The translations under genes were made by a program, and so were the position numbers. Below, piece after piece: positions 1 through 64,000 of a DNA stretch of 64,000 nucleotides. Origin of the DNA: Flavobacterium terrigena (GTDB taxonomy: Bacteria > Bacteroidota > Bacteroidia > Flavobacteriales > Flavobacteriaceae). How positions within the stretch are numbered: position 1 is the stretch's first letter; every line of letters starts with the position of its first letter. Under the pieces are notes generated by a model, which was not told where the DNA came from, ran no database searches, and saw only the letters and a list, made by a program, of their open reading frames with translations. The stretch lies in the NCBI RefSeq assembly GCF_900108955.1, contig NZ_FNYA01000005.1, forward strand, positions 124,001 through 188,000, given 5' to 3'.

Positions 1-396
1 AGTTAAGTTTTTACGAATCGGAAAACCAGAAAGCCAGCCAATTGGCGATTCCTCTGCAGAATAGTTTTTGAAAATCTCTTTAAAATTAGTAAACCAATTG
101 TCTTTATTTTCAATCACATTTTTTTTCGAAAACGTATTATTGAAATTGGTGATTTTTATAATTTGATCTTCTTTTCTATTGATAATTGTATCGGAATTTT
201 TCAAGTTGACTTGACGCAAATCGAAAACAAAACTTGTAGTATCGGCTTTTTTAAGCAATTGCTTGTTTAATCTTTTTAAAATCGTAGCCACTTTTGGTTT
301 GCTTTTCACATTTACAACCTCAATTTCTGCATCTTTGAGTTCTTGAGCAAAACTGAATGTGGTAAGACTAAAAAAAAGTAGAATATAATATCGCAT
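1..396 (-). CDS. Secreted protein of unknown function, 3' part missing
   Basis: This is an open frame of 132 codons that starts with ATG at 396 on the minus strand and runs off the left edge of the window, so only the N-terminus is visible. Residues 1-18 form a Sec signal peptide (hydrophobic LLFFSLTTFSFAQ with a typical flavobacterial A-Q cleavage site). The mature part is polar and Lys/Asn-rich, without Cys or a recognisable motif. A TATATTTG promoter element lies 18 bases upstream. It is likely periplasmic or outer-membrane; I do not recognise the family. Confidence 0.75.
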   Translation of the reverse strand, partial: MRYYILLFFSLTTFSFAQELKDAEIEVVNVKSKPKVATILKRLNKQLLKKADTTSFVFDLRQVNLKNSDTIINRKEDQIIKITNFNNTFSKKNVIENKDNWFTNFKEIFKNYSAEESPIGWLSGFPIRKNLT

Positions 397-413
397 AACT
401 TATATAATTGCGG

Positions 414-421
414 CAAATATA
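414..421 (-). promoter_or_regulatory. Promoter -7 element, Bacteroidota type
   Basis: The minus strand reads TATATTTG, matching TAnnTTTG, 18 bases before the ATG at 396. No clear TTG -33 box at proper spacing was seen. Confidence 0.5.
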
Positions 422-497
422 AATAGGATTTGAAGAAATTTATAGAACGATAACAAATCTTTATGATAAGTTTATATGTCTAAACCTAAAAACTTTG

Positions 498-505
498 TAA
501 ATTTG
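498..505 (+). promoter_or_regulatory. Promoter -7 element for the bacilliredoxin gene
   Basis: TAAATTTG matches the TAnnTTTG consensus, 31 bases before the start codon at 537. The -33 box is not obvious. Confidence 0.5.
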
Positions 506-536
506 TCCTTTATAAACGAATATTAAATACAAAAAT

Positions 537-947
537 ATGTATCCAGAAGAAATGGTAAAACCAATGCGTGCAGAATTATCTGATGCTGGTTTTCAAGATT
601 TATATTCAGCTGAAACAGTTGAACAAGCAATAAGCAAATCAGGAACAACGTTAGTAGTAGTAAATTCAGTTTGTGGTTGTGCAGCAAGAAATGCTCGTCC
701 AGGCGCAAAAATGAGTTTAGAAAACGCAAAAAAACCAAGTAATTTAGTTACGGTTTTTGCTGGTGTAGACAAAGAAGCAGTTGACAAAGCAAGAGAACAC
801 ATGTTTCCTTTTCCTCCATCTTCGCCATGTATGGCATTATTCAAAGATGGTGAGTTGGTTCATATGTTAGAACGTCACCATATTGAAGGTCGTCCAGCGG
901 AACTTATTGCTGAAAACTTAAAAGACGCGTATAACGAATTTTGCTAA
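537..947 (+). CDS. BrxA/BrxB family bacilliredoxin
   Basis: The 136-residue protein has the family's usual length and carries the CGC redox motif at residues 46-48 ([15 protein letters not shown]). The Bacillus relatives YphP and YqiW remove bacillithiol from oxidised protein thiols using the first cysteine. The protein is cytoplasmic, with no signal peptide. It is a single-gene unit with its own promoter element and a strong terminator at 971-997. Whether this organism makes bacillithiol cannot be read from the window, so the physiological thiol partner is inferred. Confidence 0.92.
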
Positions 948-967
948 CTACTATGCTAGCATATTAT

Positions 968-997
968 AAAAACCGCCTGTTTGGTGGTTTTTTTTAT
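968..997 (+). terminator. Rho-independent terminator after bacilliredoxin
   Basis: AACCGCC (971-977) pairs with GGTGGTT (983-989) and is followed by a T-run. Confidence 0.85.
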
Positions 998-1007
998 TTA
1001 TAACTAG

Positions 1008-1015
1008 TATCTTTG
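1008..1015 (+). promoter_or_regulatory. Promoter -7 element for the plsC-like operon
   Basis: TATCTTTG matches TAnnTTTG. A TTG at 981-983 is 24 bases upstream, slightly wide for a -33 box. It sits 28 bases before the ATG at 1043. Confidence 0.5.
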
Positions 1016-1042
1016 GCAACGTAAAAAACAGAATAAAAAGGT

Positions 1043-1777
1043 ATGCAAAAAATTATTTCGTATCCATTATCGGTACTTTATGCGCTAGTTTTTTTAATGT
1101 GGTTACTTATTTTTCATCCCATTCAGTTGGTATGTTATCACGTATTTGGTTACAATGCACACAGATTATCGGTCGCTTACTTAAATTTTTTCCTTTTAAG
1201 AACGTCTCATATTTTAGGCACAACGTATAACATAATTGGAAGAGAAAAATTATTAGAAAACAAACCTTTAGTTTTGGTTTGCAATCATCAAAGTATGCAC
1301 GACATTATTCCAATTATTTGGTTTTTACGAAAAGTGCATCCGAAATTTATCAGTAAAAAAGAATTAGGAAAAGGCATACCAAGTGTATCATTAAATTTAA
1401 GAATTGGCGGCTCGGCTTTAATTGACAGAAAAGACGGAAAACAATCGCTAGCAGAAATAAAAAAAGTAGGAGAATTTATCAATACCAATAATTATTCGGT
1501 TGTTATTTTTCCTGAAGGAACCAGAAGTAAAACTGGCGAACCTAAAGAATTTGCAGTCAATGGATTAAAAATGTTGTACAAATTTGCGCCAGATGCGTAT
1601 TTTGTACCCATTAGCATCAATAATTCATGGAAAATGAATAAATTTGGTAAATTCCCGTTAGGATTAGGCACCAATATTTCATTAGAAATTCATGAACCAT
1701 TAAAAGTTTCTGATTATTCGTTTGATGAAATTTTCGAAAAAACAGAACAAGTTATAAAAAAACATATAAAAAAGTAA
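1043..1777 (+). CDS. plsC: 1-acyl-sn-glycerol-3-phosphate acyltransferase (PlsC family)
   Basis: This is a phospholipid-synthesis acyltransferase that acylates lysophosphatidic acid to phosphatidic acid at the inner membrane. The acyltransferase block I motif NHQSMHD (HX4D) is at residues 81-87 and block III FPEGTRSKTG starts near residue 156. A hydrophobic N-terminal segment at about 5-35 anchors it. At 244 aa the length is normal. The desaturase gene starts 5 bases after its stop, so the two are probably co-transcribed and act in membrane lipid synthesis. A second, longer acyltransferase of this superfamily lies at 11944. Confidence 0.9.
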   Translation: MQKIISYPLSVLYALVFLMWLLIFHPIQLVCYHVFGYNAHRLSVAYLNFFLLRTSHILGTTYNIIGREKLLENKPLVLVCNHQSMHDIIPIIWFLRKVHPKFISKKELGKGIPSVSLNLRIGGSALIDRKDGKQSLAEIKKVGEFINTNNYSVVIFPEGTRSKTGEPKEFAVNGLKMLYKFAPDAYFVPISINNSWKMNKFGKFPLGLGTNISLEIHEPLKVSDYSFDEIFEKTEQVIKKHIKK

Positions 1778-1782
1778 GCCCC

Positions 1783-2772
1783 ATGTCATTACATAACATC
1801 AGACTTGAAGTCATGCAATTATTGGAAAGAAAAATTGATTCTTTTATGGATGAATTTTTAATTCCAGTAGAAAAGATTTGGCAACCAACCGATTTGTTAC
1901 CAGATTCTAACAATGAAAATTTCTTAGAAGAAGTTAAGGAATTAAGAGAAATCTCTAAAGATTTACCATACGATTTTTGGGTAACTTTAGTAGGTGATAC
2001 TATTACTGAAGAAGCACTTCCAACCTACGAATCGTGGTTAATGGATGTGGAAGGTATTGATAATGTTGAAAGAAATGGTTGGAGCAAATGGGTACGTCAT
2101 TGGACAGGTGAAGAAAACCGTCATGGTGATGTGCTGAACAAATATTTATATCTTTCTGGAAGAGTAAATATGCGTGAAATTGAACAAACAACACAACATT
2201 TAATTAGTGATGGCTTTGATATTGGAACAGGAAGAGATCCTTATAAAAACTTTGTGTATACGAGTTTTCAAGAATTAGCAACTTTCGTTTCACACAATAG
2301 AGTCGCATTAATCGCTAAGAAATATGGCGAGAAAAAGCTTTTCAAAATGTGTAATCTTATTGCTGGAGACGAAATGCGTCATCACTTAGCATACAGCGAA
2401 TTTGTGAATCAAATTTTCAAAGTAGATCCAAGTGAAATGATGTTGGCTTTCCAATACATGATGAAGCAAAAAATTACGATGCCAGCGCTTTTCTTACGTG
2501 AATCTGGTGATAAAATAGGAAGTGCTTTTGAAGCATTCTCCGATTCTGCACAAAGAATTGGTGTGTATACCGCTTCTGATTATGTAGATATCTTACAGAA
2601 ATTAAATGAAAAATGGGACATTGGAAATATCAATGGTTTAACAGCTGAAGCTGAAAAAGCTAGAGATTATCTGATGAAATTACCAGAAAGAATGAGAAAA
2701 ATTTCTGAAAGAATCATCATCCCAGAAGAAGGTCATATTTTTAAATGGGTAGAACCTGCTTTAATTAGATAA
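1783..2772 (+). CDS. Acyl-ACP desaturase (soluble di-iron, ferritin-like)
   Basis: The 329-aa protein belongs to the plant-type stearoyl-ACP desaturase family, which introduces a cis double bond into acyl-ACP using a di-iron centre, O2 and ferredoxin. The iron-ligand motifs are visible: EENRHGD at 110-116 (E-E-x-R-H) and DEMRHH at 196-201. It has no membrane segment, as expected for the soluble family. It lies 5 bases downstream of the PlsC gene, which supports a joint role in membrane fluidity. Substrate chain length and double-bond position cannot be read from sequence. Confidence 0.92.
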   Translation: MSLHNIRLEVMQLLERKIDSFMDEFLIPVEKIWQPTDLLPDSNNENFLEEVKELREISKDLPYDFWVTLVGDTITEEALPTYESWLMDVEGIDNVERNGWSKWVRHWTGEENRHGDVLNKYLYLSGRVNMREIEQTTQHLISDGFDIGTGRDPYKNFVYTSFQELATFVSHNRVALIAKKYGEKKLFKMCNLIAGDEMRHHLAYSEFVNQIFKVDPSEMMLAFQYMMKQKITMPALFLRESGDKIGSAFEAFSDSAQRIGVYTASDYVDILQKLNEKWDIGNINGLTAEAEKARDYLMKLPERMRKISERIIIPEEGHIFKWVEPALIR

Positions 2773-2792
2773 ATTAAAAATTTCAATAACAC

Positions 2793-2836
2793 AAACTCCA
2801 AATTCTAAAACTAATCTTTTGAATTTGGAGTTTTTA
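2793..2836 (+). terminator. Terminator after the desaturase gene
   Basis: AAACTCCAAATTC (2793-2805) pairs with GAATTTGGAGTTT (2821-2833), followed by T residues. The arms resemble those of the hairpin at 34394-34432. Confidence 0.75.
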
Positions 2837-2847
2837 TTTCAACACCT

Positions 2848-3492
2848 ATGTCAGTAATAGATAACACCATAAACTTCGTAAAAAAACAATTAGAAAATGC
2901 AGAAAGCGGACACAACTGGTTTCATATGGAACGTGTGTACAACAACGCTTTATTAATTGCGAAAGATGAAGAATGCGATTTAGAAGTAGTTCAATTAGCC
3001 GCTTTATTACACGATATTGCCGATAGCAAATTCCATGATGGCGATGAAACGGTTGGCCCGAAAGTCGCTAGAGATTTCTTAACGTCTGAAAATGTTTCGG
3101 AAGCAACCATTAGTCATGTAGTGGCAATTATTGAAAATATTTCGTTTAAAGGTGGAAACTTCGAAAAGAAATTTACTTCTAAAGAATTAGAAATTGTTCA
3201 AGATGCGGACAGATTAGACGCGATTGGTGCAGTAGGAATTGCTCGTACCTTTAATTATGGTGGATTTAAAAATAGAGAAATTTACAATCCAGAAATCGCA
3301 CCTAATTTAAATATGAGTAAAGAAGAATATAAAAATTCTACAGCACCAACAATTAATCATTTTTACGAAAAGTTATTACTTCTAAAAGATAAAATGAATA
3401 CGGAAACCGGAAAGAAAATCGCACAACAACGTCATGATTTTATGGAAACGTTTTTGGAGCAATTTTATAACGAGTGGAACGGGAAAGTTTAG
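2848..3492 (+). CDS. HD-domain phosphohydrolase
   Basis: The 214-aa cytoplasmic protein belongs to the YpgQ/YedJ-like HD superfamily. Metal-binding residues are visible: H in GHNWFHMERV (about 22-27), the HD pair in LLHDIADS (55-56), and a later D in QDADRLDAIG. Family members are metal-dependent (d)NTP pyrophosphatases or phosphohydrolases; the substrate here is unknown. It follows a terminator hairpin, so it may have its own promoter. It ends in a bidirectional terminator shared with gdhA. A short 7-nt-periodic repeat tract lies just after the stop codon. Confidence 0.85.
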   Translation: MSVIDNTINFVKKQLENAESGHNWFHMERVYNNALLIAKDEECDLEVVQLAALLHDIADSKFHDGDETVGPKVARDFLTSENVSEATISHVVAIIENISFKGGNFEKKFTSKELEIVQDADRLDAIGAVGIARTFNYGGFKNREIYNPEIAPNLNMSKEEYKNSTAPTINHFYEKLLLLKDKMNTETGKKIAQQRHDFMETFLEQFYNEWNGKV

Positions 3493-3494
3493 TA

Positions 3495-3522
3495 ATCAGT
3501 TTTCAGTCTCAGTATTCAGACC
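3495..3522. repeat. Heptanucleotide-periodic repeat tract (CAGT type)
   Basis: Four consecutive degenerate 7-mers (ATCAGTT, TTCAGTC, TCAGTAT, TCAGACC) directly follow the HD-hydrolase gene. The same kind of 7-base periodicity recurs at 17001, 22852, 27742, 30075, 31794 and 61091. Confidence 0.5.
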
Positions 3523-3536
3523 AATATATTACAAAC

Positions 3537-3572
3537 AAAAACGGCTTTCAATTTCTTGAAAGCCGTTTTTTA
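3537..3572. terminator. Bidirectional terminator between HD hydrolase and gdhA
   Basis: AAAACGGCTTTCA pairs with TGAAAGCCGTTTT, with A-runs and T-runs on either side. It serves the two convergent genes. Confidence 0.88.
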
Positions 3573-3588
3573 TATTTAAGAATGTAAA

Positions 3589-5943
<2,355 letters not shown>

Positions 5944-5968
5944 TCTACGAAACAAAAATAAATCCAAA

Positions 5969-6006
5969 AAAACTCGTCTAATTATTAAAATTAGACGAGT
6001 TTTTTT
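5969..6006 (+). terminator. Strong terminator
   Basis: ACTCGTCTAA pairs with TTAGACGAGT around a short AT loop, followed by a T-run at 6001. Confidence 0.88.
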
Positions 6007-6012
6007 AGCTAA

Positions 6013-6027
6013 TGGCACGGTAATTGA
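6013..6027 (+). promoter_or_regulatory. Possible sigma-54 (-24/-12) promoter
   Basis: TGGCAC-N5-TTGA keeps the -24 TGGCAC element and the exact spacing of RpoN promoters. The -12 element is TTGA instead of TTGC. It lies 37 bases before the ATG at 6064. RpoN is encoded at 15506. A TAACTTTA element at 6039 is an alternative sigma-A-like signal. Confidence 0.3.
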
Positions 6028-6063
6028 TTTTTATTTTATAACTTTACCTCACAAATAGAAATT

Positions 6064-6402
6064 ATGGCAAAAAATTACATTTATATTATACTTTTATTCT
6101 TAACATTTAGTTTAAGCGCCCAAGCCCAAGAAGGCAAGAATGGTAATGTTTCTAAATCACAAGAACCAACTATTGAAGGATTGAGTTTATACCCAAACCC
6201 TAACAATACAGGAAAAGTATATATTACTTCTCGATTAAACCTTGACAAAAAAGTAGAGGTTTTTGATGTATTAGGTAAAAAAGTAATTGATGTTACTTTA
6301 TACACTAAAGAACTTAATATCTCTAATTTAAACCCTGGTGTTTATATCATCAAAATTAAAGAAGGAGACGCGTCTGCAACTAGAAAGTTAATAATCAACT
6401 AA
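6064..6402 (+). CDS. Small T9SS protein, essentially signal peptide plus sorting domain
   Basis: The 112-aa protein has a Sec signal peptide at 1-21 (ending SAQAQ), a 15-residue polar linker, then a type A T9SS C-terminal sorting domain at about 36-112 (LSLYPNP, VEVFDVLGKKV, LNPGVYIIKI, KLIIN end). There is essentially no cargo domain. Sorting domains normally direct a large passenger through the T9SS and are cleaved during attachment or release. Here the passenger would be a short tail, so it may be a decayed cargo gene or a small surface peptide. It lies upstream of two large T9SS cargo genes. Confidence 0.85.
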   Translation: MAKNYIYIILLFLTFSLSAQAQEGKNGNVSKSQEPTIEGLSLYPNPNNTGKVYITSRLNLDKKVEVFDVLGKKVIDVTLYTKELNISNLNPGVYIIKIKEGDASATRKLIIN

Positions 6403-6488
6403 TTAAAAATAAATATATTCTTAGGTTCGTAACAAAGGATGTTATGAACCTAAGAATACTTATGTCTATTAATCCCAAAAATTCAAAA

Positions 6489-8171
6489 ATGAAAAAAATT
6501 TACTCTTTATTACTATTCGTAATGCCTTTTATTGCCTTATCGCAAGGAACAATTAATTTTGACGACAATACTAAATGGACGCAAGGTGCGCTTGCATTTA
6601 ATAGTTATTCAAACCACAGTTATGCAGATGGTGTATTTACTTTGACTAGTACAGATATTATCAGAAATGGAGTTACAACACAAGACGGATTTGCTGGTGC
6701 ATTTGGAACAAATTCTTTAAGATTACAGCAAGACAACACTACAGATATAACTATGAATATAGCTAGTGGTGGTGTTGGCAATTTCACTTTTAAAGCTAGA
6801 CGTTGGGCTGGAACATCTGTTGTTGACTTTGCAGTTGAATATTCTACAGATGGTGGTACCATTTGGATTCCTTCTTCTACAATTAATGCTTCAGTAACTA
6901 CCGATTCAGATTGGAAAGTAATCAATGGCGTAATTAATAGCACTAACGCTAACATTAAAGTTAGAGTAAAAGCTAATACTGCTAATACTCAAAGAATTCT
7001 TATAGATGATTTTTCTTGGACAGCAGCTAGCACAAGTCCATTAGTAACTATCAACACACCTACAAACGGAACTATCTATTCTCCACTTACTACTTCTGCA
7101 ACTATCGGCTTAACAGTTAGTAATTTCAACGTTGCAAACGGAACAGGCGATGGTCATATTCACTATACAGTTAACGGAGGTTCGGTAGTAATGAAATACG
7201 ATACAGCTCCAATTTCTTTAACAAGTTTAACACCTGGAACTTACGTAGTTTACGTTGAATTAGTAGATAATTCTCATACGCCTATCGTACCAGCAGTAAA
7301 CACAACTGTAACTTTCACAATTGCATCTTACAATGTTGTTGCCAATTTAACAGCTTTAAGAGCGGATGTAATTGCAAATGGTCCTAATAGATATTACCAA
7401 GTTTCTAGCAATCCAGTTATTACTTATGCAAGAACTACAAGAAATCAAAAATACATTCAAGATGCTACAGCAGGAATTTTAATTGACGATTTACCTGTTA
7501 CTATTTCAACTCCAATGGTTGCTGGTGACGCAATTTCTGGATTAAAAGGACAAGCTTCTATATTTAGTGGTGTATTACAATTTTTACCTTTAGAAAATGC
7601 AACAGTTGCATCATCTGGAAACACAGTTACACCAGAAATTGTTACTGCTGCTGACCTTACAAATAATGTTGAAAATTACGAAAGTGAATTAGTTCAACTT
7701 AATAACGCAACATTCACTGCAGCTGACGGAATAATCACATTTGCTGTAAATACAAGTTACACTTTAAATGATGGTACAAATATAGTTTTCAGAACAATGT
7801 TTGCAGAATCAGATTATATCACACAAGTTATTCCTACTGGAGCTGGAAATAGAGCTGTTTTAGTTGCTGAATTTAATGGAGCTGTTCAAGTTGTATCAAG
7901 AAGCGCAGCTGAAGTTACTTTATCTTCTTCATCATTCTCTCAAATTGATGGATTAAAAATGTATCCAAACCCAACTAAAAACAATTTATTTATTGAAACG
8001 GCTTTAAATAGTGATATCAATGTATCAATTGTAAACATGTTAGGTAAAGAAATAATAAATACTAAAGTAACTAACAATACTGTAAATGTGTCAAACTTAA
8101 CTTCTGGAATTTACATTGTAAAAATTACTGAAGAAGGTAAAATATCAACTAAAAAATTGATTATTAACTAG
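6489..8171 (+). CDS. T9SS-secreted multidomain surface protein
   Basis: I start it at the ATG at 6489 (MKKIYSLLLF), which gives a proper signal peptide and 560 aa; the upstream in-frame ATG at 6444 would bury it. The mature protein has a beta-rich N-terminal domain (about 20-190), an Ig-like segment with HIHYTVNGGSVVMKYDT near 225, an OB-fold-like domain resembling DUF5689 (about 290-480), and a type A T9SS sorting domain at about 488-560. The region from the Ig-like segment to the C-terminus is closely similar to the next gene. The ligand or substrate is unknown; it is cell-surface or secreted. Confidence 0.85.
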   Translation: MKKIYSLLLFVMPFIALSQGTINFDDNTKWTQGALAFNSYSNHSYADGVFTLTSTDIIRNGVTTQDGFAGAFGTNSLRLQQDNTTDITMNIASGGVGNFTFKARRWAGTSVVDFAVEYSTDGGTIWIPSSTINASVTTDSDWKVINGVINSTNANIKVRVKANTANTQRILIDDFSWTAASTSPLVTINTPTNGTIYSPLTTSATIGLTVSNFNVANGTGDGHIHYTVNGGSVVMKYDTAPISLTSLTPGTYVVYVELVDNSHTPIVPAVNTTVTFTIASYNVVANLTALRADVIANGPNRYYQVSSNPVITYARTTRNQKYIQDATAGILIDDLPVTISTPMVAGDAISGLKGQASIFSGVLQFLPLENATVASSGNTVTPEIVTAADLTNNVENYESELVQLNNATFTAADGIITFAVNTSYTLNDGTNIVFRTMFAESDYITQVIPTGAGNRAVLVAEFNGAVQVVSRSAAEVTLSSSSFSQIDGLKMYPNPTKNNLFIETALNSDINVSIVNMLGKEIINTKVTNNTVNVSNLTSGIYIVKITEEGKISTKKLIIN

Positions 8172-8222
8172 TTATTAAAAAACCCACATTAAGAAAACAT
8201 TAATTTCCTTACAAAAAATAGT

Positions 8223-8250
8223 TTGGAGATTAATGTTTTTCTTATCTTTG
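8223..8250 (+). promoter_or_regulatory. Complete sigma-A-type promoter (TTG-N17-TAnnTTTG)
   Basis: TTG (8223-8225) and TATCTTTG (8243-8250) are 17 bases apart, matching the Bacteroidota consensus, 23 bases before the ATG at 8274. An imperfect inverted repeat (8191-8203 with 8230-8243) overlaps the -7 region and may terminate upstream transcription. Confidence 0.65.
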
Positions 8251-8273
8251 TACTCAATTAAAAATTTAAAAAC

Positions 8274-9998
8274 ATGAAAAAAATTTACTTTTTATCATTG
8301 ACACTTCTAATGTCAATCTTTTCTTTTGGTCAGGCAACTGATTTATACTTTGGCATGTATTCCGAAGGTTCTAGTAATAATAAATTTATACAAATTTACA
8401 ACGGAACAAATCTTGCAGTTGACTTAAGTAATTATTCAGTTGAATTATATGCGAACGGTGCAGTTACTGCTACAAATACACAAACTTTCACTGCAGGAAC
8501 AATGTTAGCTGCGGGTGATGTTTATGTTTTATATAACAGTAGTTCAAACGCAGCAATTATCGCAGCTGGTGATGCATCTTCAAGCGCTTGTAACTTTAAT
8601 GGAGACGATGCAATCGCATTAAAAAAACTAGGGACTGTTATTGATGTTATTGGAAGTATTGGAGTTGACCCAGGAACAGCATGGGCTGTTGGAAGTACTG
8701 CAGACGGAACACTAAATCATACAATAATTAGAAAATTAAATGTTTGTAACCCAAACCCTGTAAACTTAAGTTCTTTCGGTACAGATGACGCAACATCTGA
8801 ATGGACAGTTTATGCAATTGATGCGGAATGGGGACAAATTGGCACTCATGTTGGATGCTCAACTACTCCAAGTTTATCAGTTTCTTCACCTGCAAACAAC
8901 TTAACTTTTAGCCCAGAAACAAATTCAATGTCTATATCTTTAGTAGTAAACAATTTTACAGTTGCTAACGGAACAGGTAACGGACACATACACTATACAG
9001 TTAATGGTGGTTCAGTTGTAATGAAATATGACACAACACCAATTTCATTAACAAGTTTAACTCCTGGGGTTTATACAGTTTATTTAGAATTAGTAGATAA
9101 TTCACATGTTGCCGTAGTTCCTGCCGTAAACACTTCTGTTACATTCACAATTGCTTCTTACAATGTTGTAGCTGACTTAGCTGCTTTAAGAGCGGATGTA
9201 ATTGCAAATGGTGCAAATAAATATTATCAAGTTTCAAGTAGCCCAGTTATTACTTACGCAAGAGCTACAAGAAATCAAAAATATGTTCAAGACGCTTCTG
9301 CGGCTATCTTAATTGACGACTTACCTGGAACAATTGCAACAGCAATGGTTGCTGGTGATGCTGTTTCTGGATTAAAAGGACAAGCATCTTTATTTAGTGG
9401 CGTATTACAATTTTTACCATCTACAAATGCAACAATTGCATCTTCTGGAAATACTGTTACGCCTCAAGTAGTAACTGCTGCAGACATTACAGCAAATATT
9501 GAAACTTATGAAAGTGAATTAGTTCAAATCAACAATTCAACATTTACAACGGCTGATGGAATAATAACTTTTACAGCTAATACAAATTACAACTTAAATG
9601 ATGGTTCAGATATCGCATTTAGATCTTTATTTGCCGAAGCCAACTATATCGGACAAATTGTTCCTACTGGAGCTGCAAATAGAGGAGTTTTAGTTGCTGA
9701 ATTCAATGGTGTAGCACAAGTTGTATCAAGAAGCACTGCTGATGTATTATCTTCATCTTCTTTCTCTCAAATTGATGGATTGAAAATGTATCCAAACCCA
9801 ACAAAAAACAATTTATTCATTGAAACAGCTTTAAACGGTGACATCAATGTATCAATTGTAAACATGTTAGGTAAAGAAGTAGTAAATGCTAATGTAGTTA
9901 ACAATACAGTTAATGTTTCTAACTTAACTTCTGGTATTTACATCGTAAAAATTACTGAAGAAGGAAAAACTTCAACTAAAAAATTAATTATTGAGTAA
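8274..9998 (+). CDS. T9SS-secreted lamin-tail-domain protein
   Basis: The 574-aa protein has a signal peptide at 1-19, a lamin-tail (LTD) domain at about 22-195 (IQIYNGT, VDLSNYSVELY, LYNSSS, GDDAIALKK), an Ig-like segment, an OB-fold-like domain (about 305-490) and a T9SS type A sorting domain at about 503-574. LTDs occur in many secreted bacterial nucleases and surface proteins; no nuclease motif is seen here. Everything after the LTD matches the preceding gene closely, so the pair are tandem paralogs with different N-terminal domains. It has its own promoter and terminator. Confidence 0.88.
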   Translation: MKKIYFLSLTLLMSIFSFGQATDLYFGMYSEGSSNNKFIQIYNGTNLAVDLSNYSVELYANGAVTATNTQTFTAGTMLAAGDVYVLYNSSSNAAIIAAGDASSSACNFNGDDAIALKKLGTVIDVIGSIGVDPGTAWAVGSTADGTLNHTIIRKLNVCNPNPVNLSSFGTDDATSEWTVYAIDAEWGQIGTHVGCSTTPSLSVSSPANNLTFSPETNSMSISLVVNNFTVANGTGNGHIHYTVNGGSVVMKYDTTPISLTSLTPGVYTVYLELVDNSHVAVVPAVNTSVTFTIASYNVVADLAALRADVIANGANKYYQVSSSPVITYARATRNQKYVQDASAAILIDDLPGTIATAMVAGDAVSGLKGQASLFSGVLQFLPSTNATIASSGNTVTPQVVTAADITANIETYESELVQINNSTFTTADGIITFTANTNYNLNDGSDIAFRSLFAEANYIGQIVPTGAANRGVLVAEFNGVAQVVSRSTADVLSSSSFSQIDGLKMYPNPTKNNLFIETALNGDINVSIVNMLGKEVVNANVVNNTVNVSNLTSGIYIVKITEEGKTSTKKLIIE

Positions 9999-10019
9999 TT
10001 AGTTTTTCAAAATATCTTA

Positions 10020-10046
10020 AAAGCACCACTTAGTTGGTGCTTTTTT
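10020..10046 (+). terminator. Terminator after the LTD protein gene
   Basis: AAGCACCA (10021-10028) pairs with TGGTGCTT (10035-10042), followed by T residues. Confidence 0.88.
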
Positions 10047-10092
10047 TATGTTCAAAAATCAGAAAAGCCACCCACAACTAATAATCTTTTTC

Positions 10093-10100
10093 TACTTTTG
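10093..10100 (+). promoter_or_regulatory. Promoter -7 element deciding the LuxE-like start
   Basis: TACTTTTG matches TAnnTTTG only 4 bases before the ATG at 10105. This argues for that start and a leaderless or nearly leaderless message, and against the in-frame ATG at 10048. Confidence 0.5.
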
Positions 10101-10104
10101 CAAT

Positions 10105-11085
10105 ATGATTTCACAAGAAGACATATTCTCTATTGCCTCAAAAAAAGAATTTGAAAAAATTACTTTAAAAGTGTTTCGTTTCCAATACGAAAACAATAAA
10201 GTATACCAATCTTTTTGTAATCATTTAGGAAAAAGTCCGAGTAACGTAAAGCAAATTCCAGACATTCCATTTTTACCGATTCAGTTTTTTAAATCGGATA
10301 AAATTGTAAGTTCTACTGATGAAGCTAAAGTCATTTTTACAAGCAGTGGCACAACTGGTATGATAATGAGTAAGCATTTCGTAACAGATGTTTCACTTTA
10401 CGAAAACAGTTACAACAAAGCCTTTGCTCAGTTTTACGGCAACATCGAAGATTATTGTGTCTTAGCCTTACTTCCATCCTATTTAGAACGCGATGGTTCG
10501 TCTTTGATTTACATGGTGGAAGATTTAATCAAAAGCAGTAATCATCCAGACAGTGGTTTTTACTTGAATAATTTAGAAGAACTTTCTAATAAAATTATTG
10601 AACTAGAAAACGAAGGTCAGAATATCATTTTAATTGGAGTTACTTATGCTTTATTGGATTTAATCGAATACAAAAAATTTCAATTGAAAAACACCATCAT
10701 TATGGAAACTGGCGGTATGAAAGGCAAAAGAAAAGAAATCATCCGAGAAGAATTACACCAAACACTATGCGATGGATTTGGCGTTACCGCGATTCATTCA
10801 GAATATGGTATGACCGAATTATTATCGCAAGCCTATTCTTTAGGAAATGGAATTTTCGAATGCCCAATCTGGATGGATATTTTAATTCGTGACACAGAAG
10901 ACGCTTTAAGTTATATTGAAAACGGAAAAACTGGTGGCATTAACGTAATTGATTTGGCCAACATCAACTCATGTTCTTTTATAGCTACACAAGATTTAGG
11001 AAAAAAATACGAAAACAAAACATTTGAAGTTTTAGGACGATTTGACAATTCCGACATTAGAGGTTGCAACTTAATGGTTTACTAA
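10105..11085 (+). CDS. LuxE-like acyl-protein synthetase / acyl-activating protein
   Basis: The 326-aa cytoplasmic protein (start ATG 10105) carries the LuxE/AMP-binding signature FTSSGTTGMIMSKHFV, plus METGGMKGKRKE and SEYGMTELLSQAY, typical of the acyl-protein synthetase/adenylation superfamily. LuxE activates fatty acids for bioluminescence, but no other lux genes are here. In Bacteroidota such stand-alone proteins are common and may activate an unidentified carboxylate. The next gene (TatD) follows 33 bases downstream on the same strand. The substrate is unknown. Confidence 0.8.
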   Translation: MISQEDIFSIASKKEFEKITLKVFRFQYENNKVYQSFCNHLGKSPSNVKQIPDIPFLPIQFFKSDKIVSSTDEAKVIFTSSGTTGMIMSKHFVTDVSLYENSYNKAFAQFYGNIEDYCVLALLPSYLERDGSSLIYMVEDLIKSSNHPDSGFYLNNLEELSNKIIELENEGQNIILIGVTYALLDLIEYKKFQLKNTIIMETGGMKGKRKEIIREELHQTLCDGFGVTAIHSEYGMTELLSQAYSLGNGIFECPIWMDILIRDTEDALSYIENGKTGGINVIDLANINSCSFIATQDLGKKYENKTFEVLGRFDNSDIRGCNLMVY

Positions 11086-11118
11086 TCTCGACTTCAAAAA
11101 CCTTATAAAAAACAAACA

Positions 11119-11886
11119 ATGATTTTCACAGATACTCACACGCATTTATATTCAGAAGAATTTTCAGAAGACAGAGAAATTATGCTGCAACGCGCTTTTG
11201 ATGCTGGTGTTTCACGTCTTTTCGTACCAGCAATTGACAGCAGTTATACGCAAAAAATGTACGAATTGGAAGCGCAATATCCTGAAAATGTATTTCTAAT
11301 GATGGGTTTACATCCATGTTATGTGAAAGAAAATTATTTGGAAGAATTAGCACACGTTGAAACCGAATTATCGAAACGAAAATTTGCCGCTATTGGCGAA
11401 ATTGGTATCGATTTGTTTTGGGACAAATCATTCTTAAAACAACAACAAGAAGTCTTTACGAGACAAATTCAATTAGCCAAACACTATAAATTACCAATAA
11501 ATATTCATTGTCGTGATGCTTTTGACGAAGTTTTAGAAATTTTAGAACAAGAAAAATCTCCAGAACTTTGGGGAATTTTTCATTGTTTCACGGGCGATTT
11601 CAACCAAGCTAATCAAGCTATTTCTTGCGGAATGAAATTAGGAATTGGTGGTGTGGCGACATTTAAAAACGGAAAAATAGACCAGTTTTTAAACGAAATT
11701 GACATCAAAAATATCGTTTTAGAAACCGATTCTCCGTATTTAGCACCTGTTCCATTTCGAGGAAAACGCAACGAAAGTAGTTATGTAAAATTAGTTGCCG
11801 AAAAGTTATCGGAAATTTATAACTTGCCTTTAGAGGAAATTGCTGCAATTACCACAAAAAACAGCAAAGATGTTTTCGGATTTTAA
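11119..11886 (+). CDS. TatD family metal-dependent hydrolase
   Basis: The 255-aa amidohydrolase-fold protein has the family metal-ligand motifs in order: DTHTHLY (HxH at residues 7 and 9), GEIGID, NIHCRDA, HCFTG and ETDSPYLAP. TatD proteins are Mg-dependent 3'-5' exonucleases on DNA/RNA and can act on D-aminoacyl-tRNA; they are cytoplasmic. The full usual length is present. It is followed by an acyltransferase gene after 57 bases, possibly one operon running from the LuxE-like gene to asparaginase. Confidence 0.93.
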   Translation: MIFTDTHTHLYSEEFSEDREIMLQRAFDAGVSRLFVPAIDSSYTQKMYELEAQYPENVFLMMGLHPCYVKENYLEELAHVETELSKRKFAAIGEIGIDLFWDKSFLKQQQEVFTRQIQLAKHYKLPINIHCRDAFDEVLEILEQEKSPELWGIFHCFTGDFNQANQAISCGMKLGIGGVATFKNGKIDQFLNEIDIKNIVLETDSPYLAPVPFRGKRNESSYVKLVAEKLSEIYNLPLEEIAAITTKNSKDVFGF

Positions 11887-11943
11887 TATTTGATAACGTT
11901 TAATTCCTATTTTTTTCGTTTTTTTGTAGATATAAAATAAAGT

Positions 11944-13089
11944 ATGTCAAAATTTGATAAAATACGTCCTTATTATGATGCGGAAGTCAACGATGCTATT
12001 CGTTCTTCTATAAATCATCCTATGATGAAAGCACTGATGGATTTTGCTTATCCGAATGTTGAAGAAGCCGTTTGGAAAGAACAATTGCTTCGCACACATT
12101 CTATTAGAGATTTTCAAATCAATTTTGCCTATCATGCCATAAAAAAGATTTTAGAGAAAAGTTCTGATGGGCTTACTACATCTGGTTTTGAAAAATTAGA
12201 CCCAAATACGTCATACTTTTTCATCTCGAATCATAGAGATATCATTTTAGATACTTCGTTATTAAATGTATGTTTACACGAACATGGTTTAGTAATGACA
12301 GCTTCTGCTATTGGAGATAATTTAGTAAAGAAAGATTTTTTATTGAAACTTTCGAAACTAAACAGAAACTTTTTGGTGCAAAGAAATTTGTCACCAAGAG
12401 AATTATTAGTAAGTTCGAAATTACTTTCGGAATATATGTACAGTTTGATTTCTAAAGAAAACCGTTCAGTTTGGATTGCACAACGCGAAGGAAGAACAAA
12501 GGACGGAAATGACGCTACGCATTCTGGTGTTTTAAAGATGATGGCGATGGCTTCGGACGAAAAAAACAGCATGGATTTCTTTAAGAAAGTACGAATTGTG
12601 CCTGTTTCTATTTCGTATGAATATGATCCAACAGATGCTTTGAAAATGCCACAATTAATGGCTGAAGCAAATGACCAAATTTATTTAAAAGAAAAAAACG
12701 AAGATTTTATTACACTTTTAAGTGGAATTATTGGTCAGAAAAAACGCATTCACATTCATGTCGGTGATATTTTAGAAGACGAATTAGATGCTATTTCAGC
12801 AGAAACAACCAATTCTAACAAGCAAATGTTGGCATTAGCCCAAGTTATTGACGATTCTATTTTACAATCGTATAAACTTTGGCCAACCAATTATATTGCT
12901 TACGATATGATGAATAACACTACTATTTATTCTGAAAAATATACGGAAGAAGAAAAACAACTTTTCAAACGTAGATTAGAACTAAGAATTAATGCTGGTG
13001 ACGCTAAAATGAAAGAAAGTTTCCTAGCTATGTATGCCAATCCGGTAACTAACAAATTAAAATATCAGAAAATTGAAAGCAATTCATAA
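11944..13089 (+). CDS. 1-acyl-sn-glycerol-3-phosphate acyltransferase-like protein
   Basis: The 381-aa protein carries PlsC-superfamily motifs: NHRDIILD (HX4D; near 97-104) and the glycerol-phosphate-binding block WIAQREGRTKDG (near 180). It is longer than the plsC-like gene at 1043, with an N-terminal extension of about 90 residues, and closer in layout to GPAT-type acyltransferases. No membrane segment is obvious. It overlaps the following asparaginase gene by 17 bases, which suggests translational coupling. The exact acyl acceptor is unknown. Confidence 0.85.
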   Translation: MSKFDKIRPYYDAEVNDAIRSSINHPMMKALMDFAYPNVEEAVWKEQLLRTHSIRDFQINFAYHAIKKILEKSSDGLTTSGFEKLDPNTSYFFISNHRDIILDTSLLNVCLHEHGLVMTASAIGDNLVKKDFLLKLSKLNRNFLVQRNLSPRELLVSSKLLSEYMYSLISKENRSVWIAQREGRTKDGNDATHSGVLKMMAMASDEKNSMDFFKKVRIVPVSISYEYDPTDALKMPQLMAEANDQIYLKEKNEDFITLLSGIIGQKKRIHIHVGDILEDELDAISAETTNSNKQMLALAQVIDDSILQSYKLWPTNYIAYDMMNNTTIYSEKYTEEEKQLFKRRLELRINAGDAKMKESFLAMYANPVTNKLKYQKIESNS

Positions 13090-14110
13090 GCCAAATATTT
13101 TACTTATTTATACTGGCGGAACTATTGGTATGATTAAAGATGCCGATACAGGTGCGCTAAAAGCATTCAATTTTAAAAAACTAATAAAAGGTATTCCAGA
13201 ACTAAAGTTATTGGATTGTAATATTGAAACTGTTTCGTTTGAAAACCCAATTGATTCTTCAAACATGCAAATTACAGATTGGCAAAAAATTGCTGTAATC
13301 ATTGAAGAAAAATACAACGATTTTGACGGTTTTGTGGTGCTTCATGGTTCGGACACGATGTCTTATAGCGCTTCTGCTTTAAGCTTTATGTTTGAAAACT
13401 TAGACAAACCTGTCGTTTTTACTGGCTCACAGTTACCAATTGGAGATTTACGTACGGATGCGAAAGAAAACCTAATTACAGCTATTCAAATTGCTTCCTT
13501 ACAAGACAATGGAAAGCCCGTGATTCAAGAAGTTTCCTTATACTTCGAATATAAATTATACAGAGGAAATAGAACGACAAAAATAAGTGCTGAACATTTT
13601 AATGCATTTACTTCGCCTAACTTTCCAGAATTAGTAGAATCTGGCGTACATTTGAAAGTGAACAATGCGATTTTACTAAAACAAAAAACGACTAAGAAAC
13701 TAAAAGTTAATACTAGTTTTGACGATAATGTTTTAATATTAAAATTATTTCCAGGTATTAATAAAACTATTTTGCATTCGCTTTTAAACACGCCAAATTT
13801 AAAAGGTGTAATTTTAGAAACCTATGGTTCAGGAAATGCGCCAATGGAAAATTGGTTTATTAGTGAAATTGAAAATGCGATTCAACGCGGATTACACATT
13901 ATAAATGTCACGCAATGCAGCGGAGGAAGTGTTTTGATGGGAACATATGAAACGAGCACACAATTGAAGGAAATTGGTTTAATATCTGGTAAAAATATTA
14001 CTACAGAAGCCGCTATTGCGAAATTGATGTATTTATTAGGGCAAAACATGTCGAAATCTGAATTTAAGACTGCTTTTGAAACTCCATTACGTGGAGAAAT
14101 GAACGATTAA
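13073..14110 (+). CDS. ansA: Type I (cytoplasmic) asparaginase
   Basis: This enzyme hydrolyses L-asparagine to aspartate and ammonia. The 345-aa protein has the two catalytic Thr regions TGGTIGM (residues 15-21) and HGSDTMSYSA (near 90), and later QCSGGSVLMGTYETS, with no signal peptide, so it is the cytoplasmic type. No ATG lies before the first motif; the best start is TTG at 13073, which overlaps the acyltransferase gene by 17 bases. Re-initiation from the upstream gene would explain the weak start codon. Confidence 0.9.
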   Translation: MKAIHKPNILLIYTGGTIGMIKDADTGALKAFNFKKLIKGIPELKLLDCNIETVSFENPIDSSNMQITDWQKIAVIIEEKYNDFDGFVVLHGSDTMSYSASALSFMFENLDKPVVFTGSQLPIGDLRTDAKENLITAIQIASLQDNGKPVIQEVSLYFEYKLYRGNRTTKISAEHFNAFTSPNFPELVESGVHLKVNNAILLKQKTTKKLKVNTSFDDNVLILKLFPGINKTILHSLLNTPNLKGVILETYGSGNAPMENWFISEIENAIQRGLHIINVTQCSGGSVLMGTYETSTQLKEIGLISGKNITTEAAIAKLMYLLGQNMSKSEFKTAFETPLRGEMND

Positions 14111-14115
14111 AAACT

Positions 14116-14200
14116 AGAAAGGTGGCCGAGTGGCTGAAGGCGCACGCTTGGAAAGCGTGTATATGGCAACATATCGAGGGTTCGAATCCCTTCCTTTCTG
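14116..14200 (+). tRNA. tRNA-Ser(GGA)
   Basis: The 85-nt sequence folds as a class II tRNA. The acceptor stem is AGAAAGG/CCTTTCT with discriminator G. The anticodon stem is CACGC/GCGTG with loop TTGGAAA, giving anticodon GGA at 14150-14152. A long variable arm and the T-loop TTCGAAT are present. CCA is not encoded. Confidence 0.96.
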
Positions 14201-14214
14201 CTAAAAATTAAGTG

Positions 14215-14874
14215 ATGAAAATATTGTTTTTTATATGGATTCCGTTTTTTTGTTTCTCACAAGAAATCAAACCAACAGACACAAATCTAACCGAAATAGA
14301 TTCACTTTATAGAGAAGATCAATTTTATGCGTCTTTAAGCTATAATTTAGTTCAAAACAGACCAACAGGTTTTAAGCAATTTTCTTTTTCTCCTGGAATT
14401 ACTGTTGGGTTTTTAAGAGATTTTCCTATTTCTAAAAACAGACATTGGGCCATTGCTCCAGGTATAGGTTATTCTTATAACAATATCAAACAATTTATTA
14501 ATTCTGACGAACTACTTGGTGATAATGCTATAGTTCCTGCCGAAAATATTAGAACGGTGATTACCACACATGGTCTTGAAATTCCGTTAGAAATTAGATG
14601 GCGAAATTCTAACCCAATAAGTCATAGTTTTTGGAGAATTTATACTGGTTTTAAAGCAACTTATATTTTCAATTCTAAATTAAAAATCGAATCTTCTTCA
14701 GGAAGCACGAAAGAATCTATTTCAGACGAAATTAATCGTTGGCAATACGGAGCTTATATTTCGGTCGGATTCAATACTTGGAATCCTTATATCTATTATG
14801 GTTTGAACCCAATTTTTAAAGGCGGCTCGAAGATGAGTAATTTTAATATTGGATTTCAGTTTTATATCTTATAA
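14215..14874 (+). CDS. Outer-membrane beta-barrel protein, PorT/porin-like
   Basis: The 219-aa protein starts at the ATG at 14215 (the GTG at 14212 is one codon upstream). Its signal peptide (ILFFIWIPFFCFSQ) is followed by strand-like segments (FYASLSYNL, FSFSPGITVGF, WAIAPGIGYSYN) and a C-terminal FNIGFQFYIL typical of outer-membrane barrels. It resembles the flavobacterial PorT-like family; PorT itself is a T9SS component, but I cannot assign that role. It begins 14 bases after tRNA-Ser, so it may be on the same transcript. Its 3' end overlaps the convergent gene by 13 bases. Confidence 0.7.
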   Translation: MKILFFIWIPFFCFSQEIKPTDTNLTEIDSLYREDQFYASLSYNLVQNRPTGFKQFSFSPGITVGFLRDFPISKNRHWAIAPGIGYSYNNIKQFINSDELLGDNAIVPAENIRTVITTHGLEIPLEIRWRNSNPISHSFWRIYTGFKATYIFNSKLKIESSSGSTKESISDEINRWQYGAYISVGFNTWNPYIYYGLNPIFKGGSKMSNFNIGFQFYIL

Positions 14875-15473
14875 AACCAAATTAGTATTTGTGGCATTCC
14901 GCCGATAATCATTCCTACAATCAATTCTATTGGCGAATGTGCTTTCATGTATAAACGTGAAGACGCTACAAAACCCATACACATAATTAAATAAGCTAAA
15001 GTATAAGTCGCTTCGATTTCTAAATAACTGGTTAACATCATTGTAAAAACAAATAATGATGTAATTCCAATCATATGCAAACTCGCTTTAAATCGCATCA
15101 TAACAGAAACAAACACCAAAAAAGAACTGATAAAACCTGCTTGAAAAAATTTATATAATTCAGGAAAATGACTTTCTAAAATTGTAAAATTCAACAAACA
15201 ATATAATAATAATACTTGAATGAAAATTGGCAATCTTCTTTCTTCAATGGTCGCTTCGGTAAAAGATTTAACTTTTTTTAAAGTTTTCAACAACATGAAA
15301 AAACACAAAGGTAAAAGTATGGTAAGAATGAATATTTGAATGAATGACAAATACACTTCCGCTAATAAAGTTATGTTTTTAGTAAATAAAAAGTATAAAA
15401 TTGCTCCATAAATAGAAATAAATATGGGATGAAAAATATATGAAAACGGTTTTAAAAGGTATTTTGTTTTCAA
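14862..15473 (-). CDS. PAP2-like integral membrane protein
   Basis: The 203-aa protein has about six hydrophobic segments. Near the C-terminus the sequence SSRLYMKAHSPIELIVG resembles the last conserved motif of PAP2-type phosphatases (SR...H...D), with E in place of the usual acidic partner. The other PAP2 motifs (KxxxxxxRP and PSGH) are missing or degenerate, so catalysis is doubtful. It lies downstream of rpoN (32 bases) on the same strand and overlaps the 3' end of the convergent outer-membrane protein gene. Confidence 0.7.
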   Translation of the reverse strand: MKTKYLLKPFSYIFHPIFISIYGAILYFLFTKNITLLAEVYLSFIQIFILTILLPLCFFMLLKTLKKVKSFTEATIEERRLPIFIQVLLLYCLLNFTILESHFPELYKFFQAGFISSFLVFVSVMMRFKASLHMIGITSLFVFTMMLTSYLEIEATYTLAYLIMCMGFVASSRLYMKAHSPIELIVGMIIGGMPQILIWFYKI

Positions 15474-15505
15474 ATTGAAAAGGTTTTAGGAAATTAACTC
15501 TAAAG

Positions 15506-16978
15506 CTACATTTTTTTTCTCAATCGAGCTACTGGAATATCTAATTGTTCTCTGTATTTCGCAATAGTTCTTCTTGCAATTGGAAAACCTTTTTCTTTTA
15601 AAATTGCAGCTAAATCCTCGTCTGGCAAAGGCTTACTTTTGTCTTCTTCAGCAATAACGCGCTCTAAAATATTTTTGATTTCGATGGTAGAAACATCTTC
15701 ACCTTGGTCGTTTTTCATTGCTTCAGAAAAGAATTCTTTAATCAATTTTGTTCCGTAAGGTGTATCCACATATTTACTATTTGCGACACGAGAAATCGTA
15801 GAAATGTCTAAACCAATCAAATCTGCAATATCTTTTAGAATCATCGGTTTTAACTTCGATTCTTCGCCATCTAAGAAGTATTCCTGTTGAAAAAACATAA
15901 TCGCATTCATCGTTACAAATAACGTTTCTTGGCGTTGCTTAATCGCATCAATAAACCATTTCGCTGAATCTAATTTTTGTTTGATAAATTGAACCGCATC
16001 TTTTTGAGAATTCGATTTATCGTTAGATACTTTATAGGTTTGCAACATTTCTTGATAATCTTTAGAAACGTGCAATTCTGGAGCATTTCTTCCGTTCAGA
16101 AGTAATTCTAATTCGCCATCCACAATACGAATCGTAAAATCGGGAACCACGTGTTCCACCATTCTACTATTGCTATCGTAACTTCCTCCTGGTTTTGGAT
16201 TTAGTTTTTCAATTTCGTCTATGGCTTTTTTCAATTGTTCTTTCGTACAATCGAATTTTTGTAATAATTTATCGTAATGCTTCTTAGTAAAAGCATCAAA
16301 TTGTTTTTCAATAATTGCAATTGCTAAATTTACCGAATCCGTTGGTGTTTTGTGCTTCAATTGAATTAACAAACATTCTTGTAAATCTCTTGCACCAACT
16401 CCAGAAGGCTCTAATTGTTGTACGATGTGTAAGATTCTGTCTACCGTTTTTTCATCGGTATACACACCTTGTGTAAAAGCCATATCGTCCACAATATCCT
16501 GAATCGTTCTTCGGATATAACCTGAATCTTCAATACTTCCCACTAAAAACTCAGCAATTTCTCTGTCATCTTCCGTAAGGATAAAAGTATTTAACTGATT
16601 AATTAAATCTTGATGAAAACTAACTTGCGCCTGCATTGGCATCGTTCTGTCTTCGTCATCATCACTATAATTATTGCTTTGATATTTGTAATCAGGCGTT
16701 TCGTCGTTGCTTAAATATTCGTCGATGTTGATATCGCCAGTATCAATTTGGTCGTTGTCGTAATCATCATAACTATCCTCGTCATTTGAGTTATCATTAT
16801 AATCATCTAACGATTCATTATTGTCATCTAAACTTCCTTCTAAAGCTGGATTTTCAACCATTTCTTCTTGCAAACGTTGCTCAAAAGCTTGCGTAGGCAA
16901 TTGAATTAACTTCATCAACTGAATTTGTTGAGGAGATAATTTTTGCGATAATTTGAAATTTAAACTGTGCTTAAGCAT
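15506..16978 (-). CDS. rpoN: RNA polymerase sigma-54 factor
   Basis: This alternative sigma factor directs core polymerase to -24/-12 promoters with AAA+ activators. Start is ATG 16978 (MLKHSLNFKLSQKLSPQQIQ), giving 490 aa. Visible parts: the N-terminal activator-interacting region with Q/L-rich helices (LMKLIQLPTQAFEQRLQEEM), a very acidic Asp-rich linker at about 50-120, the core-binding domain, the HTH, and the C-terminal RpoN box ARRTIAKYREQLDIP about 20 residues from the end. No sigma-54 activator is encoded in this window. One possible target promoter is at 6013. Confidence 0.96.
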   Translation of the reverse strand: MLKHSLNFKLSQKLSPQQIQLMKLIQLPTQAFEQRLQEEMVENPALEGSLDDNNESLDDYNDNSNDEDSYDDYDNDQIDTGDINIDEYLSNDETPDYKYQSNNYSDDDEDRTMPMQAQVSFHQDLINQLNTFILTEDDREIAEFLVGSIEDSGYIRRTIQDIVDDMAFTQGVYTDEKTVDRILHIVQQLEPSGVGARDLQECLLIQLKHKTPTDSVNLAIAIIEKQFDAFTKKHYDKLLQKFDCTKEQLKKAIDEIEKLNPKPGGSYDSNSRMVEHVVPDFTIRIVDGELELLLNGRNAPELHVSKDYQEMLQTYKVSNDKSNSQKDAVQFIKQKLDSAKWFIDAIKQRQETLFVTMNAIMFFQQEYFLDGEESKLKPMILKDIADLIGLDISTISRVANSKYVDTPYGTKLIKEFFSEAMKNDQGEDVSTIEIKNILERVIAEEDKSKPLPDEDLAAILKEKGFPIARRTIAKYREQLDIPVARLRKKM

Positions 16979-17000
16979 TGGTTTTTTGTTTAAAAGTAAG

Positions 17001-17055
17001 GTTTCAAGTCTCAAGTTATTGCGAATACAACAACTTGAAACTTTAAACTTGAAAC
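17001..17055. repeat. Inverted heptanucleotide repeat tract (GTTTCAA type)
   Basis: The left arm GTTTCAA GTCTCAA GTT (17001-17017) faces the right arm AACTTGA AACTTTA AACTTGA AAC (17032-17055). Together they form a hairpin-capable array with 7-base periodicity, between asnS and rpoN. Confidence 0.6.
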
Positions 17056-17061
17056 AAATTT

Positions 17062-18513
17062 TTAGAATTCTGCGTTATCTGGTGTTCTTGGGAAAGGAAT
17101 TACGTCACGGATATTTGTCATACCAGTTACGAATAATACCAATCTTTCGAAACCTAATCCGAAACCTGAATGTACTGCTGAACCGAATCTACGAGTATCT
17201 AAATACCACCATAATTCTTCTTCATCAATACCTAAAGCTTTCATTTTTTCGATTAAAACGTCTAAACGTTCTTCACGTTGAGAACCTCCAACAATTTCTC
17301 CAATTCCAGGGAATAAAATATCCATGGCTCTTACTGTTTCTTTTCCTGGTTCTGTTCCGTCATTTAAACGCATGTAAAATGCTTTAATTTTCGCAGGATA
17401 ATCGAATAAAATTACTGGACATTTGAAATGTTTTTCCACTAAGAAACGCTCGTGTTCCGATTGTAAGTCGGCACCCCATTCGTCAATTAAATATTGGAAT
17501 TTTTTATTTTTGTTTGGTTTTGAATTCTTTAAAATATCAATAGCTTCTGTATATGAAACACGTTTGAAATTGTTTTCTAAAACGAAATTCAACTTCTCTA
17601 ATAACGCCATTTCGCTACGTTCCGCTTGTGGTTTGTTTTTTTCTTCTTCGATTAAACGATTTTCTAAGAACTTCAAATCTTCAGAACAATTATCCATTGT
17701 GTATTTAATCACATTTTGAATAAAATCTTCAGCTAAATCCATGTTCGCAGCTAAATCATTAAATGCCACTTCTGGCTCAATCATCCAAAATTCAGCCAAG
17801 TGACGAGAAGTATTAGAATTCTCCGCACGGAAAGTTGGTCCGAAAGTATATACTTGACCTAAAGACATCGCATACGTTTCAGCTTCTAACTGTCCAGAAA
17901 CCGTAAGATTAGTTTGTTTTCCGAAAAAGTCTTCTTTGTAGTTTACTTTTCCATCTTCAGTTCTTGGTGTATTGTCAAATGGCAAAGCCGAAACTTGGAA
18001 CATTTCTCCTGCTCCTTCTGCATCTGAACCCGTAATAATTGGCGTATTTACATACACAAATCCTTTTTCTTGAAAATATTTATGCACCGCGAAAGACAAC
18101 TTAGAACGTACACGCATAATCGCACCAAACATATTTGTTCTTGTACGTAAATGTGCATTTTCTCTAAGGAAGTCTAAACTTGGTTTGTTTTTTGGTTGTA
18201 TTGGGAATTTTTCCGCATCAGAATCTCCTAAAATTTCTAGTTTAGTCACTTGAATTTCTACTTTCTGTCCAGCACCTTGACTTTCCACTAAAGTTCCGAT
18301 AACAGAAATTGCAGCACCAGTTGTGATACGCTTTAACGTTTCTTCAGGCGTGTTTTCAAAATCCACCACACACTGAATATTATTAAGCGTTGAACCATCA
18401 TTTAGCGCAACAAACTGATTGTTTCTAAAAGTTCTTACCCAACCTTTTGCGTTTACTTCTTGTAACGTTTTTGTGTTTTCTAATAAATCTATAATTCTTA
18501 TGTGCTTCTTCAT
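17062..18513 (-). CDS. asnS: Asparagine--tRNA ligase
   Basis: This class IIb aminoacyl-tRNA synthetase charges tRNA-Asn. The 483-aa protein has an N-terminal OB-fold anticodon-binding domain (about 1-120) and a catalytic core with motif 2 ([16 protein letters not shown]) and motif 3 ([17 protein letters not shown]) near the C-terminus. The length is normal. It is upstream of rpoN on the same strand, separated by a repeat tract. A promoter element lies at 18539-18546. Possession of AsnS implies direct Asn-tRNA charging rather than only amidation. Confidence 0.96.
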
Positions 18514-18538
18514 CTTTTGCTAATATTCATTTAAAGTG

Positions 18539-18546
18539 CAAATATA
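18539..18546 (-). promoter_or_regulatory. Promoter -7 element for asnS
   Basis: The minus strand reads TATATTTG, 26 bases before the asnS ATG at 18513. Confidence 0.5.
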
Positions 18547-18665
18547 GTGCGAATTATTGAGTTTTAGAAATGTGATTTTGTAGTTTATTTGAAGAAATTT
18601 TATGAATTAAAATTCTATTATTAATCGTAATTTTCTAATCATTAAGATTTTGCTAAAAAAACTAT

Positions 18666-18673
18666 TATCTTTG
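18666..18673 (+). promoter_or_regulatory. Promoter -7 element for the LRR protein gene
   Basis: TATCTTTG matches TAnnTTTG, 35 bases before the ATG at 18708. Confidence 0.5.
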
Positions 18674-18707
18674 AAAATTATTTTTTAGTACTAAACTACT
18701 TACAACT

Positions 18708-21116
18708 ATGAAAAAAATTTACTTTTTAGTTACTTTTTTAGCAACATTTTTCACGCAAGCACAAATTGTAAACATACCAAACTCATTATTCAAAGCTTAT
18801 TTGATAGGAGCTAACACAACAAATTCCAGAGCATCAATTCAAATACCTAATTCTTATGATGGAACTGTAACTAGTTATAATAAAATTGACACTAATAGCG
18901 ATGGTGAAATACAAGTTAGCGAAGCTATTTTAATTAAATATTTAGATTTATCAAGCACATTCAATGATTTTTCTAGTATAGAAGGGATAAATAGTTTTTC
19001 AAATTTACAATTTTTCAATTGTGAATTACATGCATTAACAAGTATGGATATTAGTGGCTTAACAAATTTAAAATGGCTGAAATGTCGAGCCAACTTACTA
19101 ACAAGTTTAAACATATCAAACTTAACGAATTTAACATATTTACAATGTAACGGTAATCCGCTAACAAGTTTAAATATTAATACCCTAACCAATTTAAAAG
19201 ATTTAAGCTGTACTAATACTCAACTAACTAGTTTAAACATTAGTGCATTAACCAATTTAAACAGTTTAAATTGTTCATATAACCAACTTACAAACTTAGA
19301 CCTTAGCACTTTAACAAATTTAAAATCATTGTGGTGTTACAATAACCAACTAACTAGTTTAGATGTTAGTAATTCACCTCTTCTACAAAATTTAGAATGC
19401 AATGACAACCTACTAACTAATTTAAATGTTAATGGAATAACGACTTCTATGCAATATTTTAAATGTAATAATAATCAACTAACCAATTTAAACCTTAGTA
19501 CTATAAATAATATACAATATATATATTGTGACAACAATCAATTGACAAATTTAGATGTAAGTGATTTTACTTTTCTTTATTTCAATTGTAGTAATAACCA
19601 ATTAATAACACTTTTTTTAAATAATACCGGCTCATCATTAACATTTAACAACAATCCTAATTTGGCTTATGTTTGTGTAAGTGAAAATTATATTTCACAA
19701 GTTACATCAATAGTAAATGATTACGGGTATTCTGCCACTTGTAATGTGGGTAGCTACTGCAAATTCACTCCTTTTGGGATTTATTACACAATTAACGGAA
19801 CTAACAAAATAGACGTAAACAATAATGGCTGTGATACAATTTATCCAAATTTAAAATATACAATTACTGATGGCTCAATAACAAGTAATTTAATATCAAA
19901 TAATTCTGGTAATTATTTGATTCCAGTTTCTGCAGGCACACATACTATCACACCACAACTTGAAAATCCAAGCTATTTTACTGTTTTTCCAACAAGTGCT
20001 TCAGTAACGTTTCCTGCAACTCCAAGCCCATTTGTTCAAAATTTTTGTATTACTCCAAATGGCACACATCACGATTTAGAAGTGGTTATTATTCCTTTGA
20101 CACCAGCACGTCCAGGGTTTGATGCTACCTATAAAATTAAGTATAAAAACAAAGGAAACTTAAGCGAAACAGCTACTTTAGTTTTTAATTATAACGATTC
20201 GGTTTTAGATTTTGTTTCTTCAACTTTAGCACCAAATTCTCAATCAACAGGAAGTCTTTCATGGAATATTGGGACAATAACTCCTTCTCAAAACGGTGAA
20301 TTTATTGTAACTTTAAACGTGAATTCTCCAACAGAAACTCCTGCAGTTAATCCTGGTTATGTTTTAAATTATTCTGCAGTTATTAATGGTTTAAATACTG
20401 ACGATACACCAATAGACAATACATTTTCATTAAATCAAACCGTTGTAAACTCTTTTGATCCTAATGATAAAACTTGTTTAGAAGGAAACACTATTAACCC
20501 AAGTATGATTGGCGAATATGTACATTATAAAATTCGATTTGAAAATACAGGAACTTTTCCAGCAGAAAACATTGTAGTGAAAGACATGATTGACACGGCA
20601 AAGTTTGATATTTCAACTTTACAAATGACAGATGCTTCTCATGCTTGTGTAACAAGAATTAGTAATCCAAATAAAGTAGAATTTATCTTTGAGAACATTA
20701 ATTTACCTTTTGATGACGCTACAAATGATGGTTATGTTGCTTTTAAAATCAAAACAAAAAACACTTTAGTAGTTGGAAGTACAATTAGTAATTTAGCGAA
20801 CATTTACTTTGATTATAATTTCCCGATTGTAACCAATACAGCCACATCAACATTTCAAGTTTTACAAAATGATTCTTTTGTGTTTGATAACTATTTTTCG
20901 GTTTATCCAAATCCTGCAAAAGAAGTATTGAATTTGAAAACAAAACAAGATGTAACTGTTTATAGTTTATCCATTTACTCTATTCTTGGTCAACAATTAC
21001 AAACGATAACAAATCCGGAACAAACAATTGATGTTTCTAATTTAAAAACAGGTAATTATTTCATAAAAATAGTAACTGACAAAGGAATTTCAAGTAGTAA
21101 ATTCATTAAAGAATAA
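18708..21116 (+). CDS. T9SS-secreted leucine-rich-repeat surface protein
   Basis: The 802-aa protein has a signal peptide at 1-19 (ending TQAQ), then about ten 20-21-residue leucine-rich repeats at roughly 80-310 of the form LTSLNISxLTNLxxLxCxxN, as in internalin-like proteins. A SdrD/DUF11-like beta domain follows (about 350-580), then a domain with SFDPNDK and YVHYKIRFENTG that is common in Bacteroidota adhesins (DUF7619-like), and a T9SS type A sorting domain at about 725-802. A role in adhesion or protein binding at the cell surface is inferred. It is monocistronic, with its own terminator. Confidence 0.9.
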   Translation: MKKIYFLVTFLATFFTQAQIVNIPNSLFKAYLIGANTTNSRASIQIPNSYDGTVTSYNKIDTNSDGEIQVSEAILIKYLDLSSTFNDFSSIEGINSFSNLQFFNCELHALTSMDISGLTNLKWLKCRANLLTSLNISNLTNLTYLQCNGNPLTSLNINTLTNLKDLSCTNTQLTSLNISALTNLNSLNCSYNQLTNLDLSTLTNLKSLWCYNNQLTSLDVSNSPLLQNLECNDNLLTNLNVNGITTSMQYFKCNNNQLTNLNLSTINNIQYIYCDNNQLTNLDVSDFTFLYFNCSNNQLITLFLNNTGSSLTFNNNPNLAYVCVSENYISQVTSIVNDYGYSATCNVGSYCKFTPFGIYYTINGTNKIDVNNNGCDTIYPNLKYTITDGSITSNLISNNSGNYLIPVSAGTHTITPQLENPSYFTVFPTSASVTFPATPSPFVQNFCITPNGTHHDLEVVIIPLTPARPGFDATYKIKYKNKGNLSETATLVFNYNDSVLDFVSSTLAPNSQSTGSLSWNIGTITPSQNGEFIVTLNVNSPTETPAVNPGYVLNYSAVINGLNTDDTPIDNTFSLNQTVVNSFDPNDKTCLEGNTINPSMIGEYVHYKIRFENTGTFPAENIVVKDMIDTAKFDISTLQMTDASHACVTRISNPNKVEFIFENINLPFDDATNDGYVAFKIKTKNTLVVGSTISNLANIYFDYNFPIVTNTATSTFQVLQNDSFVFDNYFSVYPNPAKEVLNLKTKQDVTVYSLSIYSILGQQLQTITNPEQTIDVSNLKTGNYFIKIVTDKGISSSKFIKE

Positions 21117-21135
21117 GTATAACAAACAATAACAA

Positions 21136-21166
21136 TAAGCCTCTCAGAAATGGGAGGTTTTTTTGT
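21136..21166 (+). terminator. Terminator after the LRR protein gene
   Basis: AAGCCTCTC (21137-21145) pairs with GGGAGGTTT (21152-21160), with one G-T pair, followed by T residues. Confidence 0.82.
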
Positions 21167-21191
21167 TCCAAATTTTTAGTATTTTTACGAA

Positions 21192-22205
21192 ATGATTTTA
21201 GTTACAGGCGGAACAGGTTTAGTCGGTTTTCATTTATTGTTGCAACTTTCTTTAGAAAAGGAGGCAATTCGGGCAATATATAGATCGGAGAAAAAACTAC
21301 AACACGTTAAAAATTTATTCCAAAAAGAAAATAAGCTTGCTGAATTTGAAAAAATCGATTGGGTGCAAGCCGATATTTTAGATATTCCTGCACTTGAAAC
21401 TGCTTTTACAGATGTTTCTTATGTGTATCATTGTGCCGCAAAAGTTTCTTTTGACCCGAAAGACGAAGACAAACTCTACCAAAATAATATTGTTGGAACC
21501 GCAAACGTGGTCAATATTTCCCTATCTACAACTGTAAAAAAATTGTGTTATGTGAGTTCGATTTCAGCTTTAGGAAATGGAACGGAGCATAATTTAATTC
21601 TCAACGAAGAAACCGAAAGAAATAACGAAGCTGTTAGAAGCGATTATTCGATTTCGAAATTTGGCGCGGAGATGGAAGTTTGGCGCGGATTTCAAGAAGG
21701 TTTAGACGTGGTAATTGTCAACCCAGGTGTGATTTTTGGAAACGGATTTCCAAAAGAAGGCAGTAGTTTATTCATTCAAAACATCAAAGAAGGACAATCG
21801 TTTTATACTTTAGGCAAACTCGGGATTGTAGCTGTGGAAGATGTAGTAAAAGCCATGACAACTCTAATGAAAAGCACCATTTCTGGCGAACGCTTTATTT
21901 TAGTTGCAGAAGATGTTACTTATAAAGAATTATTTGATAGAATTGCGGATTGCTTGGCTTCGAGTGCCTCTGCCACCAAAGTCAAAAAACCGAAATATTT
22001 AGTCAAAAAGTGGCAAACACAAACTGCAAGTGTTTTGGAATTTGTGTTTGCTAAACTATTTTTCAGAAAAAGAATGTTAACAAAATCAACTATAAATTCT
22101 TTATACAATTTAGAAATTCACGATACAAGCAAAATCAAAAAAACGATTGATTTTGAGTTTTTAGATATGAAAGTGTATTTGAAAGAGTTGATTGAGAAAA
22201 GATAG
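21192..22205 (+). CDS. NAD(P)-dependent epimerase/dehydratase (extended SDR)
   Basis: The 337-aa protein has the extended short-chain dehydrogenase pattern: N-terminal nucleotide-binding TGGTGLVGFHLL (residues 5-16), CAAKVSF, catalytic Ser in CYVSSISALG, and YSISKFGAE (YxxxK). It resembles the 3-beta-HSD/dihydroflavonol-reductase-like group rather than nucleotide-sugar epimerases. It is cytoplasmic and monocistronic between two terminators. The substrate cannot be predicted. Confidence 0.88.
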   Translation: MILVTGGTGLVGFHLLLQLSLEKEAIRAIYRSEKKLQHVKNLFQKENKLAEFEKIDWVQADILDIPALETAFTDVSYVYHCAAKVSFDPKDEDKLYQNNIVGTANVVNISLSTTVKKLCYVSSISALGNGTEHNLILNEETERNNEAVRSDYSISKFGAEMEVWRGFQEGLDVVIVNPGVIFGNGFPKEGSSLFIQNIKEGQSFYTLGKLGIVAVEDVVKAMTTLMKSTISGERFILVAEDVTYKELFDRIADCLASSASATKVKKPKYLVKKWQTQTASVLEFVFAKLFFRKRMLTKSTINSLYNLEIHDTSKIKKTIDFEFLDMKVYLKELIEKR

Positions 22206-22216
22206 AATTATTACAC

Positions 22217-22255
22217 AAAAAACCCTGCAAACTAAATATTTGCAGGGTTTTCTTT
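22217..22255. terminator. Bidirectional terminator between the SDR gene and frr
   Basis: AAAACCCTGCAAA (22219-22231) pairs with TTTGCAGGGTTTT (22239-22251), with A- and T-runs on both sides. Confidence 0.88.
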
Positions 22256-22278
22256 AATCTATTTTCTAAAAAGAAAAC

Positions 22279-22842
22279 TTATACCTTCATAATTTCTGCT
22301 TCTTTAACCGCTAAAACTTCTTCAATTTTTTTGATGTATGAATCTGTTATTTTTTGAACTGATTCTTCTGCAGTTTTACAAATATCTTCAGAAGTTCCAT
22401 TTTTTTCTTCTTTTTTAATGTCGTTGTTGGCGTCTTTTCTAGCATTTCTCACACCAACTTTTGCATCTTCCGCTTCAGCTTTAGCTTGTTTCACTAATTC
22501 TTTACGTCTATCTTCTGTTAAAGCAGGAATACTAATGATAATATTATCACCATTGTTCATCGGGTTTAAACCTAAATTAGCAATCATAATTGCCTTTTCA
22601 ATAGGTTGCAACATCGCTTTTTCCCAAGGCGTAACTGTTAAAGTTCTTGCGTCAGCAGCCACCACATTCGCCACTTGTGACAAAGCCGTTTGCGCACCAT
22701 AATAATCTACAAAAACACTTCCTAACATTTGAGGAGAAGCTTTTCCAGCTCTGATGTTTAAAAATTCTTTTTCTAAATGCGCTACAGATCCATTCATAGA
22801 TTCTTTCGCACTGTCGATAATAAAATTAATTTCTTCTGTCAT
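22279..22842 (-). CDS. frr: Ribosome recycling factor
   Basis: This factor releases ribosomes from mRNA after termination, together with EF-G. The 187-aa protein has the near-standard length and the typical RRF sequence: LNIRAGKASPQML near 28, LTVTPWEKAM near 90, ITEDRRKEL-like ALTEDRRKELVKQAKAEAE near 128, and the two-domain helical pattern. It is downstream of pyrH on the same strand, the usual bacterial order. The 115-base gap between them is filled with heptanucleotide repeats. Confidence 0.97.
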   Translation of the reverse strand: MTEEINFIIDSAKESMNGSVAHLEKEFLNIRAGKASPQMLGSVFVDYYGAQTALSQVANVVAADARTLTVTPWEKAMLQPIEKAIMIANLGLNPMNNGDNIIISIPALTEDRRKELVKQAKAEAEDAKVGVRNARKDANNDIKKEEKNGTSEDICKTAEESVQKITDSYIKKIEEVLAVKEAEIMKV

Positions 22843-22851
22843 AACATTTTT

Positions 22852-22875
22852 GTTTCAAGTTTCAAGTTTCAGGTT
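22852..22875. repeat. Heptanucleotide tandem repeat (GTTTCAA type)
   Basis: GTTTCAA GTTTCAA GTTTCAG GTT is the same unit as at 17001 and 30075. It lies in the pyrH-frr gap. Confidence 0.65.
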
Positions 22876-22888
22876 AAAAAATGCATTT

Positions 22889-22959
22889 TCTAAATCCTAT
22901 CTAACTTTCACTAACTTTATATTTCTAAATTCGTAAATCCTAATTCTAAATTCGTAATT
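22889..22959. repeat. Heptanucleotide-periodic tract (TCTAAAT type)
   Basis: About ten 7-mers follow in phase (TCTAAAT, CCTATCT, AACTTTC, ACTAACT, then TCTAAAT, TCGTAAA, TCCTAAT, TCTAAAT, TCGTAAT). It fills the rest of the pyrH-frr gap and runs to the pyrH stop codon. Confidence 0.6.
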
Positions 22960-23665
22960 AAATAGTTACCGTAGTTCCTACTGTTTCGCCTTTACAAATT
23001 TTAAGTAAGTTACCTTTTTTGTTCATATCAAAAACAATAATTGGCAATTTATTTTCTTGACTTAACGTAAATGCAGTCGTATCCATTACATTTAATCCTT
23101 TCGCTAATACATCATCAAACGTAATTGTGTCGTATTTTGTTGCGTTAGCATCTTTTTCTGGATCGGCAGTATAAACTCCATCAACGCGAGTTCCTTTTAA
23201 AATCACATCACAACCCACTTCAATTCCTCTTAAAACTGCTGCTGTATCTGTTGTGAAATATGGATTTCCTGTTCCAGCTCCGAAAATTACAATTCTTCCT
23301 TTTTCTAAGTGACGCGTTGCTCTTCTTTTGATATATGGTTCGGCAATGGCTTCAATTTTTAAAGCGGTTTGTAAACGAGTTGGCATTCCAGCATCTTCTA
23401 AAGCACCTTGTAACGCCATTCCGTTAATCACAGTTGCTAACATTCCCATATAATCGCCTTGAACACGATCCATACCATTACTAGCACCAGCCACACCTCT
23501 AAAAATATTTCCTCCACCAATTACAATGGCAATTTCTACGCCTTGGTCATGAATTTGCTTAATTTCTGAAGCATATTCTGCTAAAGTTTTAGGATCAATT
23601 CCGTATTGTCTCTCGCCCATTAAGGCTTCTCCGCTTAATTTAAGAAGGATTCTTTTGTAACTCAT
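22958..23665 (-). CDS. pyrH: UMP kinase
   Basis: This enzyme phosphorylates UMP to UDP in pyrimidine nucleotide synthesis and belongs to the bacterial amino-acid-kinase-fold family. The 235-aa protein shows [11 protein letters not shown] at the N-terminus, the [11 protein letters not shown] motif near 48, [13 protein letters not shown] near 133, and [15 protein letters not shown] near 160, all diagnostic. It is followed by frr. A TATATTTG promoter element lies at 23721-23728. Confidence 0.97.
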
Positions 23666-23720
23666 TGTGTTGGATTGTTTATTTTTTGTTTACAGAATTA
23701 CTAATTCTGAAATTCTGATG

Positions 23721-23728
23721 CAAATATA
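23721..23728 (-). promoter_or_regulatory. Promoter -7 element for pyrH
   Basis: The minus strand reads TATATTTG, 56 bases before the ATG at 23665. Confidence 0.5.
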
Positions 23729-23766
23729 GTTAAATAGCTCTTTTTTAAAAAATATGTTTTTAAGAT

Positions 23767-24546
23767 TTATGATACTAAATTTTCAAAACTTTTTTTGGCT
23801 TCTTCATAACCAATTTTATAAATCAAATCCATTTTCAATTTATTGGTTTCAAACGTACTAAAATTAGCTAGTTCTTTAGGTTCGATAATTAAATCGCAAT
23901 AATTAAATTTTTGAAAACTCGAATTGGCCGTCAACAATTCCAATGCTCTATACGTAACCGATTTTATAGAATTTAGATGAATCGCTTCCATATTTTGCAA
24001 AGGACTCACATAAACACCAATAATGGATTCACATTTTCCGACTAATAAATCGGCAGGAAAATGATTTAAAATACCGCCATCACTAAACAATTCTCCATTT
24101 ATAACATAAGGTGAAATCATCCCGGGAACAGCTGTTGAAGCCAAAATCGCATCTACAACTTTGGTCTCCGGACTAAAGATTTTCAATTTTCCTTTCACCA
24201 TATCGGTTGCGGTAATGTACATTGGAATTTCTAATTCACCCAAAGTGATATCACCAAATATTCCTTTAAAATAATGTTTAAACGAATCTGAATCTACGAT
24301 TCCAGCTTTTTTAAAAGTAAAATGTCTCCAATGAAAAAAGTAAATCGATTTGAAAAATTCTAAAATTTCTTCCGGTTTTTTTCCGAAAGCATACATTGCA
24401 CCCACAATTGCTCCAGCACTTGAACCAGCCATACAAGAAGGTTTTATGTTTTGCTCATATAAATATTGCAACACGCCTGCATGTGCAATTCCTTTAGAAC
24501 CGCCACCAGAAAAAACGAAACCTTTATTTTTTGAATTATTTTTCAT
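23767..24546 (-). CDS. Patatin-like phospholipase family protein
   Basis: The 259-aa protein, taken from the ATG at 24546 (a GTG at 24564 is possible), has all patatin motifs: oxyanion loop SGGGSKG (about residues 13-19), nucleophile elbow GSSAGA (GxSxG), and the DGG of the Ser-Asp dyad (FSDGGILNHF). Similar to RssA-type proteins, it is expected to be an intracellular lipid acyl hydrolase. No signal peptide is present. It is monocistronic, divergent from the thioredoxin-like gene. Confidence 0.9.
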   Translation of the reverse strand: MKNNSKNKGFVFSGGGSKGIAHAGVLQYLYEQNIKPSCMAGSSAGAIVGAMYAFGKKPEEILEFFKSIYFFHWRHFTFKKAGIVDSDSFKHYFKGIFGDITLGELEIPMYITATDMVKGKLKIFSPETKVVDAILASTAVPGMISPYVINGELFSDGGILNHFPADLLVGKCESIIGVYVSPLQNMEAIHLNSIKSVTYRALELLTANSSFQKFNYCDLIIEPKELANFSTFETNKLKMDLIYKIGYEEAKKSFENLVS

Positions 24547-24635
24547 TATTATCAGATTATCCACACAAAAGTAACGAATAATATACTCGAATTATTATAT
24601 GTAACTAATATTACACTACTACCGTTTATTATTTT

Positions 24636-24643
24636 TAATTTTG
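24636..24643 (+). promoter_or_regulatory. Promoter -7 element for the thioredoxin-like gene
   Basis: TAATTTTG matches TAnnTTTG, 19 bases before the ATG at 24663. Confidence 0.5.
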
Positions 24644-24662
24644 TATAATCAATTCATCTACT

Positions 24663-25256
24663 ATGTTATCTATTATCAAATCGGCTATTCAAAAAAGTAT
24701 TTCTTATAGCGAATACAGAACTTTAGTTTCAAAATTAATTAGCGAAGGAAAATCGACAGGAAAAGAACAAAGTGCCGATTTACTGCACTATTCTGAACTG
24801 AATGAAGTACGCATGAACCGTTTAGAAAAAACCCTGAAAATGGATTCGGAAGTATTGGAAAAATTACAAAATTTGAAAGCGAAACAAACTTGGTTAGTCA
24901 TTTCAGAAGGTTGGTGTGGCGATGCCGCTCAGATTTTACCTATTATAAAATTAATGGCAGAATCTTCAGAAAATATAAATTTGAAAATTGTGTTGCGTGA
25001 TGAGAATGACGATTTAATGGCACAATTTTTAACTAATGGCGCAAGATCGATTCCGAAATTGATTGTTTTAGATGAAAACTTAGAAGTCATCAATCATTGG
25101 GGACCACGACCTGAAGCTGCAAAAAATTTAATCCTAGATTATAAAGCGAAACACGGAATTGTAGATGAACCAGCGAAAATTGCGTTGCAAAAATGGTATT
25201 TAGAGGATAAAGGAATTTCTACAATGAAGGAGATTGTTGGGATAATTCACGAGTAA
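24663..25256 (+). CDS. Thioredoxin-fold protein with a single active-site cysteine
   Basis: The 197-aa cytoplasmic protein has a helical N-terminus (1-70) followed by a thioredoxin fold. At the active-site position it reads SEGWCGDAAQ (Cys85), and no second cysteine follows, so it cannot form the usual CxxC disulfide. The cis-Pro region ARSIPKLIVLD is present. This matches a Bacteroidota/Firmicutes thioredoxin-like family with the WCGDA motif. A thiol-binding or monothiol role is inferred. It is monocistronic. Confidence 0.8.
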   Translation: MLSIIKSAIQKSISYSEYRTLVSKLISEGKSTGKEQSADLLHYSELNEVRMNRLEKTLKMDSEVLEKLQNLKAKQTWLVISEGWCGDAAQILPIIKLMAESSENINLKIVLRDENDDLMAQFLTNGARSIPKLIVLDENLEVINHWGPRPEAAKNLILDYKAKHGIVDEPAKIALQKWYLEDKGISTMKEIVGIIHE

Positions 25257-25272
25257 TTGTAGAACTTTAGTT

Positions 25273-25782
25273 TTAATCGAATTTCTCAATATCTAATTCT
25301 TCATTAGTTTTAGTCAAGCTTTTATCTTCAGCAATTTTATAAAGAAAAGCCATTATCTTTTGCCAATGACCTGCTGGATAAATATAAATAATAGGCTTTC
25401 TTAACTTATCATTATACAAAATTAAATATAATTGCGAAGTTTCTCTTAAAACTACTGTATTTGGTTCTCGTTCAGGTTCAATTATTCCAGATTTATCCAA
25501 ATCCATTTTCCCTAGTAATTCAAGAAATTCCGCATAAGTCTTATTATCAAGTTTTCCTTTATAATAACCTATCCTTGAAGTGTCAAGTATTCTTTTTTGA
25601 TAGGCTTTTTCAATATAAAGCTTGATTTCTTGATTTTTATTGAGTTCTAAATGATATTCTGGGCAAGTTCCAAAACATTTAGTGGTATGGAATATTATTT
25701 TTTCAAACCTATCTTCATTTTTTTTTGTAGCACAACTAATGATTAAATGCGAAGTTATAATTAAATAAAGATATTTTTTCAT
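25273..25782 (-). CDS. Lipoprotein with DUF6438-like domain
   Basis: The 169-aa protein has a lipoprotein signal peptide with lipobox IISC (Cys17). The mature part contains TTKCFGTCPEYHLEL, the hallmark Cys-x-G-x-C-P-x-Y pattern I associate with the DUF6438 family. Function is unknown; it is likely anchored in the inner or outer membrane facing the periplasm. It lies only 4 bases upstream of truB start-to-stop on the same strand, at the 3' end of the ftsX-uppP-truB run. The family name is from memory. Confidence 0.7.
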   Translation of the reverse strand: MKKYLYLIITSHLIISCATKKNEDRFEKIIFHTTKCFGTCPEYHLELNKNQEIKLYIEKAYQKRILDTSRIGYYKGKLDNKTYAEFLELLGKMDLDKSGIIEPEREPNTVVLRETSQLYLILYNDKLRKPIIYIYPAGHWQKIMAFLYKIAEDKSLTKTNEELDIEKFD

Positions 25783-25786
25783 GAAA

Positions 25787-26482
25787 TTAAACCGTTTTCA
25801 ACCCTTCAATAAAAGCTTCAGGTTCTACAGCATTTTCCACAGAATAATCACCAATTTTTGTTCTGCGAAGTGCCGTTAAATGTCCGCCAGAATTTAAAGC
25901 TAAACCAAAATCGTAAGCAATTGAACGAATATAAGTTCCTTTGCTACATACAATTCTGAAATCTATTTCTGGTAAGGCAATTCGGGTAATTTCGAATTCT
26001 GAAACGGTTACTTTTCTAGTTTTAATTTCGACTTCAATTCCAGCACGAGCCGATTCGTACAAACGTTTTCCGTCTTTTTTAATAGCAGAAAAAACGGGTG
26101 GTTTTTGATCGATTTCACCAATAAATTGCGGTAAAGTTTCTTGAATTAAAGCTTCTGTAATATGTTCAGTTGGAAAAGTCTCGTTGATTTCTGTTTCTAA
26201 ATCGTAAGATGGTGTAGTCGCTCCAACTGTAATTGTTCCCGTATATTCTTTAGCTTGACCTTGTAATTCTTCAATTCTTTTGGTGAATTTTCCGGTACAA
26301 ATAATCAATAAGCCAGAAGCCAATGGATCTAATGTTCCAGCATGACCAATTTTGAATTTTTTTGGTAATTTTAATTCTTTAATTAAACCAAACTTTAATT
26401 TATTTACTGCTTGAAAAGACGACCATTTTAGTGGTTTATCAATAAGTAAAATTTGTCCTTCTAAGTAATCTTCTGGAGTCAT
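25787..26482 (-). CDS. truB: tRNA pseudouridine(55) synthase
   Basis: This enzyme converts U55 in the T-loop of tRNAs to pseudouridine. The 231-aa protein has the catalytic motif GHAGTLDPLASGLL with Asp52, KPLKWSSFQAVN near the N-terminus (motif I), and SKGTYIRSIAYDFG later. It overlaps uppP by one base (ATGA-like junction), so translation is coupled. It belongs to the conserved Bacteroidota run ftsX-DUF3098-uppP-truB. Confidence 0.97.
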   Translation of the reverse strand: MTPEDYLEGQILLIDKPLKWSSFQAVNKLKFGLIKELKLPKKFKIGHAGTLDPLASGLLIICTGKFTKRIEELQGQAKEYTGTITVGATTPSYDLETEINETFPTEHITEALIQETLPQFIGEIDQKPPVFSAIKKDGKRLYESARAGIEVEIKTRKVTVSEFEITRIALPEIDFRIVCSKGTYIRSIAYDFGLALNSGGHLTALRRTKIGDYSVENAVEPEAFIEGLKTV

Positions 26483-27291
26483 TATTTATATAAATTAAAG
26501 TAAGCTAATAAAAGAATTCCTGCGATAATTCTATACCAACCCCAAGGTTTAAATCCGTATTTTTTGATAATTTCTATGAAAAATTTAATCGCTAAAACCG
26601 CAACCACAAATGCTACTACATTTCCAATAATAAACATTTTAGTGTTTTCTTCTGATTTTAGAATCAATTCGAAACCTTTTAAACCACTTTTATCATAGGT
26701 TTTTAAAAATACTGAATAACATGTAACCGCTAACATAGTTGGAACTGCTAAAAAGAACGAAAACTCAGCAGCCGCTTGGCGAGTTAGACCTTGTTGCATT
26801 CCTCCAATTATACTTGCAGCACTACGACTAGTTCCTGGCATCATGGCTAAACATTGCCAAAAACCAATAGTAACTGCCTTTTTAATCGTAATATCTTCTT
26901 CTTTGTGAACGGTTGGACTTTGAAAAAACCTGTCGATAAATAATAATACAATTCCACCAACAATTAGCACAATTGCAATTGGAGTTGGATGTTCTAAAAC
27001 GGCTTCGATTTTATCATCGAATAATTTTCCTAAGATTAAAGCTGGAACAACTGCACAAGCTAATTTGATAAAGAATTGTAATTTCGAGAAATCGAAAAAC
27101 TTTTTCCAATACAACACCACAACCGCTAAAATGGCTCCGAATTGTATAGAAACTTGAAATAATTTCACAAATTCTTCTTTTTCAATTCCGAAATAAGAAC
27201 TCGTAAAAATCATATGACCTGTTGAAGAAACTGGTAAATATTCGGTTAAACCTTCAACAATAGCGATGATTATGGCTTGTAGTAAATCCAT
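26482..27291 (-). CDS. uppP: Undecaprenyl-diphosphatase
   Basis: This integral membrane phosphatase recycles the cell-wall carrier lipid C55-PP to C55-P and gives bacitracin tolerance. The 269-aa protein carries both BacA motifs: EGLTEYLPVSSTGH (residues 13-26) and PGTSRSAASIIGG near 155. About eight membrane helices are predicted by eye. It overlaps truB by 1 base and abuts the small membrane protein gene upstream (0-base gap). Confidence 0.97.
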   Translation of the reverse strand: MDLLQAIIIAIVEGLTEYLPVSSTGHMIFTSSYFGIEKEEFVKLFQVSIQFGAILAVVVLYWKKFFDFSKLQFFIKLACAVVPALILGKLFDDKIEAVLEHPTPIAIVLIVGGIVLLFIDRFFQSPTVHKEEDITIKKAVTIGFWQCLAMMPGTSRSAASIIGGMQQGLTRQAAAEFSFFLAVPTMLAVTCYSVFLKTYDKSGLKGFELILKSEENTKMFIIGNVVAFVVAVLAIKFFIEIIKKYGFKPWGWYRIIAGILLLAYFNLYK

Positions 27292-27681
27292 TTATAATTT
27301 ATTTATTCTATCTAATTCAGATCTTCTTTCTGCATCTTCAACAAATTTTCTAGACTTTTCAAGTCTCTCAATTCTTTCAGGCTCACATTCTACTTTCATA
27401 GTTGTTGAATCTCCCTTTTTATATTCAACACCAAAATCCCTATAAACTTGTCTTCTTTTTTCTTCCGTTGGACTTAATTTTTCATTAAAAAACCATTGTT
27501 CAGATTTAATAAATGCAATAAATATAGTTACAAACTGAAATATTAAAAGCCAATATGTAAATATTTGTAATATTGAAAAAATTACAATTAAGGTAACTGC
27601 TACGTTTCTAGAGTTTTTGCCAAAAAATGCCGCAATTTGAATAGCTAAGAAAATACCAATTTGGTAAAATAATATTAACAT
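27292..27681 (-). CDS. Small membrane protein of unknown function
   Basis: The 129-aa protein has two to three hydrophobic segments in residues 1-60, then a charged, probably helical C-terminal tail (EPERIERLEKSRKFVEDAER). Its stop codon abuts the uppP start, so it is read as part of the ftsX operon, where this gene is not a standard member. No family is recognised. A repeat tract follows upstream at 27742-27770. Confidence 0.6.
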   Translation of the reverse strand: MLILFYQIGIFLAIQIAAFFGKNSRNVAVTLIVIFSILQIFTYWLLIFQFVTIFIAFIKSEQWFFNEKLSPTEEKRRQVYRDFGVEYKKGDSTTMKVECEPERIERLEKSRKFVEDAERRSELDRINKL

Positions 27682-27741
27682 AATTATTTGTAATTAGTAA
27701 ACAATTAAACTTTAACTGATTAAATCAAATAAAAATATCTG

Positions 27742-27770
27742 ACTTAGATTCTTAGAAACTCAGAATCTTA
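27742..27770. repeat. Inverted heptanucleotide tract (CTTAGATT type)
   Basis: 7-mers ACTTAGA TTCTTAG AAACTCA GAATCTT run in phase. AGATTCT (27746-27752) and AGAATCT (27762-27768) are perfect inverted repeats. It lies between DUF3098 and the small membrane protein gene. Confidence 0.5.
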
Positions 27771-27780
27771 AAAATATAGA

Positions 27781-28026
27781 TTAGTTTTCAGATTTAGATT
27801 TCTTTAAAATCGAGTAAATTGTAATTCCAAAACCGATTAACACAACTGTTGGCGCTAATCTAATTCTTCTGAAACTAAATACTTCCTCATTGAAAACATT
27901 TGGATTTTCGTTCGCACCACCGCTCATTAAAATGAAACCTAAGGCAATCACGACTAATCCAATGATTAATATTTTATAATTTTCTTTTCCGAATAGAAAT
28001 TCAGATTTGTTTGTATCTTCTTTCAT
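27781..28026 (-). CDS. DUF3098 family membrane protein
   Basis: The 81-aa protein has two transmembrane segments (about 18-36 and 58-74) with the family-typical FRRIRLAPTVVLIGFG in the second. Function is unknown. DUF3098 sits directly between ftsX and uppP in Bacteroidota genomes; here a repeat lipoprotein gene separates it from ftsX. The context suggests a link with cell-envelope growth. Confidence 0.85.
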   Translation of the reverse strand: MKEDTNKSEFLFGKENYKILIIGLVVIALGFILMSGGANENPNVFNEEVFSFRRIRLAPTVVLIGFGITIYSILKKSKSEN

Positions 28027-28037
28027 ATAGTTTTATA

Positions 28038-29060
28038 TTAAAACACTAAAATTGAACGTAAATATACATTATTTACTCCCTCTAGTGAGTATATTTCATT
28101 TCCATTTTTCCATACTTTACCAATAAATTTTGAATTATTTAATTCTCTACCTACTATATAAGTATCTGCTCCGTTAACATAAATATTTTGAGCATATGAT
28201 GTTTTTGTGTTGTCAGTTATTGTAGTGGCAATTCCGTTTTTCCATAATCGTGCTACTTGAAAAGCACCATTGTACTCTGAGCCAACTACATAAACATCAT
28301 TATTTTTAATAAAAATAGCATTTGCAAATGAATCTTGTGAATGGTTGACTAATGAATTGGTAATTCCATTTTTCCAATATGTTGCAATAAACTTAGCGCC
28401 GTCATTGTCATAACCTGATACATAAACATCTCCATTTGAGACAAATATTGAATTTGCTATAGAAAAATTATTCGCACTTGTTAATACTGTTGAAATTCCG
28501 TTTTTCCAAATTGTTGCAATTGAAATAATTGCTCCGTTAGAAGTTTTTCCAGCAATATAAACATCACTATTATAAACAAATATTGACAATCCTTCTGCAT
28601 TTTGAGTCCCATCAGTTAAAGTAGTTGCAATTCCATTCTTCCAATATTTTGCAACTTGAATATTACCAATTCTCTCATATCCAGTTGCATATACATCATT
28701 GTTATATACATAAACTGAATAAGCACAAGCGTCATTAGTACCGTCTGTTAAAGATGTTGCGATTCCATTTTTCCAAATTTTTGCTACATTATTTTCTTTA
28801 CCAGCAATATAAATATCATTTCCATTTTTAAAAACAGACGTAGAAATAGAATTATTAACTCCATTCCCTATTGTTGAAGCTATACCATTTTGCCAAAGTT
28901 TAGCTTTAGAAATTGAATAATTACTATTTGATTCATGACCAGTTATTAGAATTGTACTATTACTCAGTACTTCTTGTGTTTGTGGATTTTCATTATCACT
29001 ACAAGAATATAACAATATAAATGCTAAAGTAAATAAAAAATAATTTATACTTTTTCTCAT
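28038..29060 (-). CDS. Lipoprotein with seven WKNGI repeats, beta-propeller-like
   Basis: The 340-aa protein has a lipoprotein signal (lipobox LYSC, Cys20) and seven repeats of about 40-45 residues. Each combines a strand pair ending W-K-N-G-I/N (LWQNGIA, IWKNGIA, YWKNGIA, IWKNGIS, YWKNGIT, LWKNGIA, VWKNGNE) with a NDVYVAGxE strand. Seven such units suggest a seven-bladed propeller. Function is unknown; it is probably surface or periplasmic. It sits inside the ftsX-DUF3098-uppP-truB run, 28 bases after ftsX and 11 before DUF3098, which looks like an insertion into a conserved operon. Confidence 0.75.
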   Translation of the reverse strand: MRKSINYFLFTLAFILLYSCSDNENPQTQEVLSNSTILITGHESNSNYSISKAKLWQNGIASTIGNGVNNSISTSVFKNGNDIYIAGKENNVAKIWKNGIATSLTDGTNDACAYSVYVYNNDVYATGYERIGNIQVAKYWKNGIATTLTDGTQNAEGLSIFVYNSDVYIAGKTSNGAIISIATIWKNGISTVLTSANNFSIANSIFVSNGDVYVSGYDNDGAKFIATYWKNGITNSLVNHSQDSFANAIFIKNNDVYVVGSEYNGAFQVARLWKNGIATTITDNTKTSYAQNIYVNGADTYIVGRELNNSKFIGKVWKNGNEIYSLEGVNNVYLRSILVF

Positions 29061-29088
29061 GTTTTTTTGATTTTTTTACTTGACTCTT

Positions 29089-29964
29089 CTAGTATAAATC
29101 GTCAGTTCTTAAATTTAAGAAACGTGTAGTAGCAAAATACGTACTCAACCAAGTAATAATTATTCCTACTAACAATACGCCAGCGGCAACAATTCCTAAA
29201 GAAACGTAATCTTTTGCAATTCCTAAAGTTGGGAACATGCCATCAATGTAAAACGCTAAAACAACTAAACCGATAATCGCTAAAACCGCACCAATAATCC
29301 CTAATAAAATACTCGTTTTGATAAATGGTTTTCTAATGAATGATTTCGTAGCACCAACCATTTGCATGGTTTTGATTGTAAATCGGTGAGAATAAATAGA
29401 CAAACGAATCGAACCATTAATTAACAACATCGCCACAAAAGCTAAAATTCCGCTGATAATTAAAATCCAAAAACTGATTTCGGTTACGTTTTCATTTACT
29501 AATTCTACTAATTCTTTATCATAAATGACATCTGAAATGTTTGGATTTCTTTTGATATCATTTTCAATTTTTTTGATTTCTGCTTTGTTTACATATTCAC
29601 TTTTTAAATGAATATCGAATGAGTTTAATAATGGATTAAATCCTAAAAACTCCATAAAATCTTTACCAACAATATCTGGATTATTTTTAGCAGCTTCGTC
29701 TTTCGTTACAAAATCGTAAGATTTAATGAATTTAGCGTTTTTCAATTCGGTATCAAAAGCATTCAAAATACTGTCGTTGGCTTCGTCTTTAAAGTACACA
29801 CTCATAGGAATGTTTTCTTTAAAATCATTCGAAATTTTTTCAGAATTAATCACAAATAATCCTAAAGCGCCTAATAAAAACAGCACTAAAAAAATACTAA
29901 AAACTACCGAAAAATAAGAAGAAATTAATCTTCTACGTTGATATTGCTCAAACGATTGTGCCAT
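29089..29964 (-). CDS. ftsX: Cell division protein FtsX
   Basis: This is the permease-like partner of FtsE; the complex regulates septal peptidoglycan hydrolases. The 291-aa protein has an N-terminal cytoplasmic stretch, one membrane helix (about 16-36), an extracytoplasmic domain (37-160) with SVYFKDEANDS, and three C-terminal helices (about 165-280) including IKTMQMVGATKSFIRKPF, the FtsX permease signature. ftsE is not adjacent, as is usual in Bacteroidota. It is the first gene of the run leading to uppP and truB. Confidence 0.95.
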   Translation of the reverse strand: MAQSFEQYQRRRLISSYFSVVFSIFLVLFLLGALGLFVINSEKISNDFKENIPMSVYFKDEANDSILNAFDTELKNAKFIKSYDFVTKDEAAKNNPDIVGKDFMEFLGFNPLLNSFDIHLKSEYVNKAEIKKIENDIKRNPNISDVIYDKELVELVNENVTEISFWILIISGILAFVAMLLINGSIRLSIYSHRFTIKTMQMVGATKSFIRKPFIKTSILLGIIGAVLAIIGLVVLAFYIDGMFPTLGIAKDYVSLGIVAAGVLLVGIIITWLSTYFATTRFLNLRTDDLY

Positions 29965-29983
29965 AAATTTTATAATTATGCTG

Positions 29984-29991
29984 TAAAAATA
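29984..29991 (-). promoter_or_regulatory. Possible promoter -7 element for ftsX
   Basis: The minus strand reads TATTTTTA, one base off TAnnTTTG, 20 bases before the ATG at 29964. Confidence 0.35.
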
Positions 29992-30053
29992 GTAAAGAAA
30001 TTTTGTTTACACAGAATATAACAACAAAGTTTTAACTTTAGTATATAAAAATG

Positions 30054-30061
30054 TAAATTTG
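30054..30061 (+). promoter_or_regulatory. Promoter -7 element for leuS
   Basis: TAAATTTG matches TAnnTTTG. Transcription from here would put the inverted heptanucleotide repeat at 30075-30150 into the leuS leader. Confidence 0.5.
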
Positions 30062-30074
30062 CAACCGAATTTTT

Positions 30075-30150
30075 GTTTCAAGTTTAAGGTTTCAAGTTTT
30101 ATATAACTCAATCACTTTTAACTTGAAACCTGAAACCTGAAACCTTGAAC
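30075..30150. repeat. Inverted heptanucleotide repeat tract in the leuS leader
   Basis: The left arm has GTTTCAA GTTTAAG GTTTCAA GTTTTA. The right arm has AACTTGA AACCTGA AACCTGA AACCTTG AAC. GGTTTCAAGTT (30088-30098) and AACTTGAAACC (30120-30130) form a perfect 11-bp stem. The tract ends 2 bases before the leuS ATG. Confidence 0.65.
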
Positions 30151-30151
30151 A

Positions 30152-33100
30152 ATGAAATACCATCACGAAAAAATCGAAGCCAAATGGCAACAATATTGGG
30201 CAGAAAATCAAACTTTTGCAGCAAGTAACGCAACAGATAAACCAAAATATTTTGTATTAGATATGTTTCCTTATCCTTCGGGAGCGGGCTTACACGTTGG
30301 ACATCCGCTAGGTTATATTGCTTCAGATATTGTCGCAAGATATAAAAGACATCAAGGTTTTAATGTCTTGCATCCGCAAGGTTACGATTCATTTGGATTG
30401 CCTGCAGAACAATATGCGATTCAAACTGGGCAACACCCAGCAGATACAACACGTATGAATATTGAAGGTGGAATTGATAAATCGGGAAACACGATTCAAG
30501 GTTACAGACATCAGTTAGACCGAATTGGTTTTTCTTTCGATTGGAGTCGTGAAGTTCGTACGTCGAATCCAGATTATTACAAACACACACAGTGGATTTT
30601 CATTCAATTATACAATTCTTGGTACAATAAAAATTCAGATAAAGCAGAAGATATTTCGACTTTAGTTGCGATTTTCGCTTCGGAAGGAAATGCGAATGTA
30701 AATGCGGTTTGTGATGATAATATCGCGCCTTTTACAGCAGCAGAATGGAATGCTTTTTCATCTGAAGAACAACAAAAAATATTATTACAATATAGATTAA
30801 CGTATTTAGCCGAAACTGAAGTCAACTGGTGTGCGGCTTTAGGTACAGTTTTAGCGAATGACGAAATTGTTAACGGCGTTTCAGAACGTGGTGGACATCC
30901 AGTAGTTCGTAAGAAAATGACACAATGGAGTATGCGGATTTCTGCTTACGCGGAAAGATTATTACAAGGTTTAAACGATATTGACTGGAGTGAATCAATC
31001 AAAGAATCACAACGTAACTGGATTGGAAAATCAGTTGGAGCCATGGTTTCTTTCCATGTGAATAATCACGATGCAAAAATTGATGTGTTTACGACGCGAC
31101 CTGATACGATTTTCGGAGTAACGTTTATGACATTAGCCCCAGAGCACGATTTGGTTGCTCAAATTACAACTCCAGAACAAAAAGCTGCGGTTGAAGCTTA
31201 TGTAGAAGCGACTGCAAAACGTTCGGAACGTGAAAGAATGGCAGATGTTAAAACTATTTCAGGGGTTTTCACTGGTGCTTATGCAGAACATCCTTTCACC
31301 AAAGAACCTATTCCGGTTTGGATTGGCGATTACGTGTTAGCGGGTTACGGAACTGGAGCTGTTATGGCCGTTCCTTGTGGTGATGAGCGTGATTATGCTT
31401 TCGCGAATTTCTTCAAAGGGACCAACGGAATGCCAGAAATTAAGAACATTTTCAACCAAGATATTTCAGAAACTGCTTTTGGAGAAAAAAGTGGTTTCGA
31501 ATTAGTAAATTCTGATTTCTTAAACGGATTAGATTACAAATCAGGAACAAAGAAAATCATCGAAGAATTAGAAAAAATCGGAGCAGGAAATGCAAAAGTA
31601 AATTACCGTTTACGTGATGCTGTTTTCTCTCGCCAAAGATATTGGGGTGAACCTTTTCCAGTGTATTATGTGAATGGTTTACCACAAATGATTGACAAAA
31701 AACACTTGCCAATTGTGTTACCAGAAGTAGAAAAATACTTACCAACTGAAGACGGACAACCACCATTAGGTAACGCAACCGTTTGGGCTTGGGACAGTGT
31801 TCAGTGTTCAGTGGTTAGTAATCAGTTGATTGACGATGTCACTATTTTTCCTTTAGAATTGAACACGATGCCAGGTTGGGCGGGTTCTTCTTGGTATTGG
31901 ATGCGTTATATGGATGCCCACAACACTGAAGAGTTTGCAAACGAAGAAGCTTTAAAATATTGGGAAAGTGTAGATTTATATATTGGTGGAAGCGAGCACG
32001 CAACCGGACATTTATTGTACTCACGTTTTTGGAATAAATTCTTAAAAGACAGAGGTTACGCACCAACCGAAGAACCTTTCAAAAAACTGATTAATCAGGG
32101 AATGATTTTGGGAATGAGTGCTTTTGTTTATAGATTAAAAATAACAAGTGTTTCAGGAGGAAGAGATAGTTTTGGTAATGATACTGTTGGAGATGGTATT
32201 TATGGAGAATCAATATTTGTTAGTTCAAAATATTATAAAGAATTTGTTCGATGTAAAAAAATATATGATTTGACTGACTTTGGACTTTCTTTAAGTAGAG
32301 GACAAGATGTTTTTATTGGTGGAGAAAAGAATGAAATTTTCACTGAATTATCAGCACGTTTGTTTGAAATGACAACCAACAATACTACTAGAATTACGAT
32401 TTATGATGATTCTTTCGTTGAATTGGATATGAATGAGTTACATACAGATGTTTCAATTGTAAATTCTTCAGAAGAATTGAATATTGAAGCTTTCAAAAAC
32501 TGGAGAGAAGATTATGCCAATGCGGAATTCGTTTTAGAAAACGGAAAATACATCGTTGGTCGTGAAGTAGAAAAAATGTCGAAATCGAAATACAATGTGG
32601 TTTCGCCAGATGATATTTGTGAAGAATACGGAGCAGATACGTTACGTTTATATGAAATGTTTTTAGGACCATTAGAGCAATCTAAACCTTGGAATACGGC
32701 AGGAATTACAGGAGTTTCTGGTTTCTTGAAAAAATTATGGCGTTTGTATTTTGATGATAATGGTTTGGTTATTGTAAACGACGAACCAACGGCAGAAATG
32801 TATAAGTCATTACATAAAACCATCAAAAAAGTAACGGAAGACATTGAGAATTTCTCATTCAACACGTCTGTTTCTCAATTTATGATTTGCGTGAACGAAT
32901 TGCAGCAATTAAAATGTAATCATAAAGCGATTTTAGAACCATTAGCGATTTTAGTTTCGCCATACGCTCCACATATTGCTGAAGAATTATGGAGTGGTTT
33001 AGGTCACGAAGGTTCGATTTCAACAGTTGCTTTTCCAAAATTTGAAGAAAAGTATTTAGTCGAATCTGAAAAAGAATATCCAGTTTCATTCAACGGAAAA

Positions 33101-33253
33101 ATGCGTTTCACCATTAAGTTGCCGTTAGATTTAACGGCTGCTCAAATTGAAGAAATCGTAATGGCTGACGAAAGAACACAAGCTCAATTACAAGGCAGAA
33201 CGCCAAATAAAGTGATTATCGTTCCTGGTAAAATTATTAATTTGGTTGGGTAA
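30152..33253 (+). CDS. leuS: Leucine--tRNA ligase, with an apparent extra insertion
   Basis: This class I synthetase charges tRNA-Leu. HIGH-region GAGLHVGHPLGY lies near 47-58, the CP1 editing domain about 250-430 (FTTRPDTIFGVTFM), and KMSKS near residue 807. At 1033 aa it is longer than the roughly 920-950 aa I expect for Flavobacterium. Extra sequence lies at about 665-760, between GMILGMSAFVYR and the HTDVSIVNSSEEL segment, with no motif I know. All catalytic motifs are intact, so the protein should be active. A heptanucleotide repeat is embedded near residues 548-559. Confidence 0.96.
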   Translation: MKYHHEKIEAKWQQYWAENQTFAASNATDKPKYFVLDMFPYPSGAGLHVGHPLGYIASDIVARYKRHQGFNVLHPQGYDSFGLPAEQYAIQTGQHPADTTRMNIEGGIDKSGNTIQGYRHQLDRIGFSFDWSREVRTSNPDYYKHTQWIFIQLYNSWYNKNSDKAEDISTLVAIFASEGNANVNAVCDDNIAPFTAAEWNAFSSEEQQKILLQYRLTYLAETEVNWCAALGTVLANDEIVNGVSERGGHPVVRKKMTQWSMRISAYAERLLQGLNDIDWSESIKESQRNWIGKSVGAMVSFHVNNHDAKIDVFTTRPDTIFGVTFMTLAPEHDLVAQITTPEQKAAVEAYVEATAKRSERERMADVKTISGVFTGAYAEHPFTKEPIPVWIGDYVLAGYGTGAVMAVPCGDERDYAFANFFKGTNGMPEIKNIFNQDISETAFGEKSGFELVNSDFLNGLDYKSGTKKIIEELEKIGAGNAKVNYRLRDAVFSRQRYWGEPFPVYYVNGLPQMIDKKHLPIVLPEVEKYLPTEDGQPPLGNATVWAWDSVQCSVVSNQLIDDVTIFPLELNTMPGWAGSSWYWMRYMDAHNTEEFANEEALKYWESVDLYIGGSEHATGHLLYSRFWNKFLKDRGYAPTEEPFKKLINQGMILGMSAFVYRLKITSVSGGRDSFGNDTVGDGIYGESIFVSSKYYKEFVRCKKIYDLTDFGLSLSRGQDVFIGGEKNEIFTELSARLFEMTTNNTTRITIYDDSFVELDMNELHTDVSIVNSSEELNIEAFKNWREDYANAEFVLENGKYIVGREVEKMSKSKYNVVSPDDICEEYGADTLRLYEMFLGPLEQSKPWNTAGITGVSGFLKKLWRLYFDDNGLVIVNDEPTAEMYKSLHKTIKKVTEDIENFSFNTSVSQFMICVNELQQLKCNHKAILEPLAILVSPYAPHIAEELWSGLGHEGSISTVAFPKFEEKYLVESEKEYPVSFNGKMRFTIKLPLDLTAAQIEEIVMADERTQAQLQGRTPNKVIIVPGKIINLVG
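31794..31828. repeat. Heptanucleotide repeat inside leuS
   Basis: Five in-phase 7-mers (ACAGTGT TCAGTGT TCAGTGG TTAGTAA TCAGTTG) encode LeuS residues about 548-559 (SVQCSVVSNQL). The unit resembles the tract at 3495-3522. Confidence 0.55.
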
Positions 33254-33263
33254 CATTCTGAAA

Positions 33264-33290
33264 TTGTCACACTGAGCTTGTCGAAGTGTC
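33264..33290. repeat. Dispersed hairpin repeat, CACTGAGCTTGTCGAAGTG type
   Basis: The bases GTCACACTGAGCTTGTCGAA, followed by GTGTC, contain inverted ACACT/AGTGT. From general knowledge this sequence recurs in intergenic regions of many bacterial genomes. It lies just after leuS and before the terminator. Confidence 0.45.
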
Positions 33291-33300
33291 TTTATAAATT

Positions 33301-33346
33301 AACCGCAGATTCGCAGATTATTTTCTGTAAATCTGCGGTTTTTTCT
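33301..33346 (+). terminator. Terminator after leuS
   Basis: AACCGCAGATT (33301-33311) pairs with AATCTGCGGTT (33330-33340), followed by TTTT. Confidence 0.85.
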
Positions 33347-33390
33347 TGTAACAATATTTGGTTCCATTCTACTAATTAAATAAAAAAAAG

Positions 33391-33576
33391 ATGAAAAAAT
33401 ACGAAGTGATTACGCTGAAAAAAGCAATGAGTTTTGGCAGTATGAAAGAAGAATTGTCTAAAGAAGTAGAACAATTTTTGAATAAGAAAGTAAACGAAGG
33501 CTATGAAATAGTTGATGTTTCGTTTACTTATTATGAAGCTCAAGAATTAATTGCTTTTATAACTATTTGTAAATAA
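33391..33576 (+). CDS. Small DUF4177-like protein
   Basis: The 61-aa cytoplasmic protein MKKYEVITLK... contains VEQFLNKKVNEGYEIVDVS, like the 'lN..g.eGWelv.v' pattern of DUF4177 proteins, small alpha/beta proteins of unknown function. It has a ribosome-binding AAAAAAAG stretch before the ATG, lies between a terminator and the zinc protease gene, and appears monocistronic. Its size makes the call moderate. Confidence 0.6.
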   Translation: MKKYEVITLKKAMSFGSMKEELSKEVEQFLNKKVNEGYEIVDVSFTYYEAQELIAFITICK

Positions 33577-33670
33577 GAAATGTCAACTTGTCATTATTTT
33601 TCTGAAAATTTGAAACTGGCTTGTAATTTGATGCTTATTTTGTAACTTTAAATTTTTAAAATTAAAAACT

Positions 33671-34372
33671 ATGTTTGATTTACCTTACATGATAATAATT
33701 GGAGTGATTGCTCTATTTAGTTGGTTAGTAAGTTCGCGCTTAAAAAGTAAGTTTGAACATTATTCGAAACTAACACTAAGAAACGGAATGTCTGGTGCTG
33801 AAATTGCAGAAAAAATGCTAGCAGACCACGGAATTCGTGATGTTAGAGTGATTTCTACACCTGGAAGATTAACCGATCATTATAATCCTGCTGATAAAAC
33901 CGTAAACTTATCAGAAGCGGTTTACAACCAAAGAAATGCAGCAGCAGCAGCAGTTGCGGCTCACGAATGTGGACACGCAGTTCAACACGCTCAAGCGTAT
34001 GAATGGTTAACAATGCGTTCTAAAATGGTACCAATGGTTAACGTTTCTTCAAGTATGTCGCAATGGTTAATTATGGGTGGAATTATTTTAGGTTTTGCCT
34101 CAAAATCTTCAATTGGATTTTATGTGGCTGTGGCTGGTTTAGCTTTAATGGCTGTGGCAACGGCTTTCAGTTTCATTACTTTACCAGTAGAATACGATGC
34201 AAGTAACCGTGCTTTAGCTTGGTTGAAAAATAAAAACATGCTAGGTCAAGAAGAATATGCTGGCGCAGAAGACTCTTTAAAATGGGCTGCCAGAACGTAT
34301 TTAGTTGCCGCTTTAGGTGCTTTAGCTTCCTTATTATATTGGGCTTATAGAATTTTAGGCTCGAGAGATTAA
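33671..34372 (+). CDS. Membrane zinc metallopeptidase (YugP family)
   Basis: The 233-aa protein has an N-terminal membrane segment (residues 3-20), the zinc-binding motif AHECGHAVQHA (HExxH variant, H-E-C-G-H) near residue 100, and three further hydrophobic segments to the C-terminus. This is the neutral zinc metallopeptidase family typified by Bacillus YugP; substrates are not known. TTG (33621-33623) and TAACTTTA (33642-33649), 18 bases apart, form a likely promoter. A terminator follows at 34394. Confidence 0.9.
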   Translation: MFDLPYMIIIGVIALFSWLVSSRLKSKFEHYSKLTLRNGMSGAEIAEKMLADHGIRDVRVISTPGRLTDHYNPADKTVNLSEAVYNQRNAAAAAVAAHECGHAVQHAQAYEWLTMRSKMVPMVNVSSSMSQWLIMGGIILGFASKSSIGFYVAVAGLALMAVATAFSFITLPVEYDASNRALAWLKNKNMLGQEEYAGAEDSLKWAARTYLVAALGALASLLYWAYRILGSRD

Positions 34373-34390
34373 GACTTAAATTCAGAAAAA

Positions 34391-34437
34391 TACAATCCAA
34401 ATTCCAAAGATACTTTCAATGGAATTTGGATTTTTTT
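34391..34437. terminator. Terminator between the zinc protease gene and the protease/muramidase cluster
   Basis: AATCCAAATTCC (34394-34405) pairs with GGAATTTGGATT (34421-34432), followed by a T-run on the plus strand. The arms look like two 7-mers (AATCCAA ATTCCAA). Confidence 0.82.
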
Positions 34438-34810
34438 ATTCTATCAAATACCTGTTCCATGTTTGATAATTCAGTTGTTGCAAACCTGTACCTAAATTTC
34501 TAGTTTGTAATTTTTCTTGTGAACCATTTTCATAATACAGCATTAAATACAAAGTAGCATTTTCTTCAATAACATCCCAATTTCCAAAATACTCCTTTCT
34601 GCCTTGAGATGGCATAGAAAATCCGCCAGAAGAAACACTCGAAAAGGATTCTATAATAAAGGCAAAACTTTTATCGGAGCATAGAAAAAGGGATTCCGTT
34701 TTTTCATCAAACCAACCTCCACCAGAATAATCTCTGTCGCTATTTACGCTTTCTTTTTTTAGTTTTTTGTGAGATAGAACACCTATCATTTGTTGGGCTA
34801 GATAACTCAT
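34436..34810 (-). CDS. Unknown beta-rich protein, last gene of the protease/muramidase cluster
   Basis: The 124-aa protein has no signal peptide or membrane helix. It contains a strand-rich region with GGGWFDEKTESLFLCSDKSF, GGFSMPSQG and GNWDVIEENATLYLMLYYE, a layout that suggests a small beta-barrel or lipocalin-like domain. I do not recognise the family. It follows the muramidase gene by 20 bases and closes the six-gene minus-strand run starting at 40397. A cargo, chaperone or immunity role is possible but not shown by the sequence. Confidence 0.65.
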   Translation of the reverse strand: MSYLAQQMIGVLSHKKLKKESVNSDRDYSGGGWFDEKTESLFLCSDKSFAFIIESFSSVSSGGFSMPSQGRKEYFGNWDVIEENATLYLMLYYENGSQEKLQTRNLGTGLQQLNYQTWNRYLIE

Positions 34811-34830
34811 AATCTTAAATTTATGTTATA

Positions 34831-35655
34831 CTATTTTGAATATTTCGCGTAAGCATTAGCCAATTTTGTGTCGTATTTATTGACCTTATAGCCCGCCCCA
34901 TTATACCTTCTAGCAAATTCTGACCAATCTTTATTTTGTAAAAATGGTATTAAATGATTTGTACTTAAAAATCTTCCAAAAGCATTAAGATGTTCGTCTT
35001 CGTTGACATACATTTTCTGAACAAAATCATCAATACTTGTGTAGCCTAAAGGCAGAGCATGAAAACCCATAATTTGAAAGCAACCCCAAGATGCAGAAGC
35101 ATTTGCGGCATCAATAAATTTTTGATCGGAGCCAAGTTGCATGGCTTTTTGTAATCTAACATGTTCGCCTTCACCACCAACATAATGTTGTTTTGTCCAA
35201 CTTTTATATAACACATCCGTTGTATTACTATTACAGTAATTATTAGGATTAATACCTCTTTTTTCTAATTCCTTCCAAAAAATATGACCTTCAAATAAAA
35301 TTTTAGGTTTTCCACTTAACAAAAACCCTTTTCCACTACTTTCAATTTCATTTACTGCTTTTACAGTTGCGAGTTCTAACTGGAATGTATTGGCAAAATT
35401 CATCAAATCTTGTTCCGACAAAAACTTATCATTATGATTGGTAAATTGTGCATTCAATTCGTATAATTTCGACCAACTTTTCATACCAACAATTCCATCA
35501 ACAACCAAATTGTTTTTAGCTTGAAAATTTTTAACTGCTTCATCAACTGCCAAAGTAAACGAATTTGAAACCACAAGATTGTAGCCTAAATTATTAAGCA
35601 TTTCACAAAGCGTAACCACTTCAGGAGTTTTGACATTGTATTTTATTGTTTTCAT
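34831..35655 (-). CDS. N-acetylmuramidase family protein with peptidoglycan-binding domain
   Basis: The 274-aa protein has an N-terminal peptidoglycan-binding-like domain (about 8-68; AVKNFQAKNNLVVDGIVG) and a C-terminal N-acetylmuramidase domain of the DUF3380/PF11860 type (about 85-270). The family signature AVNEIESSGKGFLLSGKPK holds the probable catalytic Glu near 105; SASWGCFQIMGFHA and RRYNGAGY also fit. Such enzymes cleave glycan strands and are common as phage lysins and secreted effectors. No Sec signal is present, so export would need another route. It is fifth in the six-gene cluster. Confidence 0.85.
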   Translation of the reverse strand: MKTIKYNVKTPEVVTLCEMLNNLGYNLVVSNSFTLAVDEAVKNFQAKNNLVVDGIVGMKSWSKLYELNAQFTNHNDKFLSEQDLMNFANTFQLELATVKAVNEIESSGKGFLLSGKPKILFEGHIFWKELEKRGINPNNYCNSNTTDVLYKSWTKQHYVGGEGEHVRLQKAMQLGSDQKFIDAANASASWGCFQIMGFHALPLGYTSIDDFVQKMYVNEDEHLNAFGRFLSTNHLIPFLQNKDWSEFARRYNGAGYKVNKYDTKLANAYAKYSK

Positions 35656-35676
35656 GATGAATAATTTTAATTAAAA

Positions 35677-37461
35677 CTAGTTTGGGATTTTAGGGAGCTT
35701 TTCGCAAACCATACCAATTAGGAAGAAACTATCGTAGTTAACCGATTCTGGATTTAAACTATATTCTTTTGAAATCGTATTTTGATTTTCAATTTTCAAC
35801 TCTTCTTCAAAAACGCTATATCCATCTTTAACAATTATAACTTTATAATTACCTACTGGAAGTTTTATTTCGGTTGAACCTTCTTTATTAGATTCAATTT
35901 CTTTAAAAAAAGAATTATTAATTCCGATTATTGATATCTCCGATTTATAAATCGCTTGTTTGGTTATCGAATCTTTAATGTTAACCACAATTGTTGTTAG
36001 ATTTCCTATATTAATAGTTGTAATAATAACAGGTTTAAACAAAGCCGGATTTCCTAAAACTGCTGATTTCATGGCAGTTCTTGAAACATCCATAGTTCTT
36101 GCTGCCATCACTGGTTTAGCACTCATTATTGGTCTGGCCATTCTTATTGGTGTGACTGCAATATGTGGTGAGGCGGTAACTGGTGTTGCTACTGGTGCTG
36201 CAACAGGATTTGTCGTTTCTACTTTATTAATTTCTGCCTTATCACTATAATATTTTACATTATTTGATCTCAACGTTTCTTTATTTCTAACTGCTTTTAT
36301 GAAACTAACATTGTTATTTGAGTTTACAAAAAGTTGGCTTTTCATAATAATTGGTCCGAATGAAATTAACTGATTTATATCACTAACCACATTTGCAGAA
36401 ACCGTTGGATCGATATTAATTTTAAGATTTTGAATCAAAAACATTTTCTTTGGAAATGCAGGAAGCAGAAAATCGTTACTTATGGTTTCTCCATCTGAAA
36501 TAGATTTTGCTTCTGTCCATTTGAAAAAACTAGAAACTAAAGAAGACAAGGAGAACCAACTTCTTTGTAAAGTCACAATTGAGAATTCTAATTCTATACC
36601 TAAGATGTTTTTCTCATCATAATCAATAGTAATAATTTCTTTTGGAAAATCGTCTTTTTGAACTTTAGCTCTTTCATACAACTCATCTAGTTCTTTTTTA
36701 TCGATAGTTAATTTGATCCAACCGTTTTTATTAGACATAAAATCATAAGGAATAAAGTTGATATCGTGAAAAGTCTCCAACGACTGTAAGCCAGTTTTTG
36801 CAGAATTTTCCATAATATTTCTAGAATTCATAAGATTTGCCAAAAAAAGATCGAGACCATCAAGCTTGTTGATTTTGCTCATTGCGTTTTCAATAAGTTC
36901 TTTATGTCCTAACAACTTATGATCTACAATTAATTTTTCTTTTCTTAATAAAATATTGTTCAACTTGGTCAACCAAACTTGTTTTTCATCATCGGTTGTT
37001 AAACCATTATATTTAGCAACATGTTCTTCCCATTCAGTTATTAGTTTGTCAAATAAGGGCAAATATTTATCGTAAGCTTTTTTCTCTTTTGTAGGTTTTC
37101 CTTTGTCGTCATATAATATTTTATTGGCGTCAAGGTGTTCCGTTTCTTTGATTTGTTCTGCTTCAACTTGTTTCACCTCGATAATTTTACCATAAGCGTC
37201 AAACAAGGTATTACTTGGGTTAACATCCCAATATTTATCGGAAGAAGGAATAGAATTTAATTGAAAAGATATGTCTTGTTTTTTAAGAAATGCTTCGCCT
37301 TTAAGCGTTTCATCTATTAGCATTTGAGGCAATAGTAGATTCATTTCCTCATTATTATAAACTCGTAGTGAAGGGCAAATTAAGGGTATTTCAGATTCAT
37401 TTGTACTTTGAGTTTTATAATATTCTTTTATTTTCTGGAATAATGAGATATAGTATTTCAT
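35677..37461 (-). CDS. Large unknown protein with C-terminal carboxypeptidase-regulatory-like domain
   Basis: I start it at ATG 37461 (MKYYISLFQKIKEYYK), giving 594 aa; an ATG 33 bases upstream is less likely because it lies in the terminator hairpin. Visible parts: a helical, charged region (about 85-260), a beta domain (about 280-390) with the motif LQRSWFSLSSLV and LLPAFPKKMFLIQNLKI shared with the next gene upstream, a Pro/Ala/Val-rich linker (about 420-475), and a C-terminal segment (about 490-580; KLPVGNYKVIIVKDGYSVFEE) like PEGA/CarboxypepD_reg domains. No signal peptide; function unknown. Confidence 0.75.
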   Translation of the reverse strand: MKYYISLFQKIKEYYKTQSTNESEIPLICPSLRVYNNEEMNLLLPQMLIDETLKGEAFLKKQDISFQLNSIPSSDKYWDVNPSNTLFDAYGKIIEVKQVEAEQIKETEHLDANKILYDDKGKPTKEKKAYDKYLPLFDKLITEWEEHVAKYNGLTTDDEKQVWLTKLNNILLRKEKLIVDHKLLGHKELIENAMSKINKLDGLDLFLANLMNSRNIMENSAKTGLQSLETFHDINFIPYDFMSNKNGWIKLTIDKKELDELYERAKVQKDDFPKEIITIDYDEKNILGIELEFSIVTLQRSWFSLSSLVSSFFKWTEAKSISDGETISNDFLLPAFPKKMFLIQNLKINIDPTVSANVVSDINQLISFGPIIMKSQLFVNSNNNVSFIKAVRNKETLRSNNVKYYSDKAEINKVETTNPVAAPVATPVTASPHIAVTPIRMARPIMSAKPVMAARTMDVSRTAMKSAVLGNPALFKPVIITTINIGNLTTIVVNIKDSITKQAIYKSEISIIGINNSFFKEIESNKEGSTEIKLPVGNYKVIIVKDGYSVFEEELKIENQNTISKEYSLNPESVNYDSFFLIGMVCEKLPKIPN

Positions 37462-37487
37462 GATTTCTTTTAGTTTAAAAAATCCAA

Positions 37488-37515
37488 ATACCATTAATAG
37501 GCATTTGGATTTTTA
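37488..37515 (-). terminator. Internal hairpin between the two large cluster genes
   Basis: AAATCCAAATACC pairs with GGCATTTGGATTT (one G-T pair), followed on the minus strand by A/T-rich sequence. It may attenuate rather than end transcription. Confidence 0.5.
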
Positions 37516-37524
37516 TAGTTAGAA

Positions 37525-39072
37525 TTAATTAACCTCTACCCATTCGTCATCTTTAATTGATGGAAGTGGGTTTGGCGATAAGTCGATAATATTACATTTT
37601 CTTCCTAAAAGTAAAATTCCTCCAGAAGACATACCTTGACTTTCTCTTGATCCTGTTCTGTTTACTCTTTCGTCATCATATCCATAACTACCTCCAAGAA
37701 CAAAAGGTCCAATAGCTAAAGCGCCACCAGCTTTTACCTCATCTTCAGTTTTTTTGTACGAATCAGATCCTTTTTTGAAACCAATTTTTAAATCAGTAAT
37801 GAAGTAAAACTCTGTTGCTACAGCTGGTAACAAACCTTTACCATTTCCGTCACTAATCATTTGATTATTTAAAATATCTGCTCCGTTTTTAGAATATTTC
37901 CAATAACGTGATTTAAGGAAAGTAGTTCCTAACCAAGGACTTGAAACATAACATTTTCCAATTTTAAAAGACATTTCGAAATCGTTAAAATTAAAATTAG
38001 AATTTATTCTTTTATGTTTACCTGCTGCGCCTACACTGAAAAGCCCTGCAAAACTTGCCGCTGCACTCCAACTATGAGATGTACTTTGGTAGTTAGATTC
38101 GTAGTCGCTTTTACTAAATTTATACTCTAACCATTTAGTTGAATTTGCTAAAGTACTTGCAGGAACTGGTTGTGAGAAAAAATAAGTATTCATTCCTCCA
38201 AGACCAGTTCTTTTAGCAGCTAAAAGTTCCGATTCGTATCTTTTTTTAATGGTAATGAAATTACTGCTTTCGATTTCGTCGATATAGTTTAAAGATTTTT
38301 CAATTTTACCTTTATAACCAATACCTTCCCAACGTTTTAAAGCATCATCTCTTCTTTTGATATAGTTTCTACCATTGATAGCCATTTCTGACATAGCATC
38401 TCCTTCTCCATCAGCAACTCTTTTTTGCAAATCAGTTAATTTGTCTTCTGCTTCATAATACAACGCTTCATATTCTAAATACTTAACGTATTGTGGAGAT
38501 GGGAAAGATTGAAAAATAAATTTCGGATTGTCTTCTGGATGCTCAACAAGTGAATCATCGTAATCCGGGTTTTTCAATTTTTTAACGGTTACAATATCTT
38601 TTCTTAAAGTTTCTAATTTCTTTTCCACTTTAGGATCGATTTTCGTGTTTTTAACCACACAATATTCCATTACATCTTGGTAAACATTCGATTTTGTATG
38701 ATCTGGATGTGGACTAAAAATGGTAAATTTTCTAGCTCCATTACCGTCTAATTCTGGAATCATACTTGGAATTTGATCCGCTAAACGCGCAAATTCTTCA
38801 GCATGAGCATATTTGCTATACTTTTTTGAATTACGAGCTTCAGTATACTCTTCATCAGTCATTCCTTCAATTTTTGGAGTAGCTCCAAAAAAGCCTTTCA
38901 AAGCATAATCAAATGCTTCTGGGTCAATTACTACAGGAACAGGTTCCCATGCAATAAAATTGTTTGGTCCTAACATTTTTGGATCTCCTCCATTAGTTAG
39001 TTTCTTAAATACGTCGCCTAATATGTAACTCATGAAGTCACTTTCGTTTGGCATTGGTGAAAAAGTTGGCAT
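37525..39072 (-). CDS. Large unknown protein sharing a domain with its neighbour
   Basis: The 515-aa protein has no signal peptide. Residues 1-120 are rich in aromatics and Pro, about 125-270 look helical and charged (coiled-coil-like), and about 290-480 form a beta-rich domain. That domain contains CYVSSPWLGTTFLKSRYWKY, MISDG and LLPAVATEFYFITDLKI, which align with RSWFSLSSLV, SISDG and LLPAFPKKMFLIQNLKI in the 35677 protein. A Gly/Ser-rich stretch (GGALAIGPFVLGGSYGYDDE) lies near the C-terminus. Family and function are unknown. It is third in the cluster, after protease and inhibitor genes. Confidence 0.75.
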   Translation of the reverse strand: MPTFSPMPNESDFMSYILGDVFKKLTNGGDPKMLGPNNFIAWEPVPVVIDPEAFDYALKGFFGATPKIEGMTDEEYTEARNSKKYSKYAHAEEFARLADQIPSMIPELDGNGARKFTIFSPHPDHTKSNVYQDVMEYCVVKNTKIDPKVEKKLETLRKDIVTVKKLKNPDYDDSLVEHPEDNPKFIFQSFPSPQYVKYLEYEALYYEAEDKLTDLQKRVADGEGDAMSEMAINGRNYIKRRDDALKRWEGIGYKGKIEKSLNYIDEIESSNFITIKKRYESELLAAKRTGLGGMNTYFFSQPVPASTLANSTKWLEYKFSKSDYESNYQSTSHSWSAAASFAGLFSVGAAGKHKRINSNFNFNDFEMSFKIGKCYVSSPWLGTTFLKSRYWKYSKNGADILNNQMISDGNGKGLLPAVATEFYFITDLKIGFKKGSDSYKKTEDEVKAGGALAIGPFVLGGSYGYDDERVNRTGSRESQGMSSGGILLLGRKCNIIDLSPNPLPSIKDDEWVEVN

Positions 39073-39129
39073 AATATTATATTTTAATTGTTTCCTACTC
39101 TATTTTAAGGCTTTTCGGATTTCGCCATT

Positions 39130-39411
39130 TTAAACTATTTTTACGGTCATTGTTTTGGTTAAAGCAGGAACAATATCTTTTTCCCATACTTTATGATAAT
39201 TAAAAGCAACTTCTACAATTCCTTTTTTAAGTCCTTTTATTTCGAAAATTACTTTGTGGTTTACCCCAATCATTTTTGGGTCTACTTCCTCAAAAAACTC
39301 AGAGATTGAAATTATTTTAGGTTTTGATATTGTGTATGTCCAGCTATATCCTGTAGATGGATTACTATTTAATTCTAATGAAGAAACTTCTCCTACTTTT
39401 AAACTAATCAT
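39130..39411 (-). CDS. Chagasin-like cysteine protease inhibitor (I42 family)
   Basis: The 93-aa protein has the chagasin loop motif NPSTGYSW at 17-24 (canonical NPTTGY), and FNYHKVWEKD near 70-79 at the place of the RPWE loop. The middle Gly-rich loop (canonical GxGG) is not conserved. Chagasins bind papain-family (C1) proteases in the active-site cleft. The gene lies 38 bases downstream of a C1 protease gene, which strongly suggests they act on each other. No signal peptide is visible, in contrast to many bacterial I42 inhibitors. Confidence 0.85.
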   Translation of the reverse strand: MISLKVGEVSSLELNSNPSTGYSWTYTISKPKIISISEFFEEVDPKMIGVNHKVIFEIKGLKKGIVEVAFNYHKVWEKDIVPALTKTMTVKIV

Positions 39412-39449
39412 GACGTAATTATTTATTTTAATAAAATTTCAATAACCTG

Positions 39450-40397
39450 TTAAAAGTTATTCGTGTTAAAAAAACTAGCGTTAACCATAGACCAAAAATC
39501 TTTAGCTAAACCTTTTAAAACATATTCATAAGGTAAATACCCATATCCAGAACTACCCCAAGATGTTCCCCAAGAATTTCTTATAAGTAAAGCACCAGTG
39601 GTTTTAGGCCCTCCAACTCCATTTTGTATTACAATATTATCATCATAACCTACAACCACAACTGCATGCCCGCCTAATACACTGTCTCCGTATTTTGGAT
39701 AAGGTATTTTACCTCCATTAGAGCCTGCTTGAGAAATAGAATTATAAACTGTAAAACCAAACATAGAAGGTAAACCTGCCGCCGCATATGTTTTTACGTT
39801 GTTTAAAATAGTTGCAGGAGTTGCGCCTACAGGATCTAATCTGTAATAAGTTGTTGCTTTGTAGTTAGATGCAAACTGATAATTAAAACCAGATGGTTCT
39901 CTTTCAAAAGGATCAGTAGGTACACCATTAGCCCCTGTTTTCACATCGCTATATGGCCAATACTCTTCAGGACAAATTCCAAATCCAGCCATTGCTTTCA
40001 TTGTTGTTCTTAAATAAGCACCCGTATCGCCTGTCCATTTCAATAAATTTCTTGTAACTTTATACAAGAATAGTCTAGATGCTTCAAGATGAATCCCGTA
40101 AGCTCTTCTTTGATAATATTCAAGAAGACCAACACCTGCATTTGCAGTACAAGAACCAAGTTGACCTTGATTTTCAATTGGCGAACACCAACTTCTTAAA
40201 TCAACACTAGTTGCTAATGTTAAAGGAGTTTCTGCTTTTTTTGTTTTGCTTTTCGTTTTACTTTCTCCCATTACAGGATTAAATTTCATCGTTACAGCAG
40301 AAAAGATTTCTTGAACTGAAGAAGATTCAGTTGTTAAATCTCTAAAATCTGGTAGATCAGGCATCCAGCCTAATCCGTTTTCAATTGAATTTGACAT
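39450..40397 (-). CDS. Papain-like C1 family cysteine peptidase
   Basis: The 315-aa protein contains the complete papain catalytic set: oxyanion Gln77 and Cys83 in NQGQLGSCTANAG, His244 in GGHAVVVVGYDD and Asn274 in LIRNSWGTSWG. The N-terminal 60 residues are short and polar, without a classical inhibitory pro-domain, and contain a Lys/Thr-rich stretch (about 46-56). No Sec signal peptide is present. It is the first gene of the six-gene minus-strand cluster, and its cognate inhibitor is probably the chagasin-like protein encoded next. Confidence 0.92.
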   Translation of the reverse strand: MSNSIENGLGWMPDLPDFRDLTTESSSVQEIFSAVTMKFNPVMGESKTKSKTKKAETPLTLATSVDLRSWCSPIENQGQLGSCTANAGVGLLEYYQRRAYGIHLEASRLFLYKVTRNLLKWTGDTGAYLRTTMKAMAGFGICPEEYWPYSDVKTGANGVPTDPFEREPSGFNYQFASNYKATTYYRLDPVGATPATILNNVKTYAAAGLPSMFGFTVYNSISQAGSNGGKIPYPKYGDSVLGGHAVVVVGYDDNIVIQNGVGGPKTTGALLIRNSWGTSWGSSGYGYLPYEYVLKGLAKDFWSMVNASFFNTNNF

Positions 40398-40665
40398 AAT
40401 TTATGTTTTTAGTTTATTAATAATTAAAAAAGTACTTTTATACCTTCCTGTTTTATCAAATTTGATTTTGTAAAATTGTAACTAATTGAATTCTTGGGGT
40501 AGAGCGGATTTCCTGTTTTTTGATACGGTAATTCGCAGAGGGTTTTTTAGGGGTTAATTCTATAAAATATTCAATTCTTACCTAGGCAAAAAAGGGGGTT
40601 TTTCCCCTTGTGTAGGATAAGCCTTATAAATACATTTGTACCTATAAACTAAAACAAACAAAAAC
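40398..40665. promoter_or_regulatory. Divergent regulatory region with palindromes
   Basis: This 268-bp gap separates the protease cluster from the two-component operon. It holds a full promoter for the plus-strand operon (TTG 40608-40610, TACATTTG 40631-40638, spacing 20) and the palindrome AAGGGG-N6-CCCCTT (40592-40609) touching the -33 box. A weaker outer CCTA...TAGG pair is at 40581-40616. The palindrome AAAAGTACTTTT (40428-40439) lies nearer the protease gene. No clear minus-strand promoter was found. Confidence 0.6.
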
Positions 40666-41103
40666 ATGGAACAATTTGATGAACCAACTCAATTAATAAC
40701 AAAAGAATTGGCTACTGATTTAAATAACAGATATATTGAAAAAAGATCAGGGTTAATTTTATCGAATATTGGTAAAGAAGATGCTAATGCAGTTTGGTAT
40801 TCTATTGAGGAATTAGAGAATTACATTAATTATGTAAAAACCAAAGGAATTGAAAATGGAATTGAAGTTAATGGAATTAGATTTTATATTGGAGTTTATC
40901 CAGAAGATGGTGTAAAATATAAAGAAAAAGCGGGTTTAACGACTATATTTCTTTCACCAACCAAAAAAAGAACATTGAATATTTTAGAAAGAAGTTTAGC
41001 TGATGATCCATTATTAGAAGTAAATGTAGATGTTACTGAAATTGAACCATTAAATTATGGCGGGATAGGTCATCCTCCAAAAATAACATATCCACAAGAA
41101 TAA
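40666..41103 (+). CDS. Unknown small protein, first gene of the two-component operon
   Basis: The 145-aa cytoplasmic protein shows an alpha/beta pattern (WYSIEELENYINYVKTKG, GIRFYIGVYPEDG, LTTIFLSPTKK) and a Gly/Pro-rich C-terminus, without Cys or membrane helices. I do not recognise a characterised family, although similar proteins with 'YIGxY' motifs occur in Flavobacteriaceae next to kinases. The stop codon directly precedes the ATG of the membrane protein gene (TAA-ATG), showing operon organisation with the membrane protein, kinase and regulator. Confidence 0.7.
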   Translation: MEQFDEPTQLITKELATDLNNRYIEKRSGLILSNIGKEDANAVWYSIEELENYINYVKTKGIENGIEVNGIRFYIGVYPEDGVKYKEKAGLTTIFLSPTKKRTLNILERSLADDPLLEVNVDVTEIEPLNYGGIGHPPKITYPQE

Positions 41104-41751
41104 ATGTTAGAAAATTTAAATCTATATATTGTTTATTTAGCTTTATTATCAGCAATTCCAGGAATATTTTTCTATTTCAAATTGCCTTCTAATAAAGCTA
41201 AATCGATATTATTTTTTATATGGATAGCCTTTTTTATAGATTTTATTGGTGAAAATTTTACGAAATGGACAGGGTTAGTAAGATTTCCAATCTATAATTT
41301 ATACATACTTATTAGCTTTTCATATTATATATTTTTATTAAAATCATTATTAGCCAAAATCAAAAATCAAAAAATAGCATTATCTTTTCTTGTAGTATTT
41401 ATAGGTGTTTATTTTATAAACATTATATTTATTCAAAACAATCTTGTCACAACATTTACTAATGTTTTTGCTATTGGTGTGATTATGATTTTATTCTTAT
41501 CGTGCTTATATTTATTCGAAATATTTAGTTCTGAAAATATTTTAAATTTTAAAAAATCAATATATTTTTGGTTTATTCTTGGTATATTGGCTTTTCATGT
41601 TCCAATTTTGCCATATATGTTGGCCATAGACTTTTTCTTAATTGAAAATAACAATACCATATTCAATTTTGTTTTATTTATATTAAATTTGTTAATGCAC
41701 AGTTGTTTTTTAATTGGATTTATATGCAGCGAGAAGAAATACAATTATTAA
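41104..41751 (+). CDS. Multi-pass membrane protein of unknown function
   Basis: The 215-aa protein consists almost wholly of about seven hydrophobic helices (for example YIVYLALLSAIPGIFFYF, IAFFIDFIGENFTKW, ILFLSCLYLFEIF). No catalytic motif is seen. It abuts the upstream gene with no gap and its 3' end overlaps the histidine kinase gene by 28 bases. It could be the sensory membrane module for the kinase, whose own sensing part is minimal; this is an inference from gene order. Confidence 0.7.
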   Translation: MLENLNLYIVYLALLSAIPGIFFYFKLPSNKAKSILFFIWIAFFIDFIGENFTKWTGLVRFPIYNLYILISFSYYIFLLKSLLAKIKNQKIALSFLVVFIGVYFINIIFIQNNLVTTFTNVFAIGVIMILFLSCLYLFEIFSSENILNFKKSIYFWFILGILAFHVPILPYMLAIDFFLIENNNTIFNFVLFILNLLMHSCFLIGFICSEKKYNY

Positions 41752-42536
41752 TAATATCATTTAGTATAGTTTTATTTACGCTATTATTAACTGTGTTTAT
41801 TTTATTCTTTTTTTTCCAGAAAAAGAAAACAAAATTTTTAACGGATAAGTTAGAAGCCGAACTGCTTTTTCAATCGGAATTAACAAAATCTAAAATTGAA
41901 ATTAAAGAACAAACGCTAACTAATGTTAGTAGAGAATTACACGATAATATCGGACAAATTCTTTCCGTTGCGCTCATGCAAATGAACATTCTGATAGAAA
42001 ACAATGATAGTTACACCATATCTGAATTATCAAAAATTAAGGATTTAGTTACCAAATCATTAAATGAAATTAGACTGTTATCCAAAGTAATGAATGGCGA
42101 TGTGTTTTTAAAGACCAATTTTATAGCTGCAATTTCTGAAGATTTAGATAGGATTAAAGCACTTAAAAAAATAAAATGCAAAATCAATATTAACGGAGAA
42201 GTTAAAAAAATAAACACCGAACACGAGACTATAATTTATAGAATTTTACAAGAATCTATTTCAAATATATTGAGACATTCTCACAGCGATTCCATAACAA
42301 TTAATATTTTATTCACTAAAAACAACTGCCAAATTGATATAATCGATACCGGAAAAGGTTTTGATTTAAAAGAGAGCACTAAAGGCTCAGGCCTTTCAAA
42401 TATTAAAACTAGAGCCGACTTAATTGGAGCAAATTTTGATATTTATTCAGATGAAACTGGAACTGTATTAATGATTAACTACCCCTTAAAAAATTTAATG
42501 ATTGACGACCCCATAAAAAAAGAAAATTACATTTAA
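41724..42536 (+). CDS. Sensor histidine kinase (HisKA_3 / NarX type)
   Basis: I take the ATG at 41724, giving 270 aa; a TTG 21 bases upstream is also open. One transmembrane helix (about 6-32) is followed by a coiled stretch and the HisKA_3 dimerisation box VSRELHDNIGQ with phospho-acceptor His73. The HATPase domain has LQESISNILRHS (N-box), DTGKGFD (G1) and GSGLSNIKTRA (G2). There is no periplasmic sensor domain. Its partner is the LuxR-type regulator encoded 4 bases downstream. Confidence 0.92.
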   Translation: MQREEIQLLIISFSIVLFTLLLTVFILFFFFQKKKTKFLTDKLEAELLFQSELTKSKIEIKEQTLTNVSRELHDNIGQILSVALMQMNILIENNDSYTISELSKIKDLVTKSLNEIRLLSKVMNGDVFLKTNFIAAISEDLDRIKALKKIKCKININGEVKKINTEHETIIYRILQESISNILRHSHSDSITINILFTKNNCQIDIIDTGKGFDLKESTKGSGLSNIKTRADLIGANFDIYSDETGTVLMINYPLKNLMIDDPIKKENYI

Positions 42537-42540
42537 AATT

Positions 42541-43182
42541 ATGGAAAAAATTAAAATAATGATCGTTGACGATCATTTATTATTCTCTCAATCACTTTCT
42601 TTTTTAATAAGTACTTTTAAAGAATTTGAAGTATGTGGAAGTTATATTAATGGAAAAGAATTTACGAATGCCGTAGAAGCAGAAAATTTTGAAAAGCCTA
42701 ATATAATTCTACTTGATGTAAACATGCCAATTATGGATGGCATTGAAACTATGAAATGGCTTAAACAAAATCATCCAGATTTAAAAGTTTTAGCACTTTC
42801 AGTAAATGATGATGAAGAAACTATAATGAAAATGATTACTAATGGAGCAAAAGGATATTTATTAAAAGATACCGATCCAAAAACATTTAAAGAAGCTTTA
42901 CTTGAAGTATATAACAAAGGGTTTTATTACACGGAAATAGTTTCAGGGTTTTTGATAAACAAATTAAACCAAACCGAGAATAAAATTATTCTAAAAGAAC
43001 GTGAAGTAGAGTTTATTAAATTAGCATGTACCGAAAAAACATACAAAGAAATTGCTGATGGAATGTGTTTAAGTCCGAAGACTATTGATGGTTATCGTGA
43101 AAATTTATTTCAAAAATTAGAACTAAAAACAAGAATTGGTTTAGTACTGTATGCTATAAAACACAAAATTGTTTGCATATAA
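42541..43182 (+). CDS. LuxR/NarL-type response regulator
   Basis: The 213-aa protein has a receiver domain (1-120) with acidic pocket D10/D11, phospho-acceptor Asp59 in LLDVNMPIMDG and KGYLLKDTDP, and a C-terminal LuxR-type HTH (about 145-210; EVEFIKLACTEKTYKEIADG, LSPKTIDGYRENLFQKL). It follows the kinase gene with a 4-base gap. NarL-type regulators bind short inverted repeats; the palindrome at 40592-40609 is a plausible site for autoregulation and control of the divergent protease cluster. Confidence 0.93.
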   Translation: MEKIKIMIVDDHLLFSQSLSFLISTFKEFEVCGSYINGKEFTNAVEAENFEKPNIILLDVNMPIMDGIETMKWLKQNHPDLKVLALSVNDDEETIMKMITNGAKGYLLKDTDPKTFKEALLEVYNKGFYYTEIVSGFLINKLNQTENKIILKEREVEFIKLACTEKTYKEIADGMCLSPKTIDGYRENLFQKLELKTRIGLVLYAIKHKIVCI

Positions 43183-43230
43183 TCTTCCAAAAAAGTAGAA
43201 AACCTAAACTAATCCTTCTATTTTTTATTT

Positions 43231-43282
43231 CAATGAAAAACAAGTTTCAGTTTAAGAAACACTGTTTTTCATTGAATTTTTT
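43231..43282. terminator. Bidirectional terminator between the regulator and cytochrome-like genes
   Basis: CAATGAAAAACA (43231-43242) pairs perfectly with TGTTTTTCATTG (43263-43274), and an inner GTTTC/GAAAC extends the stem. Flanking A/T runs serve both convergent genes. Confidence 0.82.
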
Positions 43283-43289
43283 ATATTAA

Positions 43290-43649
43290 TTATTCTGGCA
43301 TACTTTGTTTTTCCCATCTCTCTAAAACAGCAATTAAACTATCATTTAAAGCTGGTTTCTTATTTTTAAATGGCATAAATTGAGCGTGATCTTTAGGTAA
43401 TTTGACTCTCGCAATAATATCTTTTATATTTTCTTTTACATGTACATAATTATCCAATGGTTTTTTTCTTCCTTCAGGCGGAAAATGACAAGGCGTACAA
43501 CTGTTTTGCATAATTGGTAAAATATCTGCATTAAAACTGACTGGTTTTTCTTTTGGAATGTTTTCAACTCCACTTGTTTTCACAGTATTACATTTAATTG
43601 AAATTACTACTATTGCAACTAAAGGAAGTAAAAATTTAATTTTTTTCAT
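43290..43649 (-). CDS. Secreted c-type heme protein, single CxxCH
   Basis: The 119-aa protein has an N-terminal signal (1-20; the SIKC sequence at the end is a poor lipobox) and one heme c attachment motif CTPCH at 51-55 in ADILPIMQNSCTPCHFPPEG. The downstream MPFKNKKPALNDSLIAVLERW is typical of small Bacteroidota cytochrome-c/heme-binding proteins, with Met as a possible second axial ligand. It is probably periplasmic or membrane-attached electron transfer. It is downstream of the Lrp-type regulator by 18 bases on the same strand. Confidence 0.8.
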   Translation of the reverse strand: MKKIKFLLPLVAIVVISIKCNTVKTSGVENIPKEKPVSFNADILPIMQNSCTPCHFPPEGRKKPLDNYVHVKENIKDIIARVKLPKDHAQFMPFKNKKPALNDSLIAVLERWEKQSMPE

Positions 43650-43667
43650 AACTTTCTGTATTAAAAT

Positions 43668-44138
43668 TTATAACTGGATTTGTCTTTCTATTTGTTGCTC
43701 CAATGAAATATAAGTTTCCGTACGAGATACGCCATTGATACTTTGAATTTTCTTGTTTAGTAATTGCATTAAATGCTCGTTATCTCTACAAATAATTTTA
43801 GTTAAAATACTCCAATTTCCTGTGGTATAATGACATTCCAATACTTCCGGAATTTTTCTTAATTCTTTTACGGTTTCAGTATTATTTGAAGCTTTATCTA
43901 AATAAATTCCGATAAATGCCATTGTTTTATAACCTAAAACTTTATTGTCTACCACATATTTGGAACCCGAAATCACTCCAGCTTGTTCTAATTTTTTTAA
44001 ACGTTGATGAATAGCTGCTCCTGAAATTCCTAGTTTATTCGCAATTTGAAGAATCGGTTTTCTAGCGTCTTCCATTAAATTACGAAGGATTTCTTTATCA
44101 ATTCCGTCAATTTCAATTTGTAAGTGATTTATCTTCAT
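43668..44138 (-). CDS. Lrp/AsnC family transcriptional regulator
   Basis: The 156-aa protein has an N-terminal winged HTH (about 8-65; IDKEILRNLMEDARKPI, ISGAAIHQRLKKLEQAGVI) and a C-terminal RAM ligand-binding domain (about 75-150; VLECHYTTGNWSILTKI). Lrp/AsnC proteins sense amino acids and often regulate neighbouring amino-acid genes; the saccharopine dehydrogenase-like gene immediately upstream on the same strand is a natural candidate target. A terminator lies between the two. Confidence 0.92.
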   Translation of the reverse strand: MKINHLQIEIDGIDKEILRNLMEDARKPILQIANKLGISGAAIHQRLKKLEQAGVISGSKYVVDNKVLGYKTMAFIGIYLDKASNNTETVKELRKIPEVLECHYTTGNWSILTKIICRDNEHLMQLLNKKIQSINGVSRTETYISLEQQIERQIQL

Positions 44139-44150
44139 AGCTTGTAGTTT

Positions 44151-44188
44151 TAAATAAAAAATCCGAAATAAGTTACTATTTCGGATTA
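44151..44188 (-). terminator. Terminator after the saccharopine dehydrogenase-like gene
   Basis: AATCCGAAATA (44160-44170) pairs with TATTTCGGATT (44177-44187). On the minus strand it is followed by a T-rich run. Confidence 0.8.
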
Positions 44189-44211
44189 AAGTTATGAAAA
44201 TTATTTAAATT

Positions 44212-45573
44212 TTAAACAGAAAAATCATAGCCAAAATAAGGCACTTCAAATTCTTTAAATAAAACACCGTAATCTTCTAATTCTTTTAAAATAGGTTCGT
44301 ACACTTCTTTAGAAATTGGCAATTGCACACCAGCTATAGTAATTTCACCATTTAAAATTTTTAAAGCCGCAATAGCAACTGGTAAACCAACCGTTTTTGC
44401 CATAGCTGTGTATGTTTGATCGTCACCTAAACAAACCATAGTGGAATCCATTTGTCTTTCTTCACCATTGATTTCATATCCAATCTTATGATACATCACA
44501 ATCATGTCTTTATCATTTGGTTGTAAGGTCCATTTATCAGCTAATATTTTTTCTAACATTTGAGCTGGAGTCGCATTCTTTAAACCAGAAATACTTGTTT
44601 TACTAAACAAATCTAATTCTAGCAATTTATCCCAAATGACATCGTCTTGATCAATTTTTAATTGATGTCTGAATTTAATTTCGATTGAATCTGTTGGATG
44701 ATAAGGTAAAAATAAATTTACAAAATCTCTATTGCTCATGTGTTCCGAATCGTCCACAATATAGGTATCGTCTGTCATACCCAATTGCACAAAAACGTCC
44801 CAAGCTTTAGAAAAACCAACTCTTCTTATGGTTCCACGATAACATGTTTTTACATCTTCCAAACCATAAATTTCTCTGTATTTTAAAGAATCTCTATTCG
44901 CGTAAGCTTCAAATCTTCCGAAATCTTCTACCTCTAAAAATTCTGTTCTTCTAAATAATTTATTATAGGGAATATATTTATAAGTGCCTTCTTGAATGAA
45001 TTTTGCAGCACCACCTTGTCCGGCTAAAACGACATTTCTCGGATTCCAAGTAAATTTATAGTTCCATAAATTATCATCACTTTCTGGAGCTACTAATCCA
45101 CCACAAAACGATTCGAAAAGAATAATTTTTCCACCTTCGCTTCTAATTTCGTCCATAATTTTCATGGCGCTCATGTGGTCAATTCCTGGATCTAGACCAA
45201 TTTCATTCATTAAAACGATATCATTTTCTTTCGCCACAGCATCTAAAGCTTGCATTTCTGGACTAATATAAGATGCTGTAACCATATGTTTTTTATATGC
45301 AACACAATCCTTAGCCACTTCAATATGCATGTGTGCTGGCAACATAGAAATTACCACATCTGCTTGTTGAATTTCTTGTTTACGTTGGTCGTCATTAAAA
45401 ACATCAAAAGTAATAGCTCTTGAATTTTTATGATTCCCCGTTTTCTTTTTGGCTAAATCTTCAGACAAATCGCCAATGGTAACAAATAAATTTTCTGCTT
45501 CCGACTTGTCTAATAAATATTTTATAAGTGAAGAAGCAGATCTACCTGCTCCAATAATTAAAATCTTTCTCAT
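44212..45573 (-). CDS. Saccharopine dehydrogenase-like oxidoreductase
   Basis: The 453-aa protein has an N-terminal Rossmann domain (ILIIGAGRSASSLIKYLL, GxGxxxS, residues 3-20) and the saccharopine dehydrogenase C-terminal fold with MNEIGLDPGIDHMSAM and FCGGLVAPESDDNLWNYK, as in LYS9-type saccharopine reductases. It probably acts in lysine or related amino-acid turnover with NAD(P). Direction and exact substrate are not evident. It is adjacent to the Lrp-type regulator and separated from it by a terminator. Confidence 0.88.
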   Translation of the reverse strand: MRKILIIGAGRSASSLIKYLLDKSEAENLFVTIGDLSEDLAKKKTGNHKNSRAITFDVFNDDQRKQEIQQADVVISMLPAHMHIEVAKDCVAYKKHMVTASYISPEMQALDAVAKENDIVLMNEIGLDPGIDHMSAMKIMDEIRSEGGKIILFESFCGGLVAPESDDNLWNYKFTWNPRNVVLAGQGGAAKFIQEGTYKYIPYNKLFRRTEFLEVEDFGRFEAYANRDSLKYREIYGLEDVKTCYRGTIRRVGFSKAWDVFVQLGMTDDTYIVDDSEHMSNRDFVNLFLPYHPTDSIEIKFRHQLKIDQDDVIWDKLLELDLFSKTSISGLKNATPAQMLEKILADKWTLQPNDKDMIVMYHKIGYEINGEERQMDSTMVCLGDDQTYTAMAKTVGLPVAIAALKILNGEITIAGVQLPISKEVYEPILKELEDYGVLFKEFEVPYFGYDFSV

Positions 45574-45664
45574 TATTTCTAAAATATCACACGAAGGTAA
45601 TAAAATGTTGTATTTCTAAAAAATAAAACCATAATAATATAAAAAAAATTGCGTTTAAGTTTAA

Positions 45665-45672
45665 TATATTTG
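45665..45672 (+). promoter_or_regulatory. Promoter -7 element for the DUF423 gene
   Basis: TATATTTG matches TAnnTTTG, 21 bases before the ATG at 45694. Confidence 0.5.
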
Positions 45673-45693
45673 TACTGAATTTAAAACGAATCC

Positions 45694-46077
45694 ATGGAAA
45701 AGAAGATTTTATTAGCCGCTTGTATATTAGGGTTTTTAGCCATTATTTTTGGCGCATTTGGCGCTCACGCCTTAAAGAAAACACTAACTCCCGAGCAATT
45801 AAATTCTTTTGAAACAGGTGTCAAATACCAAATGTATCATGCTTTATTTCTGTTGTTTATAGGAATGACACAAGTGATATCACTAAAAGAAAAAGCTGTT
45901 TTGTTTTATTTAGTTTTGGTTGGCGTGCTGTTTTTTTCAGGTTCGATTTACATTTTAACGACAAGTGCAATTACTGGAATTAAATCTAAAATATTTGGTC
46001 CGATAACGCCTCTTGGGGGATTATTTTTAATCTTTTCTTGGGGATATTTATTTTACGCTATTTTAACGAAAAAATAA
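45694..46077 (+). CDS. DUF423 family membrane protein
   Basis: The 127-aa protein has four hydrophobic helices and the family pattern GAFGAHALKKTL (about 21-32), YQMYHALFLLFIG (about 46-58) and GPITPLGGLFLIFSWG near the C-terminus. The family (YgdD-like) is widespread but uncharacterised. It has its own promoter element and precedes pckA with a 73-base gap. Confidence 0.9.
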   Translation: MEKKILLAACILGFLAIIFGAFGAHALKKTLTPEQLNSFETGVKYQMYHALFLLFIGMTQVISLKEKAVLFYLVLVGVLFFSGSIYILTTSAITGIKSKIFGPITPLGGLFLIFSWGYLFYAILTKK

Positions 46078-46107
46078 CAGAAATCGCTAATTTGTCAAAT
46101 TATTGTT

Positions 46108-46115
46108 TAATTTTG
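46108..46115 (+). promoter_or_regulatory. Promoter -7 element for pckA
   Basis: TAATTTTG matches TAnnTTTG, 35 bases before the ATG at 46151. Confidence 0.5.
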
Positions 46116-46150
46116 CACTTTAAATAAAAGCAACATAACTTATTTATTTT

Positions 46151-47776
46151 ATGAATACATACGATCAATCTACGAAATCGATTTCGTTAGAAAAATATGG
46201 AATCAAAAATGTTAAAGAAATCGTTTATAATCCGTCATACGATTTATTATATGACGAAGAGTTAAGCGACAACCTACAAGGCTTTGAAAAAGGGCAATTA
46301 ACTGAACTTGGCGCGGTTAATGTAATGACAGGTGAATTTACTGGTCGTTCTCCAAAAGATAAATATATTGTTAAAGATGCTACAACTGAAAACACAATTT
46401 GGTGGAATTCTGAAAAAGCAGTAAATGATAATAAACCTATCTCAACTGAAACTTGGAATGCTTTAAAAGAAACTACTGTTTCGCAATTATCTGAAAAAAG
46501 ATTATTTGTAGTAGATGCTTTTTGTGGCGCAAACGAAAACACGCGTTTAAAAGTTCGTTTCATTATGGAAGTGGCTTGGCAAGCACACTTTGTAACTAAT
46601 ATGTTTATTAGACCAACTGCTGAAGAATTAGTAACTTTTGGTGAGCCAGATTTCGTAGTTATGAATGGCTCAAAAACTTCTTTCAAAGATTACGCCGCTC
46701 ATAATTTAAATTCTGAAGTATACGTTGCCTTCAACTTAACTGAAAAAATTCAGTTAATTGGTGGGACTTGGTATGGTGGTGAAATGAAAAAAGGTCTGTT
46801 TTCATTAATGAACTATTACTTACCACTACAAGGAATTGCTTCAATGCACTGTTCTGCAAATAAAGGAAAAAATGGTGATGTCGCTGTTTTCTTTGGATTA
46901 TCAGGAACAGGAAAAACTACCTTATCTACAGATCCAAAACGTGAATTAATCGGTGATGACGAGCACGGATGGGATAATGATGGTGTTTTCAACTTCGAAG
47001 GTGGATGTTATGCAAAAACTATCGATTTAAGTAAAGAAAACGAACCAGATATTTTCAATGCTATTCGTAAAGATGCGCTATTAGAAAACGTTACTGTTGA
47101 CGCCAACGGAAAAATCGACTTCAAAGACGGTTCAGTTACACAAAACACGCGTGTTTCTTACCCAATTTATCATATTGACAATATCGTAAAACCGGTTTCT
47201 AAAGCAGGTCACGCGAATAAAGTTATCTTTTTAACTGCTGATGCTTTCGGAGTTATGCCTCCAGTATCTAAGTTAACTCCAGAACAAACTAAATATTATT
47301 TCTTATCAGGATTTACAGCTAAGTTGGCTGGAACTGAAAGAGGTGTTACACAACCAGAACCAACATTTTCTGCTTGTTTCGGAAAAGCCTTTTTATCTTT
47401 ACACCCAACTAAATACGGTCAGGAATTGGTAAAGAAAATGGAAGAACATAAAGCAACTGCTTATATGGTTAACACAGGTTGGAATGGAACTGGAAAACGT
47501 ATTTCTATTAAAGACACTCGCGCTATTATCGATGCGATTTTAGATGGTTCTATTGAAAATGCTGAAACTACAGTTGTACCAACATTCAATTTCGTAGTTC
47601 CTACATCATTAAACAATGTAGATTCAAACATTTTAGATCCAAGAAATACATATGCAGATGCTTCTGAATGGACAACTAAAGCGGAAGATTTAGCTGGAAG
47701 ATTCATTAAAAACTTCGTACAATACACAGACAATGAAGAAGGTGCTGCTTTGGTTAATGCAGGTCCAAAGTTATAA
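46151..47776 (+). CDS. pckA: Phosphoenolpyruvate carboxykinase (ATP)
   Basis: This enzyme converts oxaloacetate and ATP to phosphoenolpyruvate, CO2 and ADP, the entry step of gluconeogenesis. The 541-aa protein shows the family signature [18 protein letters not shown] (P-loop, near 250), [19 protein letters not shown] (metal and substrate site), and [12 protein letters not shown] near 56. The length is standard for the ATP-dependent family. It is monocistronic with a strong terminator. Confidence 0.97.
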
Positions 47777-47798
47777 TTAATACAACCAAAATACTACT

Positions 47799-47834
47799 GA
47801 AAAAACGCCTTGAAAATTCAAGGCGTTTTTTTGT
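47799..47834 (+). terminator. Terminator after pckA
   Basis: AACGCCTTGA pairs with TCAAGGCGTT around an AAAT loop, followed by a T-run. Confidence 0.9.
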
Positions 47835-47868
47835 GAGTTAAAGTCAGAAAAGAAAGAAGACAAATAAA

Positions 47869-47896
47869 AAAAAGCGCTCATTTCTGAACGCTTTAT
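47869..47896 (-). terminator. Terminator after hemD
   Basis: AAAGCGCTCA (47871-47880) pairs with TGAACGCTTT (47885-47894, one mismatch). The minus strand continues into a T-run. Confidence 0.75.
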
Positions 47897-47919
47897 ATAT
47901 TTAATAATAAAGTAATTTT

Positions 47920-48678
47920 TTATTTTCCTTTATTCACTTCTGCTACATATTTTTCTAATGCACCTGTCATCGATGGTGTTCCTGGTGCTGGCGCCATGAT
48001 ATCCACTCTTAAACCGTGATCTAAAGCTTCTTTTTGAGTGGTTGTACCAAATACCGCAATACGCGTATTATTTTGCTCAAAATCAGGGAAATTTTTAAAT
48101 AACGATTTGATTCCTGTTGGACTAAAAAATGCTAATACATCGTAATACACATCTTTCAAGTCTGTTAAATCACTCATTACTGTTTTGTAGAAAATTCCTT
48201 GTTTCCATTCCACTTTTAAACCATCAAGTGTTTGTGGCACATCATGATTTAATTGATCTGTATTTGGCAATAAAAACTTTTCGTCTTTATATTTTTTAAT
48301 AAGCGGCGCTAAGTCAGCGAAGTCTTTTTGACCGACATAAATTTTACGTTTTCTGTACACCACATATTTTTGCAAATAAAACGCAACAGCTTCCGATTGA
48401 CAAAAATATTTCAAATCCTCAGGAATTTTATATCTCATTTCTTCAGCTACTCTGAAAAAATGATCTACTGAGTTTTTACTTGTAAATATAATTGCAGTAA
48501 AATTATTTAAATCGATTTTCTGTACCCTAACTTCTTTAGCCGGAACTCCTTCTACATGAATAAAAGGTCTAAAATCAATTTTTACCTTAAATTTATTTTG
48601 CAGATCATAATATGGAGAATTTTCCACTTTCGGCTCTGGTTGTGAAACCAAAATCGTTTTCACTTTCAAATTTGACAT
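47920..48678 (-). CDS. hemD: Uroporphyrinogen-III synthase
   Basis: This enzyme cyclises hydroxymethylbilane to uroporphyrinogen III in heme synthesis. I start it at ATG 48678 (MSNLKVKTILVSQP), giving 252 aa; an upstream TTG adds three residues. HemD sequences are very divergent; the pattern FTSKNSVDHFF near 70, the long helices and the FFSPTGIKSLFKNF segment near 190 fit. The neighbouring DUF4271 gene upstream is its usual companion in Bacteroidota. Confidence 0.88.
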   Translation of the reverse strand: MSNLKVKTILVSQPEPKVENSPYYDLQNKFKVKIDFRPFIHVEGVPAKEVRVQKIDLNNFTAIIFTSKNSVDHFFRVAEEMRYKIPEDLKYFCQSEAVAFYLQKYVVYRKRKIYVGQKDFADLAPLIKKYKDEKFLLPNTDQLNHDVPQTLDGLKVEWKQGIFYKTVMSDLTDLKDVYYDVLAFFSPTGIKSLFKNFPDFEQNNTRIAVFGTTTQKEALDHGLRVDIMAPAPGTPSMTGALEKYVAEVNKGK

Positions 48679-48691
48679 ATCTAACAAATTC

Positions 48692-49351
48692 CTAATTTTT
48701 CGTTACCCAATAATACATGAAATAATACGGTGCTATTTCAAGCGTGCAAAGATACAAAATAAAATAAAACAATTTACCAACTATCATCTTTTGATAAGTT
48801 TTTACTAAAAAATAATACGTAAATACATTATAAAGTAAGAAAATACCCAGTATTACATAGAAAACTTCTTTAATAGGAATTGCATTATAATACAAAACAA
48901 TGTTGACTGGCAACAAAATAAATCCTAAAAAAGCTCTATAATTGGTTTTTATCAAGTTAAATTGATCCACAACACTTTCAGAATCAATAGCTGTACCGAC
49001 AATTTTTTCTATTAAAAATTTCGATAAAACAAACACAAAAAGGAAGGTAATAATTTGAATATAAGTAATATAATTATCCGTTTTTGTATAATTAAAAAAA
49101 CTTAAAAGCAGTAAAATAAAAAACGAAAATGATATTAATTGAATAATAAACATGGAAATAGTAAACCAGTTCAACAAGTTATTCGTGTCTTTATACACTT
49201 TATTGTACTTATCCGAATAACCTAATTTCAAAAACTCATTAAACCTAACAGAGAAAATAGATTTGTTAAGCGCAATGATTGCTATGGCTAACACAAATAA
49301 TATTGTGGCCCAATCTTTGTTTACTAAAATTCGTTCTGATAATTGCATCAT
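48692..49351 (-). CDS. DUF4271 family membrane protein
   Basis: The 219-aa protein has about six transmembrane helices (WATILFVLAIAIIALNKSIF, FTISMFIIQLISFSFFILLL, ILLPVNIVLYYNAIP and others). Function is unknown; DUF4271 proteins occur next to hemD in Bacteroidota, as here (13 bases). Three ATGs lie at 49357, 49351 and 49348. A TACTTTTG element at 49362-49369 places transcription start near 49355, so the later ATGs are more likely and the message nearly leaderless. Confidence 0.82.
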   Translation of the reverse strand: MMQLSERILVNKDWATILFVLAIAIIALNKSIFSVRFNEFLKLGYSDKYNKVYKDTNNLLNWFTISMFIIQLISFSFFILLLLSFFNYTKTDNYITYIQIITFLFVFVLSKFLIEKIVGTAIDSESVVDQFNLIKTNYRAFLGFILLPVNIVLYYNAIPIKEVFYVILGIFLLYNVFTYYFLVKTYQKMIVGKLFYFILYLCTLEIAPYYFMYYWVTKN

Positions 49352-49361
49352 GTTCATACCG

Positions 49362-49369
49362 CAAAAGTA
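49362..49369 (-). promoter_or_regulatory. Promoter -7 element for the DUF4271-hemD operon
   Basis: The minus strand reads TACTTTTG, a TAnnTTTG match so close to the ATGs that the transcript would start at or just before the start codon. Confidence 0.5.
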
Positions 49370-49430
49370 ACAAAAAAAATTACTATGAATTAATTATAAT
49401 ATTATTAAGACATTAAATCTAAAAAAATCT

Positions 49431-49438
49431 TAATTTTG
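49431..49438 (+). promoter_or_regulatory. Promoter -7 element for the glycosyltransferase-pyrC operon
   Basis: TAATTTTG matches TAnnTTTG, 18 bases before the ATG at 49457. Confidence 0.5.
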
Positions 49439-49456
49439 CAACGAAAATAAAATCTC

Positions 49457-50179
49457 ATGTCAGCAGGAATAGTAATTATACCTACCTATAACGAAATTGA
49501 AAATATTGAACGAATTGTTCATGCTGTTTTTCAATTGCCTTCAACTTTTCACGTATTAATTGTGGATGATAATTCACCAGACGGAACTTCGCAAAAAGTA
49601 GTCGAATTACAACAACAATATGCAGGAAAATTGTTTTTAGAAGTTCGTACGAAAAAATCTGGGCTAGGAACCGCATATGTACATGGTTTCAAATGGGCTT
49701 TATCTCATGAATATCAATATATTTATGAAATGGATGCCGATTTTTCTCATAATCCAAACGATTTAGAGAAATTATATCTAGCTTGTCAAAACGGCGCAGA
49801 TGTAGCTATTGGTTCTAGATATTCTAAAGGTGTAAATGTAGTAAACTGGCCATTAAACAGAGTTTTGATGTCGTATTTTGCTTCGGTTTACGTGAAATTT
49901 ATTACTGGAATGCAAATTCATGATGCTACGGCTGGTTTTATTTGCTACAGAAGAAATGTGTTGGAAAAGATAAACATCGATAAAATCAAGTTTGTGGGTT
50001 ATGCCTTTCAAATTGAGATGAAATACCGTGCTTTTGTGCACAAATTTAAGATTGAAGAAGTGCCAATTATTTTTACCGATAGAACTTTAGGTGAATCTAA
50101 AATGAGTGGTGCGATTATTCGCGAAGCCGTGATTGGCGTGATTATGTTACGAATTAGAAAAATATTTAATAGACTATAA
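49457..50179 (+). CDS. Polyprenol monophosphomannose synthase-like glycosyltransferase
   Basis: The 240-aa GT2-family protein resembles dolichol-phosphate mannosyltransferase (DPM1). It shows IIPTYNEIENIERIV at the N-terminus, VDDNSPDGTSQKV near 36, and the metal-binding MDADFSHNP near 97. It has no C-terminal membrane helices, as in the soluble DPM group. It would transfer a sugar from a nucleotide donor to polyprenol phosphate for envelope glycosylation; the sugar is inferred. Its stop codon abuts the pyrC ATG. Confidence 0.9.
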   Translation: MSAGIVIIPTYNEIENIERIVHAVFQLPSTFHVLIVDDNSPDGTSQKVVELQQQYAGKLFLEVRTKKSGLGTAYVHGFKWALSHEYQYIYEMDADFSHNPNDLEKLYLACQNGADVAIGSRYSKGVNVVNWPLNRVLMSYFASVYVKFITGMQIHDATAGFICYRRNVLEKINIDKIKFVGYAFQIEMKYRAFVHKFKIEEVPIIFTDRTLGESKMSGAIIREAVIGVIMLRIRKIFNRL

Positions 50180-51523
50180 ATGAACACATTTTTAATTAAA
50201 AATGCAAAGATTGTAAATGAAGGAAGCATCTTCGAAGGAGATGTGTTAATTGAAAATGAAATAATAAGTCAGATTGCAGAAAGTATTAGTCCAAAATCTT
50301 CAAACTGTATCATTATTGATGCAGAAGGAAGTTTTTTAATGCCTGGTGTAATTGATGATCAAGTACATTTTAGAGAACCTGGCTTAACGCACAAAGGCGA
50401 TATTTCTTCGGAAAGTAGAGCTGCAGTAGCTGGAGGAATTACTTCATTTATTGAACAACCAAATACTGTTCCGAACGCAATTACACAAGAATTACTTGAA
50501 GATAAGTATCAAATTGCTGCCAAAACATCGCATGCGAATTATTCGTTTATGATGGGCGGAACCAACGACAATTTGGAAGAAGTTTTAAAAACCAATCCGA
50601 AAAATGTTGCTGGAATCAAATTATTTTTAGGTTCATCAACTGGAAACATGTTGGTGGATAATCCGGAAACGCTAGAAAAAATATTTTCTTCAACAAAAAT
50701 GCTTATTGCGGTTCATTGTGAAGATGAAGCAACAATTAAAGCCAATTTAGAGAAATATATGGCTGAATATGGTGATGATATTCCTGTGAATAAACATCAT
50801 TTAATTCGAAGCGAAGAAGCGTGTTATTTATCGTCATCAAAAGCAATTGAATTAGCTCAAAAAACAGGAGCGCGTTTGCATATTTTCCATGTTTCTACAG
50901 CGAAAGAAACCGAATTGTTTACGAATAAAATTCCGTTAGAAGACAAAAAAATTACGGCAGAAGTTTGTGTGCATCACTTATGGTTTACCGATAAAGATTA
51001 CGACACTAGAGGAAATTTAATAAAATGGAATCCGGCTGTAAAAACGCAAACGGACCAAGATGGTTTATGGAAAGCATTGCTTGACGACAGAATAGACGTA
51101 ATTGCAACTGATCATGCACCTCATACTTTCGAAGAAAAACAAAACAAATATACGAGTTGTCCTAGTGGTGCGCCAATGGTACAACATGCATTAGTTGTGA
51201 TGATGGAAGCATATATTAAAGGTAAAATTTCTGTAGAAAAAATTGTAGAAAAAATGTGCCATAATCCAGCTAAGATTTTCAAAATTGAGAATCGTGGATT
51301 TATAAAAGAAGGTTATTTTGCCGATTTAGTATTGGTGAATCCGCACATGCCGTGGAACGTAAAAAAAGAAAATATTTTATATAAATGTGGCTGGTCGCCT
51401 TTAGAAGACATTAACTTCAAATCGCGTATTTCACATACATTTGTGAACGGAAAACTAGTGTATTCAAATGGTAAAGTAAAAGATATTATCGCAGGTCAGC
51501 GCTTAACTTTTAACAGAGAATAG
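50180..51523 (+). CDS. pyrC: Dihydroorotase
   Basis: This enzyme cyclises carbamoyl-aspartate to dihydroorotate in pyrimidine synthesis. The 447-aa protein has the amidohydrolase metal motif GVIDDQVHFREPGLTHKGD (HxR type, near 57-75) and IDVIATDHAPHTFEEKQ near 305. The length fits the class I dihydroorotase group. It starts directly at the end of the glycosyltransferase gene and is followed by a DUF4296 lipoprotein gene after 2 bases, an arrangement usual in Flavobacteriaceae. Confidence 0.93.
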   Translation: MNTFLIKNAKIVNEGSIFEGDVLIENEIISQIAESISPKSSNCIIIDAEGSFLMPGVIDDQVHFREPGLTHKGDISSESRAAVAGGITSFIEQPNTVPNAITQELLEDKYQIAAKTSHANYSFMMGGTNDNLEEVLKTNPKNVAGIKLFLGSSTGNMLVDNPETLEKIFSSTKMLIAVHCEDEATIKANLEKYMAEYGDDIPVNKHHLIRSEEACYLSSSKAIELAQKTGARLHIFHVSTAKETELFTNKIPLEDKKITAEVCVHHLWFTDKDYDTRGNLIKWNPAVKTQTDQDGLWKALLDDRIDVIATDHAPHTFEEKQNKYTSCPSGAPMVQHALVVMMEAYIKGKISVEKIVEKMCHNPAKIFKIENRGFIKEGYFADLVLVNPHMPWNVKKENILYKCGWSPLEDINFKSRISHTFVNGKLVYSNGKVKDIIAGQRLTFNRE

Positions 51524-51525
51524 TA

Positions 51526-51870
51526 ATGAAGAAAGTCATTTATTTATGTGTTGTTTTTGCGATTTTCGGTTGTAGCAAGAATCCTGTTCAGCAACCAAAA
51601 GTTTTATTGGACGAAGAAACTATGGAAAACATTTTGTTTGATGTAGCGATATTACAATCAGCTAAAGCCAATTCGCCAGAAGTTTTACAATCCAACAATA
51701 TAGATACAAAAGACTTTATTTATAAAAAATATAAAATTGATAGTGCAACATACCATCAAAACAACAGATATTATGCTGGTGATGTGAGAAAACACAAACA
51801 CATGCACAAAAGAGTCTTAGCGCGTTTAGAAGAACTTACAAAATCACAAACGAATACTATTACAAAATAA
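51526..51870 (+). CDS. DUF4296 family lipoprotein
   Basis: The 114-aa protein has a lipoprotein signal (lipobox IFGC, Cys16) followed by the DUF4296 pattern (LLDEETMENILFDVAILQSAKA near 27-48, FIYKKYKIDSATYHQNNRYYA near 65-85). Function is unknown; it is predicted to be a small envelope lipoprotein. It is the last gene of the glycosyltransferase-pyrC-DUF4296 operon, ending in a strong terminator. Confidence 0.88.
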   Translation: MKKVIYLCVVFAIFGCSKNPVQQPKVLLDEETMENILFDVAILQSAKANSPEVLQSNNIDTKDFIYKKYKIDSATYHQNNRYYAGDVRKHKHMHKRVLARLEELTKSQTNTITK

Positions 51871-51900
51871 AAAAAGGCGACCACTTGGTCGCCTTTTTTT
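51870..51900. terminator. Bidirectional terminator
   Basis: AAAAAGGCGACCA (51871-51883) pairs with TGGTCGCCTTTTT (51886-51898). It serves the DUF4296 and DUF3050 genes. Confidence 0.9.
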
Positions 51901-51901
51901 G

Positions 51902-52678
51902 TTATACTAATTGCTTTGTAATTACATTATCAATAGCATTCCACAATTGAATTCTCATTTGCAAAGAGTCATGTGCAACTTGTTTCACATCTGCCCATTT
52001 TTTCGGACAATCGCCGCATAATTCATCAATCATTTTCATAGCCATTGGTCCGTGTTCATCTGCATCTAATTCGATATGTCTTTCAAAATAATAAATCAGC
52101 TTAGATAAGTTTACATTTGGAAAATTCACTTGGAAGTTTCTTAAAATCTCGGTAAACATATTCGGAATTAAATCTTCTCTACCAAAAGTAAATGCAGAAG
52201 CAATTTTGTGTGGTTCGCCTTCTTCTACAATCGTAAATGTATATTTTAAAAACGCTTTTATTTCTTCTGGAAGATTGGATCCTTTAATAGAAACGAAGAT
52301 ATTTTTTGTTTTTTCTACGTTTTCTAAAAAGTTGAAAATATGTTTTGTAGTTGCACCACATTCGTTCATCGCATCGATATACATTTCAAAATGGCTTTGT
52401 CTTTTTCCATCAAAAGAAATATCCGTTTCTTCAGCCACTACAATTTCATTAATTAAATATCTAATTTCCGGATTTCCAATTGGTTTCCACGGAATAGATA
52501 CGGAAGTTAAATGAATTTGTAATCCTTTTAACAACGACATAAAATCCCAAACGGCAAAAATATGATACTCTAAAAAAACGTGTAACTCTTCAATAGAGGT
52601 CACATTTTTATAAAGTGAATGGTTTAACAATTCTTGCTTTATATCTTCTATACTATTTTTAACTTCTTCTGTATTCAT
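51902..52678 (-). CDS. DUF3050 family protein, heme-oxygenase-like fold
   Basis: The 258-aa cytoplasmic protein is helical throughout and shows the family hallmark HIFAVWDFMSLLKGLQ-like segment near 50 (FAVWDFMSLLK), LINEIVVAEETD near 90 and SHFEMYIDAM near 105. DUF3050 proteins are placed in the heme-oxygenase-like superfamily of di-iron or cofactor-free enzymes; the conserved E and H residues here fit metal binding, but no reaction is known. A TATTTTTG element at 52737-52744 is a possible promoter. Confidence 0.85.
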   Translation of the reverse strand: MNTEEVKNSIEDIKQELLNHSLYKNVTSIEELHVFLEYHIFAVWDFMSLLKGLQIHLTSVSIPWKPIGNPEIRYLINEIVVAEETDISFDGKRQSHFEMYIDAMNECGATTKHIFNFLENVEKTKNIFVSIKGSNLPEEIKAFLKYTFTIVEEGEPHKIASAFTFGREDLIPNMFTEILRNFQVNFPNVNLSKLIYYFERHIELDADEHGPMAMKMIDELCGDCPKKWADVKQVAHDSLQMRIQLWNAIDNVITKQLV

Positions 52679-52736
52679 GGTGCTTAAAATTAATTGCTCT
52701 ACTCTTACTTACGTAATTTTGCGTTATAAAGTTTGG

Positions 52737-52744
52737 CAAAAATA
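52737..52744 (-). promoter_or_regulatory. Possible promoter -7 element for the DUF3050 gene
   Basis: The minus strand reads TATTTTTG, 59 bases before the ATG at 52678. It directly abuts the terminator of the upstream acyl-CoA dehydrogenase gene. Confidence 0.4.
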
Positions 52745-52776
52745 AAAAATGCTTCTCTAAAAAGAGAAGCATTTCC
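52745..52776 (-). terminator. Terminator after the acyl-CoA dehydrogenase gene
   Basis: AAATGCTTCTCT pairs with AGAGAAGCATTT. On the minus strand it runs into a T-rich stretch. Confidence 0.85.
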
Positions 52777-52799
52777 AATAACTTTTATTTATTGTGATA

Positions 52800-53978
52800 T
52801 TATTTAAATGCTGGGAAACCTGTAATGTCCATTCCAGTAATTAATAAGTGAATATCGTGAGTTCCTTCATAAGTTACCACTGACTCTAAATTCATCATAT
52901 GACGCATGATAGAATATTCCCCAGTAATTCCCATTCCACCTAACATTTGACGTGCATCACGTGCAATTGTTAAAGCCATATCCACGTTGTTTCTTTTCGC
53001 CATAGAAATTTGAGCAGTTGTTGCTCTTCCTTCGTTTCTTAGTACACCTAATCTCCAAGTCAATAATTGCGCTTTTGTGATTTCAGTAATCATTTCAGCT
53101 AATTTCTTTTGTTGTAATTGTGTAGCACCAATTGGTTTATCGAATTGGATTCTTTCTTGAGAATATCTTAAAGCAGTATCATAACAATCCATTGCAGCAC
53201 CGATAGCGCCCCAAGCGATTCCGTAACGCGCTGAATCTAAACATCCAAGCGGCGCACCTAATCCAGATTTGTTTGGTAATAAATTTTCTTTAGGAACTTT
53301 TACATTATCAAAAATAAGTTCACCTGTTGCAGAAGCACGTAATGACCATTTATTATGAGTTTCTGGAGTTGTAAAACCTTCCATTCCTCTTTCTACGATT
53401 AAACCGTGAATTCTTCCTTCTTCATTTTTAGCCCAAACTACAGCGATATCTGCAAAAGGAGCATTTGAAATCCACATTTTAGCACCATTTAAAAGATAAT
53501 GATCACCCATATCTTTAAAGTTAGAAGTCATTCCACCAGGATTTGATCCGTGGTCTGGTTCTGTTAAACCGAAACAACCAATCCATTCGCCTGTTGCTAA
53601 TTTTGGTAAATATTTCATACGTTGTTCTTCGTTTCCGTATTTCCAAATTGGGTACATTACCAATGAAGATTGCACAGAAGATGTTGAACGAACACCAGAA
53701 TCACCTCTTTCAATTTCTTGCATAATTAATCCGTAAGAAATTTGGTCTAAACCTGCACCACCGTATTCAACAGGAATATATGGTCCAAAACCACCAATTT
53801 CACCTAAACCTTTTACAATTTGCTTAGGGAATTCGGCACGTTGCGCATAATCTTCAATGATTGGAGAAACTTCTTTTTTTACCCATGCTCTAGCAGCATC
53901 ACGTACTAATTTATGCTCTTCTGATAGTAAATCGTCTAACAAATAGTAGTCTGGCGATTGAAATAAATCTGGTTTCAT
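52800..53978 (-). CDS. Acyl-CoA dehydrogenase, glutaryl-CoA dehydrogenase-like
   Basis: The 392-aa FAD enzyme oxidises acyl-CoA thioesters. The whole-length pattern is closest to glutaryl-CoA dehydrogenase (lysine/tryptophan catabolism): GCFGLTEPDHGSNPGGM near 135, KMWISNAPFADIAVVWAK near 165, and the catalytic Glu in ESVVTYEGTHDIH near 370, as in human GCDH. Glutaryl-CoA as substrate is inferred from these motifs. It has its own terminator. A TACTTTTG element (minus strand, 54099-54106) could drive it. Confidence 0.9.
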   Translation of the reverse strand: MKPDLFQSPDYYLLDDLLSEEHKLVRDAARAWVKKEVSPIIEDYAQRAEFPKQIVKGLGEIGGFGPYIPVEYGGAGLDQISYGLIMQEIERGDSGVRSTSSVQSSLVMYPIWKYGNEEQRMKYLPKLATGEWIGCFGLTEPDHGSNPGGMTSNFKDMGDHYLLNGAKMWISNAPFADIAVVWAKNEEGRIHGLIVERGMEGFTTPETHNKWSLRASATGELIFDNVKVPKENLLPNKSGLGAPLGCLDSARYGIAWGAIGAAMDCYDTALRYSQERIQFDKPIGATQLQQKKLAEMITEITKAQLLTWRLGVLRNEGRATTAQISMAKRNNVDMALTIARDARQMLGGMGITGEYSIMRHMMNLESVVTYEGTHDIHLLITGMDITGFPAFK

Positions 53979-54202
53979 ATTTTTTTAATTATTGTTGTTT
54001 TTATTGGTTTGTGTTATCACTGCAAAATATAATCTTATAAAAGATTCTAAATTTAGCGATTCCATCTGTTTTATTATTTAAAAATTCAATTTGATTTGCA
54101 AAAGTAATTATTTTTTAACAAAAGCGAATTGATTTGTTAGATTTATTAAGTCTTAAAAGTTAAAAATATAGAGAAGTAGTTTATAAATTTTTATTAATAA
54201 TG

Positions 54203-54210
54203 TATTTTTG
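54203..54210 (+). promoter_or_regulatory. Promoter -7 element for the TPR/AraC regulator
   Basis: TATTTTTG matches TAnnTTTG, 14 bases before the ATG at 54225. Confidence 0.5.
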
Positions 54211-54224
54211 CTCAAACTTTTCTT

Positions 54225-55922
54225 ATGAAACATTATTTCTACTACTTTTTTCTACTCTTATCATCATTTGTTTTCTCGCAAAACCAGAGAACATTATCAC
54301 CTATTGAATATCAAAAACTACATGATAAGGCAAGATTGTTAATTAACTCAAATATTGAAAGTTCCTTTTTTTATGCAAATAAGATTGAACAATCTAATAA
54401 TGATCTTCATAAATCATTTGCTTTTGGTATAAAATCGTATTTATATCAAATGAAAGGTGATAGTATTACTTCAAAAAAATATTATAAAACCTCAATTGAT
54501 TATTTAAACAAATTAAAACCATCAACAGACAAAACAAAACTTCATGCCTATTTGTTAAACTACAAAGGTTTATCTGAATGGAAAAGAGGAAACTTAAATG
54601 TTGCAGCTATAACGTATCAAGAAGGTTTAAAATTATCTGAAAAAGCTAATGACGAATTACAGGTTGTAAAATTTTATTCCAACTTAACAAATATCTATCA
54701 AGAGATAGGGAATTTTAATTTAGCTATTAAAACAGGTAGAAAAGCAGATAAATTTCTTGAAAAGATTAAATTAAAATTAGATGAAACACTTTATTTTAAT
54801 CAAAAATCAAATATAAAAATTGCAATAGGAAACTCCTATTTTAAAAAATACAAACAAAACAAATTGGCTTTATGCTTAGATTCTTCCTATGTTTTTTACA
54901 AAGAAGCCTTAAATTATTCAGATGATTTAATTAACAATAAAATTGTACTTAATAAGAATATCGGAACTGTATTAATGATAAAACAAAAATATCGCGAAGC
55001 AGAAAAGACATATAACAACACATTATTACTTTCAATTGAAAACAACTACCAAGATGAAACCAGTAATATTTATTACAATTTAGGCTTTTTAAATTTCAGT
55101 TTAAAAGAAAACGAAAAAGCCAAATTATATTTTCAAAAGTTTGATTCTATTTATAAAATTTTAAACACAAAGAAATCGGAATATGTTTTTAGCAATTATT
55201 ATTTAGCTAAAATATATAATGAAGAAAACAATGAAGTTGAGGCAAAAAAGCATTCAGCCATTTTCTTAGACGAATTAAAAAATTACAACGATAAAATAAA
55301 ACGAGAAGAATTAGAAGTAAATTACAATATAAATTCACAAAAGATTGAAAGTGAAATAAATGAAATTTACCAGACTAATAGTAAGAAAAAGAATTTAATA
55401 TATTTTCTTATTGTTTTAGCGATTGTTGCCATAAACATATTGTTTTACTTTAATTATAAAAAAAGAAAAAGTGCCGAATTAAAAGCAATAAACATTTTAG
55501 AAGAATATAAAGCAAGTAATGAACAACAATCCAAAAAAGTACCATTAAATTTATCAATTGATTCAGAAACAGAAATGAAAATTTTGATGAAACTTGAAAA
55601 ATTAGAAGCTGAAAAATATTATCTAAAACCCGACTTCACACAACAAGAAGTTGCTAAAAAAATAAAAACAAACACCACCTATTTATCATATGTAGTAAAC
55701 AAAAACTATAATAAAACATTTAGCGCATATTTTAATGAACTAAGAATAAACTACGTTATTAATGAAATTATTAATAACAAAAAATATCGCGAGTATACCA
55801 CATTAGCAATCGCTGAAAGCGCTGGATTTAAAAATGCAGACTCGTTTACAAGTTCCTTTAAAAAGAAAACAGGCATTACACCCTATACCTTTATTAATGA
55901 AATAAAAAAAAGAGAGTTATAA
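54225..55922 (+). CDS. TPR-containing membrane regulator with AraC-type HTH
   Basis: The 565-aa protein has a signal peptide (1-19), a periplasmic array of tetratricopeptide-like helices (about 30-370), one membrane helix (about 390-410) and a cytoplasmic C-terminal AraC-type double HTH (about 455-565; TNTTYLSYVVNKNYNKTF, FKNADSFTSSFKKKTGITP). This architecture, a sensor joined directly to a DNA-binding domain, is common in Bacteroidota. It is placed at the edge of the peptide-secretion locus, so regulation of that locus is a reasonable inference. A terminator overlaps its stop codon. Confidence 0.88.
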   Translation: MKHYFYYFFLLLSSFVFSQNQRTLSPIEYQKLHDKARLLINSNIESSFFYANKIEQSNNDLHKSFAFGIKSYLYQMKGDSITSKKYYKTSIDYLNKLKPSTDKTKLHAYLLNYKGLSEWKRGNLNVAAITYQEGLKLSEKANDELQVVKFYSNLTNIYQEIGNFNLAIKTGRKADKFLEKIKLKLDETLYFNQKSNIKIAIGNSYFKKYKQNKLALCLDSSYVFYKEALNYSDDLINNKIVLNKNIGTVLMIKQKYREAEKTYNNTLLLSIENNYQDETSNIYYNLGFLNFSLKENEKAKLYFQKFDSIYKILNTKKSEYVFSNYYLAKIYNEENNEVEAKKHSAIFLDELKNYNDKIKREELEVNYNINSQKIESEINEIYQTNSKKKNLIYFLIVLAIVAINILFYFNYKKRKSAELKAINILEEYKASNEQQSKKVPLNLSIDSETEMKILMKLEKLEAEKYYLKPDFTQQEVAKKIKTNTTYLSYVVNKNYNKTFSAYFNELRINYVINEIINNKKYREYTTLAIAESAGFKNADSFTSSFKKKTGITPYTFINEIKKREL

Positions 55923-55940
55923 TAAACTCTCTTTTTTTTA
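55911..55940 (+). terminator. Terminator overlapping the regulator's stop codon
   Basis: AGAGAGTT (55911-55918) pairs with AACTCTCT (55925-55932), followed by a T-run. Confidence 0.75.
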
Positions 55941-55965
55941 TTTTACTTTGTTAATACCGTGTCAA

Positions 55966-56193
55966 TTACAACGCTGGCATATCAACTGGAGGTATTCCAC
56001 CACCACCTTTAGGATCAACATCTCCGCTACCACCACCAGTAGAAACAGATCCTCCTCCTGAATCATCTCCTAATTCTAAATCAACTAGATCTATTAAGTC
56101 AATATTACCTTTATCACCTCCACCGACAATCATAATTTGATTCTCTAATTTATTGCTTAAAAAATTTTCAATTTTTAGTTTGGTTTTTTTCAT
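55966..56193 (-). CDS. Glycine-rich peptide with GG-type leader, possible RiPP precursor
   Basis: The 75-aa product has a charged helical N-terminus ending in ENQIMIVGGGD (about 17-27), like the leader ending in GG of Bacteroidota natural-product precursors, and a core rich in Gly, Asp, Ser and Pro without any Cys (SGGGSVSTGGGSGD, KGGGGIPPVDMPAL). It is transcribed opposite to the regulator and the fusion gene. No modification enzyme is adjacent in the window. The protein is short and unusual in composition, so both coding status and class are uncertain. Confidence 0.6.
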   Translation of the reverse strand: MKKTKLKIENFLSNKLENQIMIVGGGDKGNIDLIDLVDLELGDDSGGGSVSTGGGSGDVDPKGGGGIPPVDMPAL

Positions 56194-56461
56194 GATTTTA
56201 AGGGTTAAAATTTATTTCACAAATCTATTGCTTAAAAGGTATATTTTCAACAAAAAATAAAAAGCAAAAAAACTAAACCCATAAATTAAAATATAAGTTA
56301 TTGTAAATCAACATCTTATAAATACTAAAATGTAACGATAATTTATAAATTACAGCCCGTTTTTTTATAAATAACAGAAACACCCGCTTTTTTATCGTAA
56401 AAATACAACTAATATTTGCCAAAGTATTAAACGTATTACAAACCCTAAAAAACAAAAAGCA

Positions 56462-58024
56462 ATGGTTAATCTTCTGAAAAAATATTTACACAAAAATGGT
56501 TATTACAACCAAAAAGATCAATTTGATGATTTATTTTTATCACATCCAAACTATCCAAGCATATTTGCTATAACTGATACCTTAGATGTGCTTTCAATTG
56601 AAAACATAGCTTTAAAAGTACCGAAAGAACAATTTATTGACTTACCAGAAAATTTTTTAGCAATCTATAATGGCCATATCGTTTTAGCAACTAAAACAAG
56701 TCAATCAGTAACTATAGAAACAGCTGAAGCAAAAAAACAAAAACTAACGTTTAACGAATTTCTTACAGGTTGGAACGAAGTTGTAATTGCTATTGAACCA
56801 AATGCAAATCCTGTTCTAAAAAAAGAAAGAAAAAACAAAAGTGGATTGCTTTATGCTTTGCCTTTTCTTGCATTAATTGCTTCATCTGCTGCATTCCAAA
56901 ATTATAATATAAATTCAATTGCGCTACTTGTTACTTCAATAATTGGACTTGTACTAAGTGTCTTTATTGTTCAAGAAAAGTTGGGTGTTAAAAATGAATT
57001 AGCTTCTAAGTTTTGTAATATAAATCCAAATGCGTCATGCGATTCTGTAATAAATTCTAAAAAAAGTGAGATCAACAAATGGATTGGTTTTTCAGATTTA
57101 ACTTTATTATTTTTTAGTATAAGTGTTGTATCTATTTTAATCCAACCAGAATTTTCAAATAGAATAATTGGATTTATAAGTTTGTTAGCAATTCCAGCAA
57201 TTGTATATTCTATTTGGTTGCAAACATTTGAATTAAAAAAATGGTGTGTCTTGTGTTTAGCTGTTTCGTTTGTAATTATAGCTCAAAGCTTAGTATTTAG
57301 TTTTGGAAATGTTACTTGGTTTGACTATTCAATCTCACATTATTACACTTTTATTGTTTCAACAATCCTTTTATCTTCATTATGGTTTTCAATAAAACCA
57401 ATCATAGAAAATAAAGTTAAGTTCGAAAAAGAAACAAATCGATTGATGAGATTTAAAAGAAATTTTAACCTTTTCCAATTTCTTTCTAATGAAATTGAAG
57501 AATATGATGATTTTGAAAAATTAAAAGGAATAACATTTGGAAATGAAAACGCAGCAACACAAATCACACTTATATTAAGTCCAAGTTGCGGGCATTGTCA
57601 TACAGCTTTTGAAGATGCTTATAAACTATTTCAAAATTATTCTGAAAAAATATATCTAAACATCCTTTTCAATATCAATCCAGAAAATCAAGACAATCCA
57701 TATAAAACGGTTCTGGAAAATCTTCTAGCTATAAACGAACAAGATCCCAAAAAAGCACAATATGCGATTATTGACTGGCACATCAATCAATTAAAATTAG
57801 AAGATTGGAAACAAAAATGGACTGTTGAATCACCTCATTTGATAGTTAACAAGGAGTTACAGAATCAATACTATTGGTGTTTAAAAAATGACTTTAACTA
57901 TACTCCTGTAAAAATAATCAACGGAAATTTATTTCCTGATGAATATGAAATTAAAGAGTTAAAGTATTTCATTAATGATTTCAATGAAGAAATGGAAGAT
58001 GAAAAATCATTACAAGCTGTTTAA
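56462..58024 (+). CDS. VKOR-thioredoxin fusion with degenerate C39-like N-terminus
   Basis: The 520-aa protein has an N-terminal C39-peptidase-like domain (1-115; HPNYPSIFAITDTLDVL) without the catalytic Cys, then a vitamin K epoxide reductase-type membrane domain (about 128-310) with all four redox cysteines (C185/C193 spaced as in VKOR, and CVLC at 262-265), and a C-terminal thioredoxin-like domain (about 350-515) with PSCGHCH (C376/C379). This is a self-contained disulfide-forming machine. Its position directly before three Cys-rich precursor genes suggests it oxidises those peptides. Confidence 0.88.
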   Translation: MVNLLKKYLHKNGYYNQKDQFDDLFLSHPNYPSIFAITDTLDVLSIENIALKVPKEQFIDLPENFLAIYNGHIVLATKTSQSVTIETAEAKKQKLTFNEFLTGWNEVVIAIEPNANPVLKKERKNKSGLLYALPFLALIASSAAFQNYNINSIALLVTSIIGLVLSVFIVQEKLGVKNELASKFCNINPNASCDSVINSKKSEINKWIGFSDLTLLFFSISVVSILIQPEFSNRIIGFISLLAIPAIVYSIWLQTFELKKWCVLCLAVSFVIIAQSLVFSFGNVTWFDYSISHYYTFIVSTILLSSLWFSIKPIIENKVKFEKETNRLMRFKRNFNLFQFLSNEIEEYDDFEKLKGITFGNENAATQITLILSPSCGHCHTAFEDAYKLFQNYSEKIYLNILFNINPENQDNPYKTVLENLLAINEQDPKKAQYAIIDWHINQLKLEDWKQKWTVESPHLIVNKELQNQYYWCLKNDFNYTPVKIINGNLFPDEYEIKELKYFINDFNEEMEDEKSLQAV

Positions 58025-58044
58025 AAACATATTAAAAATATTCT

Positions 58045-58080
58045 TGGCCGAGAATAGTCAAAGTTCTCAATTGACTTTAA
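58045..58080. promoter_or_regulatory. Inverted repeats upstream of the first precursor gene
   Basis: AGTCAA (58056-58061) and TTGACT (58071-58076) form an inverted repeat. A near-palindrome TTCTTGGCCGAGAA lies at 58041-58054. They may be operator or RNA-fold elements before the precursor genes. Confidence 0.3.
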
Positions 58081-58117
58081 ATGCTTGAGAAAAAACAATC
58101 AAAATAATTATACTATT

Positions 58118-58303
58118 ATGTTAAAAAACATTTTAAAATTAGACGGTGCTCAACAATTGAGCAAAAATGAGCAAAAAGAAATTAATGGTGGTAGACCAGT
58201 TCCTTGCAAATATGACTATCAGTGTACAGGAGTTCCACCTGCTGGAACTATTTACAGATGTGTAAATGGTGTATGCATGTTAGAATTATTAGACGCTATC
58301 TAA
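58118..58303 (+). CDS. Double-glycine-leader peptide 1 (four cysteines)
   Basis: The 61-aa precursor starts at ATG 58118 (a TTG at 58085 is upstream but not conserved in the sister genes). The leader MLKNILKLDGAQQLSKNEQK... ends in GG at residues 24-25. The core of about 36 residues has four Cys (CKYDYQC and CVNGVC pairs), hinting at two disulfides. Leader type and the C39 exporter downstream fit a bacteriocin-type peptide; target and activity are unknown. A hairpin follows at 58313. Confidence 0.82.
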   Translation: MLKNILKLDGAQQLSKNEQKEINGGRPVPCKYDYQCTGVPPAGTIYRCVNGVCMLELLDAI

Positions 58304-58312
58304 TAAACTCTG

Positions 58313-58342
58313 AGAGAGGAAATTTCTTTCCTCTCTTTTTTT
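58313..58342 (+). terminator. Hairpin after precursor gene 1
   Basis: AGAGAGGAAA (58313-58322) pairs with TTTCCTCTCT (58327-58336), followed by T residues. It may cause partial termination inside the precursor series. Confidence 0.78.
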
Positions 58343-58371
58343 AATAATCTATTAATTTAAAAAACCAAATC

Positions 58372-58566
58372 ATGTTAAAAAACATTTTAAAATTAGACGG
58401 AGCTCAACAATTGAGCAAAAACGAACAAAAAGAAATTAGTGGTGGAATTACTAAACAATGTTTAGACGCATATAGCAATGGGTGTGACAGAACAATAACT
58501 GCAGTAGATTGTTTTAGCCTTTACGAAGGTGTTTACAATTCAACTTGTAAGTGTTGTAACCTATAA
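58372..58566 (+). CDS. Double-glycine-leader peptide 2 (six cysteines)
   Basis: The 64-aa precursor has nearly the same leader as peptide 1, ending in GG at residues 24-25. The core of about 39 residues carries six Cys (CLDAYSNGC, DC, TCKCC), enough for three disulfides, and no similarity to the peptide 1 core. Leader DNA is nearly identical to the sister genes, core DNA is not. Confidence 0.82.
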   Translation: MLKNILKLDGAQQLSKNEQKEISGGITKQCLDAYSNGCDRTITAVDCFSLYEGVYNSTCKCCNL

Positions 58567-58597
58567 AAATATTTTCAAACATTAATTTATTATAATC

Positions 58598-58831
58598 ATG
58601 TTAAAAAACATTTTAAGTTTAGAAGGCGCTCAACAATTGAGTAAAAACGAGCAAAAATCAATTAAAGGTGGTTTAGCTATCGATTTTAGCAAATATAGCT
58701 CATGTCAATATTACTTATTCAACATCAGCCAATCGCAATGTATGAACTTGCCGGTATATCAAAAACCGCTTTGGAATGGAAGTACGTGTTCTGCTACTGG
58801 AACAGGATCATGTAACGGAGATAACATGTAA
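58598..58831 (+). CDS. Double-glycine-leader peptide 3 (four cysteines)
   Basis: The 77-aa precursor shares the leader (MLKNILSLEGAQQLSKNEQK, then SIKGG at 21-25). The core of about 52 residues has four Cys, many aromatic and polar residues (SSCQYYLFN, SQCMNL, STCSATGTGSC) and is the longest of the three. A terminator hairpin at 58840 separates it from the exporter gene, so the peptides could be made in excess over the exporter. Confidence 0.82.
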   Translation: MLKNILSLEGAQQLSKNEQKSIKGGLAIDFSKYSSCQYYLFNISQSQCMNLPVYQKPLWNGSTCSATGTGSCNGDNM

Positions 58832-58838
58832 TTTTCAT

Positions 58839-58874
58839 AATACTGCCTGGATTTTTTTCAGGCAGTATTTTTAA
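58839..58874 (+). terminator. Terminator between precursor genes and exporter
   Basis: ATACTGCCTG (58840-58849) pairs with CAGGCAGTAT (58859-58868), followed by TTTTTA. Confidence 0.85.
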
Positions 58875-58875
58875 C

Positions 58876-58883
58876 TATTTTTG
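58876..58883 (+). promoter_or_regulatory. Promoter -7 element for the exporter gene
   Basis: TATTTTTG matches TAnnTTTG directly after the terminator hairpin, 8 bases before the TTG start at 58892. It suggests separate expression of the exporter operon. Confidence 0.45.
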
Positions 58884-58891
58884 AATCAAAA

Positions 58892-61105
58892 TTGAAAAAA
58901 TTGAAAAAATTTCCTAATTACATACAAGCCGATAGCAAAGATTGTGGACCCACCTGTTTAAAAATAGTAGGTAAACACTTTGGTAAAACCATCAACATTC
59001 AACAATTAAGAGATTTTAGCGAAACTACTCGTGAAGGAAGTAATTTATTGTTTCTTTCTGATGCCGCAGAAAAAATTGGTTTCCGTACACTAGGTGTAAA
59101 ATTAAACTTAGAACGTTTAAACGAAGCGCCATTACCTTGTATTTTGCATTGGAATAAAGATCACTATGTAGTGCTTTATGATATTAAAAAAGGGAAATAT
59201 TTAATTTCAGATCCAGCTTTTGGATTAATAGATTACAATCAAACCGATTTTATAAAATTCTGGATTGGCAACAATGCAGACAATTTCACTCAAGAAGGTG
59301 TGGCTTTATTATTAGAACCAACACCCAATTTTTACGATTTAGATATTGATAGTACTGATAAAGATGGCAAGAAAAAAGCTTTAGGTTTTGGCTTATTATC
59401 TCGTTATGTACTAAAATACAAATCATTTTTAATACAATTAATTGTCAACCTTCTAGCAGGAAGTGTTTTACAATTAATTTTTCCATTTTTAACACTCAGT
59501 CTTGTCGATGTTGGTATTCAAAACCAAGACATGGGCTTTGTGTATATGATTTTATTCGCTCAATTATTCCTTTTTGCTGGAAGAATGGGTTTAGAATTAA
59601 TTCGAGGCTGGATCATGCTTCACCTTTCAACTAGAATCAACATCTCATTAATTTCCGATTTCTTTATCAAATTAATGAATTTACCTATATCTTTTTTCGA
59701 TGTTCGTATGACTGGCGATATCATGCAACGTATCAACGACCATCATCGCATTGAAAAAATACTTACCACTTCTTCATTAAATGTAATCTTTTCCGTTTTT
59801 AATATGATAGTTATGGGAGGTGTTTTAGCCTACTACAACTTAATGATATTCTTTGTATTCTTTGCAGGAAGCATTTTATACTTTGTTTGGATTTTACTCT
59901 TTTTAAAACGAAGAGAAGAATTAGATTACAAACGATTTTCAGAAGTCTCTCAAGAACAAAGTAAAGTAATTGAGTTGATAAATGGTATGCAAGAAATTAA
60001 ATTGCACAATGCCGAAAAACAAAAACGTTGGGGTTGGGAATATGTGCAAGCCCGATTATTCCGAGTTTCAACAAAAGGATTAATCTTAGAACAAACACAG
60101 TCGTCAGGTTCACAAATTATTAATGAATTAAAAAATATTTTCATCTTAGTTTTATCTGCAAAACTTGTTATTGATGGCACAATTACTTTGGGAATGATGC
60201 TGGCGATAAGTTCTATTGTTGGGAGTTTAAATGGTCCAATATCGCAACTAATTGGTTTTGTAAGAGAACTTCAAGATGCGAAAATATCCTTAGCCCGTTT
60301 GTCCGAAATTCACGAAAAAGAAGACGAAATTCAGCAAGAAGCATATCAAACCAACGATGTTCCTAACAATCAAGATATTATTATTAAAGACTTATCGTTT
60401 CGTTATTTAGGTTCTGATATATCTGTTTTAGATAACTTAAGTCTTACCATTCCAACCAATAAAATTACTGCAATAGTAGGAACAAGTGGAAGTGGAAAAA
60501 CAACCTTAATGAAATTACTATTGAAGTTTTATGAACCCCAAAGTGGTGAAGTTTTAATTGGAAATACACAGTTAAAAAACATTTCTCAAAAAGCATGGCG
60601 AAATAACATTGGAGCCGTTATGCAGGAAGGATTTATTTTTAATGATACGATTGCAAACAACATTGCCATTGGCGTAGATATTATTGATAAAGAACGTTTG
60701 GTTTATGCCGCTGACGTAGCCAATATTAAAGAATATATTTCTGGTTTACCTTTAGGATACAATACTAAAATTGGTTCTGAAGGCGTTGGAATGAGTACCG
60801 GACAAAAACAACGTTTATTAATTGCAAGATCGGTTTATAAAAATCCAGAAATGTTATTTTTTGACGAAGCCACTTCTGCGCTTGACGCGAATAACGAAAA
60901 GGAAATCATGGAAAAACTAGATATCTTTTTCAAAAACAAAACTGTTGTTGTTATTGCGCACCGATTAAGTACGGTTATGAATGCCGACCAAATTGTTGTG
61001 CTAGAAAAAGGAAAAATTATTGAAATTGGAAATCACGAAACCTTGGTTGCAAATAAAGGAAATTATTATAATCTAGTTCGAAATCAATTACAACTTGGAA
61101 GTTAG
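58892..61105 (+). CDS. Peptidase-domain (C39) ABC exporter
   Basis: The 737-aa PCAT-type exporter cuts the leader after GG and pumps the core peptide out. The C39 domain (1-135) has Gln12 and Cys18 (IQADSKDCGPTC), His in WNKDHYVVLYD and Asp in ISDPAFG, so it is active by sequence. The membrane domain spans about 165-450; the ATPase has GTSGSGKTTLMKL, signature MSTGQKQR and Walker B MLFFDEATSALD. No ATG precedes the domain; TTG at 58892 or 58901 is the start. Its C-terminal codons run into a 7-nt repeat tract. Confidence 0.94.
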   Translation: MKKLKKFPNYIQADSKDCGPTCLKIVGKHFGKTINIQQLRDFSETTREGSNLLFLSDAAEKIGFRTLGVKLNLERLNEAPLPCILHWNKDHYVVLYDIKKGKYLISDPAFGLIDYNQTDFIKFWIGNNADNFTQEGVALLLEPTPNFYDLDIDSTDKDGKKKALGFGLLSRYVLKYKSFLIQLIVNLLAGSVLQLIFPFLTLSLVDVGIQNQDMGFVYMILFAQLFLFAGRMGLELIRGWIMLHLSTRINISLISDFFIKLMNLPISFFDVRMTGDIMQRINDHHRIEKILTTSSLNVIFSVFNMIVMGGVLAYYNLMIFFVFFAGSILYFVWILLFLKRREELDYKRFSEVSQEQSKVIELINGMQEIKLHNAEKQKRWGWEYVQARLFRVSTKGLILEQTQSSGSQIINELKNIFILVLSAKLVIDGTITLGMMLAISSIVGSLNGPISQLIGFVRELQDAKISLARLSEIHEKEDEIQQEAYQTNDVPNNQDIIIKDLSFRYLGSDISVLDNLSLTIPTNKITAIVGTSGSGKTTLMKLLLKFYEPQSGEVLIGNTQLKNISQKAWRNNIGAVMQEGFIFNDTIANNIAIGVDIIDKERLVYAADVANIKEYISGLPLGYNTKIGSEGVGMSTGQKQRLLIARSVYKNPEMLFFDEATSALDANNEKEIMEKLDIFFKNKTVVVIAHRLSTVMNADQIVVLEKGKIIEIGNHETLVANKGNYYNLVRNQLQLGS

Positions 61106-61137
61106 AAGCGTGAAGCTGGAAGTCGGAAGTAACAAGC
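61091..61137. repeat. Heptanucleotide repeat tract, left boundary of the four-helix gene
   Basis: In-phase 7-mers (CAACTTG GAAGTTA GAAGCGT GAAGCTG GAAGTCG GAAGTAA) start inside the exporter gene and include its stop codon. GAAGCTGGAAGT (61112-61123) is repeated inverted at 61569-61580. Confidence 0.65.
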
Positions 61138-61152
61138 AAAAAATTAACAATA

Positions 61153-61512
61153 ATGAGCTTTAAATTTGAAAAATTAATAATTTGGCAAAGGGCAATGGAT
61201 TATGGTGAAGAAATTTACACTATGTCTTTACAATTTCCAAAACATGAAATATATAATCTTTCCTCTCAAATATTAAGAGCTTCCGATTCAGTTGCCTTAA
61301 ATATTTCTGAAGGTTCAATTTTACAATCCAATGCAGAATTTAATCGTTTTTTAGGTTATTCTATTCGTTCTTTAGCAGAAACTGTAACTTGTTTACATAA
61401 AGCAAAAAGAAGAAATTACATTACACAAGAAATATTTAACAAACATTATAATGAAGCATTTAACTTAATGAATATGTTAATTGCTTTTAAATCAAAAGTA
61501 AAAAATGACTGA
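61153..61512 (+). CDS. Four-helix-bundle protein (S23/IVS family)
   Basis: The 119-aa protein has the signature of the S23-type four-helix-bundle family often encoded in 23S rRNA intervening sequences and related to Avd: FEKLIIWQRAMDYGEEIY at the N-terminus, LSSQILRASDSVALNISEG near 37-55, FLGYSIRSLAETVTCLHKA near 73. Function is unknown; a nucleic-acid-binding role is suspected for the family. Here it lies within an exporter-adaptor operon, bounded by inverted heptanucleotide tracts, and its 3' end overlaps the HlyD start by 8 bases. Confidence 0.9.
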   Translation: MSFKFEKLIIWQRAMDYGEEIYTMSLQFPKHEIYNLSSQILRASDSVALNISEGSILQSNAEFNRFLGYSIRSLAETVTCLHKAKRRNYITQEIFNKHYNEAFNLMNMLIAFKSKVKND

Positions 61513-62839
61513 ATTCAAAACTCCGAACGCTAAACCCCCAACTTCAAACTCCCAGCTTCCATCTCCTGACTTCCAGCTTCGTAGCGAAGAAGTACAAGAT
61601 ATACTAACAAAAGTTCCTAATTGGATGATTCGTTGGGGAACTTTTCTAATTTTTGGAATCATTTTAATGCTATTATTTACTTCTTGGTTTATTAGATATC
61701 CAGATATTGTGAGTAGCGAAATTATTATCACCACAAACACACCACCAGAAAAGCTAATTGCAAAAGTGAATGGAAAAATTCAGGCGATTTTAATTGAAGA
61801 CAAAGCAAATGTAAAAGCAAATACACCTTTAGCAGTGATTGAAAATTCTGCCAATTACAAAGATGTTTTTTTGTTGAAATCAACTATCGAGAATATTAAT
61901 TTAGACAAAAGCGAATTCCCATTTGATAAGTTTAAAAATGCTCAATTAGGTGAAGTTGAAGCCAGTTTTGCCGTTTTCCAAAAACAATATATTGCAGATA
62001 ATTTAAACAAAAAGCTAAAACCTTTTGATGTAGATGCGAATGCGCAAGGCTATGAAAAAACACAATTAGCCGAAAGATTGCAGTTGCTAATTGCACAAAA
62101 AGCTATCACTGAAAATGAATTACAAATTCAAAAAATCGATTTAAACCGACAAGAAACTTTATTTAAAAAAGGGGTAATCTCAGCTCAAGAAATCGAGAAA
62201 CAACGTTTAATCTATCTTCAAGCTGAGAAGAATTACAAGAATTTATTGAGTTCAATTTCGCAAACCAAATCATCTATAAACGATTTAAAAAGAAACAATC
62301 AAACCACACAAATTAACGAAAACAAAGAAAATACCAATTTAGAAACGAATGTGTTACAAGCTTTTTACCAACTAAAAAAAGCAATCAAAGATTGGGAATT
62401 AAACTATGTTTTCCGTTCGTCGGATGAAGGAATTGTGACGTTTTTACAAATTTGGTCGGTAAACCAAAACATTGCTGCTGGAGAAAATATGTTTGCCATT
62501 ATTCCAACAAATCAAAATGGTTTCGTAGGAAAATTAAAAGCAGCCGCTTTAAACTCAGGGAAAATTAAAGAAAATCAGCGTGTTAATATTCGTTTAGCCA
62601 ATTATCCTGATAGAGAATTCGGAATCGTAAAAGGAAAAGTCAAAAGAATATCATTAACACCAGATAAAGATGGTAATTTACTAATGGATATTGCTTTGCC
62701 AAAAGGATTAGAAACTTCGTATAAAAAGAAAATTCAATTTCAACAAGAAATGCGTGGTTCTGCAGATATTATTACAGAAGATTTACGACTAATTGAACGT
62801 ATTTTTTATCAGTTTAGGAGCATGTATAAAGTGGAATAA
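61505..62839 (+). CDS. HlyD-family secretion adaptor
   Basis: The 444-aa membrane-fusion protein links the ABC exporter to an outer-membrane channel. It has a cytoplasmic N-terminal tail (1-40), one membrane helix (about 43-62), a biotinyl-lipoyl half-motif near 80-105, a long coiled-coil hairpin (about 170-300) and a beta-barrel domain ending near 440. The tail residues 4-27 (Pro/Ser/Asn-rich) are encoded by the 7-nt repeat at 61514-61583 and are probably not conserved. It partners with the exporter at 58892; no TolC-like gene is visible. Confidence 0.92.
   Translation: MTEFKTPNAKPPTSNSQLPSPDFQLRSEEVQDILTKVPNWMIRWGTFLIFGIILMLLFTSWFIRYPDIVSSEIIITTNTPPEKLIAKVNGKIQAILIEDKANVKANTPLAVIENSANYKDVFLLKSTIENINLDKSEFPFDKFKNAQLGEVEASFAVFQKQYIADNLNKKLKPFDVDANAQGYEKTQLAERLQLLIAQKAITENELQIQKIDLNRQETLFKKGVISAQEIEKQRLIYLQAEKNYKNLLSSISQTKSSINDLKRNNQTTQINENKENTNLETNVLQAFYQLKKAIKDWELNYVFRSSDEGIVTFLQIWSVNQNIAAGENMFAIIPTNQNGFVGKLKAAALNSGKIKENQRVNIRLANYPDREFGIVKGKVKRISLTPDKDGNLLMDIALPKGLETSYKKKIQFQQEMRGSADIITEDLRLIERIFYQFRSMYKVE
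61514..61583. repeat. Heptanucleotide repeat tract, right boundary, inside the HlyD gene
   Basis: Ten 7-mers run in phase (TTCAAAA CTCCGAA CGCTAAA CCCCCAA CTTCAAA CTCCCAG CTTCCAT CTCCTGA CTTCCAG CTTCGTA). It is inverted relative to 61091-61137, with a perfect 12-bp match, and encodes HlyD residues 4-27. Confidence 0.65.
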
Positions 62840-62847
62840 TTGAAAAC

Positions 62848-62925
62848 CTACATTTTCAAATAAAACTCTTTTGTCAGTTCGATATATTCTGGAGTGTATT
62901 GATGACGCGCGGTTTCAATAACTAA
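62848..62925 (-). pseudogene. Possible remnant of a gene's 3' end
   Basis: On the minus strand a reading frame gives LVIETARHQYTPEYIELTK followed by EFYLKM and a TAG stop at 62848. The composition (Glu/Lys/Tyr-rich, natural codon use) looks like the C-terminal end of a real protein. No start or upstream body exists, since the region upstream is occupied by the start of the TlpA-like gene. The family of the parent is unknown. Confidence 0.3.
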
Positions 62926-62943
62926 AATAATAAGCAATAGAAA

Positions 62944-64000
62944 ATGAAAACTAATACTTTAATAATATTTTTACTCCTACTTTTTTCATCTTGTAACAAA
63001 AAAAGCAGTCAGATTATCATAGAAGGAAATATCCCTAATTTGCCAGATGGAAAGCTGTATTTATCGAAAGATAATTATATTAACAAAATTGACAGTATCG
63101 ATACTGAAAATGGGATATTTAATTTTAATTATAAAACTGATTCTGATGAGCCTATTTATATGGCTATACATCACATAGATAAGAATGGGGTTTTTAGAGC
63201 AATTAGCTTTCCAACTAAAGCAAAATATAACAATGGAAGCTATAATTCTCAATTTTTCTTATCTGATTCAATAATAATTATTAATGGTAAATTAATTGAT
63301 AATAGTCCTATTGGAATACTAAATGATTCAAAGACAAAATTCGTAAATAGTCCCGAAATTAAAGCTGGTTATCAAACTAATGCTTTATTCCATACTGATG
63401 GCGATTTGTTTGATAATATTAATAAAAACACATATAGCAAAGTATTGTTAAAAATAAAAAAGTATTCTAATTCCTTTCATTTGTTATACAGTATTAATGA
63501 ATATAGAAATAGTTTTACACCTATACAAGTTGATAACTTATTAAATAGTTTCAATGGAAAAATTACTAATAGTGATACTTTTTTGAAATTAAGAGATTAT
63601 AATAAAAAAAGGTTAGAGAATAAAGAAATAGTTTCACCTATTCTTACAAATCAAAAAGGAGAAAAAGAAAATGTTTTAGATAAAAAGTTCGATAAACATT
63701 TAGTGGTTTTTTGGGCTAGTTGGTGTGGACCTTGTAGACAAGAAATTCCAGCTTTAAAAAATATTTATAAAAAGCACAAAAATGAAGTTGATTTTGTTTC
63801 TGTATCAACAGATGAAAATGAAAGATTGTGGCAGAAAGCATTAGAAAAGGAAATGATGCCTTGGAAACAATTTATTCTAAGTGAAAAATCAAAAGAATAT
63901 GAAAAGAATGAAATATTTTTCCAATTAAGTAAATCAATTCCTTATACTTTACTTATCGATAAAGACATGAAAGTTATAAAATCACATGTTGGTTTAATGA
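62944..64000 (+). CDS. TlpA-like thioredoxin lipoprotein, 3' part missing
   Basis: The frame is open for 352 codons from ATG 62944 to the window end. It has a lipoprotein signal (FSSC, Cys17), an N-terminal DUF4369-like beta domain (about 22-130; IIIEGNIPNLPDGKLYLSK), a linker helical region, and a TlpA/AhpC thioredoxin domain from about 235 with WASWCGPC (C261/C264). It is a periplasm-facing thiol-disulfide oxidoreductase, probably reducing or isomerising disulfides. It follows the HlyD gene, so a role in the quality control of exported Cys-rich peptides is possible. Confidence 0.85.
   Translation, partial: MKTNTLIIFLLLLFSSCNKKSSQIIIEGNIPNLPDGKLYLSKDNYINKIDSIDTENGIFNFNYKTDSDEPIYMAIHHIDKNGVFRAISFPTKAKYNNGSYNSQFFLSDSIIIINGKLIDNSPIGILNDSKTKFVNSPEIKAGYQTNALFHTDGDLFDNINKNTYSKVLLKIKKYSNSFHLLYSINEYRNSFTPIQVDNLLNSFNGKITNSDTFLKLRDYNKKRLENKEIVSPILTNQKGEKENVLDKKFDKHLVVFWASWCGPCRQEIPALKNIYKKHKNEVDFVSVSTDENERLWQKALEKEMMPWKQFILSEKSKEYEKNEIFFQLSKSIPYTLLIDKDMKVIKSHVGLM

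Follow-up and report, generated by a model that had tools for sequence, protein, structure and literature searches.

Sublancin/glycocin and pediocin loci combine GG or C39 export with dedicated disulfide enzymes (Bdb or PedC-type), and to our knowledge these are Gram-positive systems with separate extracytoplasmic enzymes and no leader-binding domain on the oxidase. Hibender and colleagues are said to have reported in 2017 that the topology of the Aeropyrum pernix VKOR promotes disulfide formation in two compartments. This archaeal protein, which as far as we know has neither a C39 domain nor peptide substrates, sets a precedent for a VKOR oriented in an unusual way. The closest published case found among the matches listed is the bacteroidetocin locus. 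Bacteroidetocins have been proposed as class IIf bacteriocins whose activity is attenuated by deletion of a thiol oxidoreductase, and their loci resemble that of Flavobacterium terrigena in belonging to Bacteroidota and in having GG-leader 4-Cys peptides, a C39 ABC exporter and a dedicated thiol oxidoreductase (PMC6671954). They differ in having 15-aa leaders and in encoding the thiol oxidoreductase as a protein of its own, next to a 5-TM protein whose function is not known, whereas the F. terrigena locus has one C39-like/VKOR/DsbA-like fusion, HlyD in the operon, several peptides and 25-aa leaders. By gene content alone, the combination of GG leader, C39 exporter and 4-Cys peptide is shared (precursors 1 and 3), and a single fusion gene stands where the four-gene bacteroidetocin set has two separate ones.

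VKOR and VKOR-DsbA fusions (Synechococcus VKOR, 4nv2/4nv5, and the clostridial VKOR-DsbA, PMC12453122) share with this protein the C..C pair and CxxC of the VKOR core and a C-terminal DsbA-like domain, but they differ from it in that it carries an N-terminal C39-like domain, an extra TM0, an inverted charge pattern and a link to exported peptides. The C39-like domain of HlyB (3zua) likewise has a C39 fold without the catalytic Cys and is thought to recruit substrate (PMC6363468), but it is fused to an ABC exporter; the domain here is fused to a disulfide-forming enzyme and so falls outside the HlyB-type class of degenerate C39 domains on ABC exporters. Among the literature matches listed (titles and opening abstracts) no C39-VKOR fusion beside such peptides was described.

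Gene content and recurrence of the locus

The window analysed is a stretch of 64,000 nucleotides, and the genes discussed lie on its + strand unless stated. The fusion gene (56462..58024) encodes 520 aa with six TM helices, by Pfam matches and an AF2 model of pLDDT 81. It is followed by three precursors with GG leaders, at 58118..58303 (25-aa leader; ATG start at 58118, with a longer TTG start also in the ORF list), 58372..58566 and 58598..58831. The first matches leader_Chryseo (NF047798) below cut-off; its Late nodulin and EB matches are also below their cut-offs and were taken as chance resemblances of Cys pattern. A peptidase-containing ABC exporter (58892..61105; C39, six TM and ATPase; PF03412 3.6e-32, ABC_membrane, ABC_tran) retains an intact DCGPTC motif, and its match to the NHLP bacteriocin exporter family (TIGR03796) was rejected at 449.8 bits against a curated cut-off of 853.3. 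Next come an HlyD-type adaptor (61505..62839; HlyD_3) and a DUF4369/TlpA-like thioredoxin lipoprotein gene (62944..63999) that runs past the window end and is complete in locus L002 at 364 aa. All the genes named in the original prediction are present, and its 4-6-Cys peptides proved to have 4, 6 and 4 core Cys, respectively; a 6-Cys core like that of precursor 2 occurs in a same-genus locus (L223). A leader search of the genome gave three matches, all at this locus. The claim that the locus is unlike lantibiotic loci also stands, and a lanthipeptide or radical-SAM product was rejected: the genome has no match to PF05147, the LanC-like cyclase that marks lanthipeptides, and its 11 radical-SAM matches all lie outside the window. 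So do its 17 OEP-domain matches.

Upstream lies a TPR and AraC-type HTH protein (54225..55922; Pfam TPR_12, HTH_18), a probable regulator of the locus. A relative is found upstream of VKOR in 7/11 same-genus loci, and a further locus (L226) has one flanked by two VKOR copies. On the opposite strand (55966..56193, -) a Gly-rich peptide that lacks Cys, contains a GGG motif and has no Pfam or NCBIfam match is a candidate second peptide class; L224 and L230 likewise encode Cys-free GG peptides (5 and 3) on the strand opposite to VKOR and upstream of it. These two genes had been overlooked earlier, as had the degenerate C39 domain of the fusion and a 23S_rRNA_IVP four-helix gene inside the operon (61153..61512; PF05635 4.1e-32). 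The latter is an insertion with imperfect inverted repeats (61096-61130 / 61541-61575) that were not found at the genome's other four IVP copies. It was rejected as a part of the system, to which it probably does not belong, because no IVP match was found in the other loci displayed. From comparison of the HlyD N-terminus with those of 10 same-genus relatives, the inserted stretch seems to supply the first ~24 residues of HlyD.

For the comparison across loci, 131 were entered and 125 counted after removal of 6 duplicates. One set had been found by N-domain patterns of one subgroup (best 80 of 138), and a same-family sample was chosen by no peptide or N-domain motif. In Bacteroidota the fusion gene is often directly upstream of GG-leader peptides, usually with a C39 exporter and HlyD. 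The arrangement exceeds chance: of the 100 loci where 8 kb were available on both sides, 70 had GG-leader peptides downstream of VKOR and on its strand (271 peptides), 8 had them upstream (10 peptides) and 1 on the other strand (1 peptide). A GG peptide with at least 4 Cys was found no more than 3 kb downstream in 78 of the 114 loci that offered 3 kb or more. Among the 113 with 5 kb or more, 81 loci had a GG peptide of at least 4 Cys and 80 an exporter; 99 had one or the other, 62 both and 14 neither, so that the substrates of some fusions may be different ones or lie far away. The original prediction would have been refuted had VKOR fusions seldom adjoined such peptides, and the outcome was the opposite (81/113 loci), though only 24 of the 48 same-family loci with room had such a peptide and 31 an exporter. 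A TlpA-like gene occurs in only 10/113 loci, and its place in the core gene set was rejected in favour of an accessory role. The peptide-VKOR locus is real and recurrent.

The cores mostly have 4, 6 or 8 Cys, the count being even in 244/263 non-redundant cores against a mean of 129.3 and a maximum of 154 in 500 shuffles, and even in 48/59 peptides of the same-family sample. Exporters were also contrasted by presence of VKOR, with 62 loci given as having it (51 + 11), 42 of them with a full exporter, and 27 without. Short Cys-rich ORFs, counted regardless of leader, accompanied 38/42 exporters with VKOR and 8/27 without. Absence here refers to the retrieved region; several of these genomes have a VKOR elsewhere (e.g. 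G083, G026, G195). The strict GG motif yielded two Cys-rich peptides in the 27 VKOR-less regions, in L200 (5 Cys) and L208 (8 Cys, other strand). The neighbours of five VKOR-less exporters were scanned, and four had radical-SAM/SPASM, ATP-grasp or subtilase genes.

A degenerate C39 domain fused to VKOR and DsbA-like parts

The original prediction described a VKOR-thioredoxin fusion with six redox cysteines; the cysteines are confirmed, but the protein has three parts and not two, a degenerate C39 domain (residues 1-117; 56462..56812), a membrane part with an extra TM0 and the VKOR core (residues 127-333 by AF2 helices; 56840..57460) and a DsbA-like domain with CGHC and a Thr-Pro loop (residues 343-513; 57488..58000; ScsC Z 17.2). 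The protein matches PF07884 at 2.6e-16 (60.4 bits, curated cut-off 27.5) and PF13462 at 2.3e-5, and in structure comparison the membrane part of the model matches human VKOR (Z 13.7) and Synechococcus VKOR (Z 12.9). The loop pair and CxxC of the VKOR core (C185, C193, C262, C265) are present in 141/141 aligned homologues, as is the full set of six with C376 and C379; in the DsbA-like domain CGHC is found in 82/141 and TP in 135/141. No second VKOR and no match to DsbB were found in the genome.

The N-terminal domain matches PF03412 below cut-off (positions 46-132), and hhalign against 117 exporter C39 domains gave a probability of 97.5 (E 2e-11). Modelled alone (pLDDT 88.7), it has the papain-like C39 fold in predicted structure, with matches to PCAT1 (Z 13.3), the LahT-leader complex (Z 13.2), ComA (Z 12.2) and the HlyB structure 3zua (Z 11.5). 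The LahT triad is Cys27/His101/Asp117 (PMC6363468). The domain's first residue is matched with residue 28 of LahT, directly after the catalytic Cys27, and by hhalign with Cys22 of the exporter, beyond Cys18 of the DCGPTC motif; the domain begins after the Cys position and lacks the Cys-His-Asp triad of Peptidase C39. A DCG-type motif is absent from the N-domain in all 141 homologue rows, and just 1/141 combines a Cys, a His and an Asp close to the sites of the triad; an active protease within the fusion was rejected on these grounds. Against this, 16/141 have a Cys near residue 1. The conserved positions that the domain does keep (the SHPxYPSL block) argue against a decaying relic.

The domain is probably a leader-docking module. 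The precursor leaders have conserved positions L(-12), E/D(-8) and I/V(-4), and the LahT groove binds positions -12 and -4 (PMC6363468). Counting against the reading, position -7 is mostly Gln (243/263); the LahT substrate has Leu there, and Lys or Asp strongly reduced cleavage (PMC6363468).

Predicted membrane orientation and a proposed order of oxidation and export

In canonical PF07884 proteins the active site is non-cytoplasmic. In the fusions K+R residues have a density of 0.181 on the side of the active site, against 0.035 across the membrane, with this sign in 141/141 homologues; the positive-inside pattern is opposite to that of canonical VKORs and predicts an inverted orientation. For comparison, exporters gave 0.206 inside and 0.044 outside (119/119). 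The TM boundaries of the VKOR family and of the exporters were fixed and mapped through alignments, with the six exporter segments picked by eye; a crude hydrophobicity TM caller had given the wrong sign for exporters: it assigned six TM to 70 of 118, and just 3 of these came out as in>out. The canonical VKORs were opposite to the fusion in 19/20, a control that still uses the crude caller and not fixed boundaries. It began with 29 loci (L086-L114), of which L092 had no usable ORF and L104 no TM1; from the 27 rows two were excluded, L096 as a member of the family and L107 as inverted-like, and 5 dropped for implausible segmentation, leaving 20, and the one wrong-way case (L108) has an ORF with a long N-terminal run. 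Acidic and basic residues number 3.38 and 3.17 in the N-linker and 3.38 and 3.91 in the Cys loop and, as acids there nearly match bases, it is chiefly the 3-4 loop, the segment after TM5 and the empty other side that speak for the orientation; the AF2 model does not assign a membrane side. The protein thus seems, on its charge distribution, to be inverted in the membrane, and six TM helices with this pattern would put the docking domain, the active site and the DsbA-like domain in the cytoplasm.

The reading preferred here, with a probability of roughly 0.57, is that the locus makes and exports disulfide-rich peptides with the fusion as modifying enzyme, oxidation being leader-guided, quinone-linked and prior to export. 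Precursors with a 25-aa GG leader would be made in the cytoplasm, where the degenerate C39 domain, not expected to cut, may hold the leader much like the C39 domain of the exporter itself, while the DsbA-like domain, in the same protein and on the same membrane face, would oxidise the core cysteines. The VKOR core would re-oxidise the DsbA-like domain, passing electrons to membrane quinone, and the oxidised precursor would go to the C39 exporter, to be cut after GG, the core leaving with the help of HlyD and of a TolC-type protein whose gene lies outside the window. That the cytoplasm is normally reducing counts against oxidation before export. The original prediction, in which 4-6-Cys peptides are processed, exported and oxidatively folded, is supported by the recurrence, the even Cys counts, the redox Cys kept in 141/141 and the contrast with VKOR-less exporters; what probably changes is the order, with oxidation first and then leader removal and export.

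In the classical order the exporter would cut the leader and export a reduced core, which the fusion, with a periplasmic active site like that of canonical VKORs, would oxidise during or after export, the C39-like domain being a tether to the exporter or an evolutionary relic. The intact VKOR fold fits this, as do a canonical VKOR-DsbA fusion that restores periplasmic disulfide formation in E. coli (PMC12453122) and the bacteroidetocin oxidoreductase thought to form the peptide disulfides (PMC6671954). We nevertheless regard it as unlikely, given the charge pattern inverted in 141/141 where canonical VKORs are normal in 19/20, and a SHPxYPSL block not expected of a relic. The leader would also be removed on the cytoplasmic side, so a periplasmic C39-like domain would not meet it, and a domain of ~125 aa would need to cross the membrane before the first TM helix. 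It is a good deal less probable again that the domain serves to dock on the exporter, or to bring peptide to it as the HlyB domain does, oxidation being leader-independent. The 3zua match and the exporter nearby in 80/113 loci agree with such docking, as does the HlyB domain needed for secretion without proteolysis (PMC6363468), but 19/113 loci have a Cys-rich GG peptide and no exporter found in reach, so that the fusion travels with peptides as well as with the exporter. That the cysteines serve metal binding or thioether cross-links, and that the VKOR acts to protect or isomerise the thiols of some other substrate, would suit those loci without a recognisable Cys peptide, including the 14 with neither peptide nor exporter, but is very improbable in view of the strong even-Cys bias, the six redox Cys kept and the lack of LanC-like matches in the genome and of radical-SAM matches in the window.

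Implications for disulfide-rich peptides

Returning to oxidation before export, it can be suggested tentatively, at slightly worse than even odds, that these peptides form a RiPP class in which the disulfide is the sole modification. An inverted VKOR linked to quinone would install it in the cytoplasm while gripping the leader through a pseudo-C39 domain related to exporter peptidases, with export of the peptide already folded. The peptides may act between bacteria, as antibacterial agents or signals. The signature of C39-like VKOR with even-Cys GG peptides gave 263 non-redundant candidate peptides. If the reading is true, a single gene might serve as a tool with which laboratory hosts could produce disulfide-rich peptides in their cytoplasm. 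It would also account for the ability of a bacterium whose genome gave no DsbB match to make disulfide-rich peptides, a dead protease would have been reused as the leader grip on a redox enzyme, and this would be bacterial, leader-guided disulfide formation in a reducing cytoplasm, driven by the membrane quinone.

A recurrent locus for cysteine-rich peptides

In the window the VKOR fusion gene (56462-58024, forward strand, from ORF calls and Pfam) is followed by three precursors at 58118-58303, 58372-58566 and 58598-58831, with four, six and four core cysteines respectively and double-glycine (GG) leaders of 25 aa that are almost identical to one another. A C39 ABC exporter (58892-61105), a four-helix 23S_rRNA_IVP gene (PF05635, 61153-61512), HlyD (61505-62839) and a TlpA-like lipoprotein (from 62944, with 62944-63999 inside the window) come next, all on the same strand. 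Across loci the lipoprotein adjoining HlyD is not conserved, but in the compared locus L225 a gene closely related to it (436 bits) sits between two VKOR copies. Beyond the lipoprotein of the present genome come genes that, judged from ORFs, are on the opposite strand and housekeeping in appearance. The IVP gene, flanked by imperfect inverted repeats (61096-61130 and 61541-61575), parts the exporter from HlyD (61080-61640), whose first ~24 residues are apparently supplied by the inserted stretch; the whole has the appearance of a small mobile insertion with HlyD kept in frame, and the repeat is absent at the four other PF05635 copies of the genome.

Upstream lies a TPR-HTH (TPR-AraC) protein (54225-55922, forward strand), in which a hydrophobic segment around residue 390 resembles, by eye, a transmembrane helix. 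Relatives of it precede VKOR in 7 of 11 same-genus loci and it is a candidate one-component regulator of the locus. Between the two genes is a small cysteine-free peptide ORF (55966-56193, reverse strand), and two same-genus loci, L224 and L230, carry five and three cysteine-free, opposite-strand GG peptides in this position. As speculation, such peptides might share this export route and serve as a pheromone sensed by the TPR protein.

The fusion was matched in 40 of 299 sampled genomes of the same family, its own included, nearly all rows spanning the greater part of the protein. A second set of 79 loci, from the best 80 of 138, came from a scan of genome contigs with the patterns of a single subgroup, and among these were Tenacibaculum, Bizionia, Lacinutrix, Winogradskyella, Aquimarina, Labilibaculum, a Roseivirga MAG, Saprospiraceae and Bacteroidales MAGs and others. 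The distinct loci numbered 125, of which 114 had 3 kb downstream, 113 had 5 kb and 100 had 8 kb on both sides. A strict GG-motif peptide occurred within 3 kb downstream in 79/114, with at least four core cysteines in 78/114. Where 8 kb was available on both sides, 271 same-strand downstream GG peptides were found in 70 of the 100 loci, as against 10 upstream (8 loci) and one on the opposite strand (one locus). Within 5 kb an exporter was present in 80 of the 113 loci, HlyD in 79 and a peptide with at least four cysteines in 81; peptide or exporter was found in 99, both in 62 and neither in 14. The association is weaker in the same-family sample (peptide with at least four cysteines 24/48, exporter 31/48, even-cysteine peptides 48/59) than in the contig-scan set drawn from the best 80 of 138 (56/64, 48/64 and 239/252), and among the 11 same-genus loci a cysteine-bearing GG peptide and an exporter each lay downstream in 10. 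Four loci (L078, L225, L226 and L231) hold two VKOR-fusion copies, or one plus fragments, which suggests enzymes specialised for different peptides.

The search for the GG motif was blind to cysteine, and of 319 downstream peptides none was without it: 294 had an even number in the core (four in 127, six in 141, eight in 22) and 25 an odd number. Even counts were found in 244 of 263 non-redundant cores, compared with a mean of 129.3 and a maximum of 154 in 500 residue shuffles. The original prediction of a locus built around disulfide formation is supported. A dedicated disulfide-peptide locus is very likely, and it is likely that the VKOR fusion oxidises these peptides.

A three-part fusion with a degenerate peptidase domain

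Domain matches and structure prediction show three fused parts in the VKOR protein. Pfam places the VKOR domain at residues 154-276 and Thioredoxin_4 at 355-505, with a match to Peptidase_C39 below the cut-off (residues 33-115, profile positions 46-132 only). The AF2 model (pLDDT 81) has membrane helices at 127-145, 150-173, 210-227, 229-258 (kinked), 263-281 and 291-333. In VIA-align its C-terminal domain resembles ScsC (Z 17.2 over 160 residues, 2.8 A). The membrane core matches the VKORs of human (Z 13.7) and Synechococcus (Z 12.9), while residues 1-119 of the full-length model match both PCAT1 and the LahT-leader complex with Z 13.5. When the N-terminal domain was modelled alone (pLDDT 88.7) the first 14 matches were C39 peptidase, PCAT1 or HlyB structures throughout in VIA-align, and C39 peptidases, PCAT1 or the HlyB C39-like domain in Foldseek. 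Six cysteines (C185, C193, C262, C265, C376 and C379) are invariant in 141 aligned homologues and in 44/44 rows of another alignment; in 82 of the 141 the DsbA-like motif reads CGHC, and a Thr-Pro loop is present in 135. This is the only VKOR found in the genome, in which no match to DsbB was found.

Residue 1 of the model aligns with LahT residue 28, the catalytic residue of LahT being Cys27 according to PMC6363468. In hhalign (probability 97.5, E 2e-11) it pairs with Cys22 of the exporter, after Cys18 of the DCGPTC motif, the catalytic cysteine in this family. The C39-like domain therefore starts just beyond the catalytic cysteine. Across the 141 rows there is no conservation of His or Asp at the aligned catalytic columns and no DCG-type motif; a cysteine occurs near residue 1 in 16, and Cys, His and Asp near all three catalytic places in one, the divergent fusion L071, whose C39-like domain may be nearer to an active peptidase. 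The best-conserved block of the domain (S27, H28, P29, P32, S33) sits between model helices 2 and 3, and by analogy it would map onto the leader groove of LahT, which has helices 1 to 3 on one side and the sheet on the other (PMC6363468). Leader binding by the C39-like domain is rather likely.

Membrane orientation and the site of oxidation

Six transmembrane helices place the C39-like and DsbA-like domains on the same side of the membrane. With model boundaries, the face that holds the N-linker, the Cys loop, the CxxC loop and the post-TM5 segment has a K+R density of 0.181 versus 0.035 opposite, the active-site side being the higher in 141/141 homologues. By the positive-inside rule the working parts are predicted to be cytoplasmic, where the leader is still attached. 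The C39 domain of such exporters is cytoplasmic, as established for PCAT1, and 119 aligned exporters show the same direction without exception (0.206 inside versus 0.044 outside). Canonical VKORs of the phylum had a charge pattern opposite to that of the fusion in 19/20, as judged with a crude helix caller that fails on exporters; with that caller L107, a VKOR of 399 aa belonging to a different family within the class, shows six helices and the inverted pattern. A 2017 paper on the Aeropyrum pernix VKOR is, to go by its title, a precedent for unusual orientation.

The main rival has the disulfides formed in the periplasm instead. Across the 141 homologues acidic and basic residues are about equal in the N-linker and Cys loop, which slightly lowers confidence in the orientation; the 3-4 loop has 1.92 basic versus 0.09 acidic residues and the segment after TM5 6.53 versus 3.08. 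On this charge distribution an inverted orientation is probable. The whole scheme of leader docking on the C39-like domain and cytoplasmic oxidation before export is judged to have a probability of 0.57.

Relation to other exported peptides

The general kind of system is already known from bacteroidetocins, likewise GG-leader, C39-exported peptides with their own oxidoreductase; there, activity is attenuated when either the thiol oxidoreductase or a protein with five TM helices is deleted (PMC6671954). In the open-access literature, among the papers listed, no description was found of a C39-like/VKOR/DsbA fusion or of disulfide formation guided by a leader. Such fusions may be annotated in databases.

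A comparison set comprised 27 exporters, with 48-77% identity to that of the window, in regions without VKOR. Counted irrespective of leader, same-strand short ORFs with at least four cysteines lay within 4 kb of 38/42 exporters with VKOR versus 8/27 without, several of the latter eight looking by eye like wrong-frame ORFs. Ten neighbour proteins from five VKOR-less loci were scanned, revealing a radical SAM domain in L194, a subtilase in L206, an MvdD-type pre-ATP-grasp domain in L196 and, below the cut-off, in L220, which also has SPASM; the single protein scanned from L200 had no domain match. These findings suggest that exporters of this family work for several peptide systems, and at the exporters of the present loci VKOR appears to stand in for the modifying enzyme.
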